This document shows positions 1-64,000 of a stretch of DNA of 64,000 bases, one piece after another. The translations under genes were made by a program, and so were the position numbers. Under the pieces are notes generated by a model, which worked only from the letters and a program-made list of their open reading frames with translations, searched no databases and was not told the origin of the DNA. The stretch's first letter is position 1. Every line of letters begins with the position of its first letter. The stretch is from Thermoproteota archaeon (GTDB lineage: Archaea > Thermoproteota > Methanomethylicia > Methanomethylicales > Methanomethylicaceae): the NCBI GenBank assembly GCA_020832905.1, contig JAJHRG010000002.1, forward strand, positions 62,001-126,000. The letters run 5' to 3'.

Positions 1-2
1 TA

Positions 3-758
3 GCACAAGTTGCTAGAGCTATATTTCCAAGACCTGTTATAGTAAGATTTAGTGATTTTAAAACAAATGAATATAGACAATTAAAAGGTGGAGAAAAATA
101 TGAACCTAAAGAAAACAATCCAATGATTGGATGGAGAGGAGTAAGTAGATATATATCATCAATTTATGAACCTGCTTTTAGACTTGAATGTCAAGCAATA
201 AAGTATGTAAGAGATGTTCTTGGATTAAAAAATGTTCATGTAATGCTTCCATTTGTAAGAACAACATGGGAAGTTGAAAAATGTCTTAACATAATGAAAA
301 GTGAAGGATTAGAAAGAAGTAGAGATTTTAAAGTATGGCTAATGGCAGAGATTCCATCAATAATATTTATGGCAGATGAATTTTCAAAACTTTGTGATGG
401 ATTTAGTATAGGAAGTAATGATTTAACTCAATTAATATTAGGAGTAGATAGAGATTCTCCTGTACTTCCATCTCAAGATCCTCGTTATTTTGATGAAAGA
501 GATCCTGCTGTTTTAAGAGCAATTTCACATTTAATAAAAGTAGCTCATGAAAATGGAGCAACTGTAAGTATATGTGGTCAGGGACCAAGTGTATATCCTG
601 AGCTTACAGAATTTCTTGTAAGAATGGGAATTGATAGTATAAGTGTAAATCCAGATGCTGTAATATGGACAAGAAAATTAGTTGCAAGTATAGAAAGAAA
701 AATAATACTTGAAAAAATATCAAAAATTAATGAAAAAGAATGGAAATTAAGATTTTAA
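3..758 (+). CDS. ppsA: Phosphoenolpyruvate synthase, C-terminal part (partial)
   Basis: The reading frame is open from the left edge, so this is the 3' end of a longer gene. It encodes the PEP-binding TIM-barrel domain of the PEP synthase/PPDK family, which makes PEP from pyruvate and ATP in gluconeogenesis. Visible signatures are [17 protein letters not shown] near the start, NPMIGWRG, the [16 protein letters not shown] segment, and near the C-terminus SICGQGPS, whose Cys is the family's catalytic residue. The stop overlaps the convergent gene on the minus strand by 12 bases. The phosphohistidine and ATP-binding domains lie outside the window. Confidence 0.93.
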
Positions 759-2918
759 TATTGAAATTATCTTTTTTCTAAATATTATTATTACTATAAT
801 CAAAATTATAATTGCTATAGTTATTGGTAGTATAATTTCACTAGTAGATTTTTCACTTATATTAATTGATGATATAATAGTTTTTGAAAGTATTCTCTCA
901 TCTTGAGTCCAAGTAATTTCAATATCTACTTTTTGTTCTCCTGGATTTACTTTATTATCTATATCAACTTCCATCATTACAATTTTCTTACTTCCACTTG
1001 GAATATCTCCAAGTAATGATGATGTAGATCCTGATATATATGGTGAAATTACTGAAATTCTAACATTTTTTGCAGTTACATTACCTAAATTATTAATTTC
1101 TATTATTAATTTTGCATTTCTAGTACCAGGGAAGACTTCTCGATCAAAGTATATTTTTTCTATAGAAAGCTCAGCTTTTTCAGATATGGATAAAGGTAAT
1201 GTTGTTGAATAGTTTTCATTTCTTGTGGTTATAGTTATAGGTATTTCATAATATCCTGGTTTTGCATTTTCATCTATATCTATTAAGAAATAAACATTAA
1301 TACTTCCACCTACAGATAAAAATGGTATTTTTATACGATCTGAACCAATATATGATGGCTTAATTATATTTTCTATACTTCCAAGAGTTATGCTAATATC
1401 TTGTGCTGTATAATTTCCATTATTTACTATTACACATGATGCTTTAACTACTTTATCTCCTGGAAATACAGGAGATGGAATATATATCACATTAGATATT
1501 GATATTGATGATGTCCCTTTTAATTCAAATCCTATTGTTGTAGTATATGAATATTTATTATTTAAATCATCTTCAAAATTTATATTTAAATATAAAGGTA
1601 TTGCACCATAGACATTTGGTTGAATAAAAACATTTTTTTCAATTTTCCAAGATTCATTTGGTTTTAATTCTTCTTTATAATCCCATCCATCACCTACAAT
1701 TATGGCTATTTGAGGAGATTGTGATGCTAAATTTGTACTAATATGTTTTGCTTCTTTTTTTCCTATATTTGTTAAAATAATAACAATTTTATTAACAGAG
1801 TTAGGAGTTAACTCATTACTTTCTGTACTAACTTTAATTATTGGTCTTGGTTCTTCTTCGCTCATTAATCCTATATTCAAAGAATCTTGATATTGTGAAT
1901 TTCTTTCATCATAATAGCTCATATCAATATGTAAAGGTAAACTTCCATAGGTTTTAGGTTCTAAATATAATGATAAAGGAATTACTATTTTTTCATTTCT
2001 TAATAGTTTAGAAATAAAGAAAGAATTATTACCCATTAAAGTAAGTTGATTTGTAGCTGGATTTATTTTAATTGTTAAGTTGTAGGCATCATTACCTATA
2101 TTACTTATACTTAATGTAATATTATTTATTATTCCTGGATGAATTTTTAATTCACTTACATTTAATTCCATTCTTGGTCTATCAATATCTTCAACTTTAA
2201 AACCAAAAGAAAGTGTCATTGTATATTGATTATTTCTTTGATCTTCATATGCAATATTTAGTGTAACCCCAGATCCATCTCTTACATTTAATTGAGCAAA
2301 AATATCAAAAGAAATAGTCCAATTTTCCTTTGGTTCTAAGAAATCTTTATCATATTCATTTCTATTAATGATGGTTAAATAAACATCTTGAGTTTGTATT
2401 CTTACTACAATATTTCTTGCTAATCCATCACCTTTATTAAATAATGTAAACTTTATATTATTTACATAACCTCTTGTAATTTTATTTGAGTTTATAGTAA
2501 CATCTACATCAGGTTTTCCATTTATTGTTAATATAAGATTGAATTCCTCCTGAAGATATTTTCCATCCTTAATATAATTAATCTTAAGTGGAACATTATA
2601 CCATCCTTTTTTACAAGATGATGAAATATCAAATTCAAAACTAAAATAAACAGTATTATTATATTCTAAAGTACCATCATATTTATCACTAATAGTAGTA
2701 TAATTCTCACTTATTTCTGATACATCAATTATAGCTTCTATATTTTGACATGGAGTATTTCCAATATAAAGTAATGATACTTTACATGTACTATTTCCAC
2801 CAATGTTTAGTGTTTGCCAATATACATCTTTTAATTGAAAATTATTTTCCTCACTTACTACAAATTTACAAATTGGAAGTAAAAGAATTAATAAAATAAT
2901 AATGGATTTGTAATTCAT
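747..2918 (-). CDS. Secreted, membrane-anchored COG1361-like protein with CARDB/NEW3-type repeats
   Basis: 723 residues. A signal peptide is clear at residues 1-22 (hydrophobic core [16 protein letters not shown]) and a single C-terminal membrane helix spans about 693-714, followed by [11 protein letters not shown], so most of the protein is outside the cell. The ectodomain repeats beta-sandwich units recognisable by N-x-G-x3-A phrases such as [26 protein letters not shown] and [14 protein letters not shown]. This is the pattern of archaeal S-layer-domain (COG1361) proteins. It sits directly downstream of an ABC-2 permease and its ATPase (1-base gap), so it probably works with that exporter, perhaps as an extracellular extension. 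The substrate is unknown. Confidence 0.8.
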
Positions 2919-2919
2919 A

Positions 2920-4017
2920 TTAATCCACTCTCAATTTTAATGTTTTTAAAGCTATAGTAAGCATTAGTACTGCATATATAATAAGAACTAAAGTTTGCCA
3001 TGATACATCCCATATACTTACTCCTCTTATCATTATATCTCTAAAAGCAGAGGTAAAATAGTACATTGGTGTTAAATTTGCTATAATTTTTGCAAAATAA
3101 GATAACATATCAATTGGTACAAAAGTTCCACTAAATAAAAGTGCAGGTATAAAGACAAATATAGCTGCTTGATTTGCTTGAAGTTGATTTCTTGATAATA
3201 CAGAAATTAAAATACCTAATCCAAGAGATCCTATGAGAAATAAAGTAGAAATTAACATAGCATCAATTATTGAGCCTTTTATAGATACATTAAAAACATA
3301 AATTGCAACTAATAGAGTTATTAACATATTTGCTATTGTAGCTATAAAGAAAGCAATAAACTTACCAAATATTATATCAAATTTACTTATTGGTGACATT
3401 ATTAATTGTTCAAATGTACCTTTTTCTTTTTCTCTACAAATAGCAATTGATATTAATGTAGTAGGAACAAGCTGAAGTACTATACCCATGACTAAAGGAG
3501 TAAATGCTTCAATATTAGTAACAGTAGGACCATAAACAGAATTATATATTATTTCAATAAAATTTCCTTGTGCTCTAAGAGAAAGCTCTTCTTGAAATTT
3601 ATAAGTTACATATAGTATTGAGCTTTTTATCATACTTGATATAGTAGGTATGCTTTCATCAACTATTACAAGTAATTGAACTGATGAATTTTTAATAATT
3701 CCATATGTAAATCCATTAGGTATTATAATAACTGCAGAAACTTTTCCATCTTCTATTAATTTTCTTCCTTCTTCAATACTATTTCCATAAGCTTTTATAT
3801 TTAAATCTTTAACTTTCATTATTGAATCAATTAATGTCCAGCTTAAAGCTTCTTTATCTAGATTAACAATTCCAATATTAACTTTTCCTTTTTCACCACC
3901 ATAACCCATACCAAATAAAATCATTACAATTAAAGGAATCATAGCAATCATAATTAGAGATCTAGGATCTCTTCTAAATTGTTTTAATTCTTTAATAACA
4001 ACTACAAATACACTCAA
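2920..4017 (-). CDS. ABC-2 type transporter permease
   Basis: 365 residues with the ABC-2 topology: one N-terminal helix (about 22-40), a large soluble loop (about 45-165), then five more helices. The conserved phrase CREKEKGTFEQLIMSPIS near residue 197 and the LFSGTFVPIDMLS stretch near 293 are typical of DrrB/YhhJ-like permeases. It overlaps the ATPase gene by 4 bases and is followed after 1 base by the secreted COG1361-like gene, so the three form one transcription unit. Such exporters move drugs, lipids or polysaccharides; nothing in the sequence fixes the substrate. Confidence 0.88.
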   Translation of the reverse strand: MSVFVVVIKELKQFRRDPRSLIMIAMIPLIVMILFGMGYGGEKGKVNIGIVNLDKEALSWTLIDSIMKVKDLNIKAYGNSIEEGRKLIEDGKVSAVIIIPNGFTYGIIKNSSVQLLVIVDESIPTISSMIKSSILYVTYKFQEELSLRAQGNFIEIIYNSVYGPTVTNIEAFTPLVMGIVLQLVPTTLISIAICREKEKGTFEQLIMSPISKFDIIFGKFIAFFIATIANMLITLLVAIYVFNVSIKGSIIDAMLISTLFLIGSLGLGILISVLSRNQLQANQAAIFVFIPALLFSGTFVPIDMLSYFAKIIANLTPMYYFTSAFRDIMIRGVSIWDVSWQTLVLIIYAVLMLTIALKTLKLRVD

Positions 4018-4931
4018 GGGATTTCACCTAATAATTTTATAAAAACTTCTTCAAGTGAGATATTAATTGGCTCAACTGAAATTAATTTTATATTATGACT
4101 ATCTAGTAAATTAAAAATATTTGGTAATTCCTTAGAAATATCATTAAGAACTGCTCTAACTATTGTAATATCATTTTCTTTTCTTGTTTCTAATATTTTT
4201 AAAGGCAAGGAATTAATATCTCCTTTTATTTTTAATTCAATTACATCTCCACCAAAAGCTTTTCTTTTTAATTCTCTTGGACTTCCAATAGCAATTAATT
4301 TTCCTTTACTCATTAATCCAATTCTATCACAATTTTCAGCTTCATCCATATAATGTGTTGTTACTAAAATTGTTGTACCTTCTTTATTTAAATTTCTAAA
4401 ATAATTCCAAAATGCTCTTCTTAATGATGGATCTACACCTGCAGTTGGTTCATCTAATATTAATAAACTAGGATTATGAATTAAAGCTACACCAAGAGCT
4501 AAACGTTGTTTCATTCCTCCACTTAATTTTCCTGCTAATCTATCTTTAAATTCACTCAATTCAAGAAAATCTAATAATTTTAAAATTCTTTCTCTTAATA
4601 AAGATCCTTTTAAACCATAAAGTTTTCCATAAAATTCCATATTTTCATAAACAGTTAAATCCTCATAAAGACTAAATCTTTGTGCCATATAACCTATTTT
4701 TCTTATTGCTTCATTTCTTTCTTCAGGAATTTTATATCCAAGAATTTTTATTGAACCTTCTGTAGGAGCCATAAGTCCACATAGCATTCTTATAGTAGTT
4801 GTTTTTCCTGCACCATTTGGACCTAAAAGTCCAAATATTTCTCCTTTATATACTTTTAAATCTAAATGATCTACAGCTATAAAATCACCAAATTTCTTTG
4901 TTAATCCTGAAATTTCAATTGCATATTCCAC
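4014..4931 (-). CDS. ABC transporter ATP-binding protein (ABC-2 exporter)
   Basis: 305 residues of the CcmA/DrrA type. Walker A GPNGAGKTT is near residue 37, the Q-loop at YMAQRFSLYEDLT, the signature LSGGMKQR near 137, Walker B LLILDEPTAGVD near 157 and the switch His in VTTHYMDEAENCD. The roughly 80-residue C-terminal extension after the nucleotide-binding domain is usual for ABC-2 exporters. It is first gene of the three-gene operon running to 747, and diverges from a TrmB-like regulator gene across about 45 AT-rich bases that must hold both promoters. Confidence 0.93.
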   Translation of the reverse strand: MEYAIEISGLTKKFGDFIAVDHLDLKVYKGEIFGLLGPNGAGKTTTIRMLCGLMAPTEGSIKILGYKIPEERNEAIRKIGYMAQRFSLYEDLTVYENMEFYGKLYGLKGSLLRERILKLLDFLELSEFKDRLAGKLSGGMKQRLALGVALIHNPSLLILDEPTAGVDPSLRRAFWNYFRNLNKEGTTILVTTHYMDEAENCDRIGLMSKGKLIAIGSPRELKRKAFGGDVIELKIKGDINSLPLKILETRKENDITIVRAVLNDISKELPNIFNLLDSHNIKLISVEPINISLEEVFIKLLGEIP

Positions 4932-4976
4932 AAAAGAAAGAAAAAATTATAAAAATATTAATTTTTTTAACTAAAA

Positions 4977-5750
4977 GTGGTGAATATGAAGAGAATAAAA
5001 TCTATGAATGCTTTTGAAAAATTAAAAGAAATTGGTTTAAGTGATTATGAGGCTTTAGTTTACTTAAAGCTTGTAATTGATGGACCATCAACTGCAAAAG
5101 AAATAAGTGAAAGTACTGAAGTACCATATACAAAGGTATATGAAGTTTTAGAAGGATTAGAAAGAAAAGGATGGATTGAAATAAGTCAAGGAAGACCTAT
5201 GAGATTTAAAGCAAAATCTCCTTCTGAAGTTGTAGAAATTATAAAAAATGAATATCAAACTCGTTTAAATAAAATTGAAGATTTTTTAATAAATGAATTA
5301 CAGCCAATATATGATGTACATTCAGCAGAAGAATCTGAAATATGGATTTTAAAATCTTCATTAGGAATTATGAATAAAATAAAAAATATGATCAAGACAT
5401 TTAATAAAGAAATTTACATGGTAATAGGAAATTTTGATGTTAATATTTATTCTAGTATTATAAGTGAAATTGAAAAAATTAATATGAATAAGAACATAAA
5501 GATTCTCTTGAATGAAAAAAATTTAAACTTTTTTAGTAATATTCATAAAAGTAATGTAGTAATTAAAAAAGCATTAATTACAATACCTTTTAATGTAATA
5601 TTATCAGATAAAGAAGAAGTATTATTTCATTTAACTATTGGATTAGATAAAACAAGTGAAGAAAGAAAGAATTTAGCAGTACATATACTTGATAAATCCT
5701 TAGCAAAGGTAATACGTGAATATATAGAATTCTTTTGGAAGATAAGCTAA
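4977..5750 (+). CDS. TrmB-like transcriptional regulator
   Basis: 257 residues. The N-terminal winged helix (about 12-85) has the TrmB hallmarks LSDYEALVYLKLV and EVPYTKVYEVLEGLERKGWI. A middle helix is followed by a degenerate effector domain without an obvious sugar-binding signature. The first codons read GTG GTG AAT ATG, so the true start may be the ATG three codons in, or Met10. It diverges from the ABC-2 exporter operon and is the most likely local regulator of it. Its stop abuts the stop of the convergent lipS2-like gene with no base between. Confidence 0.82.
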   Translation: MVNMKRIKSMNAFEKLKEIGLSDYEALVYLKLVIDGPSTAKEISESTEVPYTKVYEVLEGLERKGWIEISQGRPMRFKAKSPSEVVEIIKNEYQTRLNKIEDFLINELQPIYDVHSAEESEIWILKSSLGIMNKIKNMIKTFNKEIYMVIGNFDVNIYSSIISEIEKINMNKNIKILLNEKNLNFFSNIHKSNVVIKKALITIPFNVILSDKEEVLFHLTIGLDKTSEERKNLAVHILDKSLAKVIREYIEFFWKIS

Positions 5751-6539
5751 CTATTTTAATATGCAACATCCATTTATTATTTTTACATTTTTTGCATATT
5801 TTAATGTTTCATAAAGTGGATTAGCAATTCCATCATATTGCAAATCAACTGCTATTTTTTCAATTATTGGTCTATATTTTCCCTTTAATCTCATACATCC
5901 TAATGTAAGATGACCTTTAAAATTTTCTCTTGCATACATCATTACATCCTTAATACCATCTATATCTGAAAAATTATCTATTAATGTAAGTAAAGATAAA
6001 ACATCTACATTTGCTCTTATAGCCATATCTATAGCTTCGTATTCTCCTTTTATTTTTCCATTATCTACTCCAATTAATACATGAGCTGCTACAATAGGAA
6101 TATATTGCTTAGCTAATTTCATACAATACTCATAATCTTCCTTTAACCAATCTCCTTTGATATAATTATCTATAGTTTCTTGACTACCAATAACATCTAT
6201 TAAAACTGCATCAATAATACCACTTAGTTTATCAAATTCCTTTATTAAACCAGAATGTAATTCAATAAAAATTCCTGTTTTAATTTTTCCTTCTTTTATT
6301 ACATCTAAAAATTTGAATATAGGTAATCTTCCTTTTTTATCAAAACCTCCACTTATTAGTATATAATTATAACCTTTTTCTTTTGCTATAATAAATTCAT
6401 TTAATAAATCTTTACTATCTTTTATCCATTTCATATTTTTTAAATATTTTCCTTTACAATGATTACACATAAGTTCACAATATCCACCAGTAATAGAAAT
6501 TGTATATACTGATGGTCTATAAGCAATTATTTTATGCAT
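5751..6539 (-). CDS. lipS2: Radical SAM protein, LipS2-type lipoate synthase component (COG1856-like)
   Basis: About 262 residues from the ATG (a TTG two codons upstream is also possible). A radical SAM [4Fe-4S] motif C-x3-C-x2-C lies at about residues 21-28 (YCELMCNHC), followed by the SAM-binding GG motif in ISGGFDKKGR. The protein ends in a Cys pair (GCC), possibly part of an auxiliary cluster. LipS1 and LipS2 together insert two sulfur atoms into octanoyl-protein to form lipoyl groups in archaea and some bacteria that lack LipA. Assignment rests on fold plus context: it overlaps lplB and lies in one operon with lplA and a second radical SAM gene. Which of the pair is S1 or S2 is tentative. 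Confidence 0.68.
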   Translation of the reverse strand: MHKIIAYRPSVYTISITGGYCELMCNHCKGKYLKNMKWIKDSKDLLNEFIIAKEKGYNYILISGGFDKKGRLPIFKFLDVIKEGKIKTGIFIELHSGLIKEFDKLSGIIDAVLIDVIGSQETIDNYIKGDWLKEDYEYCMKLAKQYIPIVAAHVLIGVDNGKIKGEYEAIDMAIRANVDVLSLLTLIDNFSDIDGIKDVMMYARENFKGHLTLGCMRLKGKYRPIIEKIAVDLQYDGIANPLYETLKYAKNVKIINGCCILK

Positions 6540-6816
6540 TTTCAATTAGCTCCAAAAGATCATTAATTTTAAATCCTAATATTATTATGTTCTTATTTTT
6601 AATGAATTTTTCTAATTCATTTTTCAAATCATTAATAGATTTATTTTTAATAAATTCTTCTAGTTCATCTAAAGCTTCTTCTGGATAAATAAAAAAATCT
6701 CCAGATATTCTAATATTCTTTATGATATCTCCTTCTTTTTCAATACTTACTTTTAATAATTTTTCATATTTTCTTATTACTGTCTTCAAGAAATCACCTT
6801 CTATAATTCCACTCAT
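6532..6816 (-). CDS. lplB: Lipoate-protein ligase accessory subunit LplB (separate C-terminal domain)
   Basis: 94 residues. It matches the small C-terminal domain of lipoate-protein ligases, seen in the phrase ISGDFFIYPEEALDELEEFI at residues 36-55. In some archaea (Thermoplasma is the known case) the ligase is split into LplA and LplB, and both are needed to form lipoyl-AMP. Here the gene overlaps lplA by 23 bases upstream and the lipS2-like gene downstream, indicating translational coupling. The LplA gene next door lacks this domain, consistent with a two-subunit enzyme. Confidence 0.78.
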   Translation of the reverse strand: MSGIIEGDFLKTVIRKYEKLLKVSIEKEGDIIKNIRISGDFFIYPEEALDELEEFIKNKSINDLKNELEKFIKNKNIIILGFKINDLLELIENA

Positions 6817-7543
6817 AAGATTTATATTTATTAATAAGCTCCATAGCTAATTTTCTTTCAAATTCATTAATTTCTCCATAGAATATTTCTACATTAAAAT
6901 ATTTTTTAAATTCCTCAGCTAAAATTTCTGCCATTTCCTCTCTTGAAATATTATATCCTAAATCTTTTAGAGAAACTACTCTCTTAGTAATATCTTTTAA
7001 TTGTTTATCTGCTAATTTCTCATATTTTATTTTTAAAGCAGAAAGAAGAGAATAATCAAAAGATAATAATAAAGTTCCATGTTGTAAAATTGCTCCATAT
7101 TTTCTTGTTTGAGCACTACCAGAAATTTTTCTTCCTTCAACTTCTATATCATTTATAGGTCTAAATCTTGCATTTACTCCAATTCTTTTAAGAGCATTTA
7201 TAATTGGAGTACATATTATCTTATAGCTTTCTTCAATATCAAAAGGAACATATTTACCATCATTTTTTACTATAAAGCTATATGTAAGCTCTCCTTCAGT
7301 ATGAATCACTGCACCTCCTCCAGTTATTCTTCTTACAACTTCTATATTATTTTCCTTACAAAATTCTAAATTAACTTCTTCCTTAATTTCTTGAAAATAA
7401 CCAATAGAAACTGCTCTTGGCCACCAACCATATAATCTTAATGTTGGTGGACTTAAATTCTCTCCAACACATTTAGTTATTGCTTCATCAATTGCCATAT
7501 TATAAAAAGGATCATTTATATGAAATCTTAAGATTCTCAGCAT
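6794..7543 (-). CDS. lplA: Lipoate-protein ligase / octanoyltransferase, catalytic subunit LplA
   Basis: 249 residues of the BPL_LplA_LipB fold. The signature RRITGGGAVIHTEGELTYS is at about 71-89, the N-terminal NDPFYNMAIDEAI is typical, and the presumed lipoyl-AMP-binding Lys is K139 in GRKISGSAQ. It attaches lipoate (or octanoate) to the Lys of carrier domains such as GcvH or 2-oxoacid dehydrogenase E2. The C-terminal accessory domain is absent and is supplied by the overlapping lplB gene. Upstream it overlaps the lipS1-like gene by 32 bases. Together with the two radical SAM genes it could act as octanoyl/lipoyl ligase of a LipS1/LipS2 pathway. Confidence 0.88.
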   Translation of the reverse strand: MLRILRFHINDPFYNMAIDEAITKCVGENLSPPTLRLYGWWPRAVSIGYFQEIKEEVNLEFCKENNIEVVRRITGGGAVIHTEGELTYSFIVKNDGKYVPFDIEESYKIICTPIINALKRIGVNARFRPINDIEVEGRKISGSAQTRKYGAILQHGTLLLSFDYSLLSALKIKYEKLADKQLKDITKRVVSLKDLGYNISREEMAEILAEEFKKYFNVEIFYGEINEFERKLAMELINKYKSYEWNYRR

Positions 7544-8474
7544 ATAGTTCCCTTCTTATTATATCAATTTCTTCTTTTTTTGGTTTTCTTGGATAGTTAT
7601 AAATTGGTCCTAATGGACTTTCATTAAAATATGGTCTATTACAATTAGGACATCCCTTTGTCATAAATGCTTCTCCTTTTTCTATAATATCCTCTATAAT
7701 ACCTTTATTTGCTCTTATTTCTACAATTCTTCCACTATTATCATATATAAACTCATAATCTTCATTCATAAATATTAATTCTCTAGCAATTTGTAATCTT
7801 CTATATGAAGATATACTTGGTTTTTTTAAATTATATAATTCTGTTTTAGGTATAGGAGTAAAAGCAAATAAAGATGGAATAATTCCCATTTTCTTACATT
7901 TTTCTAATATATTAATAACATCACATTCTCTTTCTCCAAGTCCAACTATTATATGAGTTCCAACTTTTTCTTTTCCAAAAATTTTTAATGCTTTTCTTAA
8001 TGAGTCCCAATAATAATCCCAATTTTCTTCTTTTATATAACTAAATAGTTCTTTATTTGCACAATCTATAGGTATAGTAATAATATCAATATCCATTTTT
8101 TTAAGTAATATCATTTCTTCTTCTATTAATGGAGATGTAGATATAGAAATTGGAATATTATTAATATTTGATATAAAATTAATAACTTTTGATATTATAT
8201 TTCTTTCTTTAGAACATTGAATACAAATTCTTTTAAACTTATTTAATGGTTTTTTTAAAATATCTTCAATATTAAATTCAGGCCATGTAATTCTTGAAAT
8301 CATATCTGATGGTTCTTTTGATTGTAAGCAAAATTTACATTTTCCTTCACATTTATTCATTATAATAAAAAAATAACCAGTTGTAGGAGGATCTTTTATA
8401 ATACCTTTAATTAATCCTAATTCTATAGCAGTACCATAAGATACTCTTATTTTATCTCTTCTGCTATATTCCAT
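7512..8474 (-). CDS. lipS1: Radical SAM protein, LipS1-type lipoate synthase component
   Basis: 320 residues, related to biotin synthase. The radical SAM cluster motif is C42-x3-C46-x2-C49 (NKCEGKCKFC). Further Cys pairs at C84/C87 (CIQC) and C275/C278 (GCPNCNRPYFNE) could bind an auxiliary cluster that donates sulfur, as expected for a lipoate synthase. The gene sits between lplA and a TrmB-like gene with overlaps on both sides (32 and 28 bases). The LipS1/LipS2 pathway was shown in Thermococcus kodakarensis; here the identification comes from family resemblance plus the lplA-lplB neighbourhood. No LipA-type gene is seen in the window. Confidence 0.7.
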   Translation of the reverse strand: MEYSRRDKIRVSYGTAIELGLIKGIIKDPPTTGYFFIIMNKCEGKCKFCLQSKEPSDMISRITWPEFNIEDILKKPLNKFKRICIQCSKERNIISKVINFISNINNIPISISTSPLIEEEMILLKKMDIDIITIPIDCANKELFSYIKEENWDYYWDSLRKALKIFGKEKVGTHIIVGLGERECDVINILEKCKKMGIIPSLFAFTPIPKTELYNLKKPSISSYRRLQIARELIFMNEDYEFIYDNSGRIVEIRANKGIIEDIIEKGEAFMTKGCPNCNRPYFNESPLGPIYNYPRKPKKEEIDIIRRELYAENLKISYK

Positions 8475-9229
8475 AGGTATTGAAATGTATCTAGAAGAAC
8501 TTCTATCATTCCTTGATTTTTTGTATATCCTGGTCTGTAATATATTCTTTCACCTCTTTCTTTCTTTGCCCATATTAAAAAAACTGCTTCTTTTTTATCT
8601 ACAATAGTAAATCTTATATTTCTCCATAGTCCTTTTGATATTCTCACTTTAATTTTATTCATTTTTAATTCTTTTATTCTATCTTCAATTTCTTTATTAA
8701 ATGTTAAAAATAATACTTTAACTTCTACATTTCTGTCTACAGCAGATATTAGTTCTTCTCTAATTCTTGGATAATAACTAAATCTTTCTGTTAAAATAGA
8801 AATTTCATTTTTTGCTCTTGAAATTAACTTTATTGTTTCTACTTCCATTTCCTTTAAATTCTCAATAGGTTGCCATAATTCTTCTAATCTTATACCATAT
8901 TTACTTTCAACATATATTTGTTCTAGAGTATTTTGAAGTTCGCTTATTATTCTTTTTAATTCTACTAATTTTGATTCAAATTCTAATTCTTTTATTTTTA
9001 AAAATTTACTTAGAAAAATTTTTGGAGAAACAAGTACTATGGTATCTCCTATAATTTCAATAGAACCAAATTGTAATAGTCTAGAAATAGATTCTTCTAA
9101 ATCTTTAGAATTAATATTAAGTTCTTCTAATAAATTCTTCTTGTTAACTTCTCCTTTTTTTAGTATGTATTCATAAATTTTTATATCTAAATCTGAAAAA
9201 CCAATTTGTTTTAATTTTTCTATTTCCAT
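8447..9229 (-). CDS. TrmB-like transcriptional regulator inside the lipoate operon
   Basis: 260 residues. The N-terminal winged helix (about 5-75) starts with IGFSDLDIKIYEYILKKGEV, then a long helix (about 85-125) and a C-terminal PLD-like sensing domain (about 130-245) with ISILTERFSYYPRIREELI. The recognition helix is less conserved than in the other two TrmB proteins of the window. It overlaps the lipS1-like gene by 28 bases and lies 9 bases from a RAM-domain gene, so it is transcribed with them and may sense lipoate, methionine or an amino acid. The ligand is not visible from sequence. Confidence 0.72.
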   Translation of the reverse strand: MEIEKLKQIGFSDLDIKIYEYILKKGEVNKKNLLEELNINSKDLEESISRLLQFGSIEIIGDTIVLVSPKIFLSKFLKIKELEFESKLVELKRIISELQNTLEQIYVESKYGIRLEELWQPIENLKEMEVETIKLISRAKNEISILTERFSYYPRIREELISAVDRNVEVKVLFLTFNKEIEDRIKELKMNKIKVRISKGLWRNIRFTIVDKKEAVFLIWAKKERGERIYYRPGYTKNQGMIEVLLDTFQYLWNIAEEIK

Positions 9230-9238
9230 TACATCACC

Positions 9239-9469
9239 TTATATTTCTATAAGCTCTTCTATTCTTATTATACCTTTAAGTGATGATATTTTATTTAGTA
9301 ATGATTTTACTTCAGATAAATTATTTACATTAAAGAAAGCAACAATATCAAATCTTCCAAAAGTAGGAAATACATCTAATACTTCTGGCATTTTTTCAAT
9401 TTCATTAACTATATCAAGAACTGAAGTTTTATCAGCATTTATTAATACAACTAAATGCATTTTTCTCAC
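9239..9469 (-). CDS. Stand-alone Lrp/AsnC ligand-binding (RAM) domain protein
   Basis: 76 residues covering only the beta-alpha-beta-beta-alpha-beta ligand-binding domain of Lrp/AsnC regulators; there is no DNA-binding helix-turn-helix. The pattern VVLINADKTSVLDIVNEIEKMPEVLDVFPTFGRFDIVAFF is shown here only in part: VLDVFPTFGRFDIV is the key phrase. Start choice is supported by AGGTGA 5 bases upstream. It abuts a second RAM gene (9470-9709). RAM domains bind amino acids and form oligomers, and can modulate partner regulators or enzymes. Its place next to a TrmB-like gene and methionine synthase genes suggests amino acid sensing. Confidence 0.78.
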   Translation of the reverse strand: MRKMHLVVLINADKTSVLDIVNEIEKMPEVLDVFPTFGRFDIVAFFNVNNLSEVKSLLNKISSLKGIIRIEELIEI

Positions 9470-9709
9470 CTATAATATTGTTTCAATTAAAGTCTCAGTA
9501 GAAATAACACCAGGAATTTTTGCTATTTCATAAACAGCAATTCCTAATTTTTCTAATCCCTGTGTTTCATATTCTACTACTATATCGCAACTTCCTAAAA
9601 CTTCAAATGCTCTTTTTACACCTTTCATGTTTTTTATTATATTTATTACTTCTGAAGATTTTCCAGGATGGCAATATACTAAAATACATGCTAATACCAC
9701 TTTCATCAC
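9470..9709 (-). CDS. Stand-alone Lrp/AsnC ligand-binding (RAM) domain protein, second copy
   Basis: 79 residues, again only a RAM domain. Key phrases are ILVYCHPGKSSEVINII and AFEVLGSCDIVVEYE, the usual position of the amino acid pocket. It directly abuts the first RAM gene and overlaps the MtrH-like gene by 4 bases, so both RAM proteins are co-expressed with C1 transfer enzymes. The two copies are only loosely similar, so a heteromer is as likely as a redundant pair. No HTH partner of the same family is in the operon; the TrmB-like protein encoded downstream is the only DNA-binding candidate. Confidence 0.78.
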   Translation of the reverse strand: MMKVVLACILVYCHPGKSSEVINIIKNMKGVKRAFEVLGSCDIVVEYETQGLEKLGIAVYEIAKIPGVISTETLIETIL

Positions 9710-10554
9710 CTTAAACTCATTAATAATTTATAAAATGGATGATCCTTTTCTACTTTTCCTCCCTTAAGTTTTTCTCCATAGGCTTTTATTCCTTCAATAA
9801 TTGCTAATGGCTCAAATACATAGCTAGCTGCTCTTAATGGTCCATAAATTATAAAATCTGCATTAGCTAATTGCAACATAGTAGATAATGCAATATTAAT
9901 ACTTCTTGCTATAGTTTTATTTACTTTTTTACTAGTAAGTAATTGATATGCAATATTAGAAGGTGCACATCCTGCAGGAAGATTAAGTTCTTTTTTTATT
10001 AATTTTATAGATTCAAATGCTAACCATGTACTTGTAATATCTAGAATTCCAACATCTACTGCTATTTCTTTTATATTTGCTTTTTTACATTTTTCTAGTA
10101 AACAATCTCTTATAAGAGAAATTTTTTCTTCAGGATATATTGCTGATGGATCAATTGCTTGAATAATTGCATATTCTATACCATATTCCTTTATTTTTTC
10201 AAGTTCATAATCCGTAGTATTAGGAGTAATTGCATTTACTCCACATTTAATACCTAATTCTTTTGCTTTTTTATATCCTGCAATTCTTGTTTCTTCATTT
10301 AATCCTCCTATAAATATTGGATCTTTAGTTAGATCTTGCAAAATTTCAATATAATTTTCCATAGCAATAGGAGTTTCAGCAATTACATCTAAAGCATGAT
10401 TAATACCTGTTTTTTCTTTTAGTATTTTTACTTTTTTTAATTCTCTTTTCAGAGCATTTTCATTTATTATTCCTTTTTTATGATCTATAACTTTTTTATC
10501 TCCTTTATAAAATAAGCTACCTATAAGTAAGAATTTAGAAAATATATTACTCAT
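9706..10554 (-). CDS. MtrH-family tetrahydromethanopterin (or folate)-corrinoid methyltransferase
   Basis: 282 residues resembling subunit H of tetrahydromethanopterin S-methyltransferase: IDVIAETP-like and DPIFIGG beta strands, ITPNTTDYELEKIKEYG, and the glycine-rich GCAPSNIAY near residue 197. MtrH moves a methyl group between N5 of tetrahydromethanopterin and a cobalt corrinoid. No other Mtr subunits are nearby; instead the gene overlaps a core methionine synthase gene (8 bases) that in turn overlaps a corrinoid protein gene. The likely role is to load that corrinoid protein with methyl from methyl-tetrahydromethanopterin. The reverse use, feeding methyl groups into the C1 pool, cannot be excluded. 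Confidence 0.78.
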   Translation of the reverse strand: MSNIFSKFLLIGSLFYKGDKKVIDHKKGIINENALKRELKKVKILKEKTGINHALDVIAETPIAMENYIEILQDLTKDPIFIGGLNEETRIAGYKKAKELGIKCGVNAITPNTTDYELEKIKEYGIEYAIIQAIDPSAIYPEEKISLIRDCLLEKCKKANIKEIAVDVGILDITSTWLAFESIKLIKKELNLPAGCAPSNIAYQLLTSKKVNKTIARSINIALSTMLQLANADFIIYGPLRAASYVFEPLAIIEGIKAYGEKLKGGKVEKDHPFYKLLMSLR

Positions 10555-11440
10555 GACTTAATACCTCTTTTAAAGCAATTACCATATTTTTAAGTTTTGA
10601 AAAAGCTATATCACGAGTAAATGGTCTTAAGCCACAATCTGGATGGATAAAAGCTATATTTTCTTGACCATAAGTTTCAAAACCTTTTTTTATTATTTTC
10701 TTTATAGATTCTACACTATCAATCCTACTTTCCATTGTGCTTACACATCCTAATCCTATTTTCTTAGAGTAATCTTCTATAATTTTTCTTTCAACAATAT
10801 CAAAATTACTTATATTATCTTTAAAGGAAAAAGATAATACATCTATATTTTCAATTTTTACAATTTCTTTAAATGATTTTCTTAAGTTTCCACATACATG
10901 TATAGATTTTATTCCTTTTATATCAGAAAATATTCTTTCAATAAACTTTTTTCCTATATCAATAGGTGCACCTATAGAAAAACTTGGTTCATCTACTTGA
11001 AAATATTTTACTCCTACTTTTTTGTATATAATTTCAATTTCTACTGCTAATGCTTCTGAAATATCTTCATATAATCTTAAATCTCTAAATCCTGAATAAG
11101 GAGCATCTGGAGAAAGTTCAGAAAAGAATATCATAGTTATAGGTCCAGTAATAATAGCTTTTAATTCTGCTTTTCCATAAGATAATTTTTTAGCAAATAA
11201 TAAATCTTCTACTAATGGAGTTTCTTCAGGTGGTTTTATTTTTCCTATAATTTCAGTTTTTTCATTTTCTACTTTAAATCCAGGTATATGATCAGAAAAA
11301 TATGAAATCATATCTTTTCTTGTTTGACCATCACTTATTATTTCAATTCCTGCATTTATTTGATCTTCTACAGCAATTTTAATTGCTTCTATATCCTTAC
11401 CAACTACAGGATAACTACCAATAACTGTTGTTTTTATCAT
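10547..11440 (-). CDS. Core methionine synthase (MetE C-terminal-domain-only type)
   Basis: 297 residues equal to the catalytic C-terminal barrel of MetE; the N-terminal barrel is absent. Matching motifs are VIGSYP at the start, QVDEPSF at 148-154, the zinc ligands H181-x-C183 (IHVCGN) and C269 in HPDCGLRPFTRD. The fourth zinc ligand of classical MetE, a Glu in the VISIE strand, appears as Ser in DVLSFSFKD. Short MetE proteins of archaea and some bacteria take the methyl group from a methyl-corrinoid protein rather than from folate, which fits the corrinoid protein gene overlapping it by 4 bases. It would make methionine from homocysteine. Confidence 0.82.
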   Translation of the reverse strand: MIKTTVIGSYPVVGKDIEAIKIAVEDQINAGIEIISDGQTRKDMISYFSDHIPGFKVENEKTEIIGKIKPPEETPLVEDLLFAKKLSYGKAELKAIITGPITMIFFSELSPDAPYSGFRDLRLYEDISEALAVEIEIIYKKVGVKYFQVDEPSFSIGAPIDIGKKFIERIFSDIKGIKSIHVCGNLRKSFKEIVKIENIDVLSFSFKDNISNFDIVERKIIEDYSKKIGLGCVSTMESRIDSVESIKKIIKKGFETYGQENIAFIHPDCGLRPFTRDIAFSKLKNMVIALKEVLSHE

Positions 11441-12060
11441 TTTATCACCCAGTTATTAGCTATTCTTACAGCATCATTAGCATCTTTACCATAAGCATCT
11501 GCTCCTATTTTTTTAGCAATTTCTTCATTTACAGCAACTCCTCCAATCATTATTTTTAGCTTATTAGATATTTTACGTGCTATTGATATTATTTTTTCTG
11601 CTTTTTCAATATCTGAAGTTAATAAAATAGAAAGAGCTAGTATGTCTACTTTATTTTCTCTTAGTATTTTTTCTACTAACTCTGGACTAATATTAATACC
11701 AATATCTATTACTTTAAAATTGTTAGCAATAAGCATAGCAGAAACAATAGATTTTCCTATATCATGAGGACCTAGTGATCCAATTGCTACTACTGCCTTA
11801 TAGTTTCTTTCTTCACTTTTACTAATTAATGGTAAAATTAAGTTAAGAGAAGTTTTTGCAGCATTTGCTGCTCTTATAACTTCAGGAAGGAATAATTCTC
11901 CTTTATCAAATAATTCTCCAACATATCTTAATCCCTCAGTTATAGCATTAATAATTTCATTAATACTTATCCCCATATTAAGAGATTTTTCAGTTAATAG
12001 TTTAGATTTTTTTGAATCTTGTTCAATTATTGATTTTTTAAGTTCTTCTAAAATATCCAT
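11437..12060 (-). CDS. Corrinoid (cobalamin-binding) methyl-carrier protein
   Basis: 207 residues from the ATG at 12060; this start is chosen because GTGAT lies just upstream, although the frame stays open to 12108. The helical cap domain (about 1-80) has LFDKGELFLPEVIRAANAAK, typical of MtbC/MtaC/MetH-type carriers. The B12 domain follows, with the cobalt-ligating His at about H99 in GPHDIGKS. In the family motif D-x-H-x-x-G the Asp is replaced by Gly here. It is the first gene of the minus-strand operon ending at 5751, and is proposed to carry methyl from the MtrH-like protein to the core methionine synthase. Confidence 0.85.
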   Translation of the reverse strand: MDILEELKKSIIEQDSKKSKLLTEKSLNMGISINEIINAITEGLRYVGELFDKGELFLPEVIRAANAAKTSLNLILPLISKSEERNYKAVVAIGSLGPHDIGKSIVSAMLIANNFKVIDIGINISPELVEKILRENKVDILALSILLTSDIEKAEKIISIARKISNKLKIMIGGVAVNEEIAKKIGADAYGKDANDAVRIANNWVIK

Positions 12061-12096
12061 GATTATCACACATATACGAAAACTTTTAGACTTCCT

Positions 12097-12130
12097 AATA
12101 TATATCAATTTTTTCGTTAAGTGAAAGATT
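12097..12130. promoter_or_regulatory. Divergent intergenic region between the corrinoid operon and the ACT gene
   Basis: The 70 bases between the ATG at 12060 and the ATG at 12131 contain a TATA-like run (TAATATATATC, about 12097-12107). It can serve either strand. It is placed about 37-47 bases upstream of the minus-strand ATG and 24-34 bases upstream of the plus-strand ATG, which suits a nearly leaderless plus-strand transcript. No separate operator repeat is obvious. Confidence 0.4.
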
Positions 12131-12391
12131 ATGCAAAAAGAAAAAGATAGATATGTAGTAATTACTACAATTGGTCCAAATAGACCAGGATTAATGTCTG
12201 AAATTTCTTCTGTTATATCAGAATTTGGATGTAATATTGAAGATTTAGATCAAGTAGTAATGAAGAGAAATATATTTGTACTATCTATGCTTGTAAACAT
12301 ACCTATTAATGTTAATATAGATAAATTAAGAGAAAAGATGAGTAAAATATGTAATGAAATTGGACTTGAGGTGTTTTTCTATTATGCTTGA
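12131..12391 (+). CDS. ACT-domain protein
   Basis: 86 residues making a single ACT domain of the UPF0237/GcvR type: ITTIGPNRPGLMSEISSVISEFGCNIEDLDQ is its signature region, of which GPNRPGLMSEIS is the ligand-loop part. ACT domains bind amino acids, commonly serine or glycine. The gene overlaps the next one by 8 bases, and that gene encodes phosphoserine phosphatase carrying its own ACT domain, so this protein may help regulate serine synthesis. It diverges from the methionine/lipoate operon. There is no catalytic domain. Confidence 0.82.
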   Translation: MQKEKDRYVVITTIGPNRPGLMSEISSVISEFGCNIEDLDQVVMKRNIFVLSMLVNIPINVNIDKLREKMSKICNEIGLEVFFYYA

Positions 12392-13325
12392 GGATAATAA
12401 AATGGTAATAACAGTTGTAGGAAAAGATAGACCAGGCATAGTAGCTAATGTAAGTGGTGTACTTGCTAGATTTCATGTTAATATACTTAAAACAAGAGCT
12501 ACTACAATATTTTCAGATTTATTTGTGATAATATTAGCAGTAGATACAAGTGTATCATTAGTAAGAAAAGATGTATTAATAAATATATTGAAGAAAAGTT
12601 GTGAAGATGTTGGTCTTGCTATTGCTATAGAGTCATTTCAAAGCTATAAATATGATAAAAAATTAGTAGTATTTGATCTTGATGGAACACTTATTGAACA
12701 AGAAGTAATTGATGAGCTTGCAAAAGCAGCAGGTGTTGGTGAAGAAGTTAAAAGAATAACAAAAATGGCAATGGAAGGAAAGATAAATTATTTAGAAGCA
12801 TTAAAAGCAAGAGTAAAATTACTAAAAGGTCTACATGTAAATGTACTAGAAAAAATAAAATCATCTACTATTATAAATCCTAGTGTAAAAGAATTAGTAT
12901 CAAAATTAAAAGAATTAGGATTTAAAATAGGAATTGTAACTGGAAGTTTTGATTTTATTTCTAATTATGTTGGAAAAATAATAGGAGCAGATTATGTATT
13001 TTGTAATAAGCTTATTATTAAAGATGGATATTTAACAGGAGAAGTTGAAGGTGAAATAATAAGTCCAGAAGCTAAATTAAATGCAATAAAGAAAATAGCT
13101 AAAGAATTAGGTATAGGATTAGAATCATGTGTTGCTATTGGAGATGGTGCAAATGATCTCTTTATGATAGAAAATGTAGGATTAGGAATTGGCTATAAGC
13201 CAAAGCTTATTGTAAAGGAAAGATCTCATGGATTAATAAATACTGATGATATTAGAGTACTATTAGCATTAATGGGATGTATAGAACTAAAAAAAGATAT
13301 AGTTAAACGTTTAGAAAGAATATGA
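12384..13325 (+). CDS. serB: Phosphoserine phosphatase with N-terminal ACT domain
   Basis: About 313 residues from the ATG at 12384, chosen because GAGGTG lies 11 bases upstream; an ATG at 12402 is also possible. Residues about 7-80 form an ACT domain (VVGKDRPGIVANVSG), then a HAD hydrolase domain: motif I VVFDLDGTLIEQE with the nucleophile Asp, motif II TGSFDFIS, and motif III GDGANDLFMI. It removes phosphate from L-phosphoserine in the last step of serine synthesis. The start codon overlaps the upstream ACT gene, so the two are translationally coupled. The stop overlaps the ATG of the thioredoxin gene. Confidence 0.9.
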   Translation: MLEDNKMVITVVGKDRPGIVANVSGVLARFHVNILKTRATTIFSDLFVIILAVDTSVSLVRKDVLINILKKSCEDVGLAIAIESFQSYKYDKKLVVFDLDGTLIEQEVIDELAKAAGVGEEVKRITKMAMEGKINYLEALKARVKLLKGLHVNVLEKIKSSTIINPSVKELVSKLKELGFKIGIVTGSFDFISNYVGKIIGADYVFCNKLIIKDGYLTGEVEGEIISPEAKLNAIKKIAKELGIGLESCVAIGDGANDLFMIENVGLGIGYKPKLIVKERSHGLINTDDIRVLLALMGCIELKKDIVKRLERI

Positions 13326-13759
13326 TAAAAATGTCTGAGGAATATGATGAAGAACTTGAAAAAATAAAATTAAAAAAGCTTAAAGAATTAATAAGTAAGA
13401 AAAGAAATATTATAAAAAAAGAGGAGATGAAAATGGAAAAAAGCTATATTGAATTAGGAGATGAAAATTTTGATTCTGTTGTAAATACATCTGATAAGCT
13501 TGTTGTTGTAGACTTCTGGGCTCCATGGTGTGGTCCATGTAATATAATGGCACCAATATTTGAAAGACTTGCTGAAAAGTATAAAGGAAAAGTACTAATG
13601 GTAAAAGTAAATGTTGATGAAAATATTATAATTCCTCAAAGATTTAACATATATGGAATACCTACATTTGTATTTATAAAAAATGGAAAAGAAATTAAAA
13701 GAATTGTAGGAGCTGTAAGAGAAGAAGTTCTTGAGAGAGAAATTCTTAATAATCTATAA
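13322..13759 (+). CDS. Thioredoxin with charged N-terminal extension
   Basis: 145 residues. The thioredoxin domain spans about 40-145 with the redox motif WCGPC in VVDFWAPWCGPCNIM, the cis-Pro segment YGIPTF, and the KVNVDEN strand. The first 40 residues are a Lys/Glu-rich helix (EELEKIKLKKLKELISKK) not present in ordinary thioredoxins; it resembles the N-terminal helix of small archaeal DNA-binding (PDCD5-like) proteins, a weak similarity. The start overlaps the serB stop (ATGA); Met4 at 13331 or Met37 near 13430 are alternative starts, and the latter would give a standard thioredoxin. Confidence 0.88.
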   Translation: MIKMSEEYDEELEKIKLKKLKELISKKRNIIKKEEMKMEKSYIELGDENFDSVVNTSDKLVVVDFWAPWCGPCNIMAPIFERLAEKYKGKVLMVKVNVDENIIIPQRFNIYGIPTFVFIKNGKEIKRIVGAVREEVLEREILNNL

Positions 13760-13769
13760 GGTGAAATAA

Positions 13770-14537
13770 GTGAGATTTATTGATTCTCATACACATACAT
13801 ATCTTAGAGGACCTGAAGATTTAGAACTTATGGCAGTTTCTGGTATAGAAGAAGTAGTAGTATGCTCTTTTTTACCATTTAGACCTTATGGTTTTTCAAC
13901 AATGTATGATTTATTTAAATGGTTAATTGAAAATGAAACTTATAGACTTTATAATTATGGAATACATAGCAAAATTGCTATTGGAATACATCCAAGAGCC
14001 ATACCAGAATCAGAAGTAAAAATGGTTATAGATTATATACTTACATTATTTGATCGTGAAAAAGCCTCAGCATTAGGAGAAGTAGGATTAGAAACTGGAA
14101 GTAAAGAAGAAGAAGATGTATTTATTCAGCAATTAAGAGTATCAAATGAGTACTTAGTACCAGTTATAATTCATACACCTAGACAAAATAAGCAAAAAAT
14201 TTTAGAAAAAATAATATCCATATTAGATTCTGAGAATGTAGATTTTTCAAGAGTTATAATAGATCATTTAACACCAGATTTAGTAGAAAAAGTAAGATCA
14301 GTAGGTGCTATAGCGGGTTTAACTGTTCAGCCAGGAAAATTAACACCTAAAGATGTTTATGATGTAATTACAAAATATGGTCCCGAAGGAATTGTTATAA
14401 ATAGTGATATTGGTTTTAATCCATCAGATCCTTTAGCTCTTCCAAGAACAGCTTATTATTTAAGTAAGGAAGGTATAAGTGGAGGAGATATTCAAAAAAT
14501 AATGTATTCTAATATACGTAATCTTTTTCGTACTTAA
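13770..14537 (+). CDS. TatD-like metal-dependent hydrolase
   Basis: 255 residues from a GTG start with AGGTGA 6 bases upstream. It has the amidohydrolase-type barrel motifs FIDSHTHTY at residues 3-11, GIHPRA near 72, ALGEVGLE near 91, and IIHTPR near 125. These are the metal-binding His, Glu and Asp positions of TatD nucleases. Archaeal members of this group are annotated as TatD-related DNases or simply metal-dependent hydrolases, and the substrate is not known. The gene follows thioredoxin after 10 bases. Confidence 0.8.
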   Translation: MRFIDSHTHTYLRGPEDLELMAVSGIEEVVVCSFLPFRPYGFSTMYDLFKWLIENETYRLYNYGIHSKIAIGIHPRAIPESEVKMVIDYILTLFDREKASALGEVGLETGSKEEEDVFIQQLRVSNEYLVPVIIHTPRQNKQKILEKIISILDSENVDFSRVIIDHLTPDLVEKVRSVGAIAGLTVQPGKLTPKDVYDVITKYGPEGIVINSDIGFNPSDPLALPRTAYYLSKEGISGGDIQKIMYSNIRNLFRT

Positions 14538-14585
14538 AATTAAAAGCGATAGATTTTTATTCTAATAAAAATAAAGATTCATTTT

Positions 14586-15872
14586 ATGAATAATAAGATA
14601 AGTGAAATTATTGAACTTTCTAATAAATATTTATCAAGAATGTATAAAAGATATTATCCTTTTGTACCTGAAAGAGCTGAAGGAGATATTATTTATTCAA
14701 TAGATGGAGAAGCTTATATTGATCTTTATGGTGGAATTGCTATAACAAGTATTGGATGGTCTCATCCTCGTATTATAAAAGCAATAGAAGAACAATTACA
14801 TAAATTTATTCATATACCATCTATTTACTATCTTGAGCATACTGCAAGACTTGCAAAAAAATTAGCTATGTTATCACCTGGAAAGGCTTTAACAAAATGC
14901 TTCTTTTTAAATAGTGGTTCTGAAGCTAATGAGACAGCTATAGCAATAGCAAAACGTATAAAAAAAGCTCCATATATACTTGCACTTCATAGATCTTTTC
15001 ATGGTAGAACTTATTATGCTGTTAGTGTAACTGGACAATATAATTGGAAAATTGGTATTGCTCCATTTGCTCCTGTAGTATTTGCACCTGAACCTTATTG
15101 TTATAGATGTCCATTAGGACATAAAGAATATCCAGATTGTGGATTAGCATGTGCTAAATATATAGAAAATATAATAAAATGTGAAGTTGGGGAGACAATA
15201 GCAGCTTTTATAGCAGAACCTATAATGGCAAATGGTGGAATTATTGTTCCACCTAAAGATTACTTTAAAGAAGTTAAGAATATACTTGAAAAATATTCAA
15301 TTATTTTCATATGTGATGAAGTACAAACAGGAAATGGAAGAACAGGAAAACTTTGGGGTATTGAAAACTATGATGTAATACCTGATATAATGACAACATC
15401 AAAAGCTATAGCAAATGGTCTTCCTTTATCTGTTACTATGTACAAAGAAGAATTTGATTCTTATTTAAATCCAGGAGAACATTTTTCTACACTTGGTGGA
15501 AATGCTCTTGCTTGTATTGCTGCTGAAATTGTTCTTGATGAGCTTTTAGGAGGTATAATTAAGGAAGTAAATGAAAAAGGAGAATATTTTAAGAAAAGAT
15601 TAGAAGAACTTAAGGAAAAATATGAAGTTATTGGGGATGTAAGAGGAAGAGGATTACTTATTGGAATTGAATTTGTAAAAAACAAAAAAACAAAAGAATA
15701 TGGAAGAGAAGAAGCTATGAGATTTCTTAATGAGACGTGGAAACGAAAAATTTTAGTTGGAATAGGAGGAATTGAAGGAAATATTATAAGAATTGAACCT
15801 CCACTTACTATTAGAAAAGAGAATATAGATTATGCCATAGAAGTATTTGATGAAATATTAAAAAATTTTTAA
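14586..15872 (+). CDS. Class III (acetylornithine/4-aminobutyrate-type) aminotransferase
   Basis: 428 residues. PLP enzyme of fold type I with LNSGSEANETAIAIAK near 108, the SFHGRTYYAVSVTG loop, ICDEVQTGNGRTGK containing the Asp that binds the pyridine nitrogen, and the Schiff-base Lys in TTSKAIANGLP near 273. An unusual Cys-containing insert (CYRCPLGHKEYPDCGLAC) follows the HGR loop; this is shared by archaeal 4-aminobutyrate and broad-specificity amino acid aminotransferases/racemases rather than ArgD. The substrate could be 4-aminobutyrate, alanine/glyoxylate or a racemase substrate. It ends 4 bases into the convergent ino1 gene. Confidence 0.85.
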   Translation: MNNKISEIIELSNKYLSRMYKRYYPFVPERAEGDIIYSIDGEAYIDLYGGIAITSIGWSHPRIIKAIEEQLHKFIHIPSIYYLEHTARLAKKLAMLSPGKALTKCFFLNSGSEANETAIAIAKRIKKAPYILALHRSFHGRTYYAVSVTGQYNWKIGIAPFAPVVFAPEPYCYRCPLGHKEYPDCGLACAKYIENIIKCEVGETIAAFIAEPIMANGGIIVPPKDYFKEVKNILEKYSIIFICDEVQTGNGRTGKLWGIENYDVIPDIMTTSKAIANGLPLSVTMYKEEFDSYLNPGEHFSTLGGNALACIAAEIVLDELLGGIIKEVNEKGEYFKKRLEELKEKYEVIGDVRGRGLLIGIEFVKNKKTKEYGREEAMRFLNETWKRKILVGIGGIEGNIIRIEPPLTIRKENIDYAIEVFDEILKNF

Positions 15873-16936
15873 CGTTCTCTTTTTCCTTCAATAAATTCTT
15901 CAAAAGCTCTTTTTGCTACTTCATATGGCATTTGTTCTGGAGGATGTTTAAATGCAAATGCTGATACACTTATAAGAGGACCTGCAATTCCTCTATCAAG
16001 TGCAATTTTACATGCTCTAATCACATCAATAACTACACCTGCACTATTTGGAGCATCCCATACATCAAGTTTAACATCAATTTGAACAGGAGTATTTCCA
16101 AAATATTCTCCTTTTATATAGATATAGCAAATTTTTTTATTTTCAAGAAATGGAACATAATCTGATGGTCCTATTCTTAGTGGAACATTATATGGAATCA
16201 TTGCCTGTACAGCAGAAGTCTTACTAATTCTTTTTGATACTAAACGTTCTTCTTCTAACATATTAAGAAAATCTGTATCTCCTCCTATATTCAATTGATA
16301 ACTTTCTAAAACTCTTACACCTCTATCTACTAAAAGCTTTACAAGAGTTTTATGAAGAACTGTAGCTCCAATTTGACTCATAACATCATCTCCTGCAACA
16401 GGTAAACCATTTTCAAAAAATCTTTTTTGCCATTCTGGATCTGATGCTATAAAAACTGGTATACAGTTTACAAAAGCACATTTTGCTTTAATTGCTTGTT
16501 CAGCATAAAATCTTGTAGCTTTTTCAGAACCTACAGGTAAGTAGTTAACTACAATTTCTGCACCAGAATTTCTTAGCTCTTCTGCAACATCAACAACATC
16601 ATCATTACTTACTTTTATAACATCCTTTAAATATTTTCCAATTCCATCTAGTAATGGACCTCTTTTGACCTTTACACCTAGTTTTGGAACTTCACAAAAT
16701 TTTCTTGTATTATTTGGTTTAGAAAATATAGCTTCTGATAAATCCTTTCCTACTTTATTAGTGTCTACATCAAATGCTGCTACAAATTCAATATCTCTTA
16801 TATGATAATCTCCTAAACGTGGATGTAAAATTCCTGGAATTTCTTCATTCTCTTTTACGTTTCTATAATAAAAAACTCCTTGAACTAATGCTGATGCACA
16901 ATTACCAACACCTATTATAGCAACTTTAATTCCCAA
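15869..16936 (-). CDS. ino1: myo-Inositol-1-phosphate synthase
   Basis: 355 residues. The NAD-binding Rossmann motif is GVGNCASALVQG at about 8-19; other family phrases are DVMSQIGATVLHKTLVKL (part) and QLNIGGDTDFLNM. The size and the absence of the long eukaryotic N-terminus fit the archaeal/actinobacterial type. It makes inositol-1-phosphate from glucose-6-phosphate. In archaea this feeds archaetidylinositol lipids and sometimes di-myo-inositol phosphate, a thermoprotectant. The CDP-alcohol phosphatidyltransferase at 34567 could be the enzyme using its product for lipid. It is transcribed alone and convergent with the aminotransferase. Confidence 0.93.
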   Translation of the reverse strand: MGIKVAIIGVGNCASALVQGVFYYRNVKENEEIPGILHPRLGDYHIRDIEFVAAFDVDTNKVGKDLSEAIFSKPNNTRKFCEVPKLGVKVKRGPLLDGIGKYLKDVIKVSNDDVVDVAEELRNSGAEIVVNYLPVGSEKATRFYAEQAIKAKCAFVNCIPVFIASDPEWQKRFFENGLPVAGDDVMSQIGATVLHKTLVKLLVDRGVRVLESYQLNIGGDTDFLNMLEEERLVSKRISKTSAVQAMIPYNVPLRIGPSDYVPFLENKKICYIYIKGEYFGNTPVQIDVKLDVWDAPNSAGVVIDVIRACKIALDRGIAGPLISVSAFAFKHPPEQMPYEVAKRAFEEFIEGKRER

Positions 16937-17045
16937 GTTTTCACCTCAAATAAGTTTTACAATTATAAAACTAAATATGAAGTATAATAAATACTTTATT
17001 TAAAAATAAAACAGAAAGCTTAATAAACTAGTTATTCTTTCCTAC

Positions 17046-18140
17046 TTGAAGAATATGTATAAAAATTATGTTAAAGCTGCATTAGCACTTGAAGATGGAA
17101 CATATGTAGAAGGTAAGGCTTTTGGTGCAGAAAAAAATGCCATAGGAGAAATTGTATTTTGTACAAGTATGACTGGATATACTGAAGCAATAACAGATCC
17201 AAGTTATAAGGGACAAATACTAATGTTTACATATCCACTAATTGGAAATTATGGTATTTGTAAAGAAGATTTTGAAAGTGATTCTGTTAAAATTGAAGGA
17301 CTTGTTGTTAGAGAATTATGTAGAGAACCAAGTAATTATAGAAGTCAAATGAGTTTAGAAGAATTATTAAAATCTTATGATGTGCCAGGAATAGAAGGTG
17401 TAGATACAAGAATGCTAACAAGAAAAATAAGAATATATGGATCAATGAAAGCAGCAATTGGTATTGATGTAGAAAAAGAAAAACTAATAAAAATGGCAAG
17501 AGATCAGCCTTTTATAAGTGAAATAGATCTTGTTGATAAGGTATGTGTAAAAGAACCAAAAAGAATTGATGTAAAAGGAAAATATGAAGTTATTTTAATT
17601 GATTGTGGTGTAAAAGCAAGTATTATAAGACAATTAATAAAAAGAGAAATTAATTTAACAATTGTTCCATATAATTTTCCTGCTAATAAAATCTTAGAAA
17701 TGAATCCTGATGGTGTATTTATATCTAATGGTCCTGGAGATCCTGCTAGAGTTAAAGAAACTATAGAGACAATAAGAAATCTCATAGGAAAATTACCATT
17801 AGCTGGTATTTGTTTAGGTCATCAACTTATAGCTTTAGCTTTTAAAGCTAAAACATTTAAATTAAAATTTGGACATCATGGAAGTAATCAACCTGTAAAA
17901 GATTTTAAAACTGGAAGAGTATTTATTTCAAGTCAAAATCATAATTTTAGTGTTGATGAAAAAACTCTTCCAAAGGGATTAGAAGTTACTCAAATAAATT
18001 TAAATGATCATACTGTAGAAGGTTTAGAACATAAAGATATGCCTATTATTACTGTTCAATATCATCCTGAAGCTGGACCTGGTCCACATGACACTTATTT
18101 CTTCTTTGATAGATTTCTAGATCTACTGAGGGAGTATTAA
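17046..18140 (+). CDS. carA: Carbamoyl-phosphate synthase small (glutaminase) subunit
   Basis: 364 residues. The class I glutamine amidotransferase domain occupies the C-terminal half with the nucleophile Cys in GICLGHQL near 259 and the His/Glu pair in [10 protein letters not shown] near 340; the N-terminal CPSase domain starts with [14 protein letters not shown]. It hydrolyses glutamine to provide ammonia to CarB for arginine and pyrimidine synthesis. The start is either this TTG or the ATG three codons in (17055); there is no good ribosome binding site, and a TATA-like TTAATAAA around 17018 suggests a leaderless mRNA. It shares TAATG with carB. Confidence 0.95.
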
Positions 18141-21100
18141 TGCCAAAAAGAGAAGATATAAAGAAAATAATGGTAATAGGTTCTGGGCCAATAATAATAG
18201 CTCAAGCAGCTGAATTTGATTATTCAGGAAGTCAAGCATGTAAAGCTCTAAGAGAAGAAGGCTATAAAGTTATACTTGTAAATTCAAATCCAGCAACAAT
18301 AATGACAGATCCAACAATGGCAGATGTTATTTATATAGAGCCTCTTGATGCTGAAATTGTTGCAAAAATAATAGAAAAAGAAAGACCAGATGCACTTTTA
18401 CCAACTTTAGGAGGTCAAACTGCATTAAATATTGCTATTCAACTTGATGAAATGGGAGTATTAGAAAAGTATGGTGTTGAACTTATAGGTGCAAGTGCAG
18501 ATGCAATAAGAAGAGCATCTAATAGAGATTTATTTAAAAAATGTATGCTTGAAATAGGATTAGAAGTTCCAAAAAGTAAAGCTGTTTATAATGTTGAAGA
18601 AGCATTAGAATTTGCTGAAGAAATAGGTTATCCTGTTATTGTACGTGTAGCATTTACATTAGGAGGAACAGGAGGAGGAATTGCATATAATAAAGAAGAA
18701 TTAAAGAAAATTGTTGAAAGAGGAATAAAATTATCTTTAATAGGACAAGTATTAGTTGAAGAAAGTGTTATAGGATGGAAGGAATTTGAATTAGAAGTTA
18801 TGAGAGATAAAGCAGATAATGTTGTAATAGTTTGTCCAATTGAAAACTTTGATCCAATGGGAATACATACTGGAGATAGTATTACTGTTGCTCCTGCTCA
18901 AACATTAACAGATTATGAATATCAAAAATTAAGAGATGCTGCAATAAAAGTAATAAGAAAAATAGGTGTAGAAACTGGAGGAAGTAATATTCAATTTGCT
19001 GTAAATCCAGAAAATGGAAAAATTCTTGTAATAGAAATGAATCCAAGAGTAAGTAGATCTTCTGCTCTTGCTTCTAAGGCTACAGGTTTTCCAATAGCAA
19101 AAATTGCTGCAAAATTAGCAGTAGGATATACATTAGATGAAATTCCTAATGATATTACAAAAGAAACTATGGCAAGTTTTGAACCAACTATAGATTATGT
19201 TGTAGTAAAAATACCAAGATTTGCTTTTGAAAAATTCCCAACAGCTGATCCTATACTTGGTACTCAAATGAAAAGTGTTGGAGAAGTAATGGCCATAGGA
19301 AGAACTTTTGAAGAAGCATTACAAAAAGCTATAAGAAGTCTTGAAATTGGAAGATATGGACTTGGAGCTGATGGAAAAGATAAGAAGCCAAGTAGAGAAG
19401 AAATAATATATAAGCTTAGATTTCCACAACATGATAGAATATTCTATATAAAATATGCATTTGAGCAAGGATTTACAGTAGATGAAGTTTATAAATTAAC
19501 CTATATTGATCCTTGGTTTTTAAATAAAATTAAGAAACTTGTTGAATTTGAAAAAATGTTAAAGGAATTAGCAAAGAAGTATAAATTTGAAGAGGTTCCT
19601 GAGGAAATAATAAAAGAAGCAAAAAGACTTGGTTATTCTGATAAGCAATTAGCACATATATTTGGTATAAGTGATAGAGAAGTAAGAGAAATAAGAAAAT
19701 CAAAAGGAATAATTCCAGTATACAAAATGGTAGATACATGTGCAGCAGAATTTGAAGCAAAAACACCTTATTACTATTCAACATATGAAGATGAAAATGA
19801 GGCTATTCCAACTAAAAGAAGAAAAATTATGATATTAGGTTCAGGACCAAATAGAATAGGACAAGGAATTGAATTTGATTATTGTTGTGTTCATGCAGTT
19901 TTAAGCTTAAAAGAAGAAAATTATGAGACAATAATGGTAAACTGTAATCCTGAAACTGTTTCTACAGATTATGATACTTCTGATAGACTTTATTTTGAGC
20001 CTATTACTGTTGAAGATGTAATGAATATATATGAAAATGAAAAACCAGAAGGTATATTAGTTCAATTTGGAGGTCAAACACCACTTAATATAGCAAAAGA
20101 ATTAGAAGAACATGATGCTAAAATCTTAGGAACTTCAGTAGATTCTATTGATATAGCAGAAGATAGAGAAAGATTTAGTAAATTAATGAAAGAATTGGGA
20201 ATTCCACAACCAGATCATGGAATAGCTCGTAGTTTAGAAGAAGCTATAGAAGTTGCAAGAAAAATTGGCTATCCAGTACTAATAAGACCAAGTTATGTAC
20301 TAGGAGGAAGAGCTATGGAAATTATTTATGATGAAGAAATGTTAAAAGAAAGAATTACTGAAGCTTTTGATGTAAGTCCAGAAAAACCTATTTTAATAGA
20401 TAAATTCCTTGATCATGCAATAGAAGTTGAAGTTGATGCACTTTGTGATGGTGAAGATGTTTTTATAGGAGGTATAATGGAACACATAGAAGAAGCAGGA
20501 GTTCATAGTGGAGATTCTGCTTGTGTTCTTCCTCCCATTTCACTTCCTAAAGAGATAATAGATAAGATAATTGAATATACAAGAAAAATTGCATTAGCTT
20601 TAAAAGTAATAGGATTAATTAATATTCAATATGCAGTAAAGAATAATACAGTGTATGTACTTGAAGCAAATCCAAGAGCAAGTAGAACAGTTCCTTTTGT
20701 AAGTAAAGCAACTGGAATTCCATTAGCAAAAATTGCTGCAAAATTAATAATTGGTAAGAAATTAAAAGAATTAGGATTAAAGGAAAATATATTTCCAAAA
20801 CATATTTCTGTAAAAGAGAGTGTATTTCCATTCTCAAAACTACCTGGTGTTGATCCTGTTCTTGGACCAGAAATGAAATCTACAGGAGAAGTTATGGGAA
20901 TAGATTATGATTTTGGTTTAGCATATTATAAAGCAGAACTTGCTGCTGGAATGAGATTACCAACAAAAGGAAGTATATTAATAAGTGTAAGAGATGAAGA
21001 TAAACCTGCTATTGTTAATATAGCACGTGAATTTGAAAAACTTGGATTTAAGATTTATGCAACTTCAGGAACTGCAAAATTCTTAAAAGCTCATGGAGTA

Positions 21101-21376
21101 AATGCTGAAGTTGTATTGAAAGTAAGTGAAGGAAGACCAAATGTTATTGATATGATGATTAATCAGAAATTTGATTTAATAATAAATACTCCAAGTGGAA
21201 AAAGAGGAAAAACAGATGGATATTTAATAAGAAGAACTGCAGTAGAAAGAAATATTCCATATATAACTACTATACCAGGAGCTCTTGCAGCACTTAATGC
21301 AATAAAAGCAATAAGAAATGGTAAGTTAACAGTTAAATCACTAAAAGAATATTATGATGATGATCGTAAGACTTAA
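18140..21376 (+). CDS. carB: Carbamoyl-phosphate synthase large subunit
   Basis: 1078 residues, the full length of the family. Two homologous ATP-grasp halves are visible: the first begins [20 protein letters not shown], the second [20 protein letters not shown] near residue 560, and the C-terminal MGS-like allosteric domain starts near 945 ([17 protein letters not shown]). It forms carbamoyl phosphate from bicarbonate, ATP and ammonia delivered from CarA. The start ATG overlaps the carA stop by one base, so the two are translated together. Nothing is missing or frameshifted. Confidence 0.97.
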
Positions 21377-21402
21377 TTAAAAAATTTTTATTACTATTTT
21401 AT

Positions 21403-21459
21403 AGCAATGAAGAATGCTGGTATTACAGATTGATGAAGAATGACATCAGATCTGAGCTT
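21403..21459 (+). ncRNA. Box C/D sRNA, predicted 16S rRNA guide
   Basis: The gap between carB and argS holds a C/D guide RNA arrangement: C box AATGAAG (21407-21413), D' box CAGA (21426-21429), C' box TGATGAA (21431-21437), D box CTGA (21452-21455), closed by a short AGC/GCT stem. The D' guide GCTGGTATTAC (21416-21426) is exactly complementary to GTAATACCAGC, the archaeal version of the universally conserved 530 region of 16S rRNA. By the fifth-nucleotide rule the methylated base would be A535 (E. coli numbering). The D'-C' spacer of one base is short. Target recall is from memory of 16S sequence. Confidence 0.65.
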
Positions 21460-21463
21460 TTAG

Positions 21464-23371
21464 CTACATTTTTTCTAGTGTACTAATTCCAAGTATAGAT
21501 AACACATTTTCAAGTACAATTTTTACAGCTTTTACTAATTTTATTCTTGCATTTCTTAATCCCTTATCTTCAGCTTTTAGTACTGGTAAATTATCATAAA
21601 ATAAGTTAAATATTGATGTTAGATCATTTGCATATTCTGCTATAATTTCAGGTCTTAATTCTTCTGCTGCATCTTTTATTACTTTTGGAAATAATGAAAG
21701 CTTCATTATAATTTGCTTCTCATAATCACTACTTAAAGCCTCATAATTTGCTTCTTCCTCCTCTTTTTCAACTTTTGCAATTATATTACATGCTCTTACA
21801 TATCCGTATTGAATAAATGGACCACTATTTTTCTCAAAATCTAAAACTCTCTCCCATGTAAATACTATTGGTTTATTTGGAGAAATTGAAATTAATGCAT
21901 ATCTTACTGCTCCTATTCCAATAATTTCTGCAATTCTTTTTCTTTCTTCCTCATTAGAAATTCTTTTAGATACTTCATAATATGCTCTTCTTATTGCTTC
22001 ATCTATTACTTCATCTAAAGTTATATAACGTCCTCTTCTTCCTGACATTTTAATTCCTGGTAAATGAACAAGTTCATATCCAAAATGAATTAATCTTTCT
22101 GCTAAACTTCCTAAATTAAGAGCATATAGTGCAAGTTTTAATTGAATTTGAGGAATTCTTTGTTCTATTGAAATTACATTTATAACTTTATCTGCTTTTT
22201 GAAATTTCCAAATTGTATATGCAATATCTCTTGTAGTATAGAGAGTAGTTCCATCTGATCTTTTTAATACTAATGGAGGTACTTCTTTTACTCCAAGTTT
22301 TAATTTAAATTTATCTAATATTGCATTACAATCAAGAATCATTGTACCTCTATCAATTTTTCCAAATTCAGTTCTCATTAATTTATTTACTATATCTTCT
22401 GTAGCATTACTCCAACAGGTTATTTCACTTTCCCAATCCCAGCTATCAAATCTTACTCCTATTCTATCTAATGTCTCCTTAAATCCTGAAATTACTAATT
22501 CACATAATTCTCTTATGATTTTTACAGCTTCTTCTTCTCTTCTTTCATATTTTCTTAATAATTCTGAAATTTCCTCTTCAGGATTTTTAGACTTATATAT
22601 TTCATTAACTAATTCATCAAAAATTTTCTCATTTTTTAATCTTAACTCATTTGCAATAGAAATCCATTCATCTAATTCTCTTATTTTTTCTCTTACTTTT
22701 TCTTCATCACTTATTTTATTAATTTCTTCTTTTAATTTCTTTATATTGATTATACAATTAGTAGCAGCATAAATATATCCTATAAAGTGATCTTTTTTTC
22801 CTTCTACTTTTCTAATTTTTGAATATCCATATGCTGCTTGAGCTACTTGAAGACCAACATCATCTATATAAAAATGTCTTTTTACTTCATATCCTGCTTT
22901 TTCTAATATATTTGAAAGAACATCTCCAATGATTGCATTTCTTGCACTACCAATATGTATAGGATGAACTGGATTTACACTTGTATGTTCTACAATAACT
23001 CTAATACCTTTTTTATCTAAATTTCCATAATTTCTTCCTAAAGAAATAATAGATTCAATAACAATTTTTGAGTATTTTTTATAATTAATAAAAAAGTTTA
23101 CATAACCTCCAATTGCTTCTACTTTTTCTACAATATTTTTTTCATAAGAGTTTATTTTTGAGGCAATAATTTTTGAAAAATCCTCAGGATTTTTTCCATA
23201 CTTTTTTGCAATATTAAAAACTGGAAAGCTTAAATCACCATATTTAGGTGATGGTGGAAATTCAAATTTTATTTCTTCTTTTATTTCTTCTTCACTAAGT
23301 GCTTTTTCTATTAAACTTTTGCATTCCTCCTCAAAAATATAATAGGGATAATTTTTCATCATGATTCTCAT
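21464..23371 (-). CDS. argS: Arginyl-tRNA synthetase
   Basis: 635 residues, a class Ia synthetase. The HIGH-like signature is in NPVHPIHIGSARNAI near 130 and the KMSKS-equivalent is KMSGRRGRYI near 447, the form usual in archaea. The N-terminal additional domain (about 1-110) and the C-terminal DALR anticodon-binding domain (about 510-635) are both present. It charges tRNA-Arg; a tRNA-Arg(GCG) gene lies at 27046. It is convergent with carB with only the C/D sRNA between. Confidence 0.95.
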   Translation of the reverse strand: MRIMMKNYPYYIFEEECKSLIEKALSEEEIKEEIKFEFPPSPKYGDLSFPVFNIAKKYGKNPEDFSKIIASKINSYEKNIVEKVEAIGGYVNFFINYKKYSKIVIESIISLGRNYGNLDKKGIRVIVEHTSVNPVHPIHIGSARNAIIGDVLSNILEKAGYEVKRHFYIDDVGLQVAQAAYGYSKIRKVEGKKDHFIGYIYAATNCIINIKKLKEEINKISDEEKVREKIRELDEWISIANELRLKNEKIFDELVNEIYKSKNPEEEISELLRKYERREEEAVKIIRELCELVISGFKETLDRIGVRFDSWDWESEITCWSNATEDIVNKLMRTEFGKIDRGTMILDCNAILDKFKLKLGVKEVPPLVLKRSDGTTLYTTRDIAYTIWKFQKADKVINVISIEQRIPQIQLKLALYALNLGSLAERLIHFGYELVHLPGIKMSGRRGRYITLDEVIDEAIRRAYYEVSKRISNEEERKRIAEIIGIGAVRYALISISPNKPIVFTWERVLDFEKNSGPFIQYGYVRACNIIAKVEKEEEEANYEALSSDYEKQIIMKLSLFPKVIKDAAEELRPEIIAEYANDLTSIFNLFYDNLPVLKAEDKGLRNARIKLVKAVKIVLENVLSILGISTLEKM

Positions 23372-23436
23372 TTTAAAATAAGTAATCTAATAAATATTTC
23401 TCTTTAGTTCTTGGAAAATTTATAGAATGTTAATTC

Positions 23437-23559
23437 ATGAAGAAATCTTTTGAAGAAATTATAAATGATGCTTTTAAAGAGATTCCTTTGTTTTTAAATC
23501 TTAATAAAAAATTCATGATATTAATAAAAAATTTAGTGAATGAGTACCAATCCATATAA
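23437..23559 (+). CDS. Possible small protein (40 residues)
   Basis: A short frame, MKKSFEEIINDAF at the start and LVNEYQSI at the end, lies in the divergent gap upstream of argS and runs 27 bases into the 3' end of the minus-strand DUF2284 gene. A TATA-like TTTATAGAATG sits about 10-20 bases upstream, so a leaderless message is possible, but there is no ribosome binding site and no recognisable family. It may be only open by chance in AT-rich DNA. Confidence 0.2.
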   Translation: MKKSFEEIINDAFKEIPLFLNLNKKFMILIKNLVNEYQSI

Positions 23560-24177
23560 TGCTGCACAAGGTATTAATCTCATATCTTTTGATGAACTTA
23601 TGGTATAAATTGGCCAACCAGCCTTTTTTACTGTAGCAAATACATCTATACCAGCAGCTTCCATTGCAGGTCTTGCTCTTAAAGGATATCTACATTTACC
23701 TGTTTTAAGAGCATCACATTCTAAATGCTTTGATAGACAAAGAGAACACTCCCCAGCAGCAAAACCTAAAGCAAAGTAGTATCCCATATTATAAGCTTCA
23801 CTTTCTACAAGATTTACAATCTCTCTAAGTTTAAGTTCATGAGGTACATGTCTTTTAGTCCATTCTGGCCCAGCTAGATCCTCAACAGGTGTTTTTAATC
23901 TAATGAGAATTGTAAACTTATATTTTCTTATAATTCTTCTTGTTACACTTGGTACAAGCTTAAGATGTGGTGGACACATTATACTACTTCCATACCAACG
24001 ACATGGAGGATACATACATTTTAATCTAGCTCTTTCATCTACTACAATATCTTTTGTATCTATTATTTTAGCCTCACATCCTTGCTCTTCAACAAGCTTC
24101 ACAAGTTTTTTAAGATCTGTAATTAATTTTTCAAGTTCATCAGTTTTTTGATTACTTTCAGTCAAAATATTATCCAT
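23533..24177 (-). CDS. DUF2284 putative metal-binding protein
   Basis: About 214 residues from the ATG at 24177, chosen because GGGGAT precedes it; a TTG five codons upstream is in frame. It belongs to the Cys-rich DUF2284 (COG5423) family: CMYPPCRWYGSSIMCPPH near 60-80, then CSLCLSKHLECDALKTGKC near 150-170, and RARPAMEAAGID. The conserved Cys residues probably bind an iron-sulfur cluster or zinc. The biochemical function of the family is not established. It is transcribed away from the ThiW-like gene and is not in an obvious operon. Confidence 0.82.
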   Translation of the reverse strand: MDNILTESNQKTDELEKLITDLKKLVKLVEEQGCEAKIIDTKDIVVDERARLKCMYPPCRWYGSSIMCPPHLKLVPSVTRRIIRKYKFTILIRLKTPVEDLAGPEWTKRHVPHELKLREIVNLVESEAYNMGYYFALGFAAGECSLCLSKHLECDALKTGKCRYPLRARPAMEAAGIDVFATVKKAGWPIYTISSSKDMRLIPCAALYGLVLIH

Positions 24178-24298
24178 TTTTATATCCCCCAATATTTGAT
24201 TTTTCTCATACTAAAAAATAGATTTTCATTATAATAATCATAACTTACTTATGTATAAATATTTATAGTCATTTTTATCTCAATATAAATGATGAGTC

Positions 24299-24832
24299 AT
24301 GGTTAAAAAAAAAATTCCATTAACAAGAATGATTGCAATGACTATTGGATTAACAGGATTAGGTGTTGTATTATCTCCATTCTTCATTCCAATAGGTCCA
24401 ATTAAAGCATATCCTTTTCAACATATGATAAATATTATAGCTGGAATATTACTTGGCCCATTTTGGGCAGCAAGTATTGCAACTCTTGTTGGTATAATTC
24501 GAAATATGCTAGGACTTGGAACACTTTTTGCTTTTCCAGGAGGAATTCCTGGTGGTTTAGTAGTTGGAATTCTTTATCATTATTTGAAAATAAAAAGAGA
24601 TATTGTAGCTTTTAGTGAAAATATTGGTACAACTGTAATAGGTGCAACTCTTGCTTATTATTTATTAGTTCCAGCTATAGGAGTAAGTGTTCCTCCTGTA
24701 ATGGGAATTTCTGGAGTTTGGGCACTTTGGATTATGTTTGAAGTAAGCTGTGGACCTGGTGCTATTATAGGATATATAGTCATAAAAACATTAAGAAAGA
24801 TAGGCATTACTGAATATTTTACTTCTAGTTGA
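24299..24832 (+). CDS. thiW: ThiW-like substrate-binding (S) component of an ECF transporter
   Basis: 177 residues with about five or six membrane helices. It matches the ThiW family of energy-coupling-factor S components: MIAMTIGLTGLGVVLSPFF at the start, the AYPFQHMINIIAGILLGPFWA stretch (in part FQHMINIIAG), and FPGGIPGGLVVG near 78. ThiW proteins are predicted to import a thiamine precursor, 4-methyl-5-(2-hydroxyethyl)thiazole. An EcfT-like gene lies 250 bases downstream, but no ATPase gene is present. I looked for a TPP riboswitch in the 100 bases upstream and found none; TATTTATAG about 30 bases upstream is the likely TATA box. Confidence 0.82.
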   Translation: MVKKKIPLTRMIAMTIGLTGLGVVLSPFFIPIGPIKAYPFQHMINIIAGILLGPFWAASIATLVGIIRNMLGLGTLFAFPGGIPGGLVVGILYHYLKIKRDIVAFSENIGTTVIGATLAYYLLVPAIGVSVPPVMGISGVWALWIMFEVSCGPGAIIGYIVIKTLRKIGITEYFTSS

Positions 24833-24861
24833 ATAAAAGTGATGATAATTTGATACTTAAC

Positions 24862-25083
24862 ATGAAGACACAAATTTTTTTATTAATTATTTCTTTCATT
24901 AGTTCTATTATTAGGACAAAAAAGAAAATAGAAAAATTCATGGGATTTGAAAATTTTATAATTATCTTTCATTATGTAAAACATTTACAATTGAAGACTC
25001 TATCTTTTAAGGCAGAAAGAAAATCGAATAAAATACTAAGGAAATTCATTATAATAAAAAAGAATAATACTAAAAGTGATTAA
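24862..25083 (+). CDS. Small unidentified ORF between thiW and ecfT
   Basis: A frame of 73 residues from this ATG (84 from a TTG at 24829) fills the space between the S and T components of the ECF transporter and stops 1 base before the ecfT start. It begins MKTQIFLLIISFISSII, one possible membrane helix, and ends in a Lys-rich tail (ERKSNKILRKFIIIKK). No Walker motifs are present, so it is not the missing ATPase. It could be a real small membrane protein, or the worn remnant of an ATPase gene. Composition gives little support either way. Confidence 0.3.
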   Translation: MKTQIFLLIISFISSIIRTKKKIEKFMGFENFIIIFHYVKHLQLKTLSFKAERKSNKILRKFIIIKKNNTKSD

Positions 25084-25084
25084 A

Positions 25085-25813
25085 ATGAGTAATTTACTAC
25101 AGATATTAAAATGGCATAAGAAAGATACATATATTCATAGACTAGATCCTAGAACAAAAATTATTTGGTGTTTATTAACTATTGCCTTCTCAATTATATC
25201 ATTGACAATAGAAACACAATTAATAATTCTTACTATGATAATAATTTTCATGGTAATAGCTAAAAGTCTTACAAGATTTATAAGAGCTTTATGGTCTATT
25301 TTTCCTTTGATTCTATTAATAGTAGCTCTTAATTATATATATTTAGGACTTTATTATACTATTGTTACATCATTGCGTCTTATAAATATATTAACTGCTT
25401 TTTCAGCATTTTCATTATCTACAAATCCTGATGATTTGAGTGCAGCACTAATTAAATTTAGACTTCCATATAGTTTTGCATTAATGTTAGTTGCATCAAT
25501 TCATTATTCTGTTATTCTAAATAAGGATTTTTCAAATATTATTGATGCATATAAAGCTAGGGGTTTTGAATTTGAAGGCTCATTTATTAAAAAAATTAAA
25601 AATTATGCCATAATTCTAGTACCTCTTATAGTATGCACTATAAATAGGTCTCTTAAACTTGCAGAAGCTATGGAGGCTAGAGGATTTAATCCAAAGTCAA
25701 AAAGAACTTATTATAATGAACTATCCTTTAATAAAAATGATTTTCTTTTCTTATTAGTTTCTTTTTTATTTTTCTTATCAATATTGTTTATTTCCAATAT
25801 GTTTAGATTTTAG
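25085..25813 (+). CDS. ecfT: EcfT-type transmembrane component of an ECF transporter
   Basis: 242 residues from the ATG at 25085, preceded by GTGAT. Membrane helices at about 25-60, 80-110 and 215-240 surround a cytoplasmic helical region with the two coupling motifs typical of EcfT: KARGFEFEG near 160 and EARGFNPKS near 198; the Ala-Arg-Gly triplets contact the ATPases. Together with the ThiW-like S component it would form the membrane part of a vitamin importer. EcfA ATPases must come from elsewhere in the genome if the system works. Confidence 0.88.
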   Translation: MSNLLQILKWHKKDTYIHRLDPRTKIIWCLLTIAFSIISLTIETQLIILTMIIIFMVIAKSLTRFIRALWSIFPLILLIVALNYIYLGLYYTIVTSLRLINILTAFSAFSLSTNPDDLSAALIKFRLPYSFALMLVASIHYSVILNKDFSNIIDAYKARGFEFEGSFIKKIKNYAIILVPLIVCTINRSLKLAEAMEARGFNPKSKRTYYNELSFNKNDFLFLLVSFLFFLSILFISNMFRF

Positions 25814-26334
25814 TAGTTTTATGCTTTCCATGATCATGAGATTTTTCTATTCTATTTAAAATATTGATGACTTCATAATGTTTTACAACTGAAAGCCTCG
25901 TCATAAATGGCGGGAATAAAGAGAAAAGCTTGTAGGATCTCCTTGTTTCAATTGTTTTTAAAGATGGTAATTGGAAACTGTGGTTGTCCCTAAGCACTTG
26001 GATGCGGGATTGGCAATCATTTAAACAAGTTGAGATTTGGAGATGATCTCCTGAATGCCCTTCAAATGACAGATGTAAGCCCAAATAGATGAGGGGAACC
26101 TTCGCCCTTTAGGGCGAGAGGAAGTCAGATAAACATGAAAATTACAGTCTATAAACTTGAAAGACTCTATTTAAAGTAGATTACTTCTTTTTTAATTTCT
26201 TTATTAAAATTATATTTCTACATTTGTCAATTATGATAGTAGAAGATGGCTGGCTTATCTTTAGGTTACAGAGGCTTATCACATGAGTGCTAAATAGAAA
26301 TACTAATAAATGTGAGGTTTATAAATTTAAAGTA
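25814..26334. other. Gene-poor, decayed stretch between ecfT and arsC
   Basis: About 520 bases without an intact gene. On the minus strand the frame ending at 25803 closes with a His-rich tail (EKSHDHGKHKTTKI), possibly the C-terminus of a lost metal-related protein. From about 25990 the plus strand carries a transposon remnant (listed separately). Beyond it, 26140-26334 shows only short frames, for example MAGLSLGYRGLSHEC then stop near 26246. GC content here is higher than in neighbouring DNA, consistent with foreign origin. Confidence 0.6.
25990..26137 (+). mobile_element. Remnant of an IS200/IS605-family tnpB 3' end with right-end hairpin
   Basis: In one plus frame the sequence reads LGCGIGNHLNK, then LQMTDVSPNR, a TGA stop where TnpB has Trp, then GEPSPFRA. 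This follows the C-terminal tail I recall from archaeal TnpB proteins (QM-x-DVNPNRWGEPSPFRA). The TGA at 26090 and further stops upstream show the gene is dead. The hairpin CGCCCTTTAGGGCG (26103-26116) is the typical right-end structure of such elements, which also forms the 3' part of the TnpB guide (omega/re) RNA. No tnpA or left end is visible. Confidence 0.65.
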
Positions 26335-26736
26335 ATGAAGACGATTTTATTTATCTGTGTTGAGAATAGCTTCAGAAGTCAGATTGCTGAAGCTTACTTT
26401 AATAAGTATGCACCTGAGGGTTGGATTGCCATAAGTGCAGGTATAAAGCCAGCTGAAAGTGTACATCCCAATGCTATAAAACTTATGCTTGAAGAAAATA
26501 TAGATATAAGTCATAAAAAACCAAAAATAATTAGTAAGGAACTTCAGGAAAAAGCTGAAATTGCTATTATTGTATGTAGTGGTGATTTATGTCCAGTACT
26601 TCATATGAAGCATATTGAGAAGTGGAATATACCAGATCCAGCTCAAATGTCATTAGAAGAAGCTAGAATTATTAGGGATAATATAAAAGCTAAGGTTTTA
26701 GATTTAATTGAAAGATTAAAACAAGAAAAGATATAA
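26335..26736 (+). CDS. arsC: Low-molecular-weight phosphatase family protein, ArsC (arsenate reductase)-like
   Basis: 133 residues from the ATG at 26335; a GTG 48 bases upstream only adds unmatched sequence. The P-loop C-x5-R is CVENSFRSQIAEAYF at about 8-22, followed by ISAGIKPAESVHPNAI and DPAQMSLEEARIIRDNI, all in the order of thioredoxin-linked arsenate reductases. A second Cys pair (VCSGDLCPVLH) near 80 could resolve the disulfide. It might instead be a protein tyrosine phosphatase. It stands alone between transposon debris and the tRNA-Arg gene, an area that looks like an integration hot spot. Confidence 0.8.
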   Translation: MKTILFICVENSFRSQIAEAYFNKYAPEGWIAISAGIKPAESVHPNAIKLMLEENIDISHKKPKIISKELQEKAEIAIIVCSGDLCPVLHMKHIEKWNIPDPAQMSLEEARIIRDNIKAKVLDLIERLKQEKI

Positions 26737-27042
26737 ATTATTTTTAACTCTTTAATTTTCCTAAACTATTGTTTATGAATATAATATCTTATTATGCAAA
26801 ACCTTTACTAGATTGTTTATTTTGATATTTTCTTTTGTATATACAGATATATTTCACAAAATTTTGGTGCAATTTCATTAGCATTTATCCTTCTTAGAGC
26901 TATTTCTCTTGTAATCTCACTTACAGCAAAGGTTTCCTCATATATTTGGATTTACATCTATTATGTAAAATCTTATTTAAGAAATATTCTGAATTCTTAA
27001 CAATGAAAACTTGTATAATGAGAAATTTTATTTATATTTAAT
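26737..27042. other. Intergenic stretch downstream of tRNA-Arg
   Basis: About 300 AT-rich bases with no intact gene. The minus strand has one protein-like frame (roughly 26820-26957) containing EETFAVSEITREIALRRINANEIAPKFC in part (key phrase REIALRRINANEIAP), but it opens after a stop with no usable start codon. It could be the end of a broken gene left at the tRNA 3' side. No family is recognised. Confidence 0.4.
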
Positions 27043-27045
27043 TGG

Positions 27046-27136
27046 CGGGCCCGCTGGGATTTGAACCCAGGATCTCAGGCTCCGCAGGCTTACGCGATTA
27101 ATCTCTGCGTCCTAGTCCATGCTAGACGACGGGCCC
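27046..27136 (-). tRNA. tRNA-Arg (anticodon GCG) with a 15-nt intron at position 29/30
   Basis: The acceptor stem GGGCCCG/CGGGCCC is perfect, with discriminator G and an encoded CCA (27043-27045). D arm GTCT..GGAC and T arm CTGGG-TTCAAAT-CCCAG are normal. Read straight through, the anticodon arm cannot fold. Removing 15 bases (27090-27104) restores CAGGC/GCCTG around the loop CTGCGGA, giving anticodon GCG (27083-27085). The intron thus lies between positions 29 and 30, not the canonical 37/38. CGCAG before and CTGCG after it can pair to make a relaxed bulge-helix structure for splicing endonuclease. A TATA-like element is at 27157-27170. Confidence 0.9.
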
Positions 27137-27156
27137 ATAAAATTAGTTTTCAGAAG

Positions 27157-27170
27157 CATATAATATACTT
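27157..27170 (-). promoter_or_regulatory. TATA box of the tRNA-Arg gene
   Basis: On the minus strand the run AGTATATTATATGC lies 21-34 bases upstream of the first tRNA nucleotide (27136), the usual distance for an archaeal box A element. A near-perfect inverted repeat (GATAA-TTTTT-C-TAAAAA-TTTATC) follows a little farther upstream at about 27173-27198; its meaning is unknown. Confidence 0.5.
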
Positions 27171-27295
27171 ATTGATAATTTTTCTAAAAATTTATCACTC
27201 TGAATCTACTATATCAACTACAAAAGTATTTTAAATAGAAAGAACTAGTAAATCCTGAGAATTACTTTAATAATCTTCTTAAAAAGGGTGATTAT

Positions 27296-27505
27296 GTGGA
27301 AAAAGAAAGAAAGTGTTCAATAAGGAATTGTGAAAATAATGCTATAAGATCACTTTCCCCAATATATTCTAAGATTCTAATAAAAGCTGGATTTTCATTG
27401 AATGAAGAAAGTAATAGGTTATATTTATGTAAGGAACATTATAAAGAATTAAAAAAATTGAAGAGTAAAGAAGATAGATTGGAAAGATGGAGACTTAAAG
27501 GTTGA
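27296..27505 (+). CDS. Small Cys/His-containing protein upstream of polB
   Basis: 69 residues from a GTG with GGTGAT 6 bases upstream. The sequence has CSIRNC near residues 7-12 and CKEHYKELKKLKSK near 45-58, which together form a possible zinc site C-x4-C ... C-x2-H, within a strongly basic protein. The gene ends 4 bases before the DNA polymerase gene, so the two are cotranscribed. I do not recognise the family. A zinc-ribbon accessory or nucleic-acid-binding role is conceivable from charge and context only. Confidence 0.7.
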   Translation: MEKERKCSIRNCENNAIRSLSPIYSKILIKAGFSLNEESNRLYLCKEHYKELKKLKSKEDRLERWRLKG

Positions 27506-27509
27506 TAGT

Positions 27510-30218
27510 ATGGCAATTACATTAGATAAGTTTATTAAAAGAGAGATTAAGAAAGAGGAAAAAAAAGAGGAGAAAAAAATAGAAGAGATAAAGGAAGAGA
27601 AAGTAAAAGTAAAGGAGATAAGAAAAGAGGAATTAAAGGAGGAAGTAGTAGAAGAGGAAGAAGAGGAAGAGGAAGTAGAAGAGGAAGAAATTACTGAAGA
27701 AATTGTAGAAAAGAGTATATTCGAAGCAGAAACACCAAAGAATACAGGAATATTATATCTTCTTTCAGTTACTTATAGTGGATCAAAAAATAAAGCAGTT
27801 TTAAAATTATATGATCCTGAAAAAGGAAAAATTGTATTTTGGTATGATGATACAAATCATAAACCTTATCTTTTAACTGATGTACCAGTAGAAGAATTAC
27901 GTCAAAAAATAAGTTTTCATGCTGGATTTGAAAAACTTGAAGAAATTGAAAAATATGATTTATTACATGATAGAATTTTAAAAATGATAAAAGTAATAGC
28001 AAGAGATCCTTTATCTATTGGAGGAAGAAAAAATAGCTTAAGAGAAATTATTGGTAGAACATGGGAATCTAATATAAGATATCATGAATGTTATACTTAT
28101 GATAGTGGTCTCATACCAGGATATACATATATGATAAAAGATGGTAAAATAGTAAAAGTTGATCCAGAAGTAGATTTTGAAAAAGTAAAAGAAATTTTTA
28201 AGGAATTCTCAGAAGAGAAAATGAAAATTCTACAAGAATTTTATCCATTATTTATTACTCCAGTTCCCAATTATAGAAGACTTGCTATAGATATAGAAGT
28301 TCTATCAGAAAGTATAGATAGAATACCAGATCCAAGTACAGCTAAGAATCCTATCATATGTGTTTCTCTTGTATCATCAGATGGATTAAATAAAGTCTTA
28401 CTACTTAAAAGACAAAATATACAAGAAGGTTTAAGACCAAAAGAACTACCAGAAAATGTTAAAATTGAATATTTTGATAATGAGATTTTATTAATTAAAG
28501 AAGTTTTTAAATATCTTCTTGAATATCCAATTATATTAACATTTAATGGAGATAACTTTGATCTTCACTACTTATGGAAGAGAGCACAAGTATTAGGAAT
28601 TAAAAAAGAAGAAATTCCAATAATAATGGGAAGAGATATTGCCTTATTACCAATAGGTATTCATATTGATTTATATAAATTCTTCCATAATCATGCTATA
28701 CAAGTTTATGCATTTGGAAATGCTTATAGAGAAGTAACATTAGATTCTATAGCAAGTAGTTTACTTGGTATTACAAAAATACCAATAGATAGAAATATTA
28801 GTGAGCTAAGCTATTTTGAACTTGCATCTTACTGTTATAGAGATGCTTTTATAACATTAAATCTAACAACATTTAATTCTAATTTGGTAATGAATTTAAT
28901 AACAATGATAATGAGAATCTCAAAAATGTCAATGGAAGATGTTGTTAGACAAGGAATTTCTAAGTGGATAAAAAGTATGTTGCTATATGAGCATAGAAAG
29001 AAGAATTACTTAATTCCAAATCAGGAAGATATAGAGTCTATGAAAGGTGTTGCTTCTACAACTGCAATTATAAAAGGCAAAAAGTATATGGGGGCTTTTG
29101 TAATAAAACCTGAAACTAATGTTTACTTTAATGTTGTAGTTCTTGACTTTGCAAGTCTATATCCTGGTATAATATCAAGATGGAATTTAAGTTATGAAAC
29201 TGTTAGATGTCCACATGAAGAATGTAAATCAAATTTAGTTCCAGATACAAAGCATTGGGTATGTAAAAAAAGACAGGGATTAATGTCATTAATAATTGGA
29301 GTATTAAGAGATGTAAGAGTTAAATGGTTTAAACACAAAGCTAAAGATCCATCATTAAGTAAGGAAGAAAGAAACTGGTATAATGTAGTACAACAAGCAT
29401 TAAAAGTATTTCTAAATGCATCTTATGGAGTATTTGGATCAGAAGTTTTTCAATTATATTGTCTTCCATTAGCTGAAAGTACAACAGCTATAGGTAGATA
29501 CATAATAAAGGAGACAATAAATAAAGCAAAAGAAATGAATTTAAATGTTATATATGCTGATACTGATAGTCTTTTCATTCATAAACCATCAGAACAACAA
29601 ATAATTGAATTACAAGAATGGGCTGAATCAAAATTTGGAATAGATCTTGAAGTAGATAAGAAATACATATTCTTAACATTATCAGGAAGAAAAAAGAATT
29701 ATCTTGGATTACTAGATAGTGGTGTTGTTGATATTAAAGGATTAGTAGGAAAGAAACGTAATACACCTATGTTTTTAAAATCTGCTTTTAATGAATTAAT
29801 ACAAATATTAAAAGAAGTAAGAAATCCAGAAGATTTCAATCATGCTAAAGAGAAAATAAAAGAAATTGTACAAAATTGTTATAACAATTTAAAGAATAGA
29901 AAATATACTTTAGATGAACTTGCCTTTAAAGTAATGCTTTCTCGTCCACCTGAAAAATATGTAAAAACAACACCTCAACATGTAAAAGCAGCTAGACTTC
30001 TTCAAGAAAAAGGTAAGGAAGTTAAGCCTGGAGATATAATCTCATATGTAAAAGTTCAAGGTGGAGTTAAACCAGTACAACTTGCTAGATTAGATGAAAT
30101 AGATATAGAAAAATATATTGGACATATTCAAACAACTTTTGAACAAGTATTAGATGCATTAGGAATAGAATTTGAAGAAATTGTTGGAGTTAAAAAATTA
30201 GAATTTTTTACTAAATAA
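27510..30218 (+). CDS. polB: Family B DNA polymerase (PolB1-like)
   Basis: 902 residues. The exonuclease domain is intact: Exo I LAIDIEVLSE near 260, Exo II TFNGDNFDLHYLW near 345, Exo III YCYRDAF near 443. Polymerase motifs A (LDFASLYPG, about 545), B (KVFLNASYGVFG, about 630) and C (YADTDSLF, about 680) are all present, so the enzyme should be an active proofreading replicase. The first 75 residues are a low-complexity Lys/Glu stretch ending in a run of Glu, unlike most PolB proteins and reminiscent of charged N-terminal extensions in crenarchaeal PolB1. The stop abuts the stop of a convergent small gene. Confidence 0.96.
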   Translation: MAITLDKFIKREIKKEEKKEEKKIEEIKEEKVKVKEIRKEELKEEVVEEEEEEEEVEEEEITEEIVEKSIFEAETPKNTGILYLLSVTYSGSKNKAVLKLYDPEKGKIVFWYDDTNHKPYLLTDVPVEELRQKISFHAGFEKLEEIEKYDLLHDRILKMIKVIARDPLSIGGRKNSLREIIGRTWESNIRYHECYTYDSGLIPGYTYMIKDGKIVKVDPEVDFEKVKEIFKEFSEEKMKILQEFYPLFITPVPNYRRLAIDIEVLSESIDRIPDPSTAKNPIICVSLVSSDGLNKVLLLKRQNIQEGLRPKELPENVKIEYFDNEILLIKEVFKYLLEYPIILTFNGDNFDLHYLWKRAQVLGIKKEEIPIIMGRDIALLPIGIHIDLYKFFHNHAIQVYAFGNAYREVTLDSIASSLLGITKIPIDRNISELSYFELASYCYRDAFITLNLTTFNSNLVMNLITMIMRISKMSMEDVVRQGISKWIKSMLLYEHRKKNYLIPNQEDIESMKGVASTTAIIKGKKYMGAFVIKPETNVYFNVVVLDFASLYPGIISRWNLSYETVRCPHEECKSNLVPDTKHWVCKKRQGLMSLIIGVLRDVRVKWFKHKAKDPSLSKEERNWYNVVQQALKVFLNASYGVFGSEVFQLYCLPLAESTTAIGRYIIKETINKAKEMNLNVIYADTDSLFIHKPSEQQIIELQEWAESKFGIDLEVDKKYIFLTLSGRKKNYLGLLDSGVVDIKGLVGKKRNTPMFLKSAFNELIQILKEVRNPEDFNHAKEKIKEIVQNCYNNLKNRKYTLDELAFKVMLSRPPEKYVKTTPQHVKAARLLQEKGKEVKPGDIISYVKVQGGVKPVQLARLDEIDIEKYIGHIQTTFEQVLDALGIEFEEIVGVKKLEFFTK

Positions 30219-30362
30219 CTAGCTTGCAATTCCCATTCTATTGTATTTTAGTAGACTGAAAAATCGTATATAATTAAGAACTTTTCTGTATTCAGCTTTT
30301 AACTCATATTTCATTCTCAACATTTCTATTCTTATATTATTATACTTTTTACAGCTTTTCAT
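30219..30362 (-). CDS. Small basic protein (47 residues) convergent with polB
   Basis: A frame of 47 residues starts MKSCKKYNNIRIEMLRMKYE and ends LLKYNRMGIAS. The ATG has a strong ribosome binding site, GGAGG, 6 bases upstream. The stop codon begins at the base right after the polB stop, a spacing also seen at 5750/5751, which argues that the frame is real. The protein is rich in Lys, Arg and Tyr and predicted mostly helical. No family is recognised. It would be expressed from the intergenic region shared with thrS. Confidence 0.6.
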   Translation of the reverse strand: MKSCKKYNNIRIEMLRMKYELKAEYRKVLNYIRFFSLLKYNRMGIAS

Positions 30363-30490
30363 TAAAAATCCTCCAGTTAAAATTCCTATAAATTCTTATA
30401 TTAAAATATTATTATAATTACTAGCTTAATGACTAGAAATGTAATCTTATATATTCAGAAAGATAAATTAAAATAAAAAGGGTGAAGTGA

Positions 30491-32338
30491 TTGAGACTAT
30501 TATTAATACATGCAGACTATATTGAATATGCTCCTTTACAACCTGCTATTAAAGAACCAGAAAAAATAGAAAATATTGGAAAATATGAAAGAGTTGATGA
30601 GTGTCTTGTTGCTTTTTGTACTATAGAAAAAATAGATGAAGAAAATCCTGAGGAAATTGTAAAACTTGCAACAGAAGCAATAATTGAACATGTAAAAATG
30701 GTAAAAGCAAATAGAGTAGTAGTATATCCATATGCTCATCTTTCATCTGATTTAGCATCACCAAAAAATGCCATAAAAATATTACATAAACTTAAAGAAG
30801 AATTAGAAAAAATAATAGAAGTAAAATTAGCTCCTTTTGGATGGTATAAAACATTTACATTAAAATGCAAAGGACATCCTTTAAGTGAATTATCAAGAAC
30901 AATAGTACCTAAAGAAGAAAAGAAAAAAGAAGAAAAACATATTCCAAGTAGTTTTCTAATTTTAACACCAGATGGAAAAGAAATTCCTATTGATTTATCA
31001 AATCCTAATACTTTTCTTAATCTTGATATTGATCCTACATTAATTAAATTAATAAAAAATGAAGCAGGAATAAAAGAAAAACATCAAGCACCTGCACATA
31101 TAAAAATAATGAAAAAATTAGAGCTTATTGATTATGAGCCAGCATCTGATGTAGGTCATTTTAGATTTTATCCCAAAGGAATGATAATTAAAACAGCACT
31201 AGAAGAATTTGCTAATAACTTTGCAATAAAGGAATTAAAAGCCATGAGAATTGAAACACCAATGATATATAAGCTTGATGAACCAGATATTGCAGAACAA
31301 GCTTCAAGATTTAAAGAAAAGGATTATAGACTTAAAGTTGATAATAAGGAATTTATTTTAAGATTTGCTGGAGATTTTGGATTATTTAGAATGATGAAGG
31401 ATGCTATTATGAGTTATAAACAATTACCCATAAGAGTATATGAACTTTCTCCATCATTTAGACTTGAACAAAGTGGAGAATGTGTAGGTTTAAAAAGATT
31501 AAGAGCATTTACAATGCCAGATATTCATTGTTTTTGTAAAAATTTAGAAGAAGGATTATTGGAATATAAATTATTATTTGAAAAATATACTGAATTTACT
31601 AACTCAATGGAAATTGAATATGCTATAGCTTTTAGAGTTGTAAAAGAATTTTACTTAAAGAATAAAGAATGGATTGTTTCTTTATTAAAAATTGCAAATA
31701 AGCCTGCCTTAATAGAAATTCTTCCTGAAATGAAACATTATTGGATATTAAAGCATGAGTATCAAGCAATTGATTCAACTGGAGGAAATATACAATTAGC
31801 AACACTTCAGCTTGATGTTGAAGATGCTGCAAGATATGGAATATATTATGTTGATGAGAATGGAGAGAAAAAAGGATGTATAATTTTACATAGCTCTATG
31901 GGTTCTATTGAACGTTGGATTGGAGTAATACTAGAACAAGCAGCAAAGGATATGGAAAATAATAAAGTTCCAAAATTACCATTATGGCTTAGTCCAATAC
32001 AAGTGAGAATTATTCCAGTAAATATGAATTACTTAGATAAAGCAATTGAAATTGCTTTAAAAATTAATGAAAATAATATTCGTGCTGATGTAGATGATAG
32101 AAATGAAAGTGTTGCTAAGAAAATAAGAGATGCTGAAACAGAATGGATTCCATACATAGTAGTATTAGGAGAAAAAGAAGTATCAACAGGAGAGCTTTCT
32201 GTAAGAATAAGAGGAGAAGGTATTGTAAGTAAGAAATTAGAAGAATTAATAGAAGAAATAAATAAGAAAATTTCATCAAAACCAAGAGTACCATTATGTC
32301 TACCAATAAGATTATCAGCAAGACCATCTTTTAAATAA
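30491..32338 (+). CDS. thrS: Threonyl-tRNA synthetase (archaeal type)
   Basis: 615 residues from a TTG start with GGGTGA 10 bases upstream. The N-terminal archaeal editing domain (about 1-140, LLLIHADYIEYAP at the start) is the D-aminoacyl-tRNA deacylase-like domain particular to archaea. The class II core follows with motif 2 ELSPSFRLEQSGECVGLKRLRAF (in part SFRLEQSGECVGLKR) and motif 3 GSIERWIGVILEQ. The C-terminal anticodon-binding domain begins near LPLWLSPIQVRIIPV at about 495. It charges tRNA-Thr and hydrolyses Ser-tRNA-Thr. Confidence 0.95.
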   Translation: MRLLLIHADYIEYAPLQPAIKEPEKIENIGKYERVDECLVAFCTIEKIDEENPEEIVKLATEAIIEHVKMVKANRVVVYPYAHLSSDLASPKNAIKILHKLKEELEKIIEVKLAPFGWYKTFTLKCKGHPLSELSRTIVPKEEKKKEEKHIPSSFLILTPDGKEIPIDLSNPNTFLNLDIDPTLIKLIKNEAGIKEKHQAPAHIKIMKKLELIDYEPASDVGHFRFYPKGMIIKTALEEFANNFAIKELKAMRIETPMIYKLDEPDIAEQASRFKEKDYRLKVDNKEFILRFAGDFGLFRMMKDAIMSYKQLPIRVYELSPSFRLEQSGECVGLKRLRAFTMPDIHCFCKNLEEGLLEYKLLFEKYTEFTNSMEIEYAIAFRVVKEFYLKNKEWIVSLLKIANKPALIEILPEMKHYWILKHEYQAIDSTGGNIQLATLQLDVEDAARYGIYYVDENGEKKGCIILHSSMGSIERWIGVILEQAAKDMENNKVPKLPLWLSPIQVRIIPVNMNYLDKAIEIALKINENNIRADVDDRNESVAKKIRDAETEWIPYIVVLGEKEVSTGELSVRIRGEGIVSKKLEELIEEINKKISSKPRVPLCLPIRLSARPSFK

Positions 32339-32389
32339 AATTAAAAGGTTTAAATATAAAAATTAGAAAGACATTAACGTGAGTGTAAA

Positions 32390-32707
32390 ATGAAAGTCGA
32401 AGGAATAATTGCTGTAATAGCTGATTGGGAAGAAAGAAGTAAATATGTACTTCAAATATGTGAAGGAGTATCAAAAATAAAAAACATACCAATTGAAATA
32501 AAAAAAGAAGATTATGATTTTCTTACAATGTATGGAGAAAGAGATGAATTTGGTGGAATAGATATACCACAAGTCTTTCTAAAATTAGAAGGAGGAATTA
32601 TAAAGCACGTCATGACAAAAATACCTGATAATGAAAAAGGATTTCCAGATATAGAAAAGGCAATAAAGAATATTATAGAAATAATAGAAAAGGAGGAGCA
32701 AAAGTGA
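32390..32707 (+). CDS. Conserved-looking protein of unknown function (105 residues)
   Basis: A soluble alpha/beta protein of 105 residues starting MKVEGIIAVIADWEERSKYV. The middle is unusually well-composed for a hypothetical (MYGERDEFGGIDIPQVFLKLEGG, here in two parts: YGERDEFGGIDIPQ and VFLKLEGG), and the P-Q-V-F segment resembles the cis-Pro strand of thioredoxin-fold proteins, although no Cys redox pair is present at the usual position. It starts 51 bases after thrS and its stop overlaps the GTG of the next gene by 4 bases, making a coupled pair. I do not recognise the family. Confidence 0.75.
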   Translation: MKVEGIIAVIADWEERSKYVLQICEGVSKIKNIPIEIKKEDYDFLTMYGERDEFGGIDIPQVFLKLEGGIIKHVMTKIPDNEKGFPDIEKAIKNIIEIIEKEEQK

Positions 32708-33135
32708 GTGAGACCTTAGTTGTAAGAGCAAGAGAAGGAAAAATTGTAGAAAAAGTAAGAGTACCTGGTGATCTAAAGGAAGTTCTTAAAAAGAAAGTCA
32801 TAGAAAGTATTTCACTTTGGGATGCAGAAAAAGCAGACTTTACTGTAATAAGAGATCCACAATATCCAATATCTGTAGAATTACCATTAACTAAGGAACA
32901 ATATGAGCTCTACTCTAAATATAATATGTCAAGAACACCTGAAGGAACTGTTATTTTTTATGTTCCTGTATACATAATATCATTTGATAATGAATATACT
33001 GATGAAAATTATATTGATAAAGAAGTGATAGTAGTTGCACCTGCACTTGATGAAAAAGCAGAAAAAGCAATTATTGAGTTAGCAATTCAAACTACCATAC
33101 CAGAGACCTCTAAAGAAGAAGAGGAAGAGATTTAA
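32704..33135 (+). CDS. Protein of unknown function (143 residues), coupled to the preceding gene
   Basis: 143 residues from a GTG overlapping the previous stop (GTGA), with GGAGG 8 bases upstream. The protein is alpha/beta with an acidic tail (TSKEEEEEI). It has no membrane helices, no Cys, and no catalytic signature that I can see; VRVPGDLKEVLKKKVIES and SVELPLTKEQYELYSKYN (in part) are its most distinctive phrases. The tight coupling to the 105-residue protein suggests that the two work together. The function is unknown. Confidence 0.72.
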   Translation: MSETLVVRAREGKIVEKVRVPGDLKEVLKKKVIESISLWDAEKADFTVIRDPQYPISVELPLTKEQYELYSKYNMSRTPEGTVIFYVPVYIISFDNEYTDENYIDKEVIVVAPALDEKAEKAIIELAIQTTIPETSKEEEEEI

Positions 33136-33154
33136 AGTAGGAAAATAAAAATAA

Positions 33155-33279
33155 TTTAGCGATGAACGAGGATACAAAGCTCTGACTTTATGAAGAAGCC
33201 GCTACAAAAGTGAGCTAAAGCTCATTTATCCCTTTTCTTCATTTTTCAATCCGAACCCGAATTCCATTTCATCGCTAAA
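33155..33279. ncRNA. Structured RNA candidate, family and strand undetermined
   Basis: The 200-base gap after 33135 contains a perfect 11-bp inverted repeat, TTTAGCGATGA (33155-33165) with TCATCGCTAAA (33269-33279). Inside are a second stem, ATGAAG/CTTCAT (33190-33195 with 33237-33242), and an apical hairpin TGAGC-TAAA-GCTCA (33211-33224). The segment is clearly richer in G+C than its surroundings, a classic mark of functional RNA in AT-rich thermophiles. On the minus strand there are an AT-rich TATA-like element just upstream and a T-rich tract downstream; the plus strand has TTTAAAG about 20 bases upstream. It does not match 5S, SRP, RNase P or a simple C/D sRNA. Confidence 0.55.
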
Positions 33280-33359
33280 AAATTATATAATAAATTTAAA
33301 AATAAAAATTACGCTATCTTAATTTGATTTAACTCTAAAGAGTGAGGTTTTCAGTTATA

Positions 33360-33815
33360 ATGAAGGGAACTTATGCAATTATATTATACATTCAAGATTT
33401 AAATTTTATAAAAATAAGTAAGAAAGAATTTCAGATTAAAAAGGGAGTTTATATTTATGTTGGATCTGCATTAGGATCTGGAGGAATTTCAAAAAGAATA
33501 GAAAGATATTTTCAAATATTTAATGGAATTAAAAGAAAAAGACATTGGCATATAGATTATCTAATTCCAAAAGCAAAAAGAATTATAGCAGTATATGCTG
33601 AAACTAATGAGAAATATGAATGTAAGCTTTTTCAAGCTCTTAAAGAAATGAAAATTAATAATTTAGAAATTATAAAAGGATTTGGAAATACTGATTGTAA
33701 ATCAAAATGTAATTCTCACTTACTTTATCTAGGAGATATTGAAATTGAAAATGTTATAGAAAAAGTAATTGAAACATTTAAAAAAATTGGTCTTAAACCC
33801 TCAGTAATAAAGTAA
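33360..33815 (+). CDS. GIY-YIG domain protein, DUF123 family
   Basis: 151 residues from the ATG; a GTG at 33342 is in frame. The DUF123 (COG1833) signatures are GVYIYVGSALGSGGISKRIERY near 27-48 (key part YIYVGSALG), KRKRHWHIDYL near 60, and CKSKCNSHLLYLGD near 117, with the catalytic-type Tyr, Arg and His. The family is related to GIY-YIG nucleases and is sometimes fused to endonuclease III, hinting at DNA repair, but no activity is firmly established. Its 3' end overlaps the convergent prepilin peptidase gene by 23 bases. Confidence 0.85.
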   Translation: MKGTYAIILYIQDLNFIKISKKEFQIKKGVYIYVGSALGSGGISKRIERYFQIFNGIKRKRHWHIDYLIPKAKRIIAVYAETNEKYECKLFQALKEMKINNLEIIKGFGNTDCKSKCNSHLLYLGDIEIENVIEKVIETFKKIGLKPSVIK

Positions 33816-34521
33816 TTATTCTAAATAGCAAATCCCCATAGATAAAATATAGTATAAATCCAATAAATATAAATAAAATAAAGGGTAAAGTAAGAGTTGC
33901 CCAAATATAATCTCCTTCTATAACTACTTTTTTATCTTCAACTTTATATGAAATTACTATTCTTCTTTTGCCATTACATATTCTTTCTATTGGATTAAAA
34001 TGAATAGAATTTGCAATTTTTGAACTTAATTTAAATCCAAAAATAAAAGCAAAAATTTTCTTCCATATATTTGCTTCAATATCTTTAAATAATTTAATAC
34101 CTTTTATTGCTAAATAGGAATTCCATATAATTGCTATAATAATATAGAATATAAGAAAGATCATTGTAGCCATTAAGCTATTTCCAAATACTATTATTGG
34201 AAAAATAATAAGTGTTCCTTCTATACCATAAGGAGGTATAGGAAAGAATAAAGCAATAGTTATTAAGGCTTTTGCATCAGCTCCACCATATAAATGAAGA
34301 TAGTATATGATAAGTGACAATACTATTGAAGTAATAATACTAAAGATCACTATTGTGTATGGATAATTCTTATTTGTAATAATCTCTAATATTGTTAGGA
34401 ATATTCCTATGGGAATTAATATAATCCAAATTTTATCATCAATTTCTCTACTCTTTATATCTTGAATAGAAGCAATTAGCAATCCTATGCTAATTACTAA
34501 AGTCTTTATTAAACTAATCAT
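33793..34521 (-). CDS. Archaeal prepilin/preflagellin peptidase (A24 family)
   Basis: 242 residues with about six membrane helices. The two catalytic aspartates of the A24 aspartic proteases are in IQDIKSREIDD (about residues 20-30) and GGADAKALI (about 79-87, the GxGD-type motif). A soluble loop near 150-200 is longer than in typical FlaK. It cleaves class III signal peptides of archaellins and type IV pilins at the membrane; PibD- and FlaK-type enzymes have the same motifs. No pilin or archaellin genes are seen nearby. Confidence 0.85.
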   Translation of the reverse strand: MISLIKTLVISIGLLIASIQDIKSREIDDKIWIILIPIGIFLTILEIITNKNYPYTIVIFSIITSIVLSLIIYYLHLYGGADAKALITIALFFPIPPYGIEGTLIIFPIIVFGNSLMATMIFLIFYIIIAIIWNSYLAIKGIKLFKDIEANIWKKIFAFIFGFKLSSKIANSIHFNPIERICNGKRRIVISYKVEDKKVVIEGDYIWATLTLPFILFIFIGFILYFIYGDLLFRIITLLLRV

Positions 34522-34566
34522 ATTTAAAATATGTTATAAGAAAATTTAAATTAATTAGGTGATATT

Positions 34567-35127
34567 ATGCTAAATAAAATAAGAAATAAAATTATAGGAA
34601 TAATAAATCCTATAGCAAAAATTTTTTTAAAATTAAAATTATCTCCAAATCATATTACAATAATAGGTTTTACTTTTTCTATTATTTCAGCTTATATGTT
34701 CTATTTAAATAAAACATTAATAGCATGTATATTCTTAATATTAGCAGGATTATTTGATATAATTGATGGAGCAGTAGCAAGAATTTCAGGTAAAGTAACA
34801 AAATGGGGTGGTGTTTTAGATTCTTTTCTTGATAGATATTCTGATATGATAATATTATCAGGAATAATATTAGGAGGATTATGTGAAGTATCATGGGGAT
34901 TATTCTCTATAATTGGATCACTTATGGTAAGTTATACAAGATTAAGAGGAGAATTTGAAGGTGTAAAACTTTCTTCTATAGGACTAATGGAAAGAGCTGA
35001 AAGATTATTACTATTAATTATTTTTACTTTAATAAATTTCATATGGCTTGGAATTATTTTACTTGCCATATTAACTAATATAACAGCTATACATAGATTA
35101 CTTTATATAAGAAGATCACTCAAGTGA
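34567..35127 (+). CDS. CDP-alcohol phosphatidyltransferase (probable archaetidylinositol phosphate synthase)
   Basis: 186 residues with about six helices. The catalytic motif D-G-x2-A-R-x8-G-x3-D-x3-D is DGAVARISGKVTKWGGVLD followed by SFLDRYSD, near residues 65-93, complete in all Asp residues. Start has AGGTGATATT upstream. In archaea that also carry ino1 (15869 here), this family usually joins CDP-archaeol with inositol-1-phosphate to make archaetidylinositol phosphate. Other alcohol acceptors such as serine or glycerol phosphate are possible. Its stop overlaps the convergent PadR gene by 12 bases. Confidence 0.87.
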   Translation: MLNKIRNKIIGIINPIAKIFLKLKLSPNHITIIGFTFSIISAYMFYLNKTLIACIFLILAGLFDIIDGAVARISGKVTKWGGVLDSFLDRYSDMIILSGIILGGLCEVSWGLFSIIGSLMVSYTRLRGEFEGVKLSSIGLMERAERLLLLIIFTLINFIWLGIILLAILTNITAIHRLLYIRRSLK

Positions 35128-35424
35128 ATTAATTATTTTCTTTAAAAATTTTAATCCTTCTTCTAAAGTTTTACGACCTTTTTCAGTTATGTAATAATAT
35201 TTTCTTTGTGATTTTTCATTTTCCTTCATACTTCTTACTAGTCCTTCTCTTTCTAATTTATATAGAACAACATATGTAGTAATTTTTGCAACATCAAATC
35301 CAAATTTCTCCTTTATTTTATCTCTTACTTCATAACCATAAACTGGACCATTTTTTAATAATGTAAGAATATAAAGCCAAAGATTTTCCTTTGTTATTTT
35401 TTTCTTAAGTCTTTCAAATGCCAT
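35116..35424 (-). CDS. PadR-family winged-helix regulator
   Basis: 102 residues, nearly all a PadR winged helix: LWLYILTLLKNGPVYGYEV near 15-33, ITTYVVLYKLEREGLVRS near 48-65, and QRKYYYITEKGRKTLEEGL near 73-91. A short C-terminal dimerisation helix follows. PadR proteins sense phenolic acids, drugs or unknown ligands, and often control their neighbours. The adjacent divergent or downstream targets are not obvious here. It follows trmY after a 20-base gap on the same strand. Confidence 0.9.
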   Translation of the reverse strand: MAFERLKKKITKENLWLYILTLLKNGPVYGYEVRDKIKEKFGFDVAKITTYVVLYKLEREGLVRSMKENEKSQRKYYYITEKGRKTLEEGLKFLKKIINSLE

Positions 35425-35444
35425 TTTTCTTACCTTTATTTTTA

Positions 35445-36008
35445 TTATAATCCTCTATTATCTAATTCATAATTAACAATAATAATACAGTGACTTGTTA
35501 GATATGATATTGGACCTAAGCTTACTCTTTTTACTCCAATTTTATCTAAAAATTTTTCACTTTCCTTATCTATTCCCTTATGATCTCCTAATATAAATAC
35601 AGGATTTTTCATTATTTTTATATTACTAATATCAATTCCATTTTCATGTAAATAAAAGATTTCATTATTTAGATTTTCCATTACAACTTCTGAAAAACTC
35701 TTTCTTTTTACATATACACCTTTATTTGGTTTATTTGCTAATGCATTATAAACTATTTCTGCAGCTTTAATTTCACTTATTGGCATAAATTCTAATTCTT
35801 CTCCATTAATACTTATAGTAATAGGAGGATTAGGTGGTCCTTCTAATACAATATGAAGAATAACATTTTTTCTTATACCATTTGGCTTAGAAAATGCTGC
35901 AATAATACATCTTGCTATTAAATCCATTCTATACATAGATAATGATTTTAAAGAAAAATCAGGAGAAGTTCTAGCTTCACTTGCTTTAATTATAAAATAT
36001 CTCATCAT
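35445..36008 (-). CDS. trmY: tRNA pseudouridine-54 N1-methyltransferase TrmY
   Basis: 187 residues of the SPOUT superfamily (DUF358). The knot region carries FILGDHKGIDKESE near 144 and VSLGPISYLTSHCIIIVNYELD (in part VSLGPISYLTSHCII) at the end, and the N-terminal half has MYRMDLIARCI. TrmY methylates pseudouridine 54 in the T loop of archaeal tRNAs to N1-methylpseudouridine, the archaeal stand-in for ribothymidine, using SAM. It overlaps the eS26 gene by 4 bases, so it is translated with a ribosomal protein. Confidence 0.92.
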   Translation of the reverse strand: MMRYFIIKASEARTSPDFSLKSLSMYRMDLIARCIIAAFSKPNGIRKNVILHIVLEGPPNPPITISINGEELEFMPISEIKAAEIVYNALANKPNKGVYVKRKSFSEVVMENLNNEIFYLHENGIDISNIKIMKNPVFILGDHKGIDKESEKFLDKIGVKRVSLGPISYLTSHCIIIVNYELDNRGL

Positions 36009-36292
36009 GATAATGGTTTTTCTATCTTTCTTTCTTCTTTTGCTCTTACTTTAACAATACCATGGAATATAGCACAAGATACACAATAATTCTTTGTAAC
36101 AACTCTTTTGAATATTAAAGCTCCTTGTTTTTTAAGTTCTTTTTCTAATTGAGGATCAACAATGGAAACTGGTTTAGTTACTTTTATTACTTTATCTCTT
36201 GGAACCCAAGCTCCACATACATCACATTGAACTCTTGATGCTCTTCCTTTATCTCCTTTACTTCTACCTCTGCATTTTCTCTTTTTTGGCAT
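36005..36292 (-). CDS. rps26e: Ribosomal protein eS26
   Basis: 95 residues. Zinc-finger Cys pairs lie in VQCDVCGAWVPRDK (about 21-34) and NYCVSCAIFHGIVKV (about 68-82), joined by the strongly conserved VDPQLEKELKKQGA. The basic N-terminus KKRKCRGRSKGDKGR is typical. eS26 binds near the mRNA exit channel of the small subunit. Within Archaea it is known from the TACK and Asgard groups and not from euryarchaea, so it is the best single taxonomic marker in the window. Confidence 0.95.
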   Translation of the reverse strand: MPKKRKCRGRSKGDKGRASRVQCDVCGAWVPRDKVIKVTKPVSIVDPQLEKELKKQGALIFKRVVTKNYCVSCAIFHGIVKVRAKEERKIEKPLS

Positions 36293-36404
36293 TTTTTTCC
36301 CTCTTTTTAATTAAAGATAATAATTAATAAACTTTTAGTATTTTATAAAAATTTCCATAAAATTATTTAGAATATTCTCTTTATAATAAATGTGGTGTAT
36401 AATT

Positions 36405-37709
36405 ATGAATATTGGATATAGAGGAAAAGCTTTAGAGTTATTAAAAAAGTATGATGTAAATATTGGAGATAGAATATTAGTAAAAACAAAGAAAGCAATT
36501 TTTAAGGGAATTTTAATGCCAAGATCTGAAATTGGTGATGATTTACATATAGTAATAAAAATTGATGATGGTTATAATATTGGTTTATCTATTGATTCTA
36601 TAGAATATATGGAAAAATTATTAGAAAAAGTAGAAGAAACTCCTCATGTAATTCAAAAAGTAAAAGAACTTTTACCTAATTTACCAAAAGTTTCAATAAT
36701 AAGTACTGGTGGAACAATAGCTAGTAAAATAGATTATAGAACAGGTGCAGTAAGTCCAGCATTAACTGCTGAAGATTTGTACAAAGCTATTCCAGAAATT
36801 GGAGAAATTGCAAATATAAGAACTGAAATATTATTCAATTTACTTAGTGAAAATATAGTACCTGAGCATTGGACAGCTATGGCATATGCAATTAAAAAAT
36901 ATATTGATGAAGGTGTTGAGGGAATTGTAGTAACTCATGGAACAGATACTATGGGATATACTGCTGCAGCACTTTCATTCTCCTTAAGAAATCTTCCTGT
37001 TCCTGTAATATTAGTTGGTTCACAAAGATCTTCAGATAGACCTTCTTCTGATGCTTATTTAAATCTTAAATCTGCAATATTTACTGCAGTAAAAGCTCCT
37101 TTTGCTGAAGTAGGAGTATTAATGCATGCATCATCATCTGATGATGAACTAATTGTACATCGTGGTACTAGAGTTAGAAAAATGCATACAAGTAGAAGAG
37201 ATGCTTTTAAGACTATTAATTCAAAGCCATTAGCAAAAATTATTGGAGATAAAATAGAAGTATATGAGCCATATAAAAGAAGAGGAGGAGAATTAGAATT
37301 AAAAGCAAAATTTGATAATAAAGTTGTATTAATAAAGATTTTTCCTGGTATACCAATAGAAATTTTTGATTTTTTAATAGAAAATAAATATCATGGAATT
37401 GTAATTGAAGGTACAGGTCTTGGACATGCTCCTGAATATATTTTTCCAGCAATAAAAAGAGCAATAGAAAATGGAATTACAGTAGTAATGACTTCTCAAT
37501 GTATTTATGGAAGAATAAATATGAATGTATATAGTACAGGAAGAATGTTACTATCTATGGGCGTAATACCAGCAGAAGATATGCTTCCTGAAACTGCTCT
37601 TGTAAAGCTTATGTGGGTTTTAGCACAAACTAATGATAAAGAAGAAATAAGGAATTTATTTCTTACAAATATTTCAGGAGAAATTTCAGAAAGAAGTGAA
37701 TATTGGTGA
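36405..37709 (+). CDS. gatD: Glutamyl-tRNA(Gln) amidotransferase subunit D
   Basis: 434 residues from the ATG at 36405, preferred because GTGGTG lies just upstream; an ATG 15 bases earlier is in frame. The short N-terminal beta-barrel is followed by an L-asparaginase-like domain: ISTGGTIASKID near 97 with the first catalytic Thr, and VTHGTDTMGYTAAALS near 177 with the second Thr-Asp pair. GatD releases ammonia from glutamine for GatE. The GatDE enzyme, exclusive to Archaea, converts Glu-tRNA-Gln to Gln-tRNA-Gln. The gatE ribosome binding site overlaps this stop. Confidence 0.96.
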   Translation: MNIGYRGKALELLKKYDVNIGDRILVKTKKAIFKGILMPRSEIGDDLHIVIKIDDGYNIGLSIDSIEYMEKLLEKVEETPHVIQKVKELLPNLPKVSIISTGGTIASKIDYRTGAVSPALTAEDLYKAIPEIGEIANIRTEILFNLLSENIVPEHWTAMAYAIKKYIDEGVEGIVVTHGTDTMGYTAAALSFSLRNLPVPVILVGSQRSSDRPSSDAYLNLKSAIFTAVKAPFAEVGVLMHASSSDDELIVHRGTRVRKMHTSRRDAFKTINSKPLAKIIGDKIEVYEPYKRRGGELELKAKFDNKVVLIKIFPGIPIEIFDFLIENKYHGIVIEGTGLGHAPEYIFPAIKRAIENGITVVMTSQCIYGRINMNVYSTGRMLLSMGVIPAEDMLPETALVKLMWVLAQTNDKEEIRNLFLTNISGEISERSEYW

Positions 37710-37713
37710 TAAA

Positions 37714-39585
37714 ATGGAAGTAAGAATTGGTCTAGAAATTCATCAGCAATTAGATACTTCAAAAAAGCTATTTTGTAATTGTCCTACTATTCTAAGAGAT
37801 GATGAGCCTCATTTTACTATTATGAGAATGCTTAGACCTGTTGCAAGTGAATTAGGTGAAATTGATCAAGCAGCTCTTTTTGAATTTGAAAAAAAGAAGT
37901 ATTTTTATTATCAAGGATATTATGATTCAGTATGTTTAGTAGAACTTGATGAAGAACCACCACATGAAATTAATAAAGAATCAGTTATGATATCATTAAC
38001 AGTTGCTTTAATGTTAAATATGATACCTGTAGATGAAATACATGTTATGAGGAAAATTGTAATTGATGGTTCTAATACTACTGGTTTTCAAAGAACTGCA
38101 AAAATTGCATTTAATGGATGGATAGATGATGAAGATGGAAGAATTTCCATAAAATCTCTTTGTCTTGAAGAAGATTCTGCAAGAAAAATTTCAGAAACAG
38201 AGGATTATATAGTGTATCGTCTTGATAGACTTGGAATACCACTAATAGAAATAACTACAGGTCCAGATATTCGTAATGGAGAACAAGCTCGTAGAGTTGC
38301 ATTAAAAATTGGAAGAATTTTACAGTCTACTGGTAAAGTTAAAAGAGGAATAGGAACAATAAGACAAGATTTAAATATTTCTATTGAGGGAGGAGCAAGA
38401 GTTGAAATAAAAGGTATTCAAGAACTTAAGTTAATTCCAATTGTTGTAGATTATGAAATAATGAGACAAAAGAATTTATTAAAAATAAGAGATTTAATAA
38501 AAAATAAACCACCACCTGATGGAAAAATTTATGATGTAACTGAAGTATTTTCTTCTACTGAATGTAAAATAATTAAAAAATCTATTCAAAATAATGGTAA
38601 GGTATTGGCAATACTACTTAAGGGATTTAAAGGAATATTAAAAGAGGAAATACAACCTAATAGAAGATTTGGAACAGAACTTGCTGATTATGCAAAAGTA
38701 TATGGTGGAGTTGGAGGAATTTTTCATACTGATGAGCTTCCAGCTTATGGTATTAAGGAAGAAGAAGTAGAGCAATTAAAGAAGAAGCTTAAAGCTGAAG
38801 ATAATGACTGTATAGTTATGGTTGTAGGTAAGGAAGAAGCTTGTAGAAATGCACTTAATGCTATAATAAGAAGAATAGAACAAGCATATATTGGAGTTCC
38901 ATCTGAAGTAAGAGCAGCAAATCTTGATGGAACAACTCGCTTTATGAGACCAATGCCAGGAGCAGCTAGAATGTATCCTGAAACAGATATACCCCCTATG
39001 GTAATAACTGAAGAACTATTAAATCAAATAAAAGCAAATCTTCCAGAAACTTTTGAGTCAAAAGTAAGTAGATTTATGAAAGAATATGGATTAAGTTATG
39101 ATCTTGCTTCTCTTATAGTAGATTCTCCTTATTCTTCTATATTTGAAGATATTGTAAAGAAAAGTAAAGTTAATCCTTCTCTTATTGCTTCAACATTTGA
39201 ATATACATTCAAAATGTTAAAAAGAGAAGGAATAGATGTAGATTCCTTTGATAAAAATATTATTTATGAATTATTTATGAGTGTAAGTAATGGAAGATTT
39301 GCTAAAGAAGCTATTACTGATATATTGAGATGGTTAGCAAATAATAAAGGAAAAGGAATAGATGATGCAATTAAAGCTTTATCTTTAACTCCTGTAGATC
39401 TTACAGAAGTAAGGAAAAAAGCAAAGGAAATTGTAGAGAATAATATAGAAATGATAAAAAGAGAAGGAGAGAAAGCGACAAAAAAACTCATGGGAGAAAT
39501 TATGAAGATTTATAGAGGAAAAGTTGATGGAAAAATAATTTATGATATACTTAATGAAGAAGTATTAAAGGTATTAAAAAGTTAA
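37714..39585 (+). CDS. gatE: Glutamyl-tRNA(Gln) amidotransferase subunit E
   Basis: 623 residues from the ATG at 37714, with GGTGAT 5 bases upstream; the frame remains open into gatD. It starts MEVRIGLEIHQQLDT, the conserved N-terminus of GatE/GatB kinase domains. HVMRKIVIDGSNTTGFQRT (in part) and the GatE-specific AspRS-like insertion (about 270-410) are present, and the YqeY-like tRNA-binding tail follows from about 480. It activates Glu-tRNA-Gln with ATP and transfers ammonia from GatD. Its stop overlaps an ATG at 39585, but the next gene really starts at 39597. Confidence 0.96.
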   Translation: MEVRIGLEIHQQLDTSKKLFCNCPTILRDDEPHFTIMRMLRPVASELGEIDQAALFEFEKKKYFYYQGYYDSVCLVELDEEPPHEINKESVMISLTVALMLNMIPVDEIHVMRKIVIDGSNTTGFQRTAKIAFNGWIDDEDGRISIKSLCLEEDSARKISETEDYIVYRLDRLGIPLIEITTGPDIRNGEQARRVALKIGRILQSTGKVKRGIGTIRQDLNISIEGGARVEIKGIQELKLIPIVVDYEIMRQKNLLKIRDLIKNKPPPDGKIYDVTEVFSSTECKIIKKSIQNNGKVLAILLKGFKGILKEEIQPNRRFGTELADYAKVYGGVGGIFHTDELPAYGIKEEEVEQLKKKLKAEDNDCIVMVVGKEEACRNALNAIIRRIEQAYIGVPSEVRAANLDGTTRFMRPMPGAARMYPETDIPPMVITEELLNQIKANLPETFESKVSRFMKEYGLSYDLASLIVDSPYSSIFEDIVKKSKVNPSLIASTFEYTFKMLKREGIDVDSFDKNIIYELFMSVSNGRFAKEAITDILRWLANNKGKGIDDAIKALSLTPVDLTEVRKKAKEIVENNIEMIKREGEKATKKLMGEIMKIYRGKVDGKIIYDILNEEVLKVLKS

Positions 39586-39596
39586 TGGTGAAAATA

Positions 39597-41402
39597 TTGT
39601 GTGGAATATTTGGATGTATAAGTGAAGATGTATTAGAGAAAATTTTAGATGGTTTAAAGAGGTTAGAATATAGAGGTTATGATTCAGTAGGAATTGCAAT
39701 TATTGATAATAATAAAATAATAATAAGAAAAGATAAAGGAAAAATTAGTGAATTTATAAAAAATCTTGATTTAAATAATATTAAAAGTAACATTGGAATT
39801 GGACATACTAGATGGGCAACACATGGTGCACCATCAAAAGAAAATGCTCATCCTCATATGGATTGTTCAGGAAGAATAGCTATTGTTCATAATGGAGTTC
39901 TAGAGAATTTTCTACAAATAAGAGAGGAATTAATAAAAAAAGGTCATAGATTTTCTTCTAAAACAGATAGTGAAGTAATTGCTCATCTTATTGAAGATTT
40001 TATAAATAATGGATTATCATTAAAAGAAGCAATTAGAAATACATTTAAAATATTAAAAGGATCAATTGCATGTGCAATCATAAGTACAATAGAACCAGAT
40101 AAAATAATTTGCTATAGAAGAGAAAGTCCATTAGTTATTGGAATTAGTAGTAAAGGAGTATTTTGTGCTTCTGATATACCTGCTTTACTTCCTTATACCA
40201 GAAATATAGCAATTATTCCTGATGATAAAATAGTAATTTTAGAGAAAAATAAAGTTCAAGCTGAAGATATAAATGGAGAAATTTGTAAGTTAGAATATAA
40301 TGAAGTAACATGGAATTTAGAACAAGCTGAAAAATCAGGATATCCTCACTTTATGATAAAGGAAATATTTGAGCAACCAAGAGCAATTTCTGATACACTA
40401 AAAATACCCTTAATATATATTGATAGAGCAATAGAATATTTAGAAAATAAAAATAAAAGAATTTATCTTACAGGATCTGGTACATCTTATCATGCATGTC
40501 TTTTTGGTTCATATCTTGCATCTCATCTTTTATCTATGGATATAAGACCAGTAATATCTTCAGAATTTACAGAGATTTTATCATCACTTGAGAATTCTAC
40601 AGTAATTGCCATATCTCAATCTGGTGAAACTGCTGATACTTTAAATGCAATTAGATATGCAAAATCAAAAGGTGCAAAAATTATTGGTATTACAAATACA
40701 CTAGGATCTTCTATAACAAATTTATCTGATGTATATATATGTACACAAAGTGGTCCTGAAATAGGTGTTGCAGCAACAAAAACTTTTCTTACTCAATTAA
40801 TATCTATTACTTTATTATTTTTACGCTATGGATTAAAAAAAGGAAAAATAAGTGAAGTAGATTATAGTAAATTAATGAGTGAAATCAATAGAATTCCAAA
40901 AATAATTGAAGAAATTCTTAAGAAGTCTGATATTATAAAGAATATTGCATTAAAGTATTCTTCAAAGCAAAATGCATACTTTCTAGCAAGAGGAATAAAC
41001 TTAGTAACTGCACTTGAAGGAGCTTTGAAATTAAAGGAAATAAGTTATATACATGCTGAAGGCTATCCTGCTGGAGAATCTAAACATGGTCCTATAGCAC
41101 TTATTGAACCAGGATTTCTTTGTATATTTATAGCACCAAAAGATAATACAAGAGAAAAAATTATTGGAAATATTATGGAAATGAAAGCAAGAGGTGCTGA
41201 AATCTTCTCAATAATAACTGAAGGAGATGAAGAAATTAAGGAAATTTCAGATGAATACTTTGAAGTTCCACATATTCATTATATTTTATATCCAATTTTA
41301 TGTACTGTTCCGCTTCAGTTATTTGCATATTATGTTGCAGTTTTTAGAGGATTAGATCCTGATAAACCAAGGAATTTAGCAAAATCAGTAACAGTTCCCT
41401 AG
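39597..41402 (+). CDS. glmS: Glutamine-fructose-6-phosphate aminotransferase (isomerizing)
   Basis: 601 residues. I place the start at the TTG at 39597, not the ATG 12 bases earlier, because the enzyme needs Cys as residue 2: the sequence then reads M-CGIFGCI, and GGTGA lies 5 bases upstream. The N-terminal Ntn hydrolase domain (about 1-240, [12 protein letters not shown] near 67) releases ammonia from glutamine. Two SIS domains follow with SGTSYHACL and [10 protein letters not shown], then the [21 protein letters not shown] region (in part [15 protein letters not shown]). It makes glucosamine-6-phosphate for surface glycans. Confidence 0.95.
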
Positions 41403-42425
41403 TACTGTTTTTCTTCTATCAATTATATCTAAAGTAGAAGGTCCTGTTCCAATAATTGTTACTGGAACTTTTAATCTTTCTTCAATTTCTTCAATAAATT
41501 TTCTTGCTTCTAATGATAATTCTTCAAATTTTCTTTTACCTCTACAATCTGGAAATAATACATCAAGTTTTGTAAGTGCTATTTGAGTAGCACTATTTAT
41601 TTTTACTGCTTTTTCTGCTAATTTAAAGTTAAAAGGTGCAACTCTTCTTTTTCTTCCTGTTACAGATGCAATTTCCATCCATCCTCTTTTAATAGCTTCT
41701 TCTTCAGAAATTTCTCCTTCTAATGGACCTCCTCCTACTCTTGTAACATATGATTTAAATACAACTATTACTTCATCAACATCTTTTGGTCCAATACCTA
41801 CTTCACTACATACTCCACATGCTGTAACATCTCTACTTGTAACATAAGGATATGTACCATGATATAATGATAAGAATGTACCTTGAGTTCCTTCAATCAA
41901 TACTTTACCTCCTTTTTCAATACAATTAATTACTTCTGAAGATACATCTGTTATGAATGGTTTTAAAATTTCAAAATCCTTAGCAAGTTTTAATATACGT
42001 AAAATTCTTTCCATCATTGCAATACCAACACCTGATCCTGTTGATCCTATTACTTTCATTAAAAATTCATCTTTTCTTTCTCTTTCTATATGCTCTGGTA
42101 AAATTACACCACTATTTGCATCAATACCTATTCTATCTTTTGAATTTGTTATTTCAATTTCCTTCATTAATACATCTATAGTATAAAGTGCTCCAGCTCC
42201 TATAAGTAATCTTGTTTTTTTATTTATAAATGCACATGGAATAATTCTTAGTTTTATTTCTCTTCCTTCATGAATTACTGTATGTCCTGCATTAATTGCT
42301 CCAGTTCTTACAGCTATATCATAATTATCATTATATCCTAAATATGATGCAATTTTTCCTTTGGGGGGCTAATTGCCTTTCCCCTCATCTCCAAAGAATC
42401 CACCTACTAGTACAGTAGCACCCAT
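41385..42425 (-). pseudogene. purA: Adenylosuccinate synthetase, interrupted by an 18-base insertion with a TAG stop
   Basis: From the ATG at 42425 (GGTGAT upstream) the frame reads GATVLVGGFFGDEGKG, then Asn, a TAG stop (42369-42371), Pro-Pro-Lys-Gly, and resumes KIASYLGY and [11 protein letters not shown] in the same frame to 41385. Removing 18 bases between two CCTTT copies (42358-42362 and 42376-42380) gives exactly the conserved GDEGKGKIA loop and a normal archaeal PurA of about 340 residues. The later motifs ([15 protein letters not shown]) are intact. PurA makes adenylosuccinate from IMP and aspartate. The gene may be dead, spliced, or misassembled; see findings. The 3' end overlaps glmS by 18 bases. 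Confidence 0.85.
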
Positions 42426-42474
42426 ATCATCACCAAAAAGTGAATTTAAATATTGAAATATAAATTTTCTTTTT

Positions 42475-43251
42475 GTGATAAATATTATTGGAATTAAAAC
42501 ACCTATAATAAAGCCAGGAGATGATATTGTAAAAATAGTACTAGAAAGTATAGAGAAAAATAATTTAAAAATCTTAGATAAGGATATACTTGTATTTTCT
42601 GCCAAAATAATATCTACAGCTAATGGTAGAATATTAAAATTATCTGATGTTATTCCTTCTGATAAAGCAAAAGAACTCTCATTAATTTATGATATGGATC
42701 CAAGATTTGTAGAAGTAGTATTAAGAGAAGCAGATATAGTACTTGGAGGAGTAAAAAATGCTCTTTTGACTATAAAAAATGGAATAATTACAGCAAATGC
42801 TGGAGTTGATCAATCAAATGCTCCTCCTGGTTATGTAGTACTTTGGCCAGAAAATCCTCAAAAAGAAGCAAAAGAACTTAGAAATAGATTTATGGAAATG
42901 GGATTTGATGTCTGTATATTAATAACTGATAGTAGAGTATTGCCTATGAGAATGGGGAATAGTGCTATTGCACTTGGTATTTCTGGATTTAAACCAGTTG
43001 AGGATTTAAGAGGAATGAAAGATTTATATGGAAGACCTATGAGGATAAAACATTTAGCAATTGCTGATAATATTGCAAGTGCAGCATTAATTGCAATGGG
43101 AGAAACTTCTGAAAGTACACCAGTAGCAATTGTAAGAGGAGTAAAAGTAACTTATGGAGAATATGATATAGAAGAAGCAAAAATACCCATGGAGGAATGT
43201 TTAATTATGCATTTATTTAAGAAATATTTAGTAAATTATAAAAAGGTGTAG
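42475..43251 (+). CDS. cofE: Coenzyme F420:L-glutamate ligase CofE
   Basis: 258 residues from a GTG start. Signatures are ANAGVDQSNAPPG near 109, ITDSRVLPMRMGNSAIALG near 146 (part of the GTP/metal site) and DLRGMKDLYGRPMR near 180. CofE adds the glutamates to F420-0 using GTP, so the organism makes coenzyme F420, consistent with an F420-linked redox metabolism. It diverges from purA across only 49 bases and is followed after 4 bases by an Lrp/AsnC regulator. Confidence 0.94.
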   Translation: MINIIGIKTPIIKPGDDIVKIVLESIEKNNLKILDKDILVFSAKIISTANGRILKLSDVIPSDKAKELSLIYDMDPRFVEVVLREADIVLGGVKNALLTIKNGIITANAGVDQSNAPPGYVVLWPENPQKEAKELRNRFMEMGFDVCILITDSRVLPMRMGNSAIALGISGFKPVEDLRGMKDLYGRPMRIKHLAIADNIASAALIAMGETSESTPVAIVRGVKVTYGEYDIEEAKIPMEECLIMHLFKKYLVNYKKV

Positions 43252-43255
43252 AGAA

Positions 43256-43708
43256 ATGAGTCAAAAAATTGATGAAATAGATAAATTAATACTTAGAAAA
43301 TTACAGAAAAATGCGCGTATTTCTTTTTCAAAAATTGCAAAAGAAATTGGAATTAGTGGAGCAGCAGTATTTTTGAGAGTAAAAAAACTACAAAAAATGG
43401 GAGTAATTAAGGGTTTTAGAGCAATAATATCTCCAGCACATGTAGGAAAGTCTTTATCAGCATTTATACTTGTAAAAGCAGATCCAAAAAAGTATTCTAA
43501 TGTAATAGAAGCAATAAAAACAATGAATGAAATAACAGAAGCATATGATGTTACAGGACCATATTATTTAATATTAAGAGTAGATGTAGCTGATAAAACA
43601 GCTTTAACAAAGGTTATAGATGCAATAGGAGCTATTGATGGTGTTATAAGCACAGAAACTGCTATAATTCTAAGAGAAATAAAAGAGAATATAGGGATAA
43701 GTATTTAA
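43256..43708 (+). CDS. Lrp/AsnC-family transcriptional regulator
   Basis: 150 residues. The N-terminal HTH is typical (DEIDKLILRKLQKNARISFSKIAKEIG, shown in part as LRKLQKNARISFSKIA, then ISGAAVFLRVKKLQKMGVI), and the C-terminal RAM domain (about 65-145) has ITEAYDVTGPYYLILRV. Unlike the two RAM-only proteins at 9239-9709 this one can bind DNA. It lies 4 bases after cofE and is probably cotranscribed. It is likely a feast/famine-type regulator responding to an amino acid; the ligand cannot be read from sequence. Confidence 0.92.
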   Translation: MSQKIDEIDKLILRKLQKNARISFSKIAKEIGISGAAVFLRVKKLQKMGVIKGFRAIISPAHVGKSLSAFILVKADPKKYSNVIEAIKTMNEITEAYDVTGPYYLILRVDVADKTALTKVIDAIGAIDGVISTETAIILREIKENIGISI

Positions 43709-43748
43709 AATAATAATAATATTAACTATTTAGTTGAGTATATATTTC

Positions 43749-43916
43749 TTAAAGTGTAAATGTTTCTTCATATCTAAATTCTTTCTTACAAAAAGGACAT
43801 CTTACATATCCACATTCTCCAAAAGTTGCTTGTGCACATCCTGAACATGCAAATGCTCTAGCATATGTTAAGCTAAATTTTCTTCCACAATTAGGACATA
43901 TTATTGTTTTACTCAT
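43749..43916 (-). CDS. Small zinc-ribbon protein (55 residues)
   Basis: A frame of 55 residues starting MSKTIICPNCGRKFSL and ending CPFCKKEFRYEETFTL. It holds four or more Cys in C-x2-C pairs (CPNC near 7-10, CSGC near 24-27, CGYVRC and CPFC near 34-42), enough for one or two zinc ribbons. It is transcribed divergently from hypB, 54 bases apart. Similar small Cys-rich proteins occur in archaea, but I know no function. Metal delivery or a nucleic acid role are both possible. Confidence 0.72.
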   Translation of the reverse strand: MSKTIICPNCGRKFSLTYARAFACSGCAQATFGECGYVRCPFCKKEFRYEETFTL

Positions 43917-43970
43917 AATTTAACATAGAATTTAGAAAACTATAAATTTTTTATTATCTTAGTGAATTTT

Positions 43971-44651
43971 ATGAAAGTTAAGGTAATAAAATCAAGTGAA
44001 GGAGAAGCATTAGATATAGAGTTAGAGGAAGATTTTTTAAAAGCTAATGAAAGAATTGCTAAACTTAATAGAAAAATGTTTGATAGATATAATGTAAAAG
44101 TTTTTGATATAATGGGATCAATAGGTTCAGGAAAGACTACAATAATTGAAAGATTAGTAGAAATGCTAAAGGAAAAGTATAGAATAGGAGTAATTGCTGG
44201 AGATACTTCTACAACAATAGATGCTGAAAGAATAAGTAAGTATGGTGTTCCTTCTATTCAAATAAATACTGGAAAGGAATGTCATCTTGATGCTTTAATG
44301 GTAAGAAAAGCAGCAAAAAGTCTTCTTCGTAAAAATGTTGATATTATATTTATAGAAAATGTTGGAAATTTAATATGTCCAGCAGATTTTCCTTTAGGAG
44401 CTCATAAAAGAATTGTTGTTGTAAGTGTTACTGAAGGACAGTATATGATAAAAAAGAAACAAGATATATTTAGAGTTGCAGATATAGGAGTAATTAATAA
44501 AAAAGATATGGCAATATACATGGGAATTGATATAAATTCTTTAGTAAAAGATGCATTAGAAGCAAATCCAAATATAAAAGTTGTAGTAACAAATGCTAAA
44601 ACAGGAGAAGGTATAAGAGAATTAATTAACTTATTAGAATTAAAAATTTAA
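43971..44651 (+). CDS. hypB: HypB-like nickel incorporation GTPase
   Basis: 226 residues from the ATG at 43971, with GTGA just upstream; a GTG at 43962 is the alternative. The P-loop is GSIGSGKTT near 47, then IAGDTSTTIDAERI, TGKECHLDALMV with the metal-binding Cys-His pair near 101, and the FIENVGNLICPADF switch region with the second conserved Cys. There is no N-terminal His-rich tail. HypB delivers nickel to NiFe hydrogenase or to other nickel enzymes. No hydrogenase genes are seen here, but LarB (44958), another nickel-related protein, is the next conserved gene. Confidence 0.93.
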   Translation: MKVKVIKSSEGEALDIELEEDFLKANERIAKLNRKMFDRYNVKVFDIMGSIGSGKTTIIERLVEMLKEKYRIGVIAGDTSTTIDAERISKYGVPSIQINTGKECHLDALMVRKAAKSLLRKNVDIIFIENVGNLICPADFPLGAHKRIVVVSVTEGQYMIKKKQDIFRVADIGVINKKDMAIYMGIDINSLVKDALEANPNIKVVVTNAKTGEGIRELINLLELKI

Positions 44652-44674
44652 GTCTCCTTATTATATTTTATTAC

Positions 44675-44739
44675 TGCGGATGAAGAGACGATGGTCTCTT
44701 GAGTTTAAACTATGAAAGATTGATGGGCGGACTGACGCA
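44675..44739 (+). ncRNA. Box C/D sRNA, predicted 16S rRNA guide
   Basis: Between hypB and the next gene lies a C/D guide RNA: terminal stem TGCG/CGCA (44675-44678 with 44736-44739), C box GATGAAG (44679-44685), D' TTGA (44699-44702), C' TATGAAA (44711-44717) and D box CTGA (44732-44735). The D guide TGATGGGCGG can pair over 10 bases, one of them G-U, with CCGCCCGTCA, the conserved 1399-1408 segment of 16S rRNA. The base opposite the fifth guide nucleotide is C1402, a decoding-site residue. The local G+C content is clearly above that of the surrounding DNA. The D' target is unknown. Confidence 0.7.
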
Positions 44740-44798
44740 TATATTATAAAATTAAAATTATTTTATTGATTATTAAAATGAAGTAATAGGAAATAATT

Positions 44799-44981
44799 AT
44801 GAAAGAAGAATTGAAATTACTTCTAATATCTATATTAATATTAGCAACTATAGATATTTTCTTAATAGTAAATAGATTATTAGGAAATGCTATATTTCAA
44901 TTATTATTTGAGATTTTAATTTTCTACTTTCCATTAGTCATTTTAATAGTATATACATTATATCTTCTGTTTAGAAGCTAA
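44799..44981 (+). CDS. Small membrane protein (60 residues)
   Basis: A 60-residue protein made almost entirely of two hydrophobic helices, LLLISILILATIDIFLIV (about 7-24) and LLFEILIFYFPLVILIVY (about 36-53), with a charged N-terminus (MKEELK). AGGAAATAATT precedes the ATG. The 3' end overlaps the convergent larB by 24 bases. I recognise no family, and hydrophobic frames arise easily in AT-rich DNA, so it is a modest-confidence gene. Confidence 0.5.
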   Translation: MKEELKLLLISILILATIDIFLIVNRLLGNAIFQLLFEILIFYFPLVILIVYTLYLLFRS

Positions 44982-45740
44982 GCTTGATATCATAACAGCA
45001 GCAACAGCTGCTCCAACACCATTATCTATGTTAACAACTAATAATCCTGGTGTACATGATTGAAGCATAGTCATTAGTGCAGCTATTCCTCCTCCACCAT
45101 AACCATATCCAATAGATGTTGGTACACCAATTACAATTCCATGAAATAAACTACTAAATACTGATGGTAGAGCACCTTCCATACCAGCAACTACTATAGC
45201 TACTTCTACTCCTTCTTCCATACATTTTTTTACTACAGGAAATATTCTCTGTAAACCTGCAATTCCTACATCATAAAAAGTTATAGTTTTAAATCCTAAT
45301 TCATTAATTATTGCTCTTGCTTCTTCAGCAACATAAATATCTGCACTACCTGCAGTTATTATTGCAATAGGAGGATCTCTTAATGGTTTTGGATCATCCA
45401 TTCTTAATGCTAAAACTCTTCCTTTTTCATAATAATTTATTCTTTTAGCCTTTATGTTATTCTTTACTATTTCTACTTGTTGAGGATATATTCTACTAAC
45501 TATAGCATAGCCTTTTTCATTTATAAAATTTTTAATTGCATTTAAAAGATCTTCATCAGTTTTTCCTTCAGCAAGTATTATTTCAGGTATTTTTTTTCTT
45601 ATACCTCTAGAAATATCTAAACATAGATTTTCTAATTCTTTAACTGCTAATAATCTTATTCTCTTTATAGCTTCTTCTTCACTTATATTACCTTCTTTTA
45701 ATGCTTTAATAATTTCTTCTAATTCCAATTTTAGCACCAA
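44958..45740 (-). CDS. larB: LarB-like pyridinium-3,5-biscarboxylic acid mononucleotide synthase
   Basis: 260 residues. The C-terminal PurE-like domain has AGSADIYVAEEA near 122, VAGMEGALPSVFSSLFHG near 180, PTSIGYGYGGGGIAAL near 203 and the catalytic-region phrase MLQSCTPGLLVVNIDNG near 220. LarB carboxylates and hydrolyses nicotinate adenine dinucleotide in the first step of nickel-pincer cofactor synthesis for lactate racemase and related racemases. LarC and LarE are not in the window. Once annotated as AIR carboxylase-like, it should not be taken for PurE. Nearby HypB also concerns nickel. Confidence 0.9.
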   Translation of the reverse strand: MVLKLELEEIIKALKEGNISEEEAIKRIRLLAVKELENLCLDISRGIRKKIPEIILAEGKTDEDLLNAIKNFINEKGYAIVSRIYPQQVEIVKNNIKAKRINYYEKGRVLALRMDDPKPLRDPPIAIITAGSADIYVAEEARAIINELGFKTITFYDVGIAGLQRIFPVVKKCMEEGVEVAIVVAGMEGALPSVFSSLFHGIVIGVPTSIGYGYGGGGIAALMTMLQSCTPGLLVVNIDNGVGAAVAAVMISSLASKQKI

Positions 45741-45815
45741 AATTATTATGTTAGTTTTTACTTAAAAATAAATTGATAAAAAATATTAGAAGGCTTATTA
45801 TAAATAGTAATAGCA

Positions 45816-46151
45816 ATGGAAGCTTCAAAAAAGATAGAAGTTGAAGACATAAGGGATCTTGCAAGATTAGTAGCATCTACTATATCCATGGGTCAGCCCA
45901 TATACCTACTGCATTTTGTCCATAATAATAAACATTACTATGGAGTTCTTGGAGTATATAATAATTATTATGATAAATATGGACTTCCAATATTTTATTA
46001 TTATTCAAGTGAAAAATCACTTAATGGAAAATATATACTTGTAAAAATGGACGAAAAAGAAGAAGTTATTTTTTCTGATGGAGTAAAACCTGGATGGATT
46101 GCAGTTCCAATAATAAATTTAAAAGAAAAACCTGAATTTCTTGAAATATAG
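45816..46151 (+). CDS. Protein of unknown function (111 residues)
   Basis: A soluble, Tyr-rich alpha/beta protein: MEASKKIEVEDIRDLARLV at the start, then YLLHFVHNNKHYYGVLGVY and PIFYYYSSEKSLNGKYILVK (in part), ending PGWIAVPIINLKEKPEFLEI in part. The even codon pattern and the lack of low complexity argue that it is real, but I do not recognise the family and see no catalytic signature or metal site. It is transcribed alone, divergent from larB and convergent with the eS25 gene, whose stop is 3 bases away. Confidence 0.7.
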   Translation: MEASKKIEVEDIRDLARLVASTISMGQPIYLLHFVHNNKHYYGVLGVYNNYYDKYGLPIFYYYSSEKSLNGKYILVKMDEKEEVIFSDGVKPGWIAVPIINLKEKPEFLEI

Positions 46152-46154
46152 TAA

Positions 46155-46472
46155 TTATGATGCAGAAGAAACAGGAATATATATTCCTAGTCTACGTCCA
46201 GTTATAACTGCCTTCAATAGATTTTGACTTTCAAGTAATTCAATAATATCTTTTGCTATACTATACTTTATGTTATATTTTGAATGAATAAGATAAGGTG
46301 TAACATATTTCATTTTCATAATATCTTTCTTTATTTCTTCTAGTATTTTTTGATCTACTAAAATTCCAGTATATACTTTTGTTTCCTTCTTTTCTTCTTT
46401 CTTCTTTTCCTTTTCCTTAATTGCAGCTAATTCTTTTGCAAGTTTTGGTTTTCCTTTTTTCTTTCCACCCAT
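46155..46472 (-). CDS. rps25e: Ribosomal protein eS25
   Basis: 105 residues. The first 35 are Lys-rich (GGKKKGKPKLAKELAAIKEK), as usual for the ribosomal tail, and the rest is the winged-helix S25e domain with VTPYLIHSKYNIKYSIAKDI near 59-78 and GRRLGIYIP near the end. eS25 sits on the head of the small subunit. Among archaea it occurs in TACK lineages, which supports the taxonomic placement. It is monocistronic, following a short gap from the tes gene. Confidence 0.9.
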   Translation of the reverse strand: MGGKKKGKPKLAKELAAIKEKEKKKEEKKETKVYTGILVDQKILEEIKKDIMKMKYVTPYLIHSKYNIKYSIAKDIIELLESQNLLKAVITGRRLGIYIPVSSAS

Positions 46473-46519
46473 ATAAAATCAAATTAAAAAACATAAAAAC
46501 ATTATAAAAACATTTTGGT

Positions 46520-47950
46520 TTATTTACTATACATTCGCTCTATTATAGGTCTATGAATAGAATTCATAGTACAGAAAGGAATTATTTTTCCATTAGGAAC
46601 TGCATAATGTATGGTACATCTCTGTATTCTTTCTAAATCAAAATTATATGGATCCATAAAATGCATACAGCCTATTAATACTACTTTTCTCATAAAATTC
46701 CCTAGACTTTCATAATCTCCATGTAAAAATATAGGTAGTAATAAATCTTTAATCATTGAAAAAGATACATATCTTAATGCATTAATTAAATATAACTTAG
46801 ACTTTATACCACCATTATATTCATAAATTTTCTTCATAGATTCCATGAATTTTTCAACATTTACATATCTTGTTATTGGAATTATCTTACCATTTTCAGA
46901 AATAATAAGTGTTGCCATTCCACAATGCTGATGATTTGTAAATTCTTGATATCTTCTTCCTTTTAAAATACCTATTGCTTTTGAAATAGGAACAACTACA
47001 GGTATAGGATAGAAATCATTTACTTTTATTTCACCATTAGTTTGTTCTTCTGCTAATTTAATTACATCTGGAATGGTAATTCTCATTTCCTTAAGTTTTT
47101 CTTTATTAATTCTTCCAGTTATGGAAACTGGTTGAAAGTTAACTCCTCTTACAACATCACTATTATTTGCAGCAAATTTTATTATTGATCCAATTTGATT
47201 ATCATTTACTCCTCTTACAACAGTTGGTACTAAGACTATACTATCTAATCCTAATTTTCTTGCATTTTCAATTACTTTTAATTTTATATCTAATAAATTA
47301 ATACCTCTTGCAATAATATAAGGTTCAGGTGTTAAACCATCAAATTGAAGATATAATGTACTTAATCCAGCATCTAGTAATTTTTTTAGATAATCAGGAT
47401 CTTTTGCAATACGAATACCATTAGTATTTACTTCTACATGACGAAAACCTAATTCCTTTGCCATAGATATAATTTCTGGTAAATCATCTCTAACTGTTGG
47501 TTCTCCTCCAGAAAACTGAATAGAATTTGGAGCTACTGGTTGATTACTTCTTAAATTTTTTAACATTTCTCTTATTTCATCTATTGTTGGCTCATAAACA
47601 TAACCAGTTGCTGCAGCATTTGCAAAACATATTGGACATTTAAGATTACATCTATTTGTCACATCAATAATAGCAAGAACAGTATGAGATTTATGAGATG
47701 GACATATTCCACAATCATATGGACAACCTTGTTTATTATTAGTTCTAGGATTTTTTATTCCATCACCAATATATTCATATTTATTTGCTATTTCAAATAA
47801 TTTATAATCACTCCAATAAACATCCTCAAAATATCCATGTTTTGAACAATTTTTTCTTATAAAAACAACACCATTATCTTCATAAATTTCTGCATTAATT
47901 ACACTTAAACATTCAGGACATAGGCTTTTTGTTGTTTTTAAAACTTTCAT
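46520..47950 (-). CDS. tes: Radical SAM tetraether lipid synthase (Tes/GDGT synthase family)
   Basis: 476 residues. The protein has an N-terminal Cys-rich part (CPEC at 11-14; GCPYDCGICPSHKSHT at 75-90), the radical SAM motif C101-x3-C105-x2-C108 (NRCNLKCPIC), QFSGGEPTVRDDLPE as the SAM-binding segment, and a C-terminal Cys region (FCTMNSIHRP). This arrangement matches the MJ0619/MA_1486 family shown to join two archaeol lipids into glycerol dibiphytanyl glycerol tetraethers. Tetraethers suit a hot habitat. A TrmB-like gene starts divergently 61 bases away and may control it. Confidence 0.87.
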   Translation of the reverse strand: MKVLKTTKSLCPECLSVINAEIYEDNGVVFIRKNCSKHGYFEDVYWSDYKLFEIANKYEYIGDGIKNPRTNNKQGCPYDCGICPSHKSHTVLAIIDVTNRCNLKCPICFANAAATGYVYEPTIDEIREMLKNLRSNQPVAPNSIQFSGGEPTVRDDLPEIISMAKELGFRHVEVNTNGIRIAKDPDYLKKLLDAGLSTLYLQFDGLTPEPYIIARGINLLDIKLKVIENARKLGLDSIVLVPTVVRGVNDNQIGSIIKFAANNSDVVRGVNFQPVSITGRINKEKLKEMRITIPDVIKLAEEQTNGEIKVNDFYPIPVVVPISKAIGILKGRRYQEFTNHQHCGMATLIISENGKIIPITRYVNVEKFMESMKKIYEYNGGIKSKLYLINALRYVSFSMIKDLLLPIFLHGDYESLGNFMRKVVLIGCMHFMDPYNFDLERIQRCTIHYAVPNGKIIPFCTMNSIHRPIIERMYSK

Positions 47951-48011
47951 AAATATCGAAATATCAATACTTTAAAAAAGTATATTTGAAAATTTTCATA
48001 CTAATAATAGT

Positions 48012-48710
48012 ATGAATGAGTTGATTAATATATTAAAAGATTGTGGTCTTACAGAAAGTGAAGCTAAAGTTTACTTAGCTATATTAAGTAAAAGTGGTAA
48101 TGCAAAAGATATAAGTAAAAGAAGTAATATACCATATACAAAAATACATAATATACTTTCAAGTCTTGAAAGAAAATCATTAATAGTTTCTTCAAATGGA
48201 AGACCAAAAATATATTATGTAAAGGAAAATGGAATAGAAGAATATAAATCAATGATTAAAGAGGAAATTGATAAGAAATTTGATAAGTTAAAACAATTAT
48301 TAAAAAGAAATTTTGAAAAATCAAGCATATGGATAATAAAAGGAAAAGAAGAAATAGCAAGTAAGATATGTGAGATGTTATTATCATCAAAAAGAGAAGT
48401 AAAAATTGCTATTCCTGAGACTTCTAAGTGGTTAATAGAAAAAATTGCTCCTATACTTATTACAGTAAAAAATCAGGGTATTAAAATAAACATATTAACA
48501 TCAGATAATGATGTATCAAAAATTTTTATGGATATATCAAAAGTAAAAACAAGAGATATAATGTTTGGAGGTGGAATTATAGTAGATAATAGTGAAATAA
48601 TAATTCTCATAGATGAATTAGATAATAATATGGCAATATGGGCAAATAATCCTAGTCTTGTAAATATTGCTAATTCATATTTTGATTTCTTATGGCTAAC
48701 ATCAAAATAA
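48012..48710 (+). CDS. TrmB-like transcriptional regulator
   Basis: 232 residues. The winged helix is well conserved: CGLTESEAKVYLAILSKSG near 11-29 and NIPYTKIHNILSSLERKSLI near 40-59. The effector half (about 105-230) has SSIWIIKGKEEIASKICEML-like strands but no sugar-binding motif. It closely resembles the regulator at 4977 in layout. Divergent transcription from the tetraether synthase gene, with 61 bases of shared promoter DNA, makes tes the obvious candidate target. The stop is 9 bases from the convergent 89-residue membrane protein gene. Confidence 0.85.
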   Translation: MNELINILKDCGLTESEAKVYLAILSKSGNAKDISKRSNIPYTKIHNILSSLERKSLIVSSNGRPKIYYVKENGIEEYKSMIKEEIDKKFDKLKQLLKRNFEKSSIWIIKGKEEIASKICEMLLSSKREVKIAIPETSKWLIEKIAPILITVKNQGIKINILTSDNDVSKIFMDISKVKTRDIMFGGGIIVDNSEIIILIDELDNNMAIWANNPSLVNIANSYFDFLWLTSK

Positions 48711-48719
48711 AAAAAAGAA

Positions 48720-48989
48720 TTATTGAGATTCTTTTTTTACTTCTTCAATTTTCTTCATTTCTTCTTCAATTTCTTTTTCAATTTCTTCAATAGGTTTTGG
48801 TGGTGGAGTAGTTGCAAGAGTATAGCCGATCCATGCAAGAATACCAAAAATAATAACTATAGCAGCACTTCCAGTTAGTTTAAGAATTAATAGATCCCAT
48901 GTTGTGAAAAAGACAAGCCATATGTATGCAATTATTATTACTATTGAAATAATTAATAATGAAGATCCTATTACCATATCTTTATGCAT
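48720..48989 (-). CDS. Small two-helix membrane protein with charged C-terminal coiled coil
   Basis: 89 residues: helix 1 about 6-28 (VIGSSLLIISIVIIIAYIW), helix 2 about 37-59, then a Pro-rich turn (TTPPPKPIEE) and a Glu/Lys coiled-coil tail (EIEKEIEEEMKKIEEVKKE) that should face the cytoplasm. GGAGAGAAG lies just upstream of the ATG. The layout recalls small archaeal membrane proteins of unknown role that are found near transcription and membrane genes. I recognise no exact family. Confidence 0.7.
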   Translation of the reverse strand: MHKDMVIGSSLLIISIVIIIAYIWLVFFTTWDLLILKLTGSAAIVIIFGILAWIGYTLATTPPPKPIEEIEKEIEEEMKKIEEVKKESQ

Positions 48990-49082
48990 ATTCTTCTCTC
49001 CTATGTTCTATTATTTTAATGATTAATTATTTAAGTGTTTATTGAGATATAAATTTTCTTGATTATATTACTCATTATTACA

Positions 49083-49313
49083 CTATCTAATGTAGTAATA
49101 AATCATTACAATTATGAAAAATATTAAAATAGCAATAATGTAATAGTTAATGAACTTTTGTATCTTTTTTGACCGTTGAATTCTAGAAAGTTCCTTTTCA
49201 TATTCTGGTTTACACTTTAAACAGTAATCTCTTCCTTCTACAGTTATCATTTTTCCACAATAAATACAGTGTTTATGAGGATATATGTATGGTTTCTTTT
49301 TTTCTTTTTCCAA
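49083..49313 (-). CDS. Zinc-ribbon membrane protein, DUF2116-like
   Basis: 76 residues. A zinc ribbon at about 16-35 (CIYCGKMITVEGRDYCLKC) is followed by a basic helix (ELSRIQRSKKIQKF) and one C-terminal membrane helix (about 55-74, IIAILIFFIIVMIYYY), so it is tail-anchored with the ribbon in the cytoplasm. This is the DUF2116 pattern common in archaea; function unknown. It ends a small minus-strand series with htpX and the ABCE1 gene, 20 bases downstream of htpX. Confidence 0.82.
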   Translation of the reverse strand: MEKEKKKPYIYPHKHCIYCGKMITVEGRDYCLKCKPEYEKELSRIQRSKKIQKFINYYIIAILIFFIIVMIYYYIR

Positions 49314-49333
49314 AATTTTTCACTTTTATATTT

Positions 49334-50188
49334 TTATTTTATAATTCCCATTGCCATAGCTTTTAATCTTTCTATTCTCTTCCATGTAGGAGGATGAGTT
49401 GAGAATAATTCAAGTAATACATCTCCTCTAAATGGATTTACTATCCATAATGGACTTGTTGATGGATTTATATTCATCATTATACCTGATTTTACATATC
49501 TTTCTATTTTTTCTAAAGCACTTGCTAAAGATAGAGGTTTTTTACATATCATAGCTCCTTCTCTATCAGCTTCATATTCTCTACTTCTTGAAATTGCCAT
49601 TTGTATTAATAATGCTGCAAAAGGTGCTAACATACTTAATATAAATGCTATAAGACTAGCATTTCTATTTCTTTCATCTCCAAAGAATATGCTATATCTT
49701 CCTATAAATGCTAAATAACTTATAGCTCCAGCAATAGTAGCAACAATAGATGATATTAAAACATCTCTATGTTTTATATGTGCTATCTCATGAGATATAA
49801 CTCCTTCAAGTTCACTTTCATTTAATATTTCTAATAATCCTTTAGTAACTGCAACAACTGAATTCTTTGGATTTCTTCCAGTTGCAAAAGCATTTGGAAC
49901 TTTTGTATTTACAATAGCTACCTTTGGCTTTGGAAGACCTGCCATCATGGCAACTTTTGAAACAATATTATGAAGATTAGGATATTCTTTTTCACTTACT
50001 ATTTTAGCATGTGTCATTAAAAGAACAATTTTATCACTATAGAGGTATGATATTAAATTAAATATTGCTGCAAATACTAGAGCAAATAATGCTATAGTTT
50101 CAGGAGCACCAAATACTAATCCTATAGCATATCCTAATGCTACAAATATAAGAGTAAGAAATATCATCATTAATGTAAGACGTATCAT
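49334..50188 (-). CDS. htpX: Membrane zinc metalloprotease HtpX (M48 family)
   Basis: About 284 residues from the ATG at 50188 (a TTG nine bases upstream is in frame). Two N-terminal helices (about 5-50) precede the catalytic HEIAHIKHRD near 137, with the third zinc ligand Glu in SREYEADREGA near 208, and two more helices lie between them. VPNAFATGRNPKNSVVAVTKGLLE is the typical lead-in (key part NAFATGRNPKN). HtpX degrades misfolded membrane proteins, often under heat stress. It lies 34 bases after the ABCE1 gene on the same strand. Confidence 0.93.
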   Translation of the reverse strand: MIRLTLMMIFLTLIFVALGYAIGLVFGAPETIALFALVFAAIFNLISYLYSDKIVLLMTHAKIVSEKEYPNLHNIVSKVAMMAGLPKPKVAIVNTKVPNAFATGRNPKNSVVAVTKGLLEILNESELEGVISHEIAHIKHRDVLISSIVATIAGAISYLAFIGRYSIFFGDERNRNASLIAFILSMLAPFAALLIQMAISRSREYEADREGAMICKKPLSLASALEKIERYVKSGIMMNINPSTSPLWIVNPFRGDVLLELFSTHPPTWKRIERLKAMAMGIIK

Positions 50189-50221
50189 ATTTATCAAAAA
50201 AAAAGTAATATATTCAGATAT

Positions 50222-52033
50222 TTAAGCTTTTAAATCTTCAGAAGTTATCTCCATATAATAATATTCATTAATTTCTTTCTGATATCTATCAAGCCATGAT
50301 CCTTTTTTATTTACACGAGGTCTTTTAGTCTGAGGATCTCTTCTAAAGGTTATTCCTAATTCTTTTAAAAATTGATTCATTCCTTTTCTTAATGATGTTG
50401 GAGGATTTGCTATTCCATTTTTTCCTGGTTCTCCTGAGAATACCATTATACTATTAGCCATTAAGTCAATAGTAACTATATCATGTTCAACTACAAAAGC
50501 AGCTGCATTCTTTTTCTCTACAACTCTTTTTATACAACGAGCAACATTAAGTCTATTTTCAACATCTAGATGTGCAGTAGGCTCATCTAATAAGAATATT
50601 TTAGCATCTTTTGATAAGCATACAGCAACAAAAACTTTTTGAAGTTCTCCTCCACTTAAAGTATCTACTCTTCTATCAAGTAATAATTCAATTCCCAATG
50701 GCTTTATAACTTCTTCTTTAAACCATGGATCTTCTATTATTGATGAATCAAAGTAATCTCTTACTTTTTTATTATTAGCTTCTGGAAATATATATTGAGG
50801 TTTATAGCTCATACTTATTCCAAAATTTTCAATATATCCTTGTGTTGGTTGTAATATACCTGATATAATTTTTACAAATGTTGTTTTTCCAATACCATTA
50901 GGTCCAACAATACCAATTATTTCTCCTTTATGAATTTCTCCTGGAAGAGCTATTAATTTAAAATCTCCAATTTCTTTAGTAAAACTAGACCATCTTAAAA
51001 GCAAATCTTCTGGTCTCCATTCATTTGGAATAGGAGAAAGATCAAAAGTTATTGGATATGATCTAAATTTTACATTTTCATCAGGTAAATAACCATTAAT
51101 ATATATATTTATTCCTACTCTAACACCATGAGGTTTAGAAATAATTCCATATACTCCTGGCTTTCCATAAAAAATACATACATAATCAGATAAATAATCT
51201 AATACTGCAAGATCATGTTCTGCTACTATTACATATTTAGATTCCTTAGCTAAATCTCTAATAAGAGATGCCATTTTAAGACGCTGATATATATCTAAGT
51301 AACTTGATGGTTCATCAAAAATATAAACATCAGCATCTCTTAATGCTACTGCAGCAATAGCAACCCTTTGAAGTTCTCCTCCACTTAAATGATGTATATC
51401 TTTATCTAGAATTGAATTTAATAATAATGCATCACAAACTTCACTAAATTTTCCCTTTTCATCAATTCTTTTAAGAATTTCTCTTACTGTTCCTGAAATA
51501 TTTTTTGGTGCTTCATCTATATATTGAGGTTTTATTACAACTCTAAGTCTTCTTTCTGATAATTTCCTAAAATACTCATAAAGTTCAGATCCTCTAAAAA
51601 ATCTTAAAATAGTCTTCCAATCTGGTGGAGATTCGTAATCTCCAAGATTTGGCTTTATTATACCTGATAATATTCTTAATGATGTTGATTTTCCAGTACC
51701 ATTTGGTCCTAGTAATCCTAATACTGATCCTTGTCTTGGTATTGGAAGCCTATATAACTTAAAGGAATTTGGACCATATCTATGAACACATTCTTCTTCA
51801 ATTTCATCTGGAAGATTTACAATTTTTATTGCATCATATGGACATTTTTTTACACAAATTCCACATCCACTACATAAGTTTTCTGAAATTATTGGTCTAT
51901 TTTTTTCTTCATCAAATTTTATAGCTTCTGTATTACTTCTTACCATTGGACAGAATTTTATGCATTCTCTATTGCATTTATTAGGTTTACAGAAGTCAAA
52001 GTCAATTACTGCAATTCTAACCAAGTTTTTCAC
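50222..52033 (-). CDS. Ribosome recycling ATPase ABCE1 (Rli1)
   Basis: 603 residues. Two ferredoxin-type clusters open the protein (CKPNKCNRECIKFCP and CSGCGICVKKCPYDAI). Then come two nucleotide-binding domains: Walker A GPNGTGKST near 107 and GPNGIGKTT near 377, signatures LSGGELQR and LSGGELQK, Walker B YIFDEPSSYLD and FLLDEPTAHLD. The hinge and HLH insertion are in place. ABCE1 splits ribosomes after termination and is universal in Archaea and Eukarya. It follows the TFS-like zinc-ribbon gene after 18 bases. Confidence 0.97.
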   Translation of the reverse strand: MKNLVRIAVIDFDFCKPNKCNRECIKFCPMVRSNTEAIKFDEEKNRPIISENLCSGCGICVKKCPYDAIKIVNLPDEIEEECVHRYGPNSFKLYRLPIPRQGSVLGLLGPNGTGKSTSLRILSGIIKPNLGDYESPPDWKTILRFFRGSELYEYFRKLSERRLRVVIKPQYIDEAPKNISGTVREILKRIDEKGKFSEVCDALLLNSILDKDIHHLSGGELQRVAIAAVALRDADVYIFDEPSSYLDIYQRLKMASLIRDLAKESKYVIVAEHDLAVLDYLSDYVCIFYGKPGVYGIISKPHGVRVGINIYINGYLPDENVKFRSYPITFDLSPIPNEWRPEDLLLRWSSFTKEIGDFKLIALPGEIHKGEIIGIVGPNGIGKTTFVKIISGILQPTQGYIENFGISMSYKPQYIFPEANNKKVRDYFDSSIIEDPWFKEEVIKPLGIELLLDRRVDTLSGGELQKVFVAVCLSKDAKIFLLDEPTAHLDVENRLNVARCIKRVVEKKNAAAFVVEHDIVTIDLMANSIMVFSGEPGKNGIANPPTSLRKGMNQFLKELGITFRRDPQTKRPRVNKKGSWLDRYQKEINEYYYMEITSEDLKA

Positions 52034-52051
52034 CGTATATTGTACTATTAA

Positions 52052-52330
52052 TTATTCTTGTTCTTCACTTTCTTCTTCATAACTTTCTAAGAAAACTTTG
52101 TAATAATCACTAATTAGTTCTTTTTCTTCTTCTTTCCTCTTCTTTATTCCTATAGGTTCTTCTGATATTAGAGTTTTTCTTCTCTTACCCTCTTCAACTT
52201 GTTGTATAATTTTATAGCTACTTGTTGGTTCTACTAATTTCTCATAATTACATGATTTACATACTAAAATAGTTTTATCATCTTTTTTTGTAGGAATAAG
52301 AAGTTTACCACATTTTGGGCAAAATTCCAA
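52052..52330 (-). CDS. TFS/RpoM N-terminal zinc-ribbon protein with acidic tail, lacking the TFIIS domain
   Basis: 92 residues. The N-terminal ribbon FCPKCGKLLIPTKKDD...CKSC (Cys at about 4, 7, 23, 26) is that of archaeal transcription factor S and RNA polymerase subunit M. Full TFS (about 110 residues) adds a second ribbon carrying the catalytic Asp-Glu pair for transcript cleavage; here it is absent and replaced by a charged region ending ESYEEESEEQE. So it should not stimulate cleavage but might still bind polymerase. Its neighbours are ABCE1 downstream and the Glu-rich small protein upstream. Confidence 0.75.
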   Translation of the reverse strand: MEFCPKCGKLLIPTKKDDKTILVCKSCNYEKLVEPTSSYKIIQQVEEGKRRKTLISEEPIGIKKRKEEEKELISDYYKVFLESYEEESEEQE

Positions 52331-52337
52331 GATTATT

Positions 52338-52357
52338 CACCCAAAAATAAAAAAATA
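52338..52357 (-). terminator. T-rich terminator after the Glu-rich gene
   Basis: On the minus strand the stop of the 51-residue acidic gene (52364) is followed by CCTCCTATTTTTTTATTTTTGG, of which the T-runs lie at 52343-52355. Such T tracts end transcription in archaea. It separates the acidic gene from the TFS-like gene, whose start is at 52330. Confidence 0.5.
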
Positions 52358-52363
52358 GGAGGA

Positions 52364-52519
52364 TTACCACTCTTCCTCTTCTTCTTCTTCGAATTCCTCC
52401 TCTTCAGGCCACTCTTCTTCCTCTTCCCATTCCTCTTCTTCTTCAGGCCATTCTTCTTCGAATTCTTCTTCCTCTTCTTCCCATTCTTCTTCAAATTCCT
52501 CTTCTTCTATTTTGTACAT
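52364..52519 (-). CDS. Extremely acidic Glu/Trp protein (51 residues)
   Basis: The gene encodes MYKIEEEEFEEEW, then runs of 3-7 Glu punctuated by single aromatics, ending in Trp. By my count 37 of 51 residues are Glu, 5 Trp, 3 Phe, 2 Pro; there is only one Lys. A proper ribosome binding site (GGAGG, 8 bases before ATG) and a T-tract terminator frame the gene, so it is not just a simple repeat. Aromatics fall at 9, 13, 20, 24, 31, 37, 43 and 51. It could mimic DNA or RNA or act as a charged chaperone; no family is recognised. Confidence 0.72.
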   Translation of the reverse strand: MYKIEEEEFEEEWEEEEEEFEEEWPEEEEEWEEEEEWPEEEEFEEEEEEEW

Positions 52520-52594
52520 TTTCAAACCTCCAACATAATGGATTTTGGGGAGTTTGTAATATTTAAATGTAGTGTTCCAAAGAGGTGATGATAT

Positions 52595-53224
52595 TTGAAA
52601 ATAAAACTCTCCTTAACTGATATAAATAAAATATTGGAAATTGGAGAAATGATAAAAAAAGGAGGGGTAATTGTTTATCCAACTGATACTGTATATGGCA
52701 TTGGAGGAAATCCTTTTTTAGAAGATGTTGTAATAAGAATAAAGAATATAAAACAAAGAGAAGAAAAAGCAATGCCTTTATTAATTTCAAATCTTGAAAA
52801 AGCAAAAGAATTAGCATATTTTAATGATTTTGCACTTAAAATTGCAAATACATTTTGGCCAGGTCCTTTAACTATTGTATTAAAAGCAAAAGTAAAGTTT
52901 TCTCATTACTTAACTGGAGGAAGAGATAGTATAGGCTTAAGAATACCAAATCATGAATTAGCTTTAAAAATAATTGAAGCTTCAGGAGGAGTACTCATAG
53001 GTACAAGTGCAAATATTTCAGGAAAACCACCAGCAATAAGTATAGAAGATTTAGATGAAAGAATAAAGTCCTCTGTAGATTTAGTAATAGATGGTGGAAA
53101 ATGTTACTTAGGAAAACCTTCAACTGTTATAGAAATTATAAATTCTAAGATTAAAATTATTAGAGTTGGAGCAATTGGAATTAATGAATTTATAAAAAGG
53201 GGAATACCAATTGAGGGAATTTAA
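52595..53224 (+). CDS. Threonylcarbamoyl-AMP synthase (Sua5/YrdC family)
   Basis: 209 residues from a TTG with GAGGTGATG upstream. The YrdC fold is marked by GGVIVYPTDTVYGIGGNPF near 23-41, KQREEKAMPLLISN near 52, FWPGPLTIVLK near 87, GLRIPNH, and GTSANISGKPPA near 136. It forms threonylcarbamoyl-AMP from Thr, bicarbonate and ATP for t6A at position 37 of ANN-decoding tRNAs. No C-terminal Sua5 domain is present. The KEOPS subunit Cgi121 is encoded 500 bases downstream, so two t6A genes cluster here. Confidence 0.92.
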   Translation: MKIKLSLTDINKILEIGEMIKKGGVIVYPTDTVYGIGGNPFLEDVVIRIKNIKQREEKAMPLLISNLEKAKELAYFNDFALKIANTFWPGPLTIVLKAKVKFSHYLTGGRDSIGLRIPNHELALKIIEASGGVLIGTSANISGKPPAISIEDLDERIKSSVDLVIDGGKCYLGKPSTVIEIINSKIKIIRVGAIGINEFIKRGIPIEGI

Positions 53225-53741
53225 CTTAATAATAACAAGTAAAAGAAGAAATGAAATTAGATGTGAAAAAGAATTCTTAGTATTATCAAATATATTAGGA
53301 TTAGAAGATGTAGAAATTGAAAGAACAAAATTTTCAGGAGTTATCATTTGTAAAGTCAATGAAGATCCTTTAAATTTCATAAAAAAAGCAAAAAAAGTAA
53401 TTGAAGAAGATCCATGGAGTTTCAGATATATACAGAGAATTATTCCTATTCAAAAAGTATGTGAAGTTAGTAAAATAAAAGAAGTTATAAAAGATTTTCA
53501 AATTCCTAAAGATAGTACATTTAAAGTAATTATAAATAAAAGAGGATGTGATATAAGAAAAGAGGAAATAATTAAGGAAATTATATCTATTATTAATGGG
53601 AAAGTGAATTTAGAAAATCCTGATTATATTATTAATATAGAAATAATTGAAAATATTGCAGGATTATCACTAATAAAAGAAGAAGACATTATATCTATAC
53701 CAAAACTTCAGGAAAAAGTACTATCTAGTGAGATCGAATAA
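53211..53741 (+). CDS. THUMP-domain RNA-binding protein (Tan1-like)
   Basis: 176 residues from a TTG overlapping the previous gene by 14 bases. The N-terminal strand LIITSKRRNEIRCEKEFLVL and the THUMP region (about 60-165, VEEDPWSFRYIQRIIPI-type lead, key part DPWSFRYIQRIIPIQ) resemble archaeal homologues of Tan1, the tRNA-binding partner of Kre33/TmcA for N4-acetylcytidine at tRNA position 12. No catalytic domain is attached. Its setting among Sua5 and Cgi121 fits a tRNA modification role. The 3' end overlaps the convergent cgi121 by 21 bases. Confidence 0.78.
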   Translation: MREFNLIITSKRRNEIRCEKEFLVLSNILGLEDVEIERTKFSGVIICKVNEDPLNFIKKAKKVIEEDPWSFRYIQRIIPIQKVCEVSKIKEVIKDFQIPKDSTFKVIINKRGCDIRKEEIIKEIISIINGKVNLENPDYIINIEIIENIAGLSLIKEEDIISIPKLQEKVLSSEIE

Positions 53742-54251
53742 TGCAATTTTTTCTAAAACTAAAGATTGTATAGCAATTTCTTCAGATTCATATAGTTTTT
53801 TTGCTATTAAAAATTCCTTTTCATTTATTTTAAAAAGATCAATTAATTTTCTTATCTTTTCATTATTTATTTTAATTAGTGATTCATCTTCTACACTATA
53901 TTTTAGTAATTCATTTAAAAATAATTCTAATTTTTCTTTATCTTCTGAAAATGCAATTAAAATACATTTCTCATTTTTTACTCCTATTTTATCTAAAGCT
54001 TCTTTTATTTGTCTTGTAGCTGATACTGATAAAAGAAGTTCCATTGGTAAGGATTTTGCAATATTTCTCTTTTCTTTCCATGCTCTAATAGTAATTTTAA
54101 AAGCATATATAATATGCTCATATCCTGCAATTAATTCACTATTAAAAACTTGAGTTTTAACAATTTCATCATGTAATACTTTTTTTACATCAGTCTTTAG
54201 AATAATTGGAATTATAAAGAAATAATAATTTTCATAGGTTCCACTATACAT
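53721..54251 (-). CDS. cgi121: KEOPS complex subunit Cgi121
   Basis: 176 residues. The family signature is FNSELIAGYEHIIYAFKIT near 36-54 followed by NIAKSLPMELLLSVSATRQI and EALDKIGVK. Cgi121 binds tRNA and Bud32 in the KEOPS complex, which with Sua5 makes t6A. The C-terminal 50 residues (about 125-176) are an extra predicted helical part. The gene is convergent with the THUMP gene and 8 bases from the phosphoribosyltransferase stop. Confidence 0.82.
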   Translation of the reverse strand: MYSGTYENYYFFIIPIILKTDVKKVLHDEIVKTQVFNSELIAGYEHIIYAFKITIRAWKEKRNIAKSLPMELLLSVSATRQIKEALDKIGVKNEKCILIAFSEDKEKLELFLNELLKYSVEDESLIKINNEKIRKLIDLFKINEKEFLIAKKLYESEEIAIQSLVLEKIALFDLTR

Positions 54252-54259
54252 AGTTTTTT

Positions 54260-54817
54260 TTAAATTACTAAGTCTATATATTCTTTGGGAATACCAATAG
54301 AGATTAGTTTTTCTTTTATACTTTCTTTTGATTCATTTTTCCACATATTAATTAATTGCTCAATACTTTCTCTTATTTCCCATGGATAAATTATCCAAGA
54401 ATCTACAATTTCAACATAATAATCTGGAGTAATTTTAGACCATGGTTTCATGTGTATTGTAGCAGTTTTTACTTCTTTTGCTCCCATAGAAGTGATATAT
54501 TGTTTAGCAAGACTCATACTTTCTCCACTATCAACTACATCATCTACAATTAATACAGATTTACCATCTGGAGGTTCAGAAATTGGCTGAGTTATTATTG
54601 GTTTACTAGCTTTTTTTCCAATACCTTTATAAAATTCAATTCTTAATGATGCTAAATTCTTTATACTTAGTAAATCTGATAATAAACGTGCTACAATCCA
54701 TCCTCCTCTTGCAATACCAACAATCATATCTGGATGATATTTATCACTTAAAATTTTATATGTAAGAGTAATAACTGATGATTGTATTTTATTCCAATCT
54801 ATTACTAATATTTTCAT
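54260..54817 (-). CDS. Purine-type phosphoribosyltransferase
   Basis: 185 residues of the type I PRTase fold. The PRPP loop is VLIVDDVVDSGESMSLAKQ near 87-105, with the pyrophosphate loop GIARGGWIVARLLSDLL near 34. The hood region (about 130-160) includes SWIIYPWE, typical of archaeal and bacterial xanthine-guanine PRTase-like proteins. It probably salvages guanine, xanthine or hypoxanthine. It is 3 bases from the ubiquitin-like gene on the same strand. Confidence 0.82.
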   Translation of the reverse strand: MKILVIDWNKIQSSVITLTYKILSDKYHPDMIVGIARGGWIVARLLSDLLSIKNLASLRIEFYKGIGKKASKPIITQPISEPPDGKSVLIVDDVVDSGESMSLAKQYITSMGAKEVKTATIHMKPWSKITPDYYVEIVDSWIIYPWEIRESIEQLINMWKNESKESIKEKLISIGIPKEYIDLVI

Positions 54818-54820
54818 TAA

Positions 54821-55114
54821 CTAACCTCCATGAACTGTTGGTAATATAATAATTTCATCTCCATCTTTTATTTTTGAATTTAAACCTCCAGTAAGATTAA
54901 AATCCTTTCCATTAATGAAAATTACTATATCTGAACGAAGATTACCTTCTTCATTAAATAATCTTGATTTTACTTTAGGAGATTCTTTATTTCTTAAATA
55001 ATTTAGTAAATCCTTAAGTGAATTTCCTTCTATGCTAATAGATTTTATAGGTTCTTCAGAAAGTCCTTTTAGTACAGCCATATACTTTAAAACTATAGTA
55101 GGAATTTTTATCAC
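54821..55114 (-). CDS. Ubiquitin-like small modifier/sulfur carrier protein (MoaD/SAMP type)
   Basis: 97 residues with a beta-grasp pattern: TIVLKYMAVLKGLSEEP at the start, LRSDIVIFINGKDF, GGLNSKIKDGDEIIILPTVHGG at the end (key part DGDEIIILPTVHGG). The C-terminal Gly-Gly is the site of adenylation and thiocarboxylate formation. Such proteins provide sulfur to molybdopterin or tRNA thiolation, or are conjugated to proteins as SAMPs in archaea. Context does not decide between these. A C/D sRNA is encoded just upstream on the same strand. Confidence 0.83.
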   Translation of the reverse strand: MIKIPTIVLKYMAVLKGLSEEPIKSISIEGNSLKDLLNYLRNKESPKVKSRLFNEEGNLRSDIVIFINGKDFNLTGGLNSKIKDGDEIIILPTVHGG

Positions 55115-55118
55115 CCAT

Positions 55119-55182
55119 AAAAATCAGTGGAGGTGCTTTTCTTCATTGTTTCCTCAGAGCAGGTCAACCTCCTCATCTAGTT
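55119..55182 (-). ncRNA. Box C/D sRNA
   Basis: On the minus strand between eS17 and the ubiquitin-like gene: C box GATGAGG (55171-55177), a 13-nt guide AGGTTGACCTGCT, D' CTGA (55154-55157), a 6-nt spacer, C' AATGAAG (55141-55147), a second 13-nt guide AAAAGCACCTCCA, and D box CTGA (55124-55127). The equal guide lengths and box spacing are a textbook fit to archaeal C/D sRNAs. The terminal stem is weak. G+C content is clearly higher than around it. Targets would be AGCAGGTCAACCT and TGGAGGTGCTTTT-type sequences; I could not assign them. Confidence 0.72.
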
Positions 55183-55208
55183 AAACTATATACTTTGAAT
55201 AATATAAA

Positions 55209-55427
55209 CTATGCTGCTGAAGTTTTAGATTCTTCTAATTTCTTCTTTCTTGCTAGTATTCTTGTAATATATCCAGCAACTCTATTTCTCAAATGCTTAC
55301 TTCTTATATTTGTATACTTACATACTAACTGTTTATTAGTATTGAAATCAGTTGTAAATGTATTTGGAAATGTTTCTACTAGTTTTCTTGCTATTATTTT
55401 TACTTTGCTTACTCTAACTTTTCCCAT
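55209..55427 (-). CDS. rps17e: Ribosomal protein eS17
   Basis: 72 residues. It follows the S17e pattern: MGKVRVSKVKIIARKLVE at the start, FTTDFNTNKQLVCKYTNIRSK in part, and HLRNRVAGYITRILARKKK. A short Lys/Glu tail follows. It is a small-subunit protein conserved in Archaea and Eukarya. It diverges from the histone gene across about 64 AT-rich bases. Confidence 0.93.
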   Translation of the reverse strand: MGKVRVSKVKIIARKLVETFPNTFTTDFNTNKQLVCKYTNIRSKHLRNRVAGYITRILARKKKLEESKTSAA

Positions 55428-55491
55428 ATTATTTTGGGAAATAAAAACAAAAATTTAAGATTTTCTAAAAATAAAATTAGAGGGAGGGAGT

Positions 55492-55722
55492 ATGCCTGAT
55501 ATAGCATTATCAGCAGTTGATAGAATTATGAGAAAAGCAGGAGCTGAAAGAGTTAGTGAAGATGGTGTTGAAGCATTAAGAGATATTTTAGAAACTATTG
55601 CATTAGAAATTTCTAGAGAAGCTGTTGCTTTAGCAAAACATGCAGGAAGAAAAACTGTTAATGCTGAAGATATAAAATTAGTAAGTAGGAGATTATTAAC
55701 ATTAACTAAATTAGGTATATGA
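55492..55722 (+). CDS. Archaeal histone
   Basis: 76 residues, GGGAGGGAG 4 bases before the ATG. A single histone fold with no tails: LSAVDRIMRKAGAERVSEDG near 6-25, EISREAVALAKHAGRKTVNA near 39-58, and EDIKLVSRRLL. The conserved RKAGAxRVS and AGRKTV DNA-contact loops are intact. It wraps DNA as dimers and longer fibres. Histones occur in some but not all TACK lineages, being absent from Sulfolobales, so this narrows the placement. Confidence 0.96.
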   Translation: MPDIALSAVDRIMRKAGAERVSEDGVEALRDILETIALEISREAVALAKHAGRKTVNAEDIKLVSRRLLTLTKLGI

Positions 55723-55728
55723 TAGAAA

Positions 55729-55740
55729 TCTATATATAGA
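55729..55740 (+). promoter_or_regulatory. TATA box of the thermosome gene
   Basis: The sequence TCTATATATAGA lies about 45-54 bases upstream of the thermosome ATG (55783), and GGTGAT (55769-55774) is its ribosome binding site, so the message has a short leader of about 25 bases. The palindromic form of the box could also overlap a regulator site, which cannot be judged from one copy. Confidence 0.5.
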
Positions 55741-55782
55741 AGTAGTAATCTTTCTTTTTTTGCATAAAATGGTGATTTCTCT

Positions 55783-57435
<1,653 letters not shown>

Positions 57436-57460
57436 ATTTTTTATTATTTTTTTCTTTTTT
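57436..57460 (+). terminator. T-tract terminator after the thermosome gene
   Basis: Immediately after the stop, the plus strand runs ATTTTTTATTATTTTTTTCTTTTTT, 20 or more T in 25 bases. This is the strongest terminator-like tract in the window. It ends just before the GGAGG ribosome binding site of the next gene, so fap7 transcription must start within or downstream of it, or depend on readthrough. Confidence 0.6.
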
Positions 57461-57473
57461 TGGAGGTTTTTTT

Positions 57474-58031
57474 ATTAATATTGTTATAACTGGAACACCA
57501 GGAGTTGGTAAAACTACAATTACAAAAATTTTAGCTGAAAAATTAGGCTTTAAGATTATTGAATTAAATAAATTTGCTATTGAAGTTAATGGAATAATAG
57601 GATATGATTCTGAAAAAGATGCTCAAATAATTAATGAAAAAATTATAAAAAGAGAATTAAGAAAGATTTTGGAAAAAGAAAATAACTTCATAATAGAAGG
57701 TCATTGGGGAGAAATTGTTCCTAAAGATTTTGTTGATATTGTAATTGTAATAAGAACAAATCCCTTAGTACTAAGAGAAAGACTAAGAAAAAAAGGATAT
57801 AAAGAAGAAAAAATAAAAGAGAATGTTCAAGCAGAATTATTAGATTATTGTTTAATAAAAGCAATAGAAGCTTTTGGTGAAGATAAAGTCTTTGAAGTGG
57901 ATAATACTAATAAAGAAATAAATGTAGTTGTAGATGAAATTATAAAGATAATAAAAGAAAGAAAAGGAAATAAGCCTGGAAAAATAGACTGGATAGAAAC
58001 CTTGGGAGATAAGGTTAAAGAAATACTTTAA
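57474..58031 (+). CDS. AK6/Fap7-type adenylate kinase with an apparent ATT start codon
   Basis: 185 residues if translation begins at ATT (57474), 7 bases after GGAGG. The first residues then read (M)NIVITGTPGVGKTTITKIL, the family's N-terminal P-loop; no ATG, GTG or TTG occurs in frame before 57669, which is inside the protein. Further motifs are FIIEGHWGEIVP near 64 and IVIRTNPLVLRERLRKKGY near 82. Archaeal Fap7/AK6 is a broad nucleoside monophosphate kinase that helps mature 40S/30S subunits with uS11. A sequencing error at the start codon cannot be ruled out. Confidence 0.85.
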   Translation: MNIVITGTPGVGKTTITKILAEKLGFKIIELNKFAIEVNGIIGYDSEKDAQIINEKIIKRELRKILEKENNFIIEGHWGEIVPKDFVDIVIVIRTNPLVLRERLRKKGYKEEKIKENVQAELLDYCLIKAIEAFGEDKVFEVDNTNKEINVVVDEIIKIIKERKGNKPGKIDWIETLGDKVKEIL

Positions 58032-58081
58032 ATTAAAATTAAGAGATAATCTTATAACTATTAGTAAGTATTTTTATAAGG

Positions 58082-58513
58082 ATGGATATGTCTCTAACGA
58101 CTACTCGTAAATATATTAATGAATTAAATAATTTCATTGATAGAAATGTAAAAGTAATTACAATTAGAGGAGCAATTTATGAAGGTAAATTACTAGGATT
58201 TGATGCTTCAAATTTAAGTGTATGCTTAGGAGATGTAGTTGTTGGAAATGAAAAATATGCAAGAGTTATAATTCGTGGAGATGCAATTTCAGAAATACTA
58301 CTAAAGGAAAAACCATTTGATTTAAAAGGATTATCAGAAAGATTATCTAAGGTCTTTCCAAATATGGTAAAATATTATGAAGATGCTGGGGTAATAACAG
58401 TAATGGATAGAATAAAAGTAACAGCTAAGGGTGTTGAAGGAAGTGGACCAATGTTTGAAAGAGTAAAAAAGATTTATGAGCAATATGTTATGGAGCAAAC
58501 ATCTGAGGGCTAA
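58082..58513 (+). CDS. Lsm/Sm-like protein with C-terminal domain (SmAP3 type)
   Basis: 143 residues (Met3 is an alternative start). The Lsm domain covers about 12-80 with NNFIDRNVKVITIRGAIYEGKLLGFDASNLSV (key part VKVITIRGAIYEGKLLGFD) as Sm1 and YARVIIRGDAISEI as Sm2. About 65 further residues make the extra alpha/beta domain found in crenarchaeal SmAP3. Sm-like proteins form rings that bind RNA tails. It lies 5 bases upstream of the archaeosine TGT gene, so the pair is cotranscribed. Confidence 0.88.
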   Translation: MDMSLTTTRKYINELNNFIDRNVKVITIRGAIYEGKLLGFDASNLSVCLGDVVVGNEKYARVIIRGDAISEILLKEKPFDLKGLSERLSKVFPNMVKYYEDAGVITVMDRIKVTAKGVEGSGPMFERVKKIYEQYVMEQTSEG

Positions 58514-58518
58514 GATTA

Positions 58519-60033
58519 ATGTGCTTTGAAGTAAAAGAAAGAGATCTCTGTGGAAGAATAGGAGTACTTAAAACAAGAAGAGGAAATATTGAAACACCAT
58601 ATGTAATGCCAGTAGTAAATCCTATAAGAAACATAATAGAACCTAGTGAATTAAAATCAGAATTTGGATTTAATATGATAATTACAAACTCATATATAAT
58701 ATGGAAGCATTATAAGGATAATATTAAAGATGTACATGAAATTACTAAATTTGATGGTCCAATAATGACAGATTCAGGAGCTTATCAATTATTAGTTTAT
58801 GGTGATATAGAAGTAAGTAATAAAGAGATAATAGAATATCAAGAAAAAATAGGAAGTGATATTGGAGTAATATTGGATGTACCTACTGGAGCACATGCTA
58901 GTAGAGAAGAAGCAGAATATACAGTTATGGAGACTATAAGAAGAGCAAAAGAAAGTATTTCATATAGAAAGGAAAAAGATATACTTTGGGCAGGACCTAT
59001 ACAAGGTGGAACTTATTTAGATCTTTTAGAATATTGTGCAAAAGAAATAGGAAAAATGGATTTTCATATACATCCATTAGGTAGTCCAACTCAAATTTTA
59101 GAAGAATATAATTATTCTAAAATTGTAGATATGATAGTAACAGCAAAAAGAGTACTACCACCAGAAAGAGCATTTCATCTTTTTGGAGCAGGACATCCAA
59201 TGATGTTATCTCTTGCAGTAGCACTTGGTTGTGATTTATTTGATTCTGCAGCTTATGCACTATATGCAAAAGATGGAAGATATATGACTCAAAATGGAAC
59301 TATGAGAATTGAAGAATTAAAAGAACTTCCTTGTTGCTGTCCAGTTTGTAATAAATATAGTGCTAAGGAGTTAATGGAAATGGAAAAAGAAAATCGTGAA
59401 AAATTAATAGCTAAACATAATCTCTATAAAGTAAAAGAAGAAATAAAATTAATAAAAGAAGCAATAAGAGAAGGAACTCTTTGGGAATTACTTGAAGCTA
59501 GATGTAGATCACATCCAAGACTTTATGAGGCTTTTAAAAGATTATCACTATATGTTGATTATATTGAAGAAAATGATCCTGTTGTAAATAAGAAAGTAAG
59601 AGGATTATTTTTCTATGATGAAACATCAATAATGAGACCAGAAATTTTAAGATATAAAAAAAGAATAATAGAACGTTATACTAAACCAAAAGATAAGTTA
59701 ATATTAGTACCTATGCCAAAAGAAAAACCATTTAATAAATCAAAAATATTCAAGAAGCTTAAAAAAATTGTAGGAGATGAATATCATATTTGTTTTTATG
59801 GAGATCCTTTTGGTATAGTACCATCAGAACTTTCTGAGACTTTTCCATTATCACAATTTGAAAGTGCATTAGATAATATGAAAACATGGAAGAGTTTTGC
59901 AATAGAGTTTATAAAATCAAAAGAATATAAAGAAGTAATAATTATTGGAGAAGAATTAGAAGGAGCAAAATCATTAAGTTCTATTAATGATTTAGAAAAG
60001 TATTTTAGGTGTAAAAATGAGAATATTTCTTGA
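58519..60033 (+). CDS. tgtA: Archaeosine tRNA-guanine transglycosylase (TgtA), without a PUA domain
   Basis: 504 residues. The catalytic barrel has IMTDSGAYQLLVYGDIEV near 88 (nucleophile-region Asp), DVPTGAHASREEAE, WAGPIQGGTYLDL near 156, and the zinc-binding CCCPVCNKYSAKEL near 270. Residues about 340-504 form the C1/C2 region with FFYDETSIMRPE. Full archaeal TgtA proteins often carry a C-terminal PUA domain; here it is absent and may be on a separate polypeptide. It exchanges guanine 15 in tRNA for preQ0 on the way to archaeosine. Confidence 0.93.
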   Translation: MCFEVKERDLCGRIGVLKTRRGNIETPYVMPVVNPIRNIIEPSELKSEFGFNMIITNSYIIWKHYKDNIKDVHEITKFDGPIMTDSGAYQLLVYGDIEVSNKEIIEYQEKIGSDIGVILDVPTGAHASREEAEYTVMETIRRAKESISYRKEKDILWAGPIQGGTYLDLLEYCAKEIGKMDFHIHPLGSPTQILEEYNYSKIVDMIVTAKRVLPPERAFHLFGAGHPMMLSLAVALGCDLFDSAAYALYAKDGRYMTQNGTMRIEELKELPCCCPVCNKYSAKELMEMEKENREKLIAKHNLYKVKEEIKLIKEAIREGTLWELLEARCRSHPRLYEAFKRLSLYVDYIEENDPVVNKKVRGLFFYDETSIMRPEILRYKKRIIERYTKPKDKLILVPMPKEKPFNKSKIFKKLKKIVGDEYHICFYGDPFGIVPSELSETFPLSQFESALDNMKTWKSFAIEFIKSKEYKEVIIIGEELEGAKSLSSINDLEKYFRCKNENIS

Positions 60034-60607
60034 TTTACATATTCATACAAATAGTTCTCCAGATAGTACTATAACATTAAATCAATTAATTAGTGAATTA
60101 TTTAGAGCTGGAATAAGTGCTATAGCAATTACAGATCATGAAACAATGGAAGGATATAAGAGAATAAAGAATAGTGCTTTCTTTAAAGAAATTTTAGTAA
60201 TACCAGGAATTGAGATAACAACTACACTAGGAGATATAATAATATTAGGATTAGAAAATCCACCAATAATTAAAGATCCATTTATATTATTAGATGAAGT
60301 TAAAAAAGAAGGAGGATTTATTTTGGCACCTCATCCATTTGATAATAAAAGAAAATCTCTAGGAAATTTATGTGCAAAATTAAGAGTAGATTTTATAGAA
60401 GTTTATAATGGAAGAAGTGATGCAAAAGCAAATAAAGAAGCAAGAGAATTTGCTATTGCACTAAAAATGAAAATGGTTGGAGGAAGTGATGCTCATAGAA
60501 AGGAAGAAATAGGTAGTGTAATAAATGTTTTAGAATGTGAAAAAAATATTGATGATATTTTTAGTAATTTAATGAAAGGTTGTAAAATTATTGTAAAAAA
60601 GAAATAA
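60017..60607 (+). CDS. PHP-domain phosphoesterase
   Basis: 196 residues starting with an ATG 17 bases inside the tgtA end. The metal-binding motifs of PHP phosphatases are complete: DLHIHTNSSPDS near 5, AITDHETMEG near 36, PGIEITT near 62, APHPFDNKR near 101, and GGSDAHRKEE near 155. The enzymes hydrolyse phosphate monoesters or nucleotides, for example histidinol phosphate or AMP-like substrates. The substrate is unassigned. Its stop abuts the stop of the PAC2 gene. Confidence 0.88.
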   Translation: MRIFLDLHIHTNSSPDSTITLNQLISELFRAGISAIAITDHETMEGYKRIKNSAFFKEILVIPGIEITTTLGDIIILGLENPPIIKDPFILLDEVKKEGGFILAPHPFDNKRKSLGNLCAKLRVDFIEVYNGRSDAKANKEAREFAIALKMKMVGGSDAHRKEEIGSVINVLECEKNIDDIFSNLMKGCKIIVKKK

Positions 60608-61354
60608 TTAGAGATATAGCATCTTATGATCTGTCCTTATACGTTCTTGTCTCTGCTTTATTAATTCTTGTATTTCTTCTTCTATCTTATGAGCATCACT
60701 TATTAGTTGAGATGTATCTATAGCTAAACCAGTAATTTTATTTAAGAATTCAATAGCAATAGCTGCTGCCATTGGATCTGGTCTTGCTGGATTTGCATAT
60801 GGAAGTAAAGCAATAGCAGGGAAGTTATTTATTTCAAAGTAAGAAAGCATAATTGCAAGTGGACCAACTACAAATAATCCTTTTTCTAATATTGGAATTC
60901 CTATTTTATCTATATCCTTAAAACTACTTGTTATTACACATCTTATTTTATCATTTTCAGAAGTTTTAAGTCTATTATCTAAGCCTCCTATTAAGTAAGC
61001 TCCTTTAAACTTCTCTTTTATTGCCCATTCTGCAAGAGCTCTTGAAAAACTATTTCTTTCTCTTGAATGAGGTGGAACATTAGTTAAAACAAATACATAC
61101 TCATTATATTTATATATTTCAAAAGGAAGAGAAATTTTTGATTCATCCATACATACAAATGGAGGCATTAAATCTGTAAAAATATAACCAATTAATTCAG
61201 GATTTAAACTTGTAATAATATGCTTTACTGTTATATAACCAGTTGCACCTAAACCATGAAAACCTGTAATTAATATAGAGTTTTTTAGATTTATCTTCTT
61301 TACATGAAATTCTATTGGCAATATAAACACCTCAAGATTATCTCCTAATTTCAT
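60608..61354 (-). CDS. PAC2-family (proteasome assembly chaperone-like) protein
   Basis: 248 residues. PAC2 phrases are ILITGFHGLGATGYITVKHI near 28-47, IFTDLMPPFVCMDES near 58, and VPPHSRERNSFSRALAEWA (in part). A C-terminal helical tail with EEEIQELIKQRQERIRTDHK (in part) follows. Archaeal PbaA/PbaB proteins of this superfamily bind proteasome alpha subunits, though many PAC2 proteins have no known role. It is transcribed divergently from the beta-CASP nuclease gene; their starts are 78 bases apart. Confidence 0.87.
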   Translation of the reverse strand: MKLGDNLEVFILPIEFHVKKINLKNSILITGFHGLGATGYITVKHIITSLNPELIGYIFTDLMPPFVCMDESKISLPFEIYKYNEYVFVLTNVPPHSRERNSFSRALAEWAIKEKFKGAYLIGGLDNRLKTSENDKIRCVITSSFKDIDKIGIPILEKGLFVVGPLAIMLSYFEINNFPAIALLPYANPARPDPMAAAIAIEFLNKITGLAIDTSQLISDAHKIEEEIQELIKQRQERIRTDHKMLYL

Positions 61355-61432
61355 AAACTATTTATTAAACTTTACTAAAATAAGGAAAAAATTTAAAAAA
61401 TTAATTAATTGATAAAAAAAGGGAAAATTAAA

Positions 61433-62683
61433 ATGATAAAAATAAGTATACTTGGTGGAGGAAAGGAAGTAGGAAGATCTGGATTTGAAATTCGTGGAGA
61501 TGATACTACTATTCTACTAGATTATGGAGTAATGTTAAAAGGTAATAGACCAATATTTCCACTTTCTATTCCTCCAAGAGAAATAGATGGAATAATATTA
61601 ACTCATGCTCATTTAGATCATTCTGGTGCTCTTCCTATTTTTTATGTATCTGAAAATCCAAGAATTTATATGAGACCAATTACTAAAGAGCTTACAGAAT
61701 TGTTAATAAGAGATTTATTGCATTTATCAGCTTATTTTCTACCTTATGAGGCTCTTGAATTAAAATTAATGATAGAAAAAGCAAGAAAGATAAAGAGAAA
61801 TTTTAAAATAAAAAATATTGAAGTAAAAACTTTTAATTCAGGTCATATACCTGGAAGTATTAATGTATTATTAAATATTAATGGTAAGAAAATATGGTAT
61901 TCTGGTGATATTAATACAAGAGAAACAGCATTATTAAATAAAGGAGAAATACCTAATGAAGAAATAGATTTTGCAATTATAGAAAGTACTTATGCATTAG
62001 TAGATCATCCACCAAGAGAAGAATGTGAAAGAAAATTAATTAAAATTCTTAATGAAGTTATTGAAGGAGGAGGAAGAGTTTTAATTCCTGCATTTTCAGT
62101 AGGAAGAACTCAAGAAATTTTATGTGTTTTAAAAAAACATAATTTCAAATATCCAGTAGTAATAGATGGAATGAGTAGAGCAGCTACAAAAATTATAGCA
62201 AAATGGCCAAATGAATTAAGAGATTATAAACTATTAAAAAGTGCTATGTCAAAAGCTTTTTGGATAAAAGGTCAAAAAGATAGAGATAGAGTACTAAAAA
62301 GACCATGTGTTATAATAACTTCATCTGGAATGCTAACAGGAGGAGCATCAGCATATTATATGGATATTATGAGAAATAATGAAAAAGATTGTGTAGTATT
62401 AGTATCATATCAAATTCCTGGTACTCCTGGAAGAACTTTATTAGATGAAAAAGTATATGGATTAAATAAAGAAAAAGTAAAATGTAGAGTAGAGTGGATT
62501 GATTTTTCATCTCATTGTGGAAGAAGTGAATTATTAAAAATAATAAAATCACTTAAAGGAAATCCAGAAGTTTTATGTATTCATGGTGATGAAAATTCAT
62601 GTGAAGGTTTGGCTAATGAAATAAAACAAGAAATAGGATTAAAAGCTTATGCACCTTCACCAGGTGAGTCATTTATTATCTGA
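61433..62683 (+). CDS. Beta-CASP metallo-beta-lactamase ribonuclease (aCPSF2-like)
   Basis: 416 residues from the ATG at 61433; a TTG eight codons upstream is in frame. The MBL motif is THAHLDHSGALP near 60-71, further zinc ligands lie in SGHIPGSINVL and YSGDINTRET, and beta-CASP motifs A (ESTYA), B (PAFSVGRTQE) and C (SFSSHCGR-like DFSSHCGRSE near 365) are present. There are no KH domains, so it is the short aCPSF2 type rather than aCPSF1. It is expected to act in RNA 5'-3' exonucleolytic or endonucleolytic processing. Confidence 0.92.
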   Translation: MIKISILGGGKEVGRSGFEIRGDDTTILLDYGVMLKGNRPIFPLSIPPREIDGIILTHAHLDHSGALPIFYVSENPRIYMRPITKELTELLIRDLLHLSAYFLPYEALELKLMIEKARKIKRNFKIKNIEVKTFNSGHIPGSINVLLNINGKKIWYSGDINTRETALLNKGEIPNEEIDFAIIESTYALVDHPPREECERKLIKILNEVIEGGGRVLIPAFSVGRTQEILCVLKKHNFKYPVVIDGMSRAATKIIAKWPNELRDYKLLKSAMSKAFWIKGQKDRDRVLKRPCVIITSSGMLTGGASAYYMDIMRNNEKDCVVLVSYQIPGTPGRTLLDEKVYGLNKEKVKCRVEWIDFSSHCGRSELLKIIKSLKGNPEVLCIHGDENSCEGLANEIKQEIGLKAYAPSPGESFII

Positions 62684-62722
62684 TAATATATTTAGAAAAA
62701 TTTTTGAATTATAAGTAAAAAT

Positions 62723-64000
62723 CTATGGAGTCATAGCTTTGATTACAGGAGTAATTAAGGCTACTAAAGATTCAGGATATATACCTAATATAAATGAGAT
62801 AAACATTAACATGAAGAGTGGTAATGTCATAGTAAGAGGTGCTTCTTTTACATTTTCTAATTCAGATGGTAAAGGTCCAAAGAATACTCTTATTACTGGC
62901 CAGAATGTATATATAACAGTAAGAAATGTTGCAAATATTGCAACTAAAGCTACTATTAATCCCATAAAAGATCCTGCTTCCTTAAAAACTCCTACAAACA
63001 TTATCCATTCTCCTTGAAAACCACTAAGTGGTGGAAAAGCTGATAGTACCATAGAACCTAGAATACATAATGTTGCAGTTAATGGCATTTTTCTTGCTAA
63101 TCCTCCAAGTTTTCTCATATCTCTTATTCCTGTTTGACATAGAACAATACCTGCTACAGAGAATAAAACACATTTTCCTAATATATGGCTTAAGAAATAG
63201 AAAATACCACCTACTACCCCCATTACAGTTAAAGTTGCTATACCTAAAATAGAATAAGCAGTTTGGCTTATAGTAGAACAAGCATAAAGACGTTTCATAT
63301 CATCTTGAGCTATTGATAAGAAACCTCCATATATCATAGTTATAATTGCAATAATTAGAAGTGGTATACTGAAGATCTTAAATACTGAAAATAATTCGCC
63401 ATATAATAATCTTACAATAACATAATTACCTAAACCTACTATAGTAGCAATAATAGCTGCAATAGAAGTTGGATGTTCTCCATGAGCCCATGGTAACCAT
63501 ACATGAAAACCAAAAACTGCCATTTTAACTAACCAACCAACTAAAATAAAGAAACATACCCATATAGCAAAATTATTGCCAATTAAATTTCTTAAAGCAA
63601 ATACTTCAAAACTTCCAGTTCCAATATAAGCAAGAGTAATACCAATTAAAAACATTGCAGCTCCAATATGATTCCAAATAAAATACATCATTGCAATTCT
63701 ATGTCTATCTACATATCCAAATAAATCAATCATAATATAAGATGGTATAAGAGTTAATTCTGTAAATACATACATTTGAGCTAAATTTGTAGAAAGAGCT
63801 ACTCCAACTAAACCTACAGCAAATAATAAGTATATTGAGAAGTAAACAACATACATTCCCTTTCTCTCCTCTCCATAAAGTTGTTCTATTCTGTGTTCCA
63901 TATAATGTATAGAGTATAAGGCACAAGCAGCACAAATCATATTCATAATTAAAGCTACAGGTAAGCTAAGACCATCTGCTAAAAATCCAAATTTAATATT
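62723..64000 (-). CDS. NuoM/FpoM-like proton-pumping subunit of a complex I-type dehydrogenase (partial)
   Basis: The frame is open through the right edge, so the N-terminus is missing; about 425 residues are seen. It has around 11 membrane helices with the antiporter-like signatures FLADGLSLP at the edge, FVFTELTLIPSYIMI near the start, PWAHGEHPTSIAAIIATIVG (in part HGEHPTSIAAI) and LYACSTISQTAYSILG. These conserved Glu, Lys and His residues carry protons in NuoM/NdhD/FpoM. With CofE at 42475, an F420H2- or ferredoxin-linked complex is plausible, or a membrane hydrogenase relative. Confidence 0.88.
   Translation of the reverse strand, partial: NIKFGFLADGLSLPVALIMNMICAACALYSIHYMEHRIEQLYGEERKGMYVVYFSIYLLFAVGLVGVALSTNLAQMYVFTELTLIPSYIMIDLFGYVDRHRIAMMYFIWNHIGAAMFLIGITLAYIGTGSFEVFALRNLIGNNFAIWVCFFILVGWLVKMAVFGFHVWLPWAHGEHPTSIAAIIATIVGLGNYVIVRLLYGELFSVFKIFSIPLLIIAIITMIYGGFLSIAQDDMKRLYACSTISQTAYSILGIATLTVMGVVGGIFYFLSHILGKCVLFSVAGIVLCQTGIRDMRKLGGLARKMPLTATLCILGSMVLSAFPPLSGFQGEWIMFVGVFKEAGSFMGLIVALVAIFATFLTVIYTFWPVIRVFFGPLPSELENVKEAPLTMTLPLFMLMFISFILGIYPESLVALITPVIKAMTP

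Follow-up and report, generated by a model that had tools for sequence, protein, structure and literature searches.

Do the ten minus-strand genes between positions 12060 and 5751 of the window (the whole 64,000-nucleotide stretch analysed) constitute one system, as the initial annotation proposed, in which corrinoid-dependent methionine synthesis supplies SAM for lipoate synthesis and lipoylated GcvH returns C1 units, or are they two systems brought side by side? The source assembly (1.16 Mb, 92% complete, hereafter G000) belongs to a Methanomethyliaceae-type methanogen. Among named genomes, the nearest match of its MetE protein is from the Methanomethylicota (Verstraetearchaeota) MAG WYZ-LMO11 (91% identity), followed by Methanomethyliaceae and Methanosuratincola MAGs, and two methanogenesis markers, Mmp3 and marker 7, are located near the RACo gene. 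The locus was compared within a family set of 22 genomes (G000–G021); these assemblies are 60–98% complete, and absences are therefore provisional.

All ten open reading frames lie where they had been placed, with no overlap longer than 32 bases and no gap wider than 9, and each family call is backed by Pfam or NCBIfam profiles (Table 1, in transcription order). Both radical SAM proteins fall into the lipoate families as annotated, but their names had been interchanged: the gene that follows the TrmB-like gene encodes LipS2, and the last gene of the run LipS1. The corrinoid reading frame opens with a TTG at 12108; the likely gene start is the ATG at 12060, with a TATA-like box upstream at about 12097–12108. 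The ORF clusters c8, c19 and c31 were rejected as genes, being antisense frames over the RAM, LplB and corrinoid genes. In the following, module A denotes the corrinoid-MetE-MtrH-RAM-RAM genes and module B the TrmB-LipS2-LplA-LplB-LipS1 genes.

Table 1. Features of the locus, with positions in the window and the profile matches behind each call.
Feature	Position	Strand	Evidence
BRE/TATA-like element, likely promoter of module A	12097..12120	-	cgaaaaaattgatatata, some 37-60 bases upstream of the ATG
Corrinoid protein (MtgC/MtbC-like), putative dedicated methyl carrier	11437..12060	-	PF02310 1.2e-19, PF02607 2e-13; TIGR02370 126 bits, below cut-off
Core MetE, predicted corrinoid protein:homocysteine methyltransferase	10547..11440	-	PF01717 3.1e-32; PRK00957 255.7 bits, cut-off 258
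MtrH-like, predicted methyl-pterin:corrinoid protein methyltransferase	9706..10554	-	PF02007 1.1e-33; PRK00979 204, MtgA 155, TIGR01114 99 bits, all below cut-offs
RAM-domain protein 1, without DNA-binding domain	9470..9709	-	PF01037 3e-8; in module A family-wide
RAM-domain protein 2, without DNA-binding domain	9239..9469	-	PF01037 6.8e-9; in module A family-wide
TrmB-like, first gene of module B	8447..9229	-	PF11495 9e-9, PF01978 1.2e-7; C-terminal half weakly PLD-like
LipS2	7512..8474	-	NF053743 304.7 bits, cut-off 270; Cx3Cx2C, C84, C275, C278
LplA, large subunit of lipoate-protein ligase	6794..7543	-	PF21948 1.7e-57; NF053750 220 bits
LplB, small subunit of lipoate-protein ligase	6532..6816	-	NF053749 59 bits, cut-off 65
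LipS1	5751..6545	-	NF053742 193 bits, cut-off 230; C23/C27/C30, H155, C217, C260, C261

The corrinoid protein comprises two B12-binding domains (PF02607 and PF02310). In all 15 sequences the motif GPHDIG takes the place of DxHxxG, with the axial His kept and the Asp replaced by Gly. Because this Asp is absent, the name of the protein follows from its domains, and binding of the base-off/His-on type is presumed. The MtrH-like protein matches PF02007 with 117 bits (cut-off 22.8) and scores below the equivalog cut-offs of mtrH (TIGR01114) and MtgA, so that it is placed at the level of the family and not of a subfamily. Both RAM proteins probably act as regulators that bind an effector.

The MetE protein, of 297 residues, consists of the MetE catalytic domain (PF01717) without the N-terminal folate half. 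The top PDB folds for its AlphaFold model (pLDDT 92) are all MetE, with TM scores of 0.81–0.85, and the M. mazei methyltransferase 4ay7 gives 0.68. In respect to the homocysteine site, S9, Q39 and D150 are invariant in the family, and the Gln, a mark of MesA and MesC, replaces Glu484. Three zinc ligands (His181, Cys183 and Cys269) are also invariant, and the fourth, Glu665 in E. coli, is Ser or Ala in the family. The nearby Asp208 and Asp214, likewise invariant, are possible substitute ligands. With both Glu665 and the Asp of the corrinoid motif missing, the textbook mechanism can be assigned to these proteins with less confidence. PF01717 matches occur in M. jannaschii and none in M. acetivorans, which may hint at a place on the MesA side.

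The annotated core MetE is the sole methionine-synthase candidate that was found. G000 encodes a single PF01717 protein and a single MtrH, and in 16 family genomes no match was found to the homocysteine domain of MetH (the S-methyl_trans part of TIGR02082), the MetH homology there reaching no further than the B12 domain. Of the 22 family genomes, 21 lack CdhD (with a partial match in G020), which is present in most genomes of the class outside the family; RACo was found in all 22. MTHFR, with a MetV-type gene adjoining, is encoded in 17 of 19 family genomes versus none of 12 others, and the rest of the class holds only weak PF01717 relatives. Thus the family appears to have exchanged the CoFeSP context for MetVF and module A.

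The corrinoid/MtrH methyl route of the annotation is supported by this gene content, with MetV-MetF present in the genome. In the proposed pathway, MetV-MetF (encoded elsewhere) would make a methyl-pterin, either methyl-H4MPT or methyl-H4F, from which the MtrH-like protein would move the methyl group to the dedicated corrinoid protein, and core MetE would hand it on to homocysteine, giving methionine; RACo, also encoded elsewhere, would rescue the oxidised corrinoid. Module A would in this way fulfil the function of MetH, using a homocysteine module of the MetE type and dispensing with CoFeSP. These three proteins are probably a split B12-type methionine synthase that is independent of the acetyl-CoA pathway, and gene content and co-occurrence give good support to a corrinoid methionine-synthase operon. 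The genomes show directly which genes are present or absent, what they encode, and how far their order is conserved; from this we infer the direction of methyl flow, the transfer of methyl groups among the module A proteins and the regulation, as well as the cotranscription of both modules in this genus, discussed below. A more specific proposal is tentative and, in our estimate, falls slightly short of an even chance: that in Methanomethyliaceae a new three-protein synthase (MtrH-like protein, dedicated GxHxxG corrinoid protein and core MetE with altered zinc site), fed by MetV-MetF, took over from a route fed by CoFeSP as the acetyl-CoA pathway disappeared, and that the RAM proteins, lacking an HTH domain, sense methionine or SAM.

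Module B has the lipS2-lplA-lplB-lipS1 arrangement already published as typical for Archaea (PMC10332631). LipS2 scores well above its cut-off; LipS1 falls below its own, although this is its best and only family, and the LipS1 proteins of relatives reach similar values (188 and 218 bits). The Cx3Cx2C motifs and auxiliary-cluster residues of both proteins are all present and invariant in 15 family sequences; the cluster residues mapped in T. kodakarensis are C230, C276, C277 and H159 of LipS1 and C85, C276 and C279 of LipS2. The ligase is split into separate catalytic and small subunits. LipA is absent; the weak LipA matches in G007 and G011 are the LipS2 genes of those genomes. The annotated lipoate synthesis of the LipS1/LipS2 type, with split ligase and without LipA, is thus borne out by family profiles, cluster residues and the LipA search. 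LplA and LplB would octanoylate or lipoylate GcvH, on which LipS2 and LipS1 would then insert sulfur. In the case of the suggested loop from lipoyl-GcvH to C1 units, G000 has the complete set of genes for GcvH, GcvT, GcvP1 and GcvP2 and the loop is metabolically possible, but these genes are scattered over separate places (GcvH at G000:C6:161913), no gcv gene lies near the locus, and GcvP was undetectable in three genomes of genus g6.

The internal order of each module is kept in every family genome with informative contigs, with the TrmB-like gene always preceding LipS2; recurring in all the genomes that could be examined, the order in each module is not due to chance. The joint order of A and B among relatives, set beforehand as a test of one combined system, is not conserved outside two genera. 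The modules abut in only 4 of the 15 informative genomes, with 9–10 bp between them in genus g1 (G000 and G001) and 45–46 bp in genus g7 (G007 and G011), where an AT-rich spacer precedes the TrmB-like gene. They are 1.9–7.7 kb apart in ten others: about 1.9 kb in G004, G006, G010 and G014, about 4 kb in G015 and 5–8 kb in G002, G005, G018, G020 and G021. In the remaining one, G003, each lies on a contig of its own, and A is followed by other genes for 8 kb. The spacer includes, on the opposite strand, an AP-endonuclease-family (endonuclease IV-like) gene and an unannotated gene, and in genus g2 additionally carries a HerA-family ATPase. Genera g1 and g7 are neighbors in the unrooted tree of six concatenated proteins, so a single joining event is enough. 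In g1 the ten genes look like one transcript, and transcription probably continues from A into B, since the 9–10 bp spacing could accommodate a separate promoter only inside the second RAM gene. Upstream of the corrinoid gene, genera g2–g6 share the element GAAAATCTAwTTAAsTTTTYGT. Neither the surroundings of metV-metF nor the other G000 stretches examined contained the promoter-region element AAGTTTTCGTAT, and no regulon was demonstrated.

We consider it likely that the locus joins two functionally independent, individually conserved operons, of which module A encodes a three-component corrinoid-dependent methionine synthase; the lipoate operon has become attached to it locally, in this lineage. 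A single co-regulated system that integrates lipoate, glycine cleavage, C1 and methionine/SAM metabolism would account for the tight gene run in g1 and the near-continuous one in g7, for the placement of A and B on the same strand within 8 kb in 14 of the 15 informative genomes, and for the glycine cleavage and MetV-MetF genes in the genome. Nevertheless, it is unlikely in view of the unrelated opposite-strand genes that separate A and B in most genera, of the absence of linkage in G003, of the spacer retained in g7 and of the remoteness of all gcv genes. The flanking block on the other side (ACT protein, SerB, thioredoxin, TatD-like protein and aminotransferase) is conserved about equally well; common descent explains such proximity, and the linkage of A and B needs no functional cause. 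The proposed SAM supply to LipS1 and LipS2 is no more specific than for any SAM enzyme.

In respect to module A alone, mtrH genes adjoining corrinoid and methyltransferase genes have been described in Methanomethylicia, where the Mtr complex (MtrA-G) is reported absent (PMC6783470), and their role has been seen in H2-dependent methanogenesis from unknown methylated compounds (PMC6783470, PMC10033731). Judged by their wording, these papers likely refer to the module A locus. They state this role for Verstraetearchaeota/Methanomethylicia MAGs, and the genomes are indeed those of methanogens, with several other corrinoid proteins. We hold this role to be quite improbable for module A: the adjacent methyltransferase is a MetE rather than an MttB, MtaB or MtaA type, the module is without a substrate methyltransferase, the co-occurrence with MetF fits biosynthesis, and without this MetE the family would be left with no detected methionine synthase. 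The last point also bears on the idea, which we regard as very unlikely, that the MetE-like protein methylates another thiol or has lost its zinc-dependent activity. The Ser/Ala at the Glu665 position, a chain shorter than that of MesA and the fold similarity, though less close, to the coenzyme M methyltransferase MtaA (TM 0.68) would be in line with it, but the Ser, Gln and Asp of the homocysteine site and three zinc ligands are invariant, and so are the two Asp residues that may substitute for the fourth.

As a three-component methionine synthase, module A resembles several known systems without coinciding with any of them. It shares with the core methionine synthases MesA, MesB and MesC (PMC7857596) and core-MetE (PMC7005905) the MetE catalytic domain alone, without the folate-binding half, and the presumed corrinoid-protein donor, and with MesA and MesC the homocysteine residues with Gln. 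In the known families, MtrA is the predicted donor to MesA and CoFeSP that to MesB and MesC (PMC7857596), whereas here a corrinoid protein and an MtrH-like methyltransferase are part of the operon, the family lacks CoFeSP and the Glu665 ligand is missing; methyl-H4MPT with MtrH has been discussed as a possible methyl source for archaeal core-MetE (PMC7005905). The division of labor between methyl-pterin, B12 and homocysteine domains is that of MetH. Module A would work like MetH but is not a MetH, having neither an S-methyl_trans domain nor a single chain: the functions reside in three proteins with a MetE-type homocysteine module, and RACo presumably replaces the SAM-dependent reactivation domain. 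An MtrH-family protein and an MtgC-type corrinoid protein are also found in the MtgA/MtgC and MtrH-MttB-MttC glycine betaine systems, in which an MttB/MtgB-type substrate methyltransferase occupies the place of MetE. MtgC/MtgD of marine bacteria are described as a methionine synthase built from corrinoid parts (PMC12478193), and a split corrinoid methionine synthase thus has a precedent. Module B has the four genes, typical order and cluster residues of the known LipS1/LipS2 and LplA/LplB clusters (PMC9585515, PMC10332631) and differs in the leading TrmB-like gene, which is family-wide. A literature search with little subscription coverage found no paper describing the arrangement of the two modules.

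The locus names a likely answer to the question of which physiological methyl donor serves core methionine synthases. With this candidate donor and its loading enzyme in one conserved operon, every step becomes accessible to expression and assay. A different role would fall to the single mtrH gene of Methanomethylicia, which has been attributed to methanogenesis from unknown substrates, and the family suggests how methionine synthesis gets rewired upon loss of CO dehydrogenase/acetyl-CoA synthase.

In a contig scan, the patterns of which favor close relatives, module A was found in Methanomethylicota-type MAGs only; two bacterial MetE relatives were also retrieved, and module A is missing from their neighborhoods. 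Finally, in G041, which belongs to another family that has no clear CdhD, a distinct MetE-like gene is located close to the genes of a corrinoid protein and a RACo, and an MtrH-like gene is encoded nearby on the other strand; it looks as if these functions had come together there independently.

The ACT-domain gene and SerB are oriented divergently from module A, the putative split methionine synthase genes, and this position is kept family-wide. SerB is a phosphoserine phosphatase with an ACT domain (TIGR00338 above cut-off), and serine could contribute to the same C1 pool. The motif GAAAATCTAwTTAAsTTTTYGT, found 5' of the corrinoid gene, is strongly conserved in genera g2–g6, and the TTTTCGTAT portion of this upstream element is retained also in g1, the genus of the genome studied here. 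The element is interpreted as a promoter accompanied by a possible operator.

Coordinates of the features (window positions unless a locus is named)
Feature	Position	Strand	Remarks
ACT-domain protein and SerB	12131-13325	+	SerB: TIGR00338
Upstream element of corrinoid gene	12074-12120; also L097-L113 (relatives)		between divergent ACT gene and module A
MetE-like, corrinoid protein, RACo, MtrH-like	L124, G041:C1:270000-278264		grouped together
Second TrmB-like regulator	4977-5750	+	convergent with LipS1

In G022, from another family of the same order, MtrH is found in the same thioredoxin/TatD surroundings, the MetE-like gene is sited elsewhere, near an inositol-phosphate-synthase-like gene, and CdhD (the CoFeSP marker), MTHFR and LipS2 are all absent. 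In G041, from another family of the phylum and with no clear CdhD, a divergent MetE-like gene is neighbored by the other genes listed for L124.

Among the lipoate and glycine cleavage genes, GcvP was not detected in the g6 genomes G006, G010 and G017; the assemblies may be incomplete, or lipoyl-GcvH may serve another purpose. All three have GcvH and retain the lipoate genes, and GcvT is present in G006 and G010. LplA of the G020 MAG (L108:3480-4224) is spread across two reading frames; either the gene is broken or the split is a frameshift error.

The second TrmB-like gene adjoins an ABC exporter pair; its product is homologous to the TrmB protein of module B (the lipoate genes), and it is found again in g1, g6 and g7.
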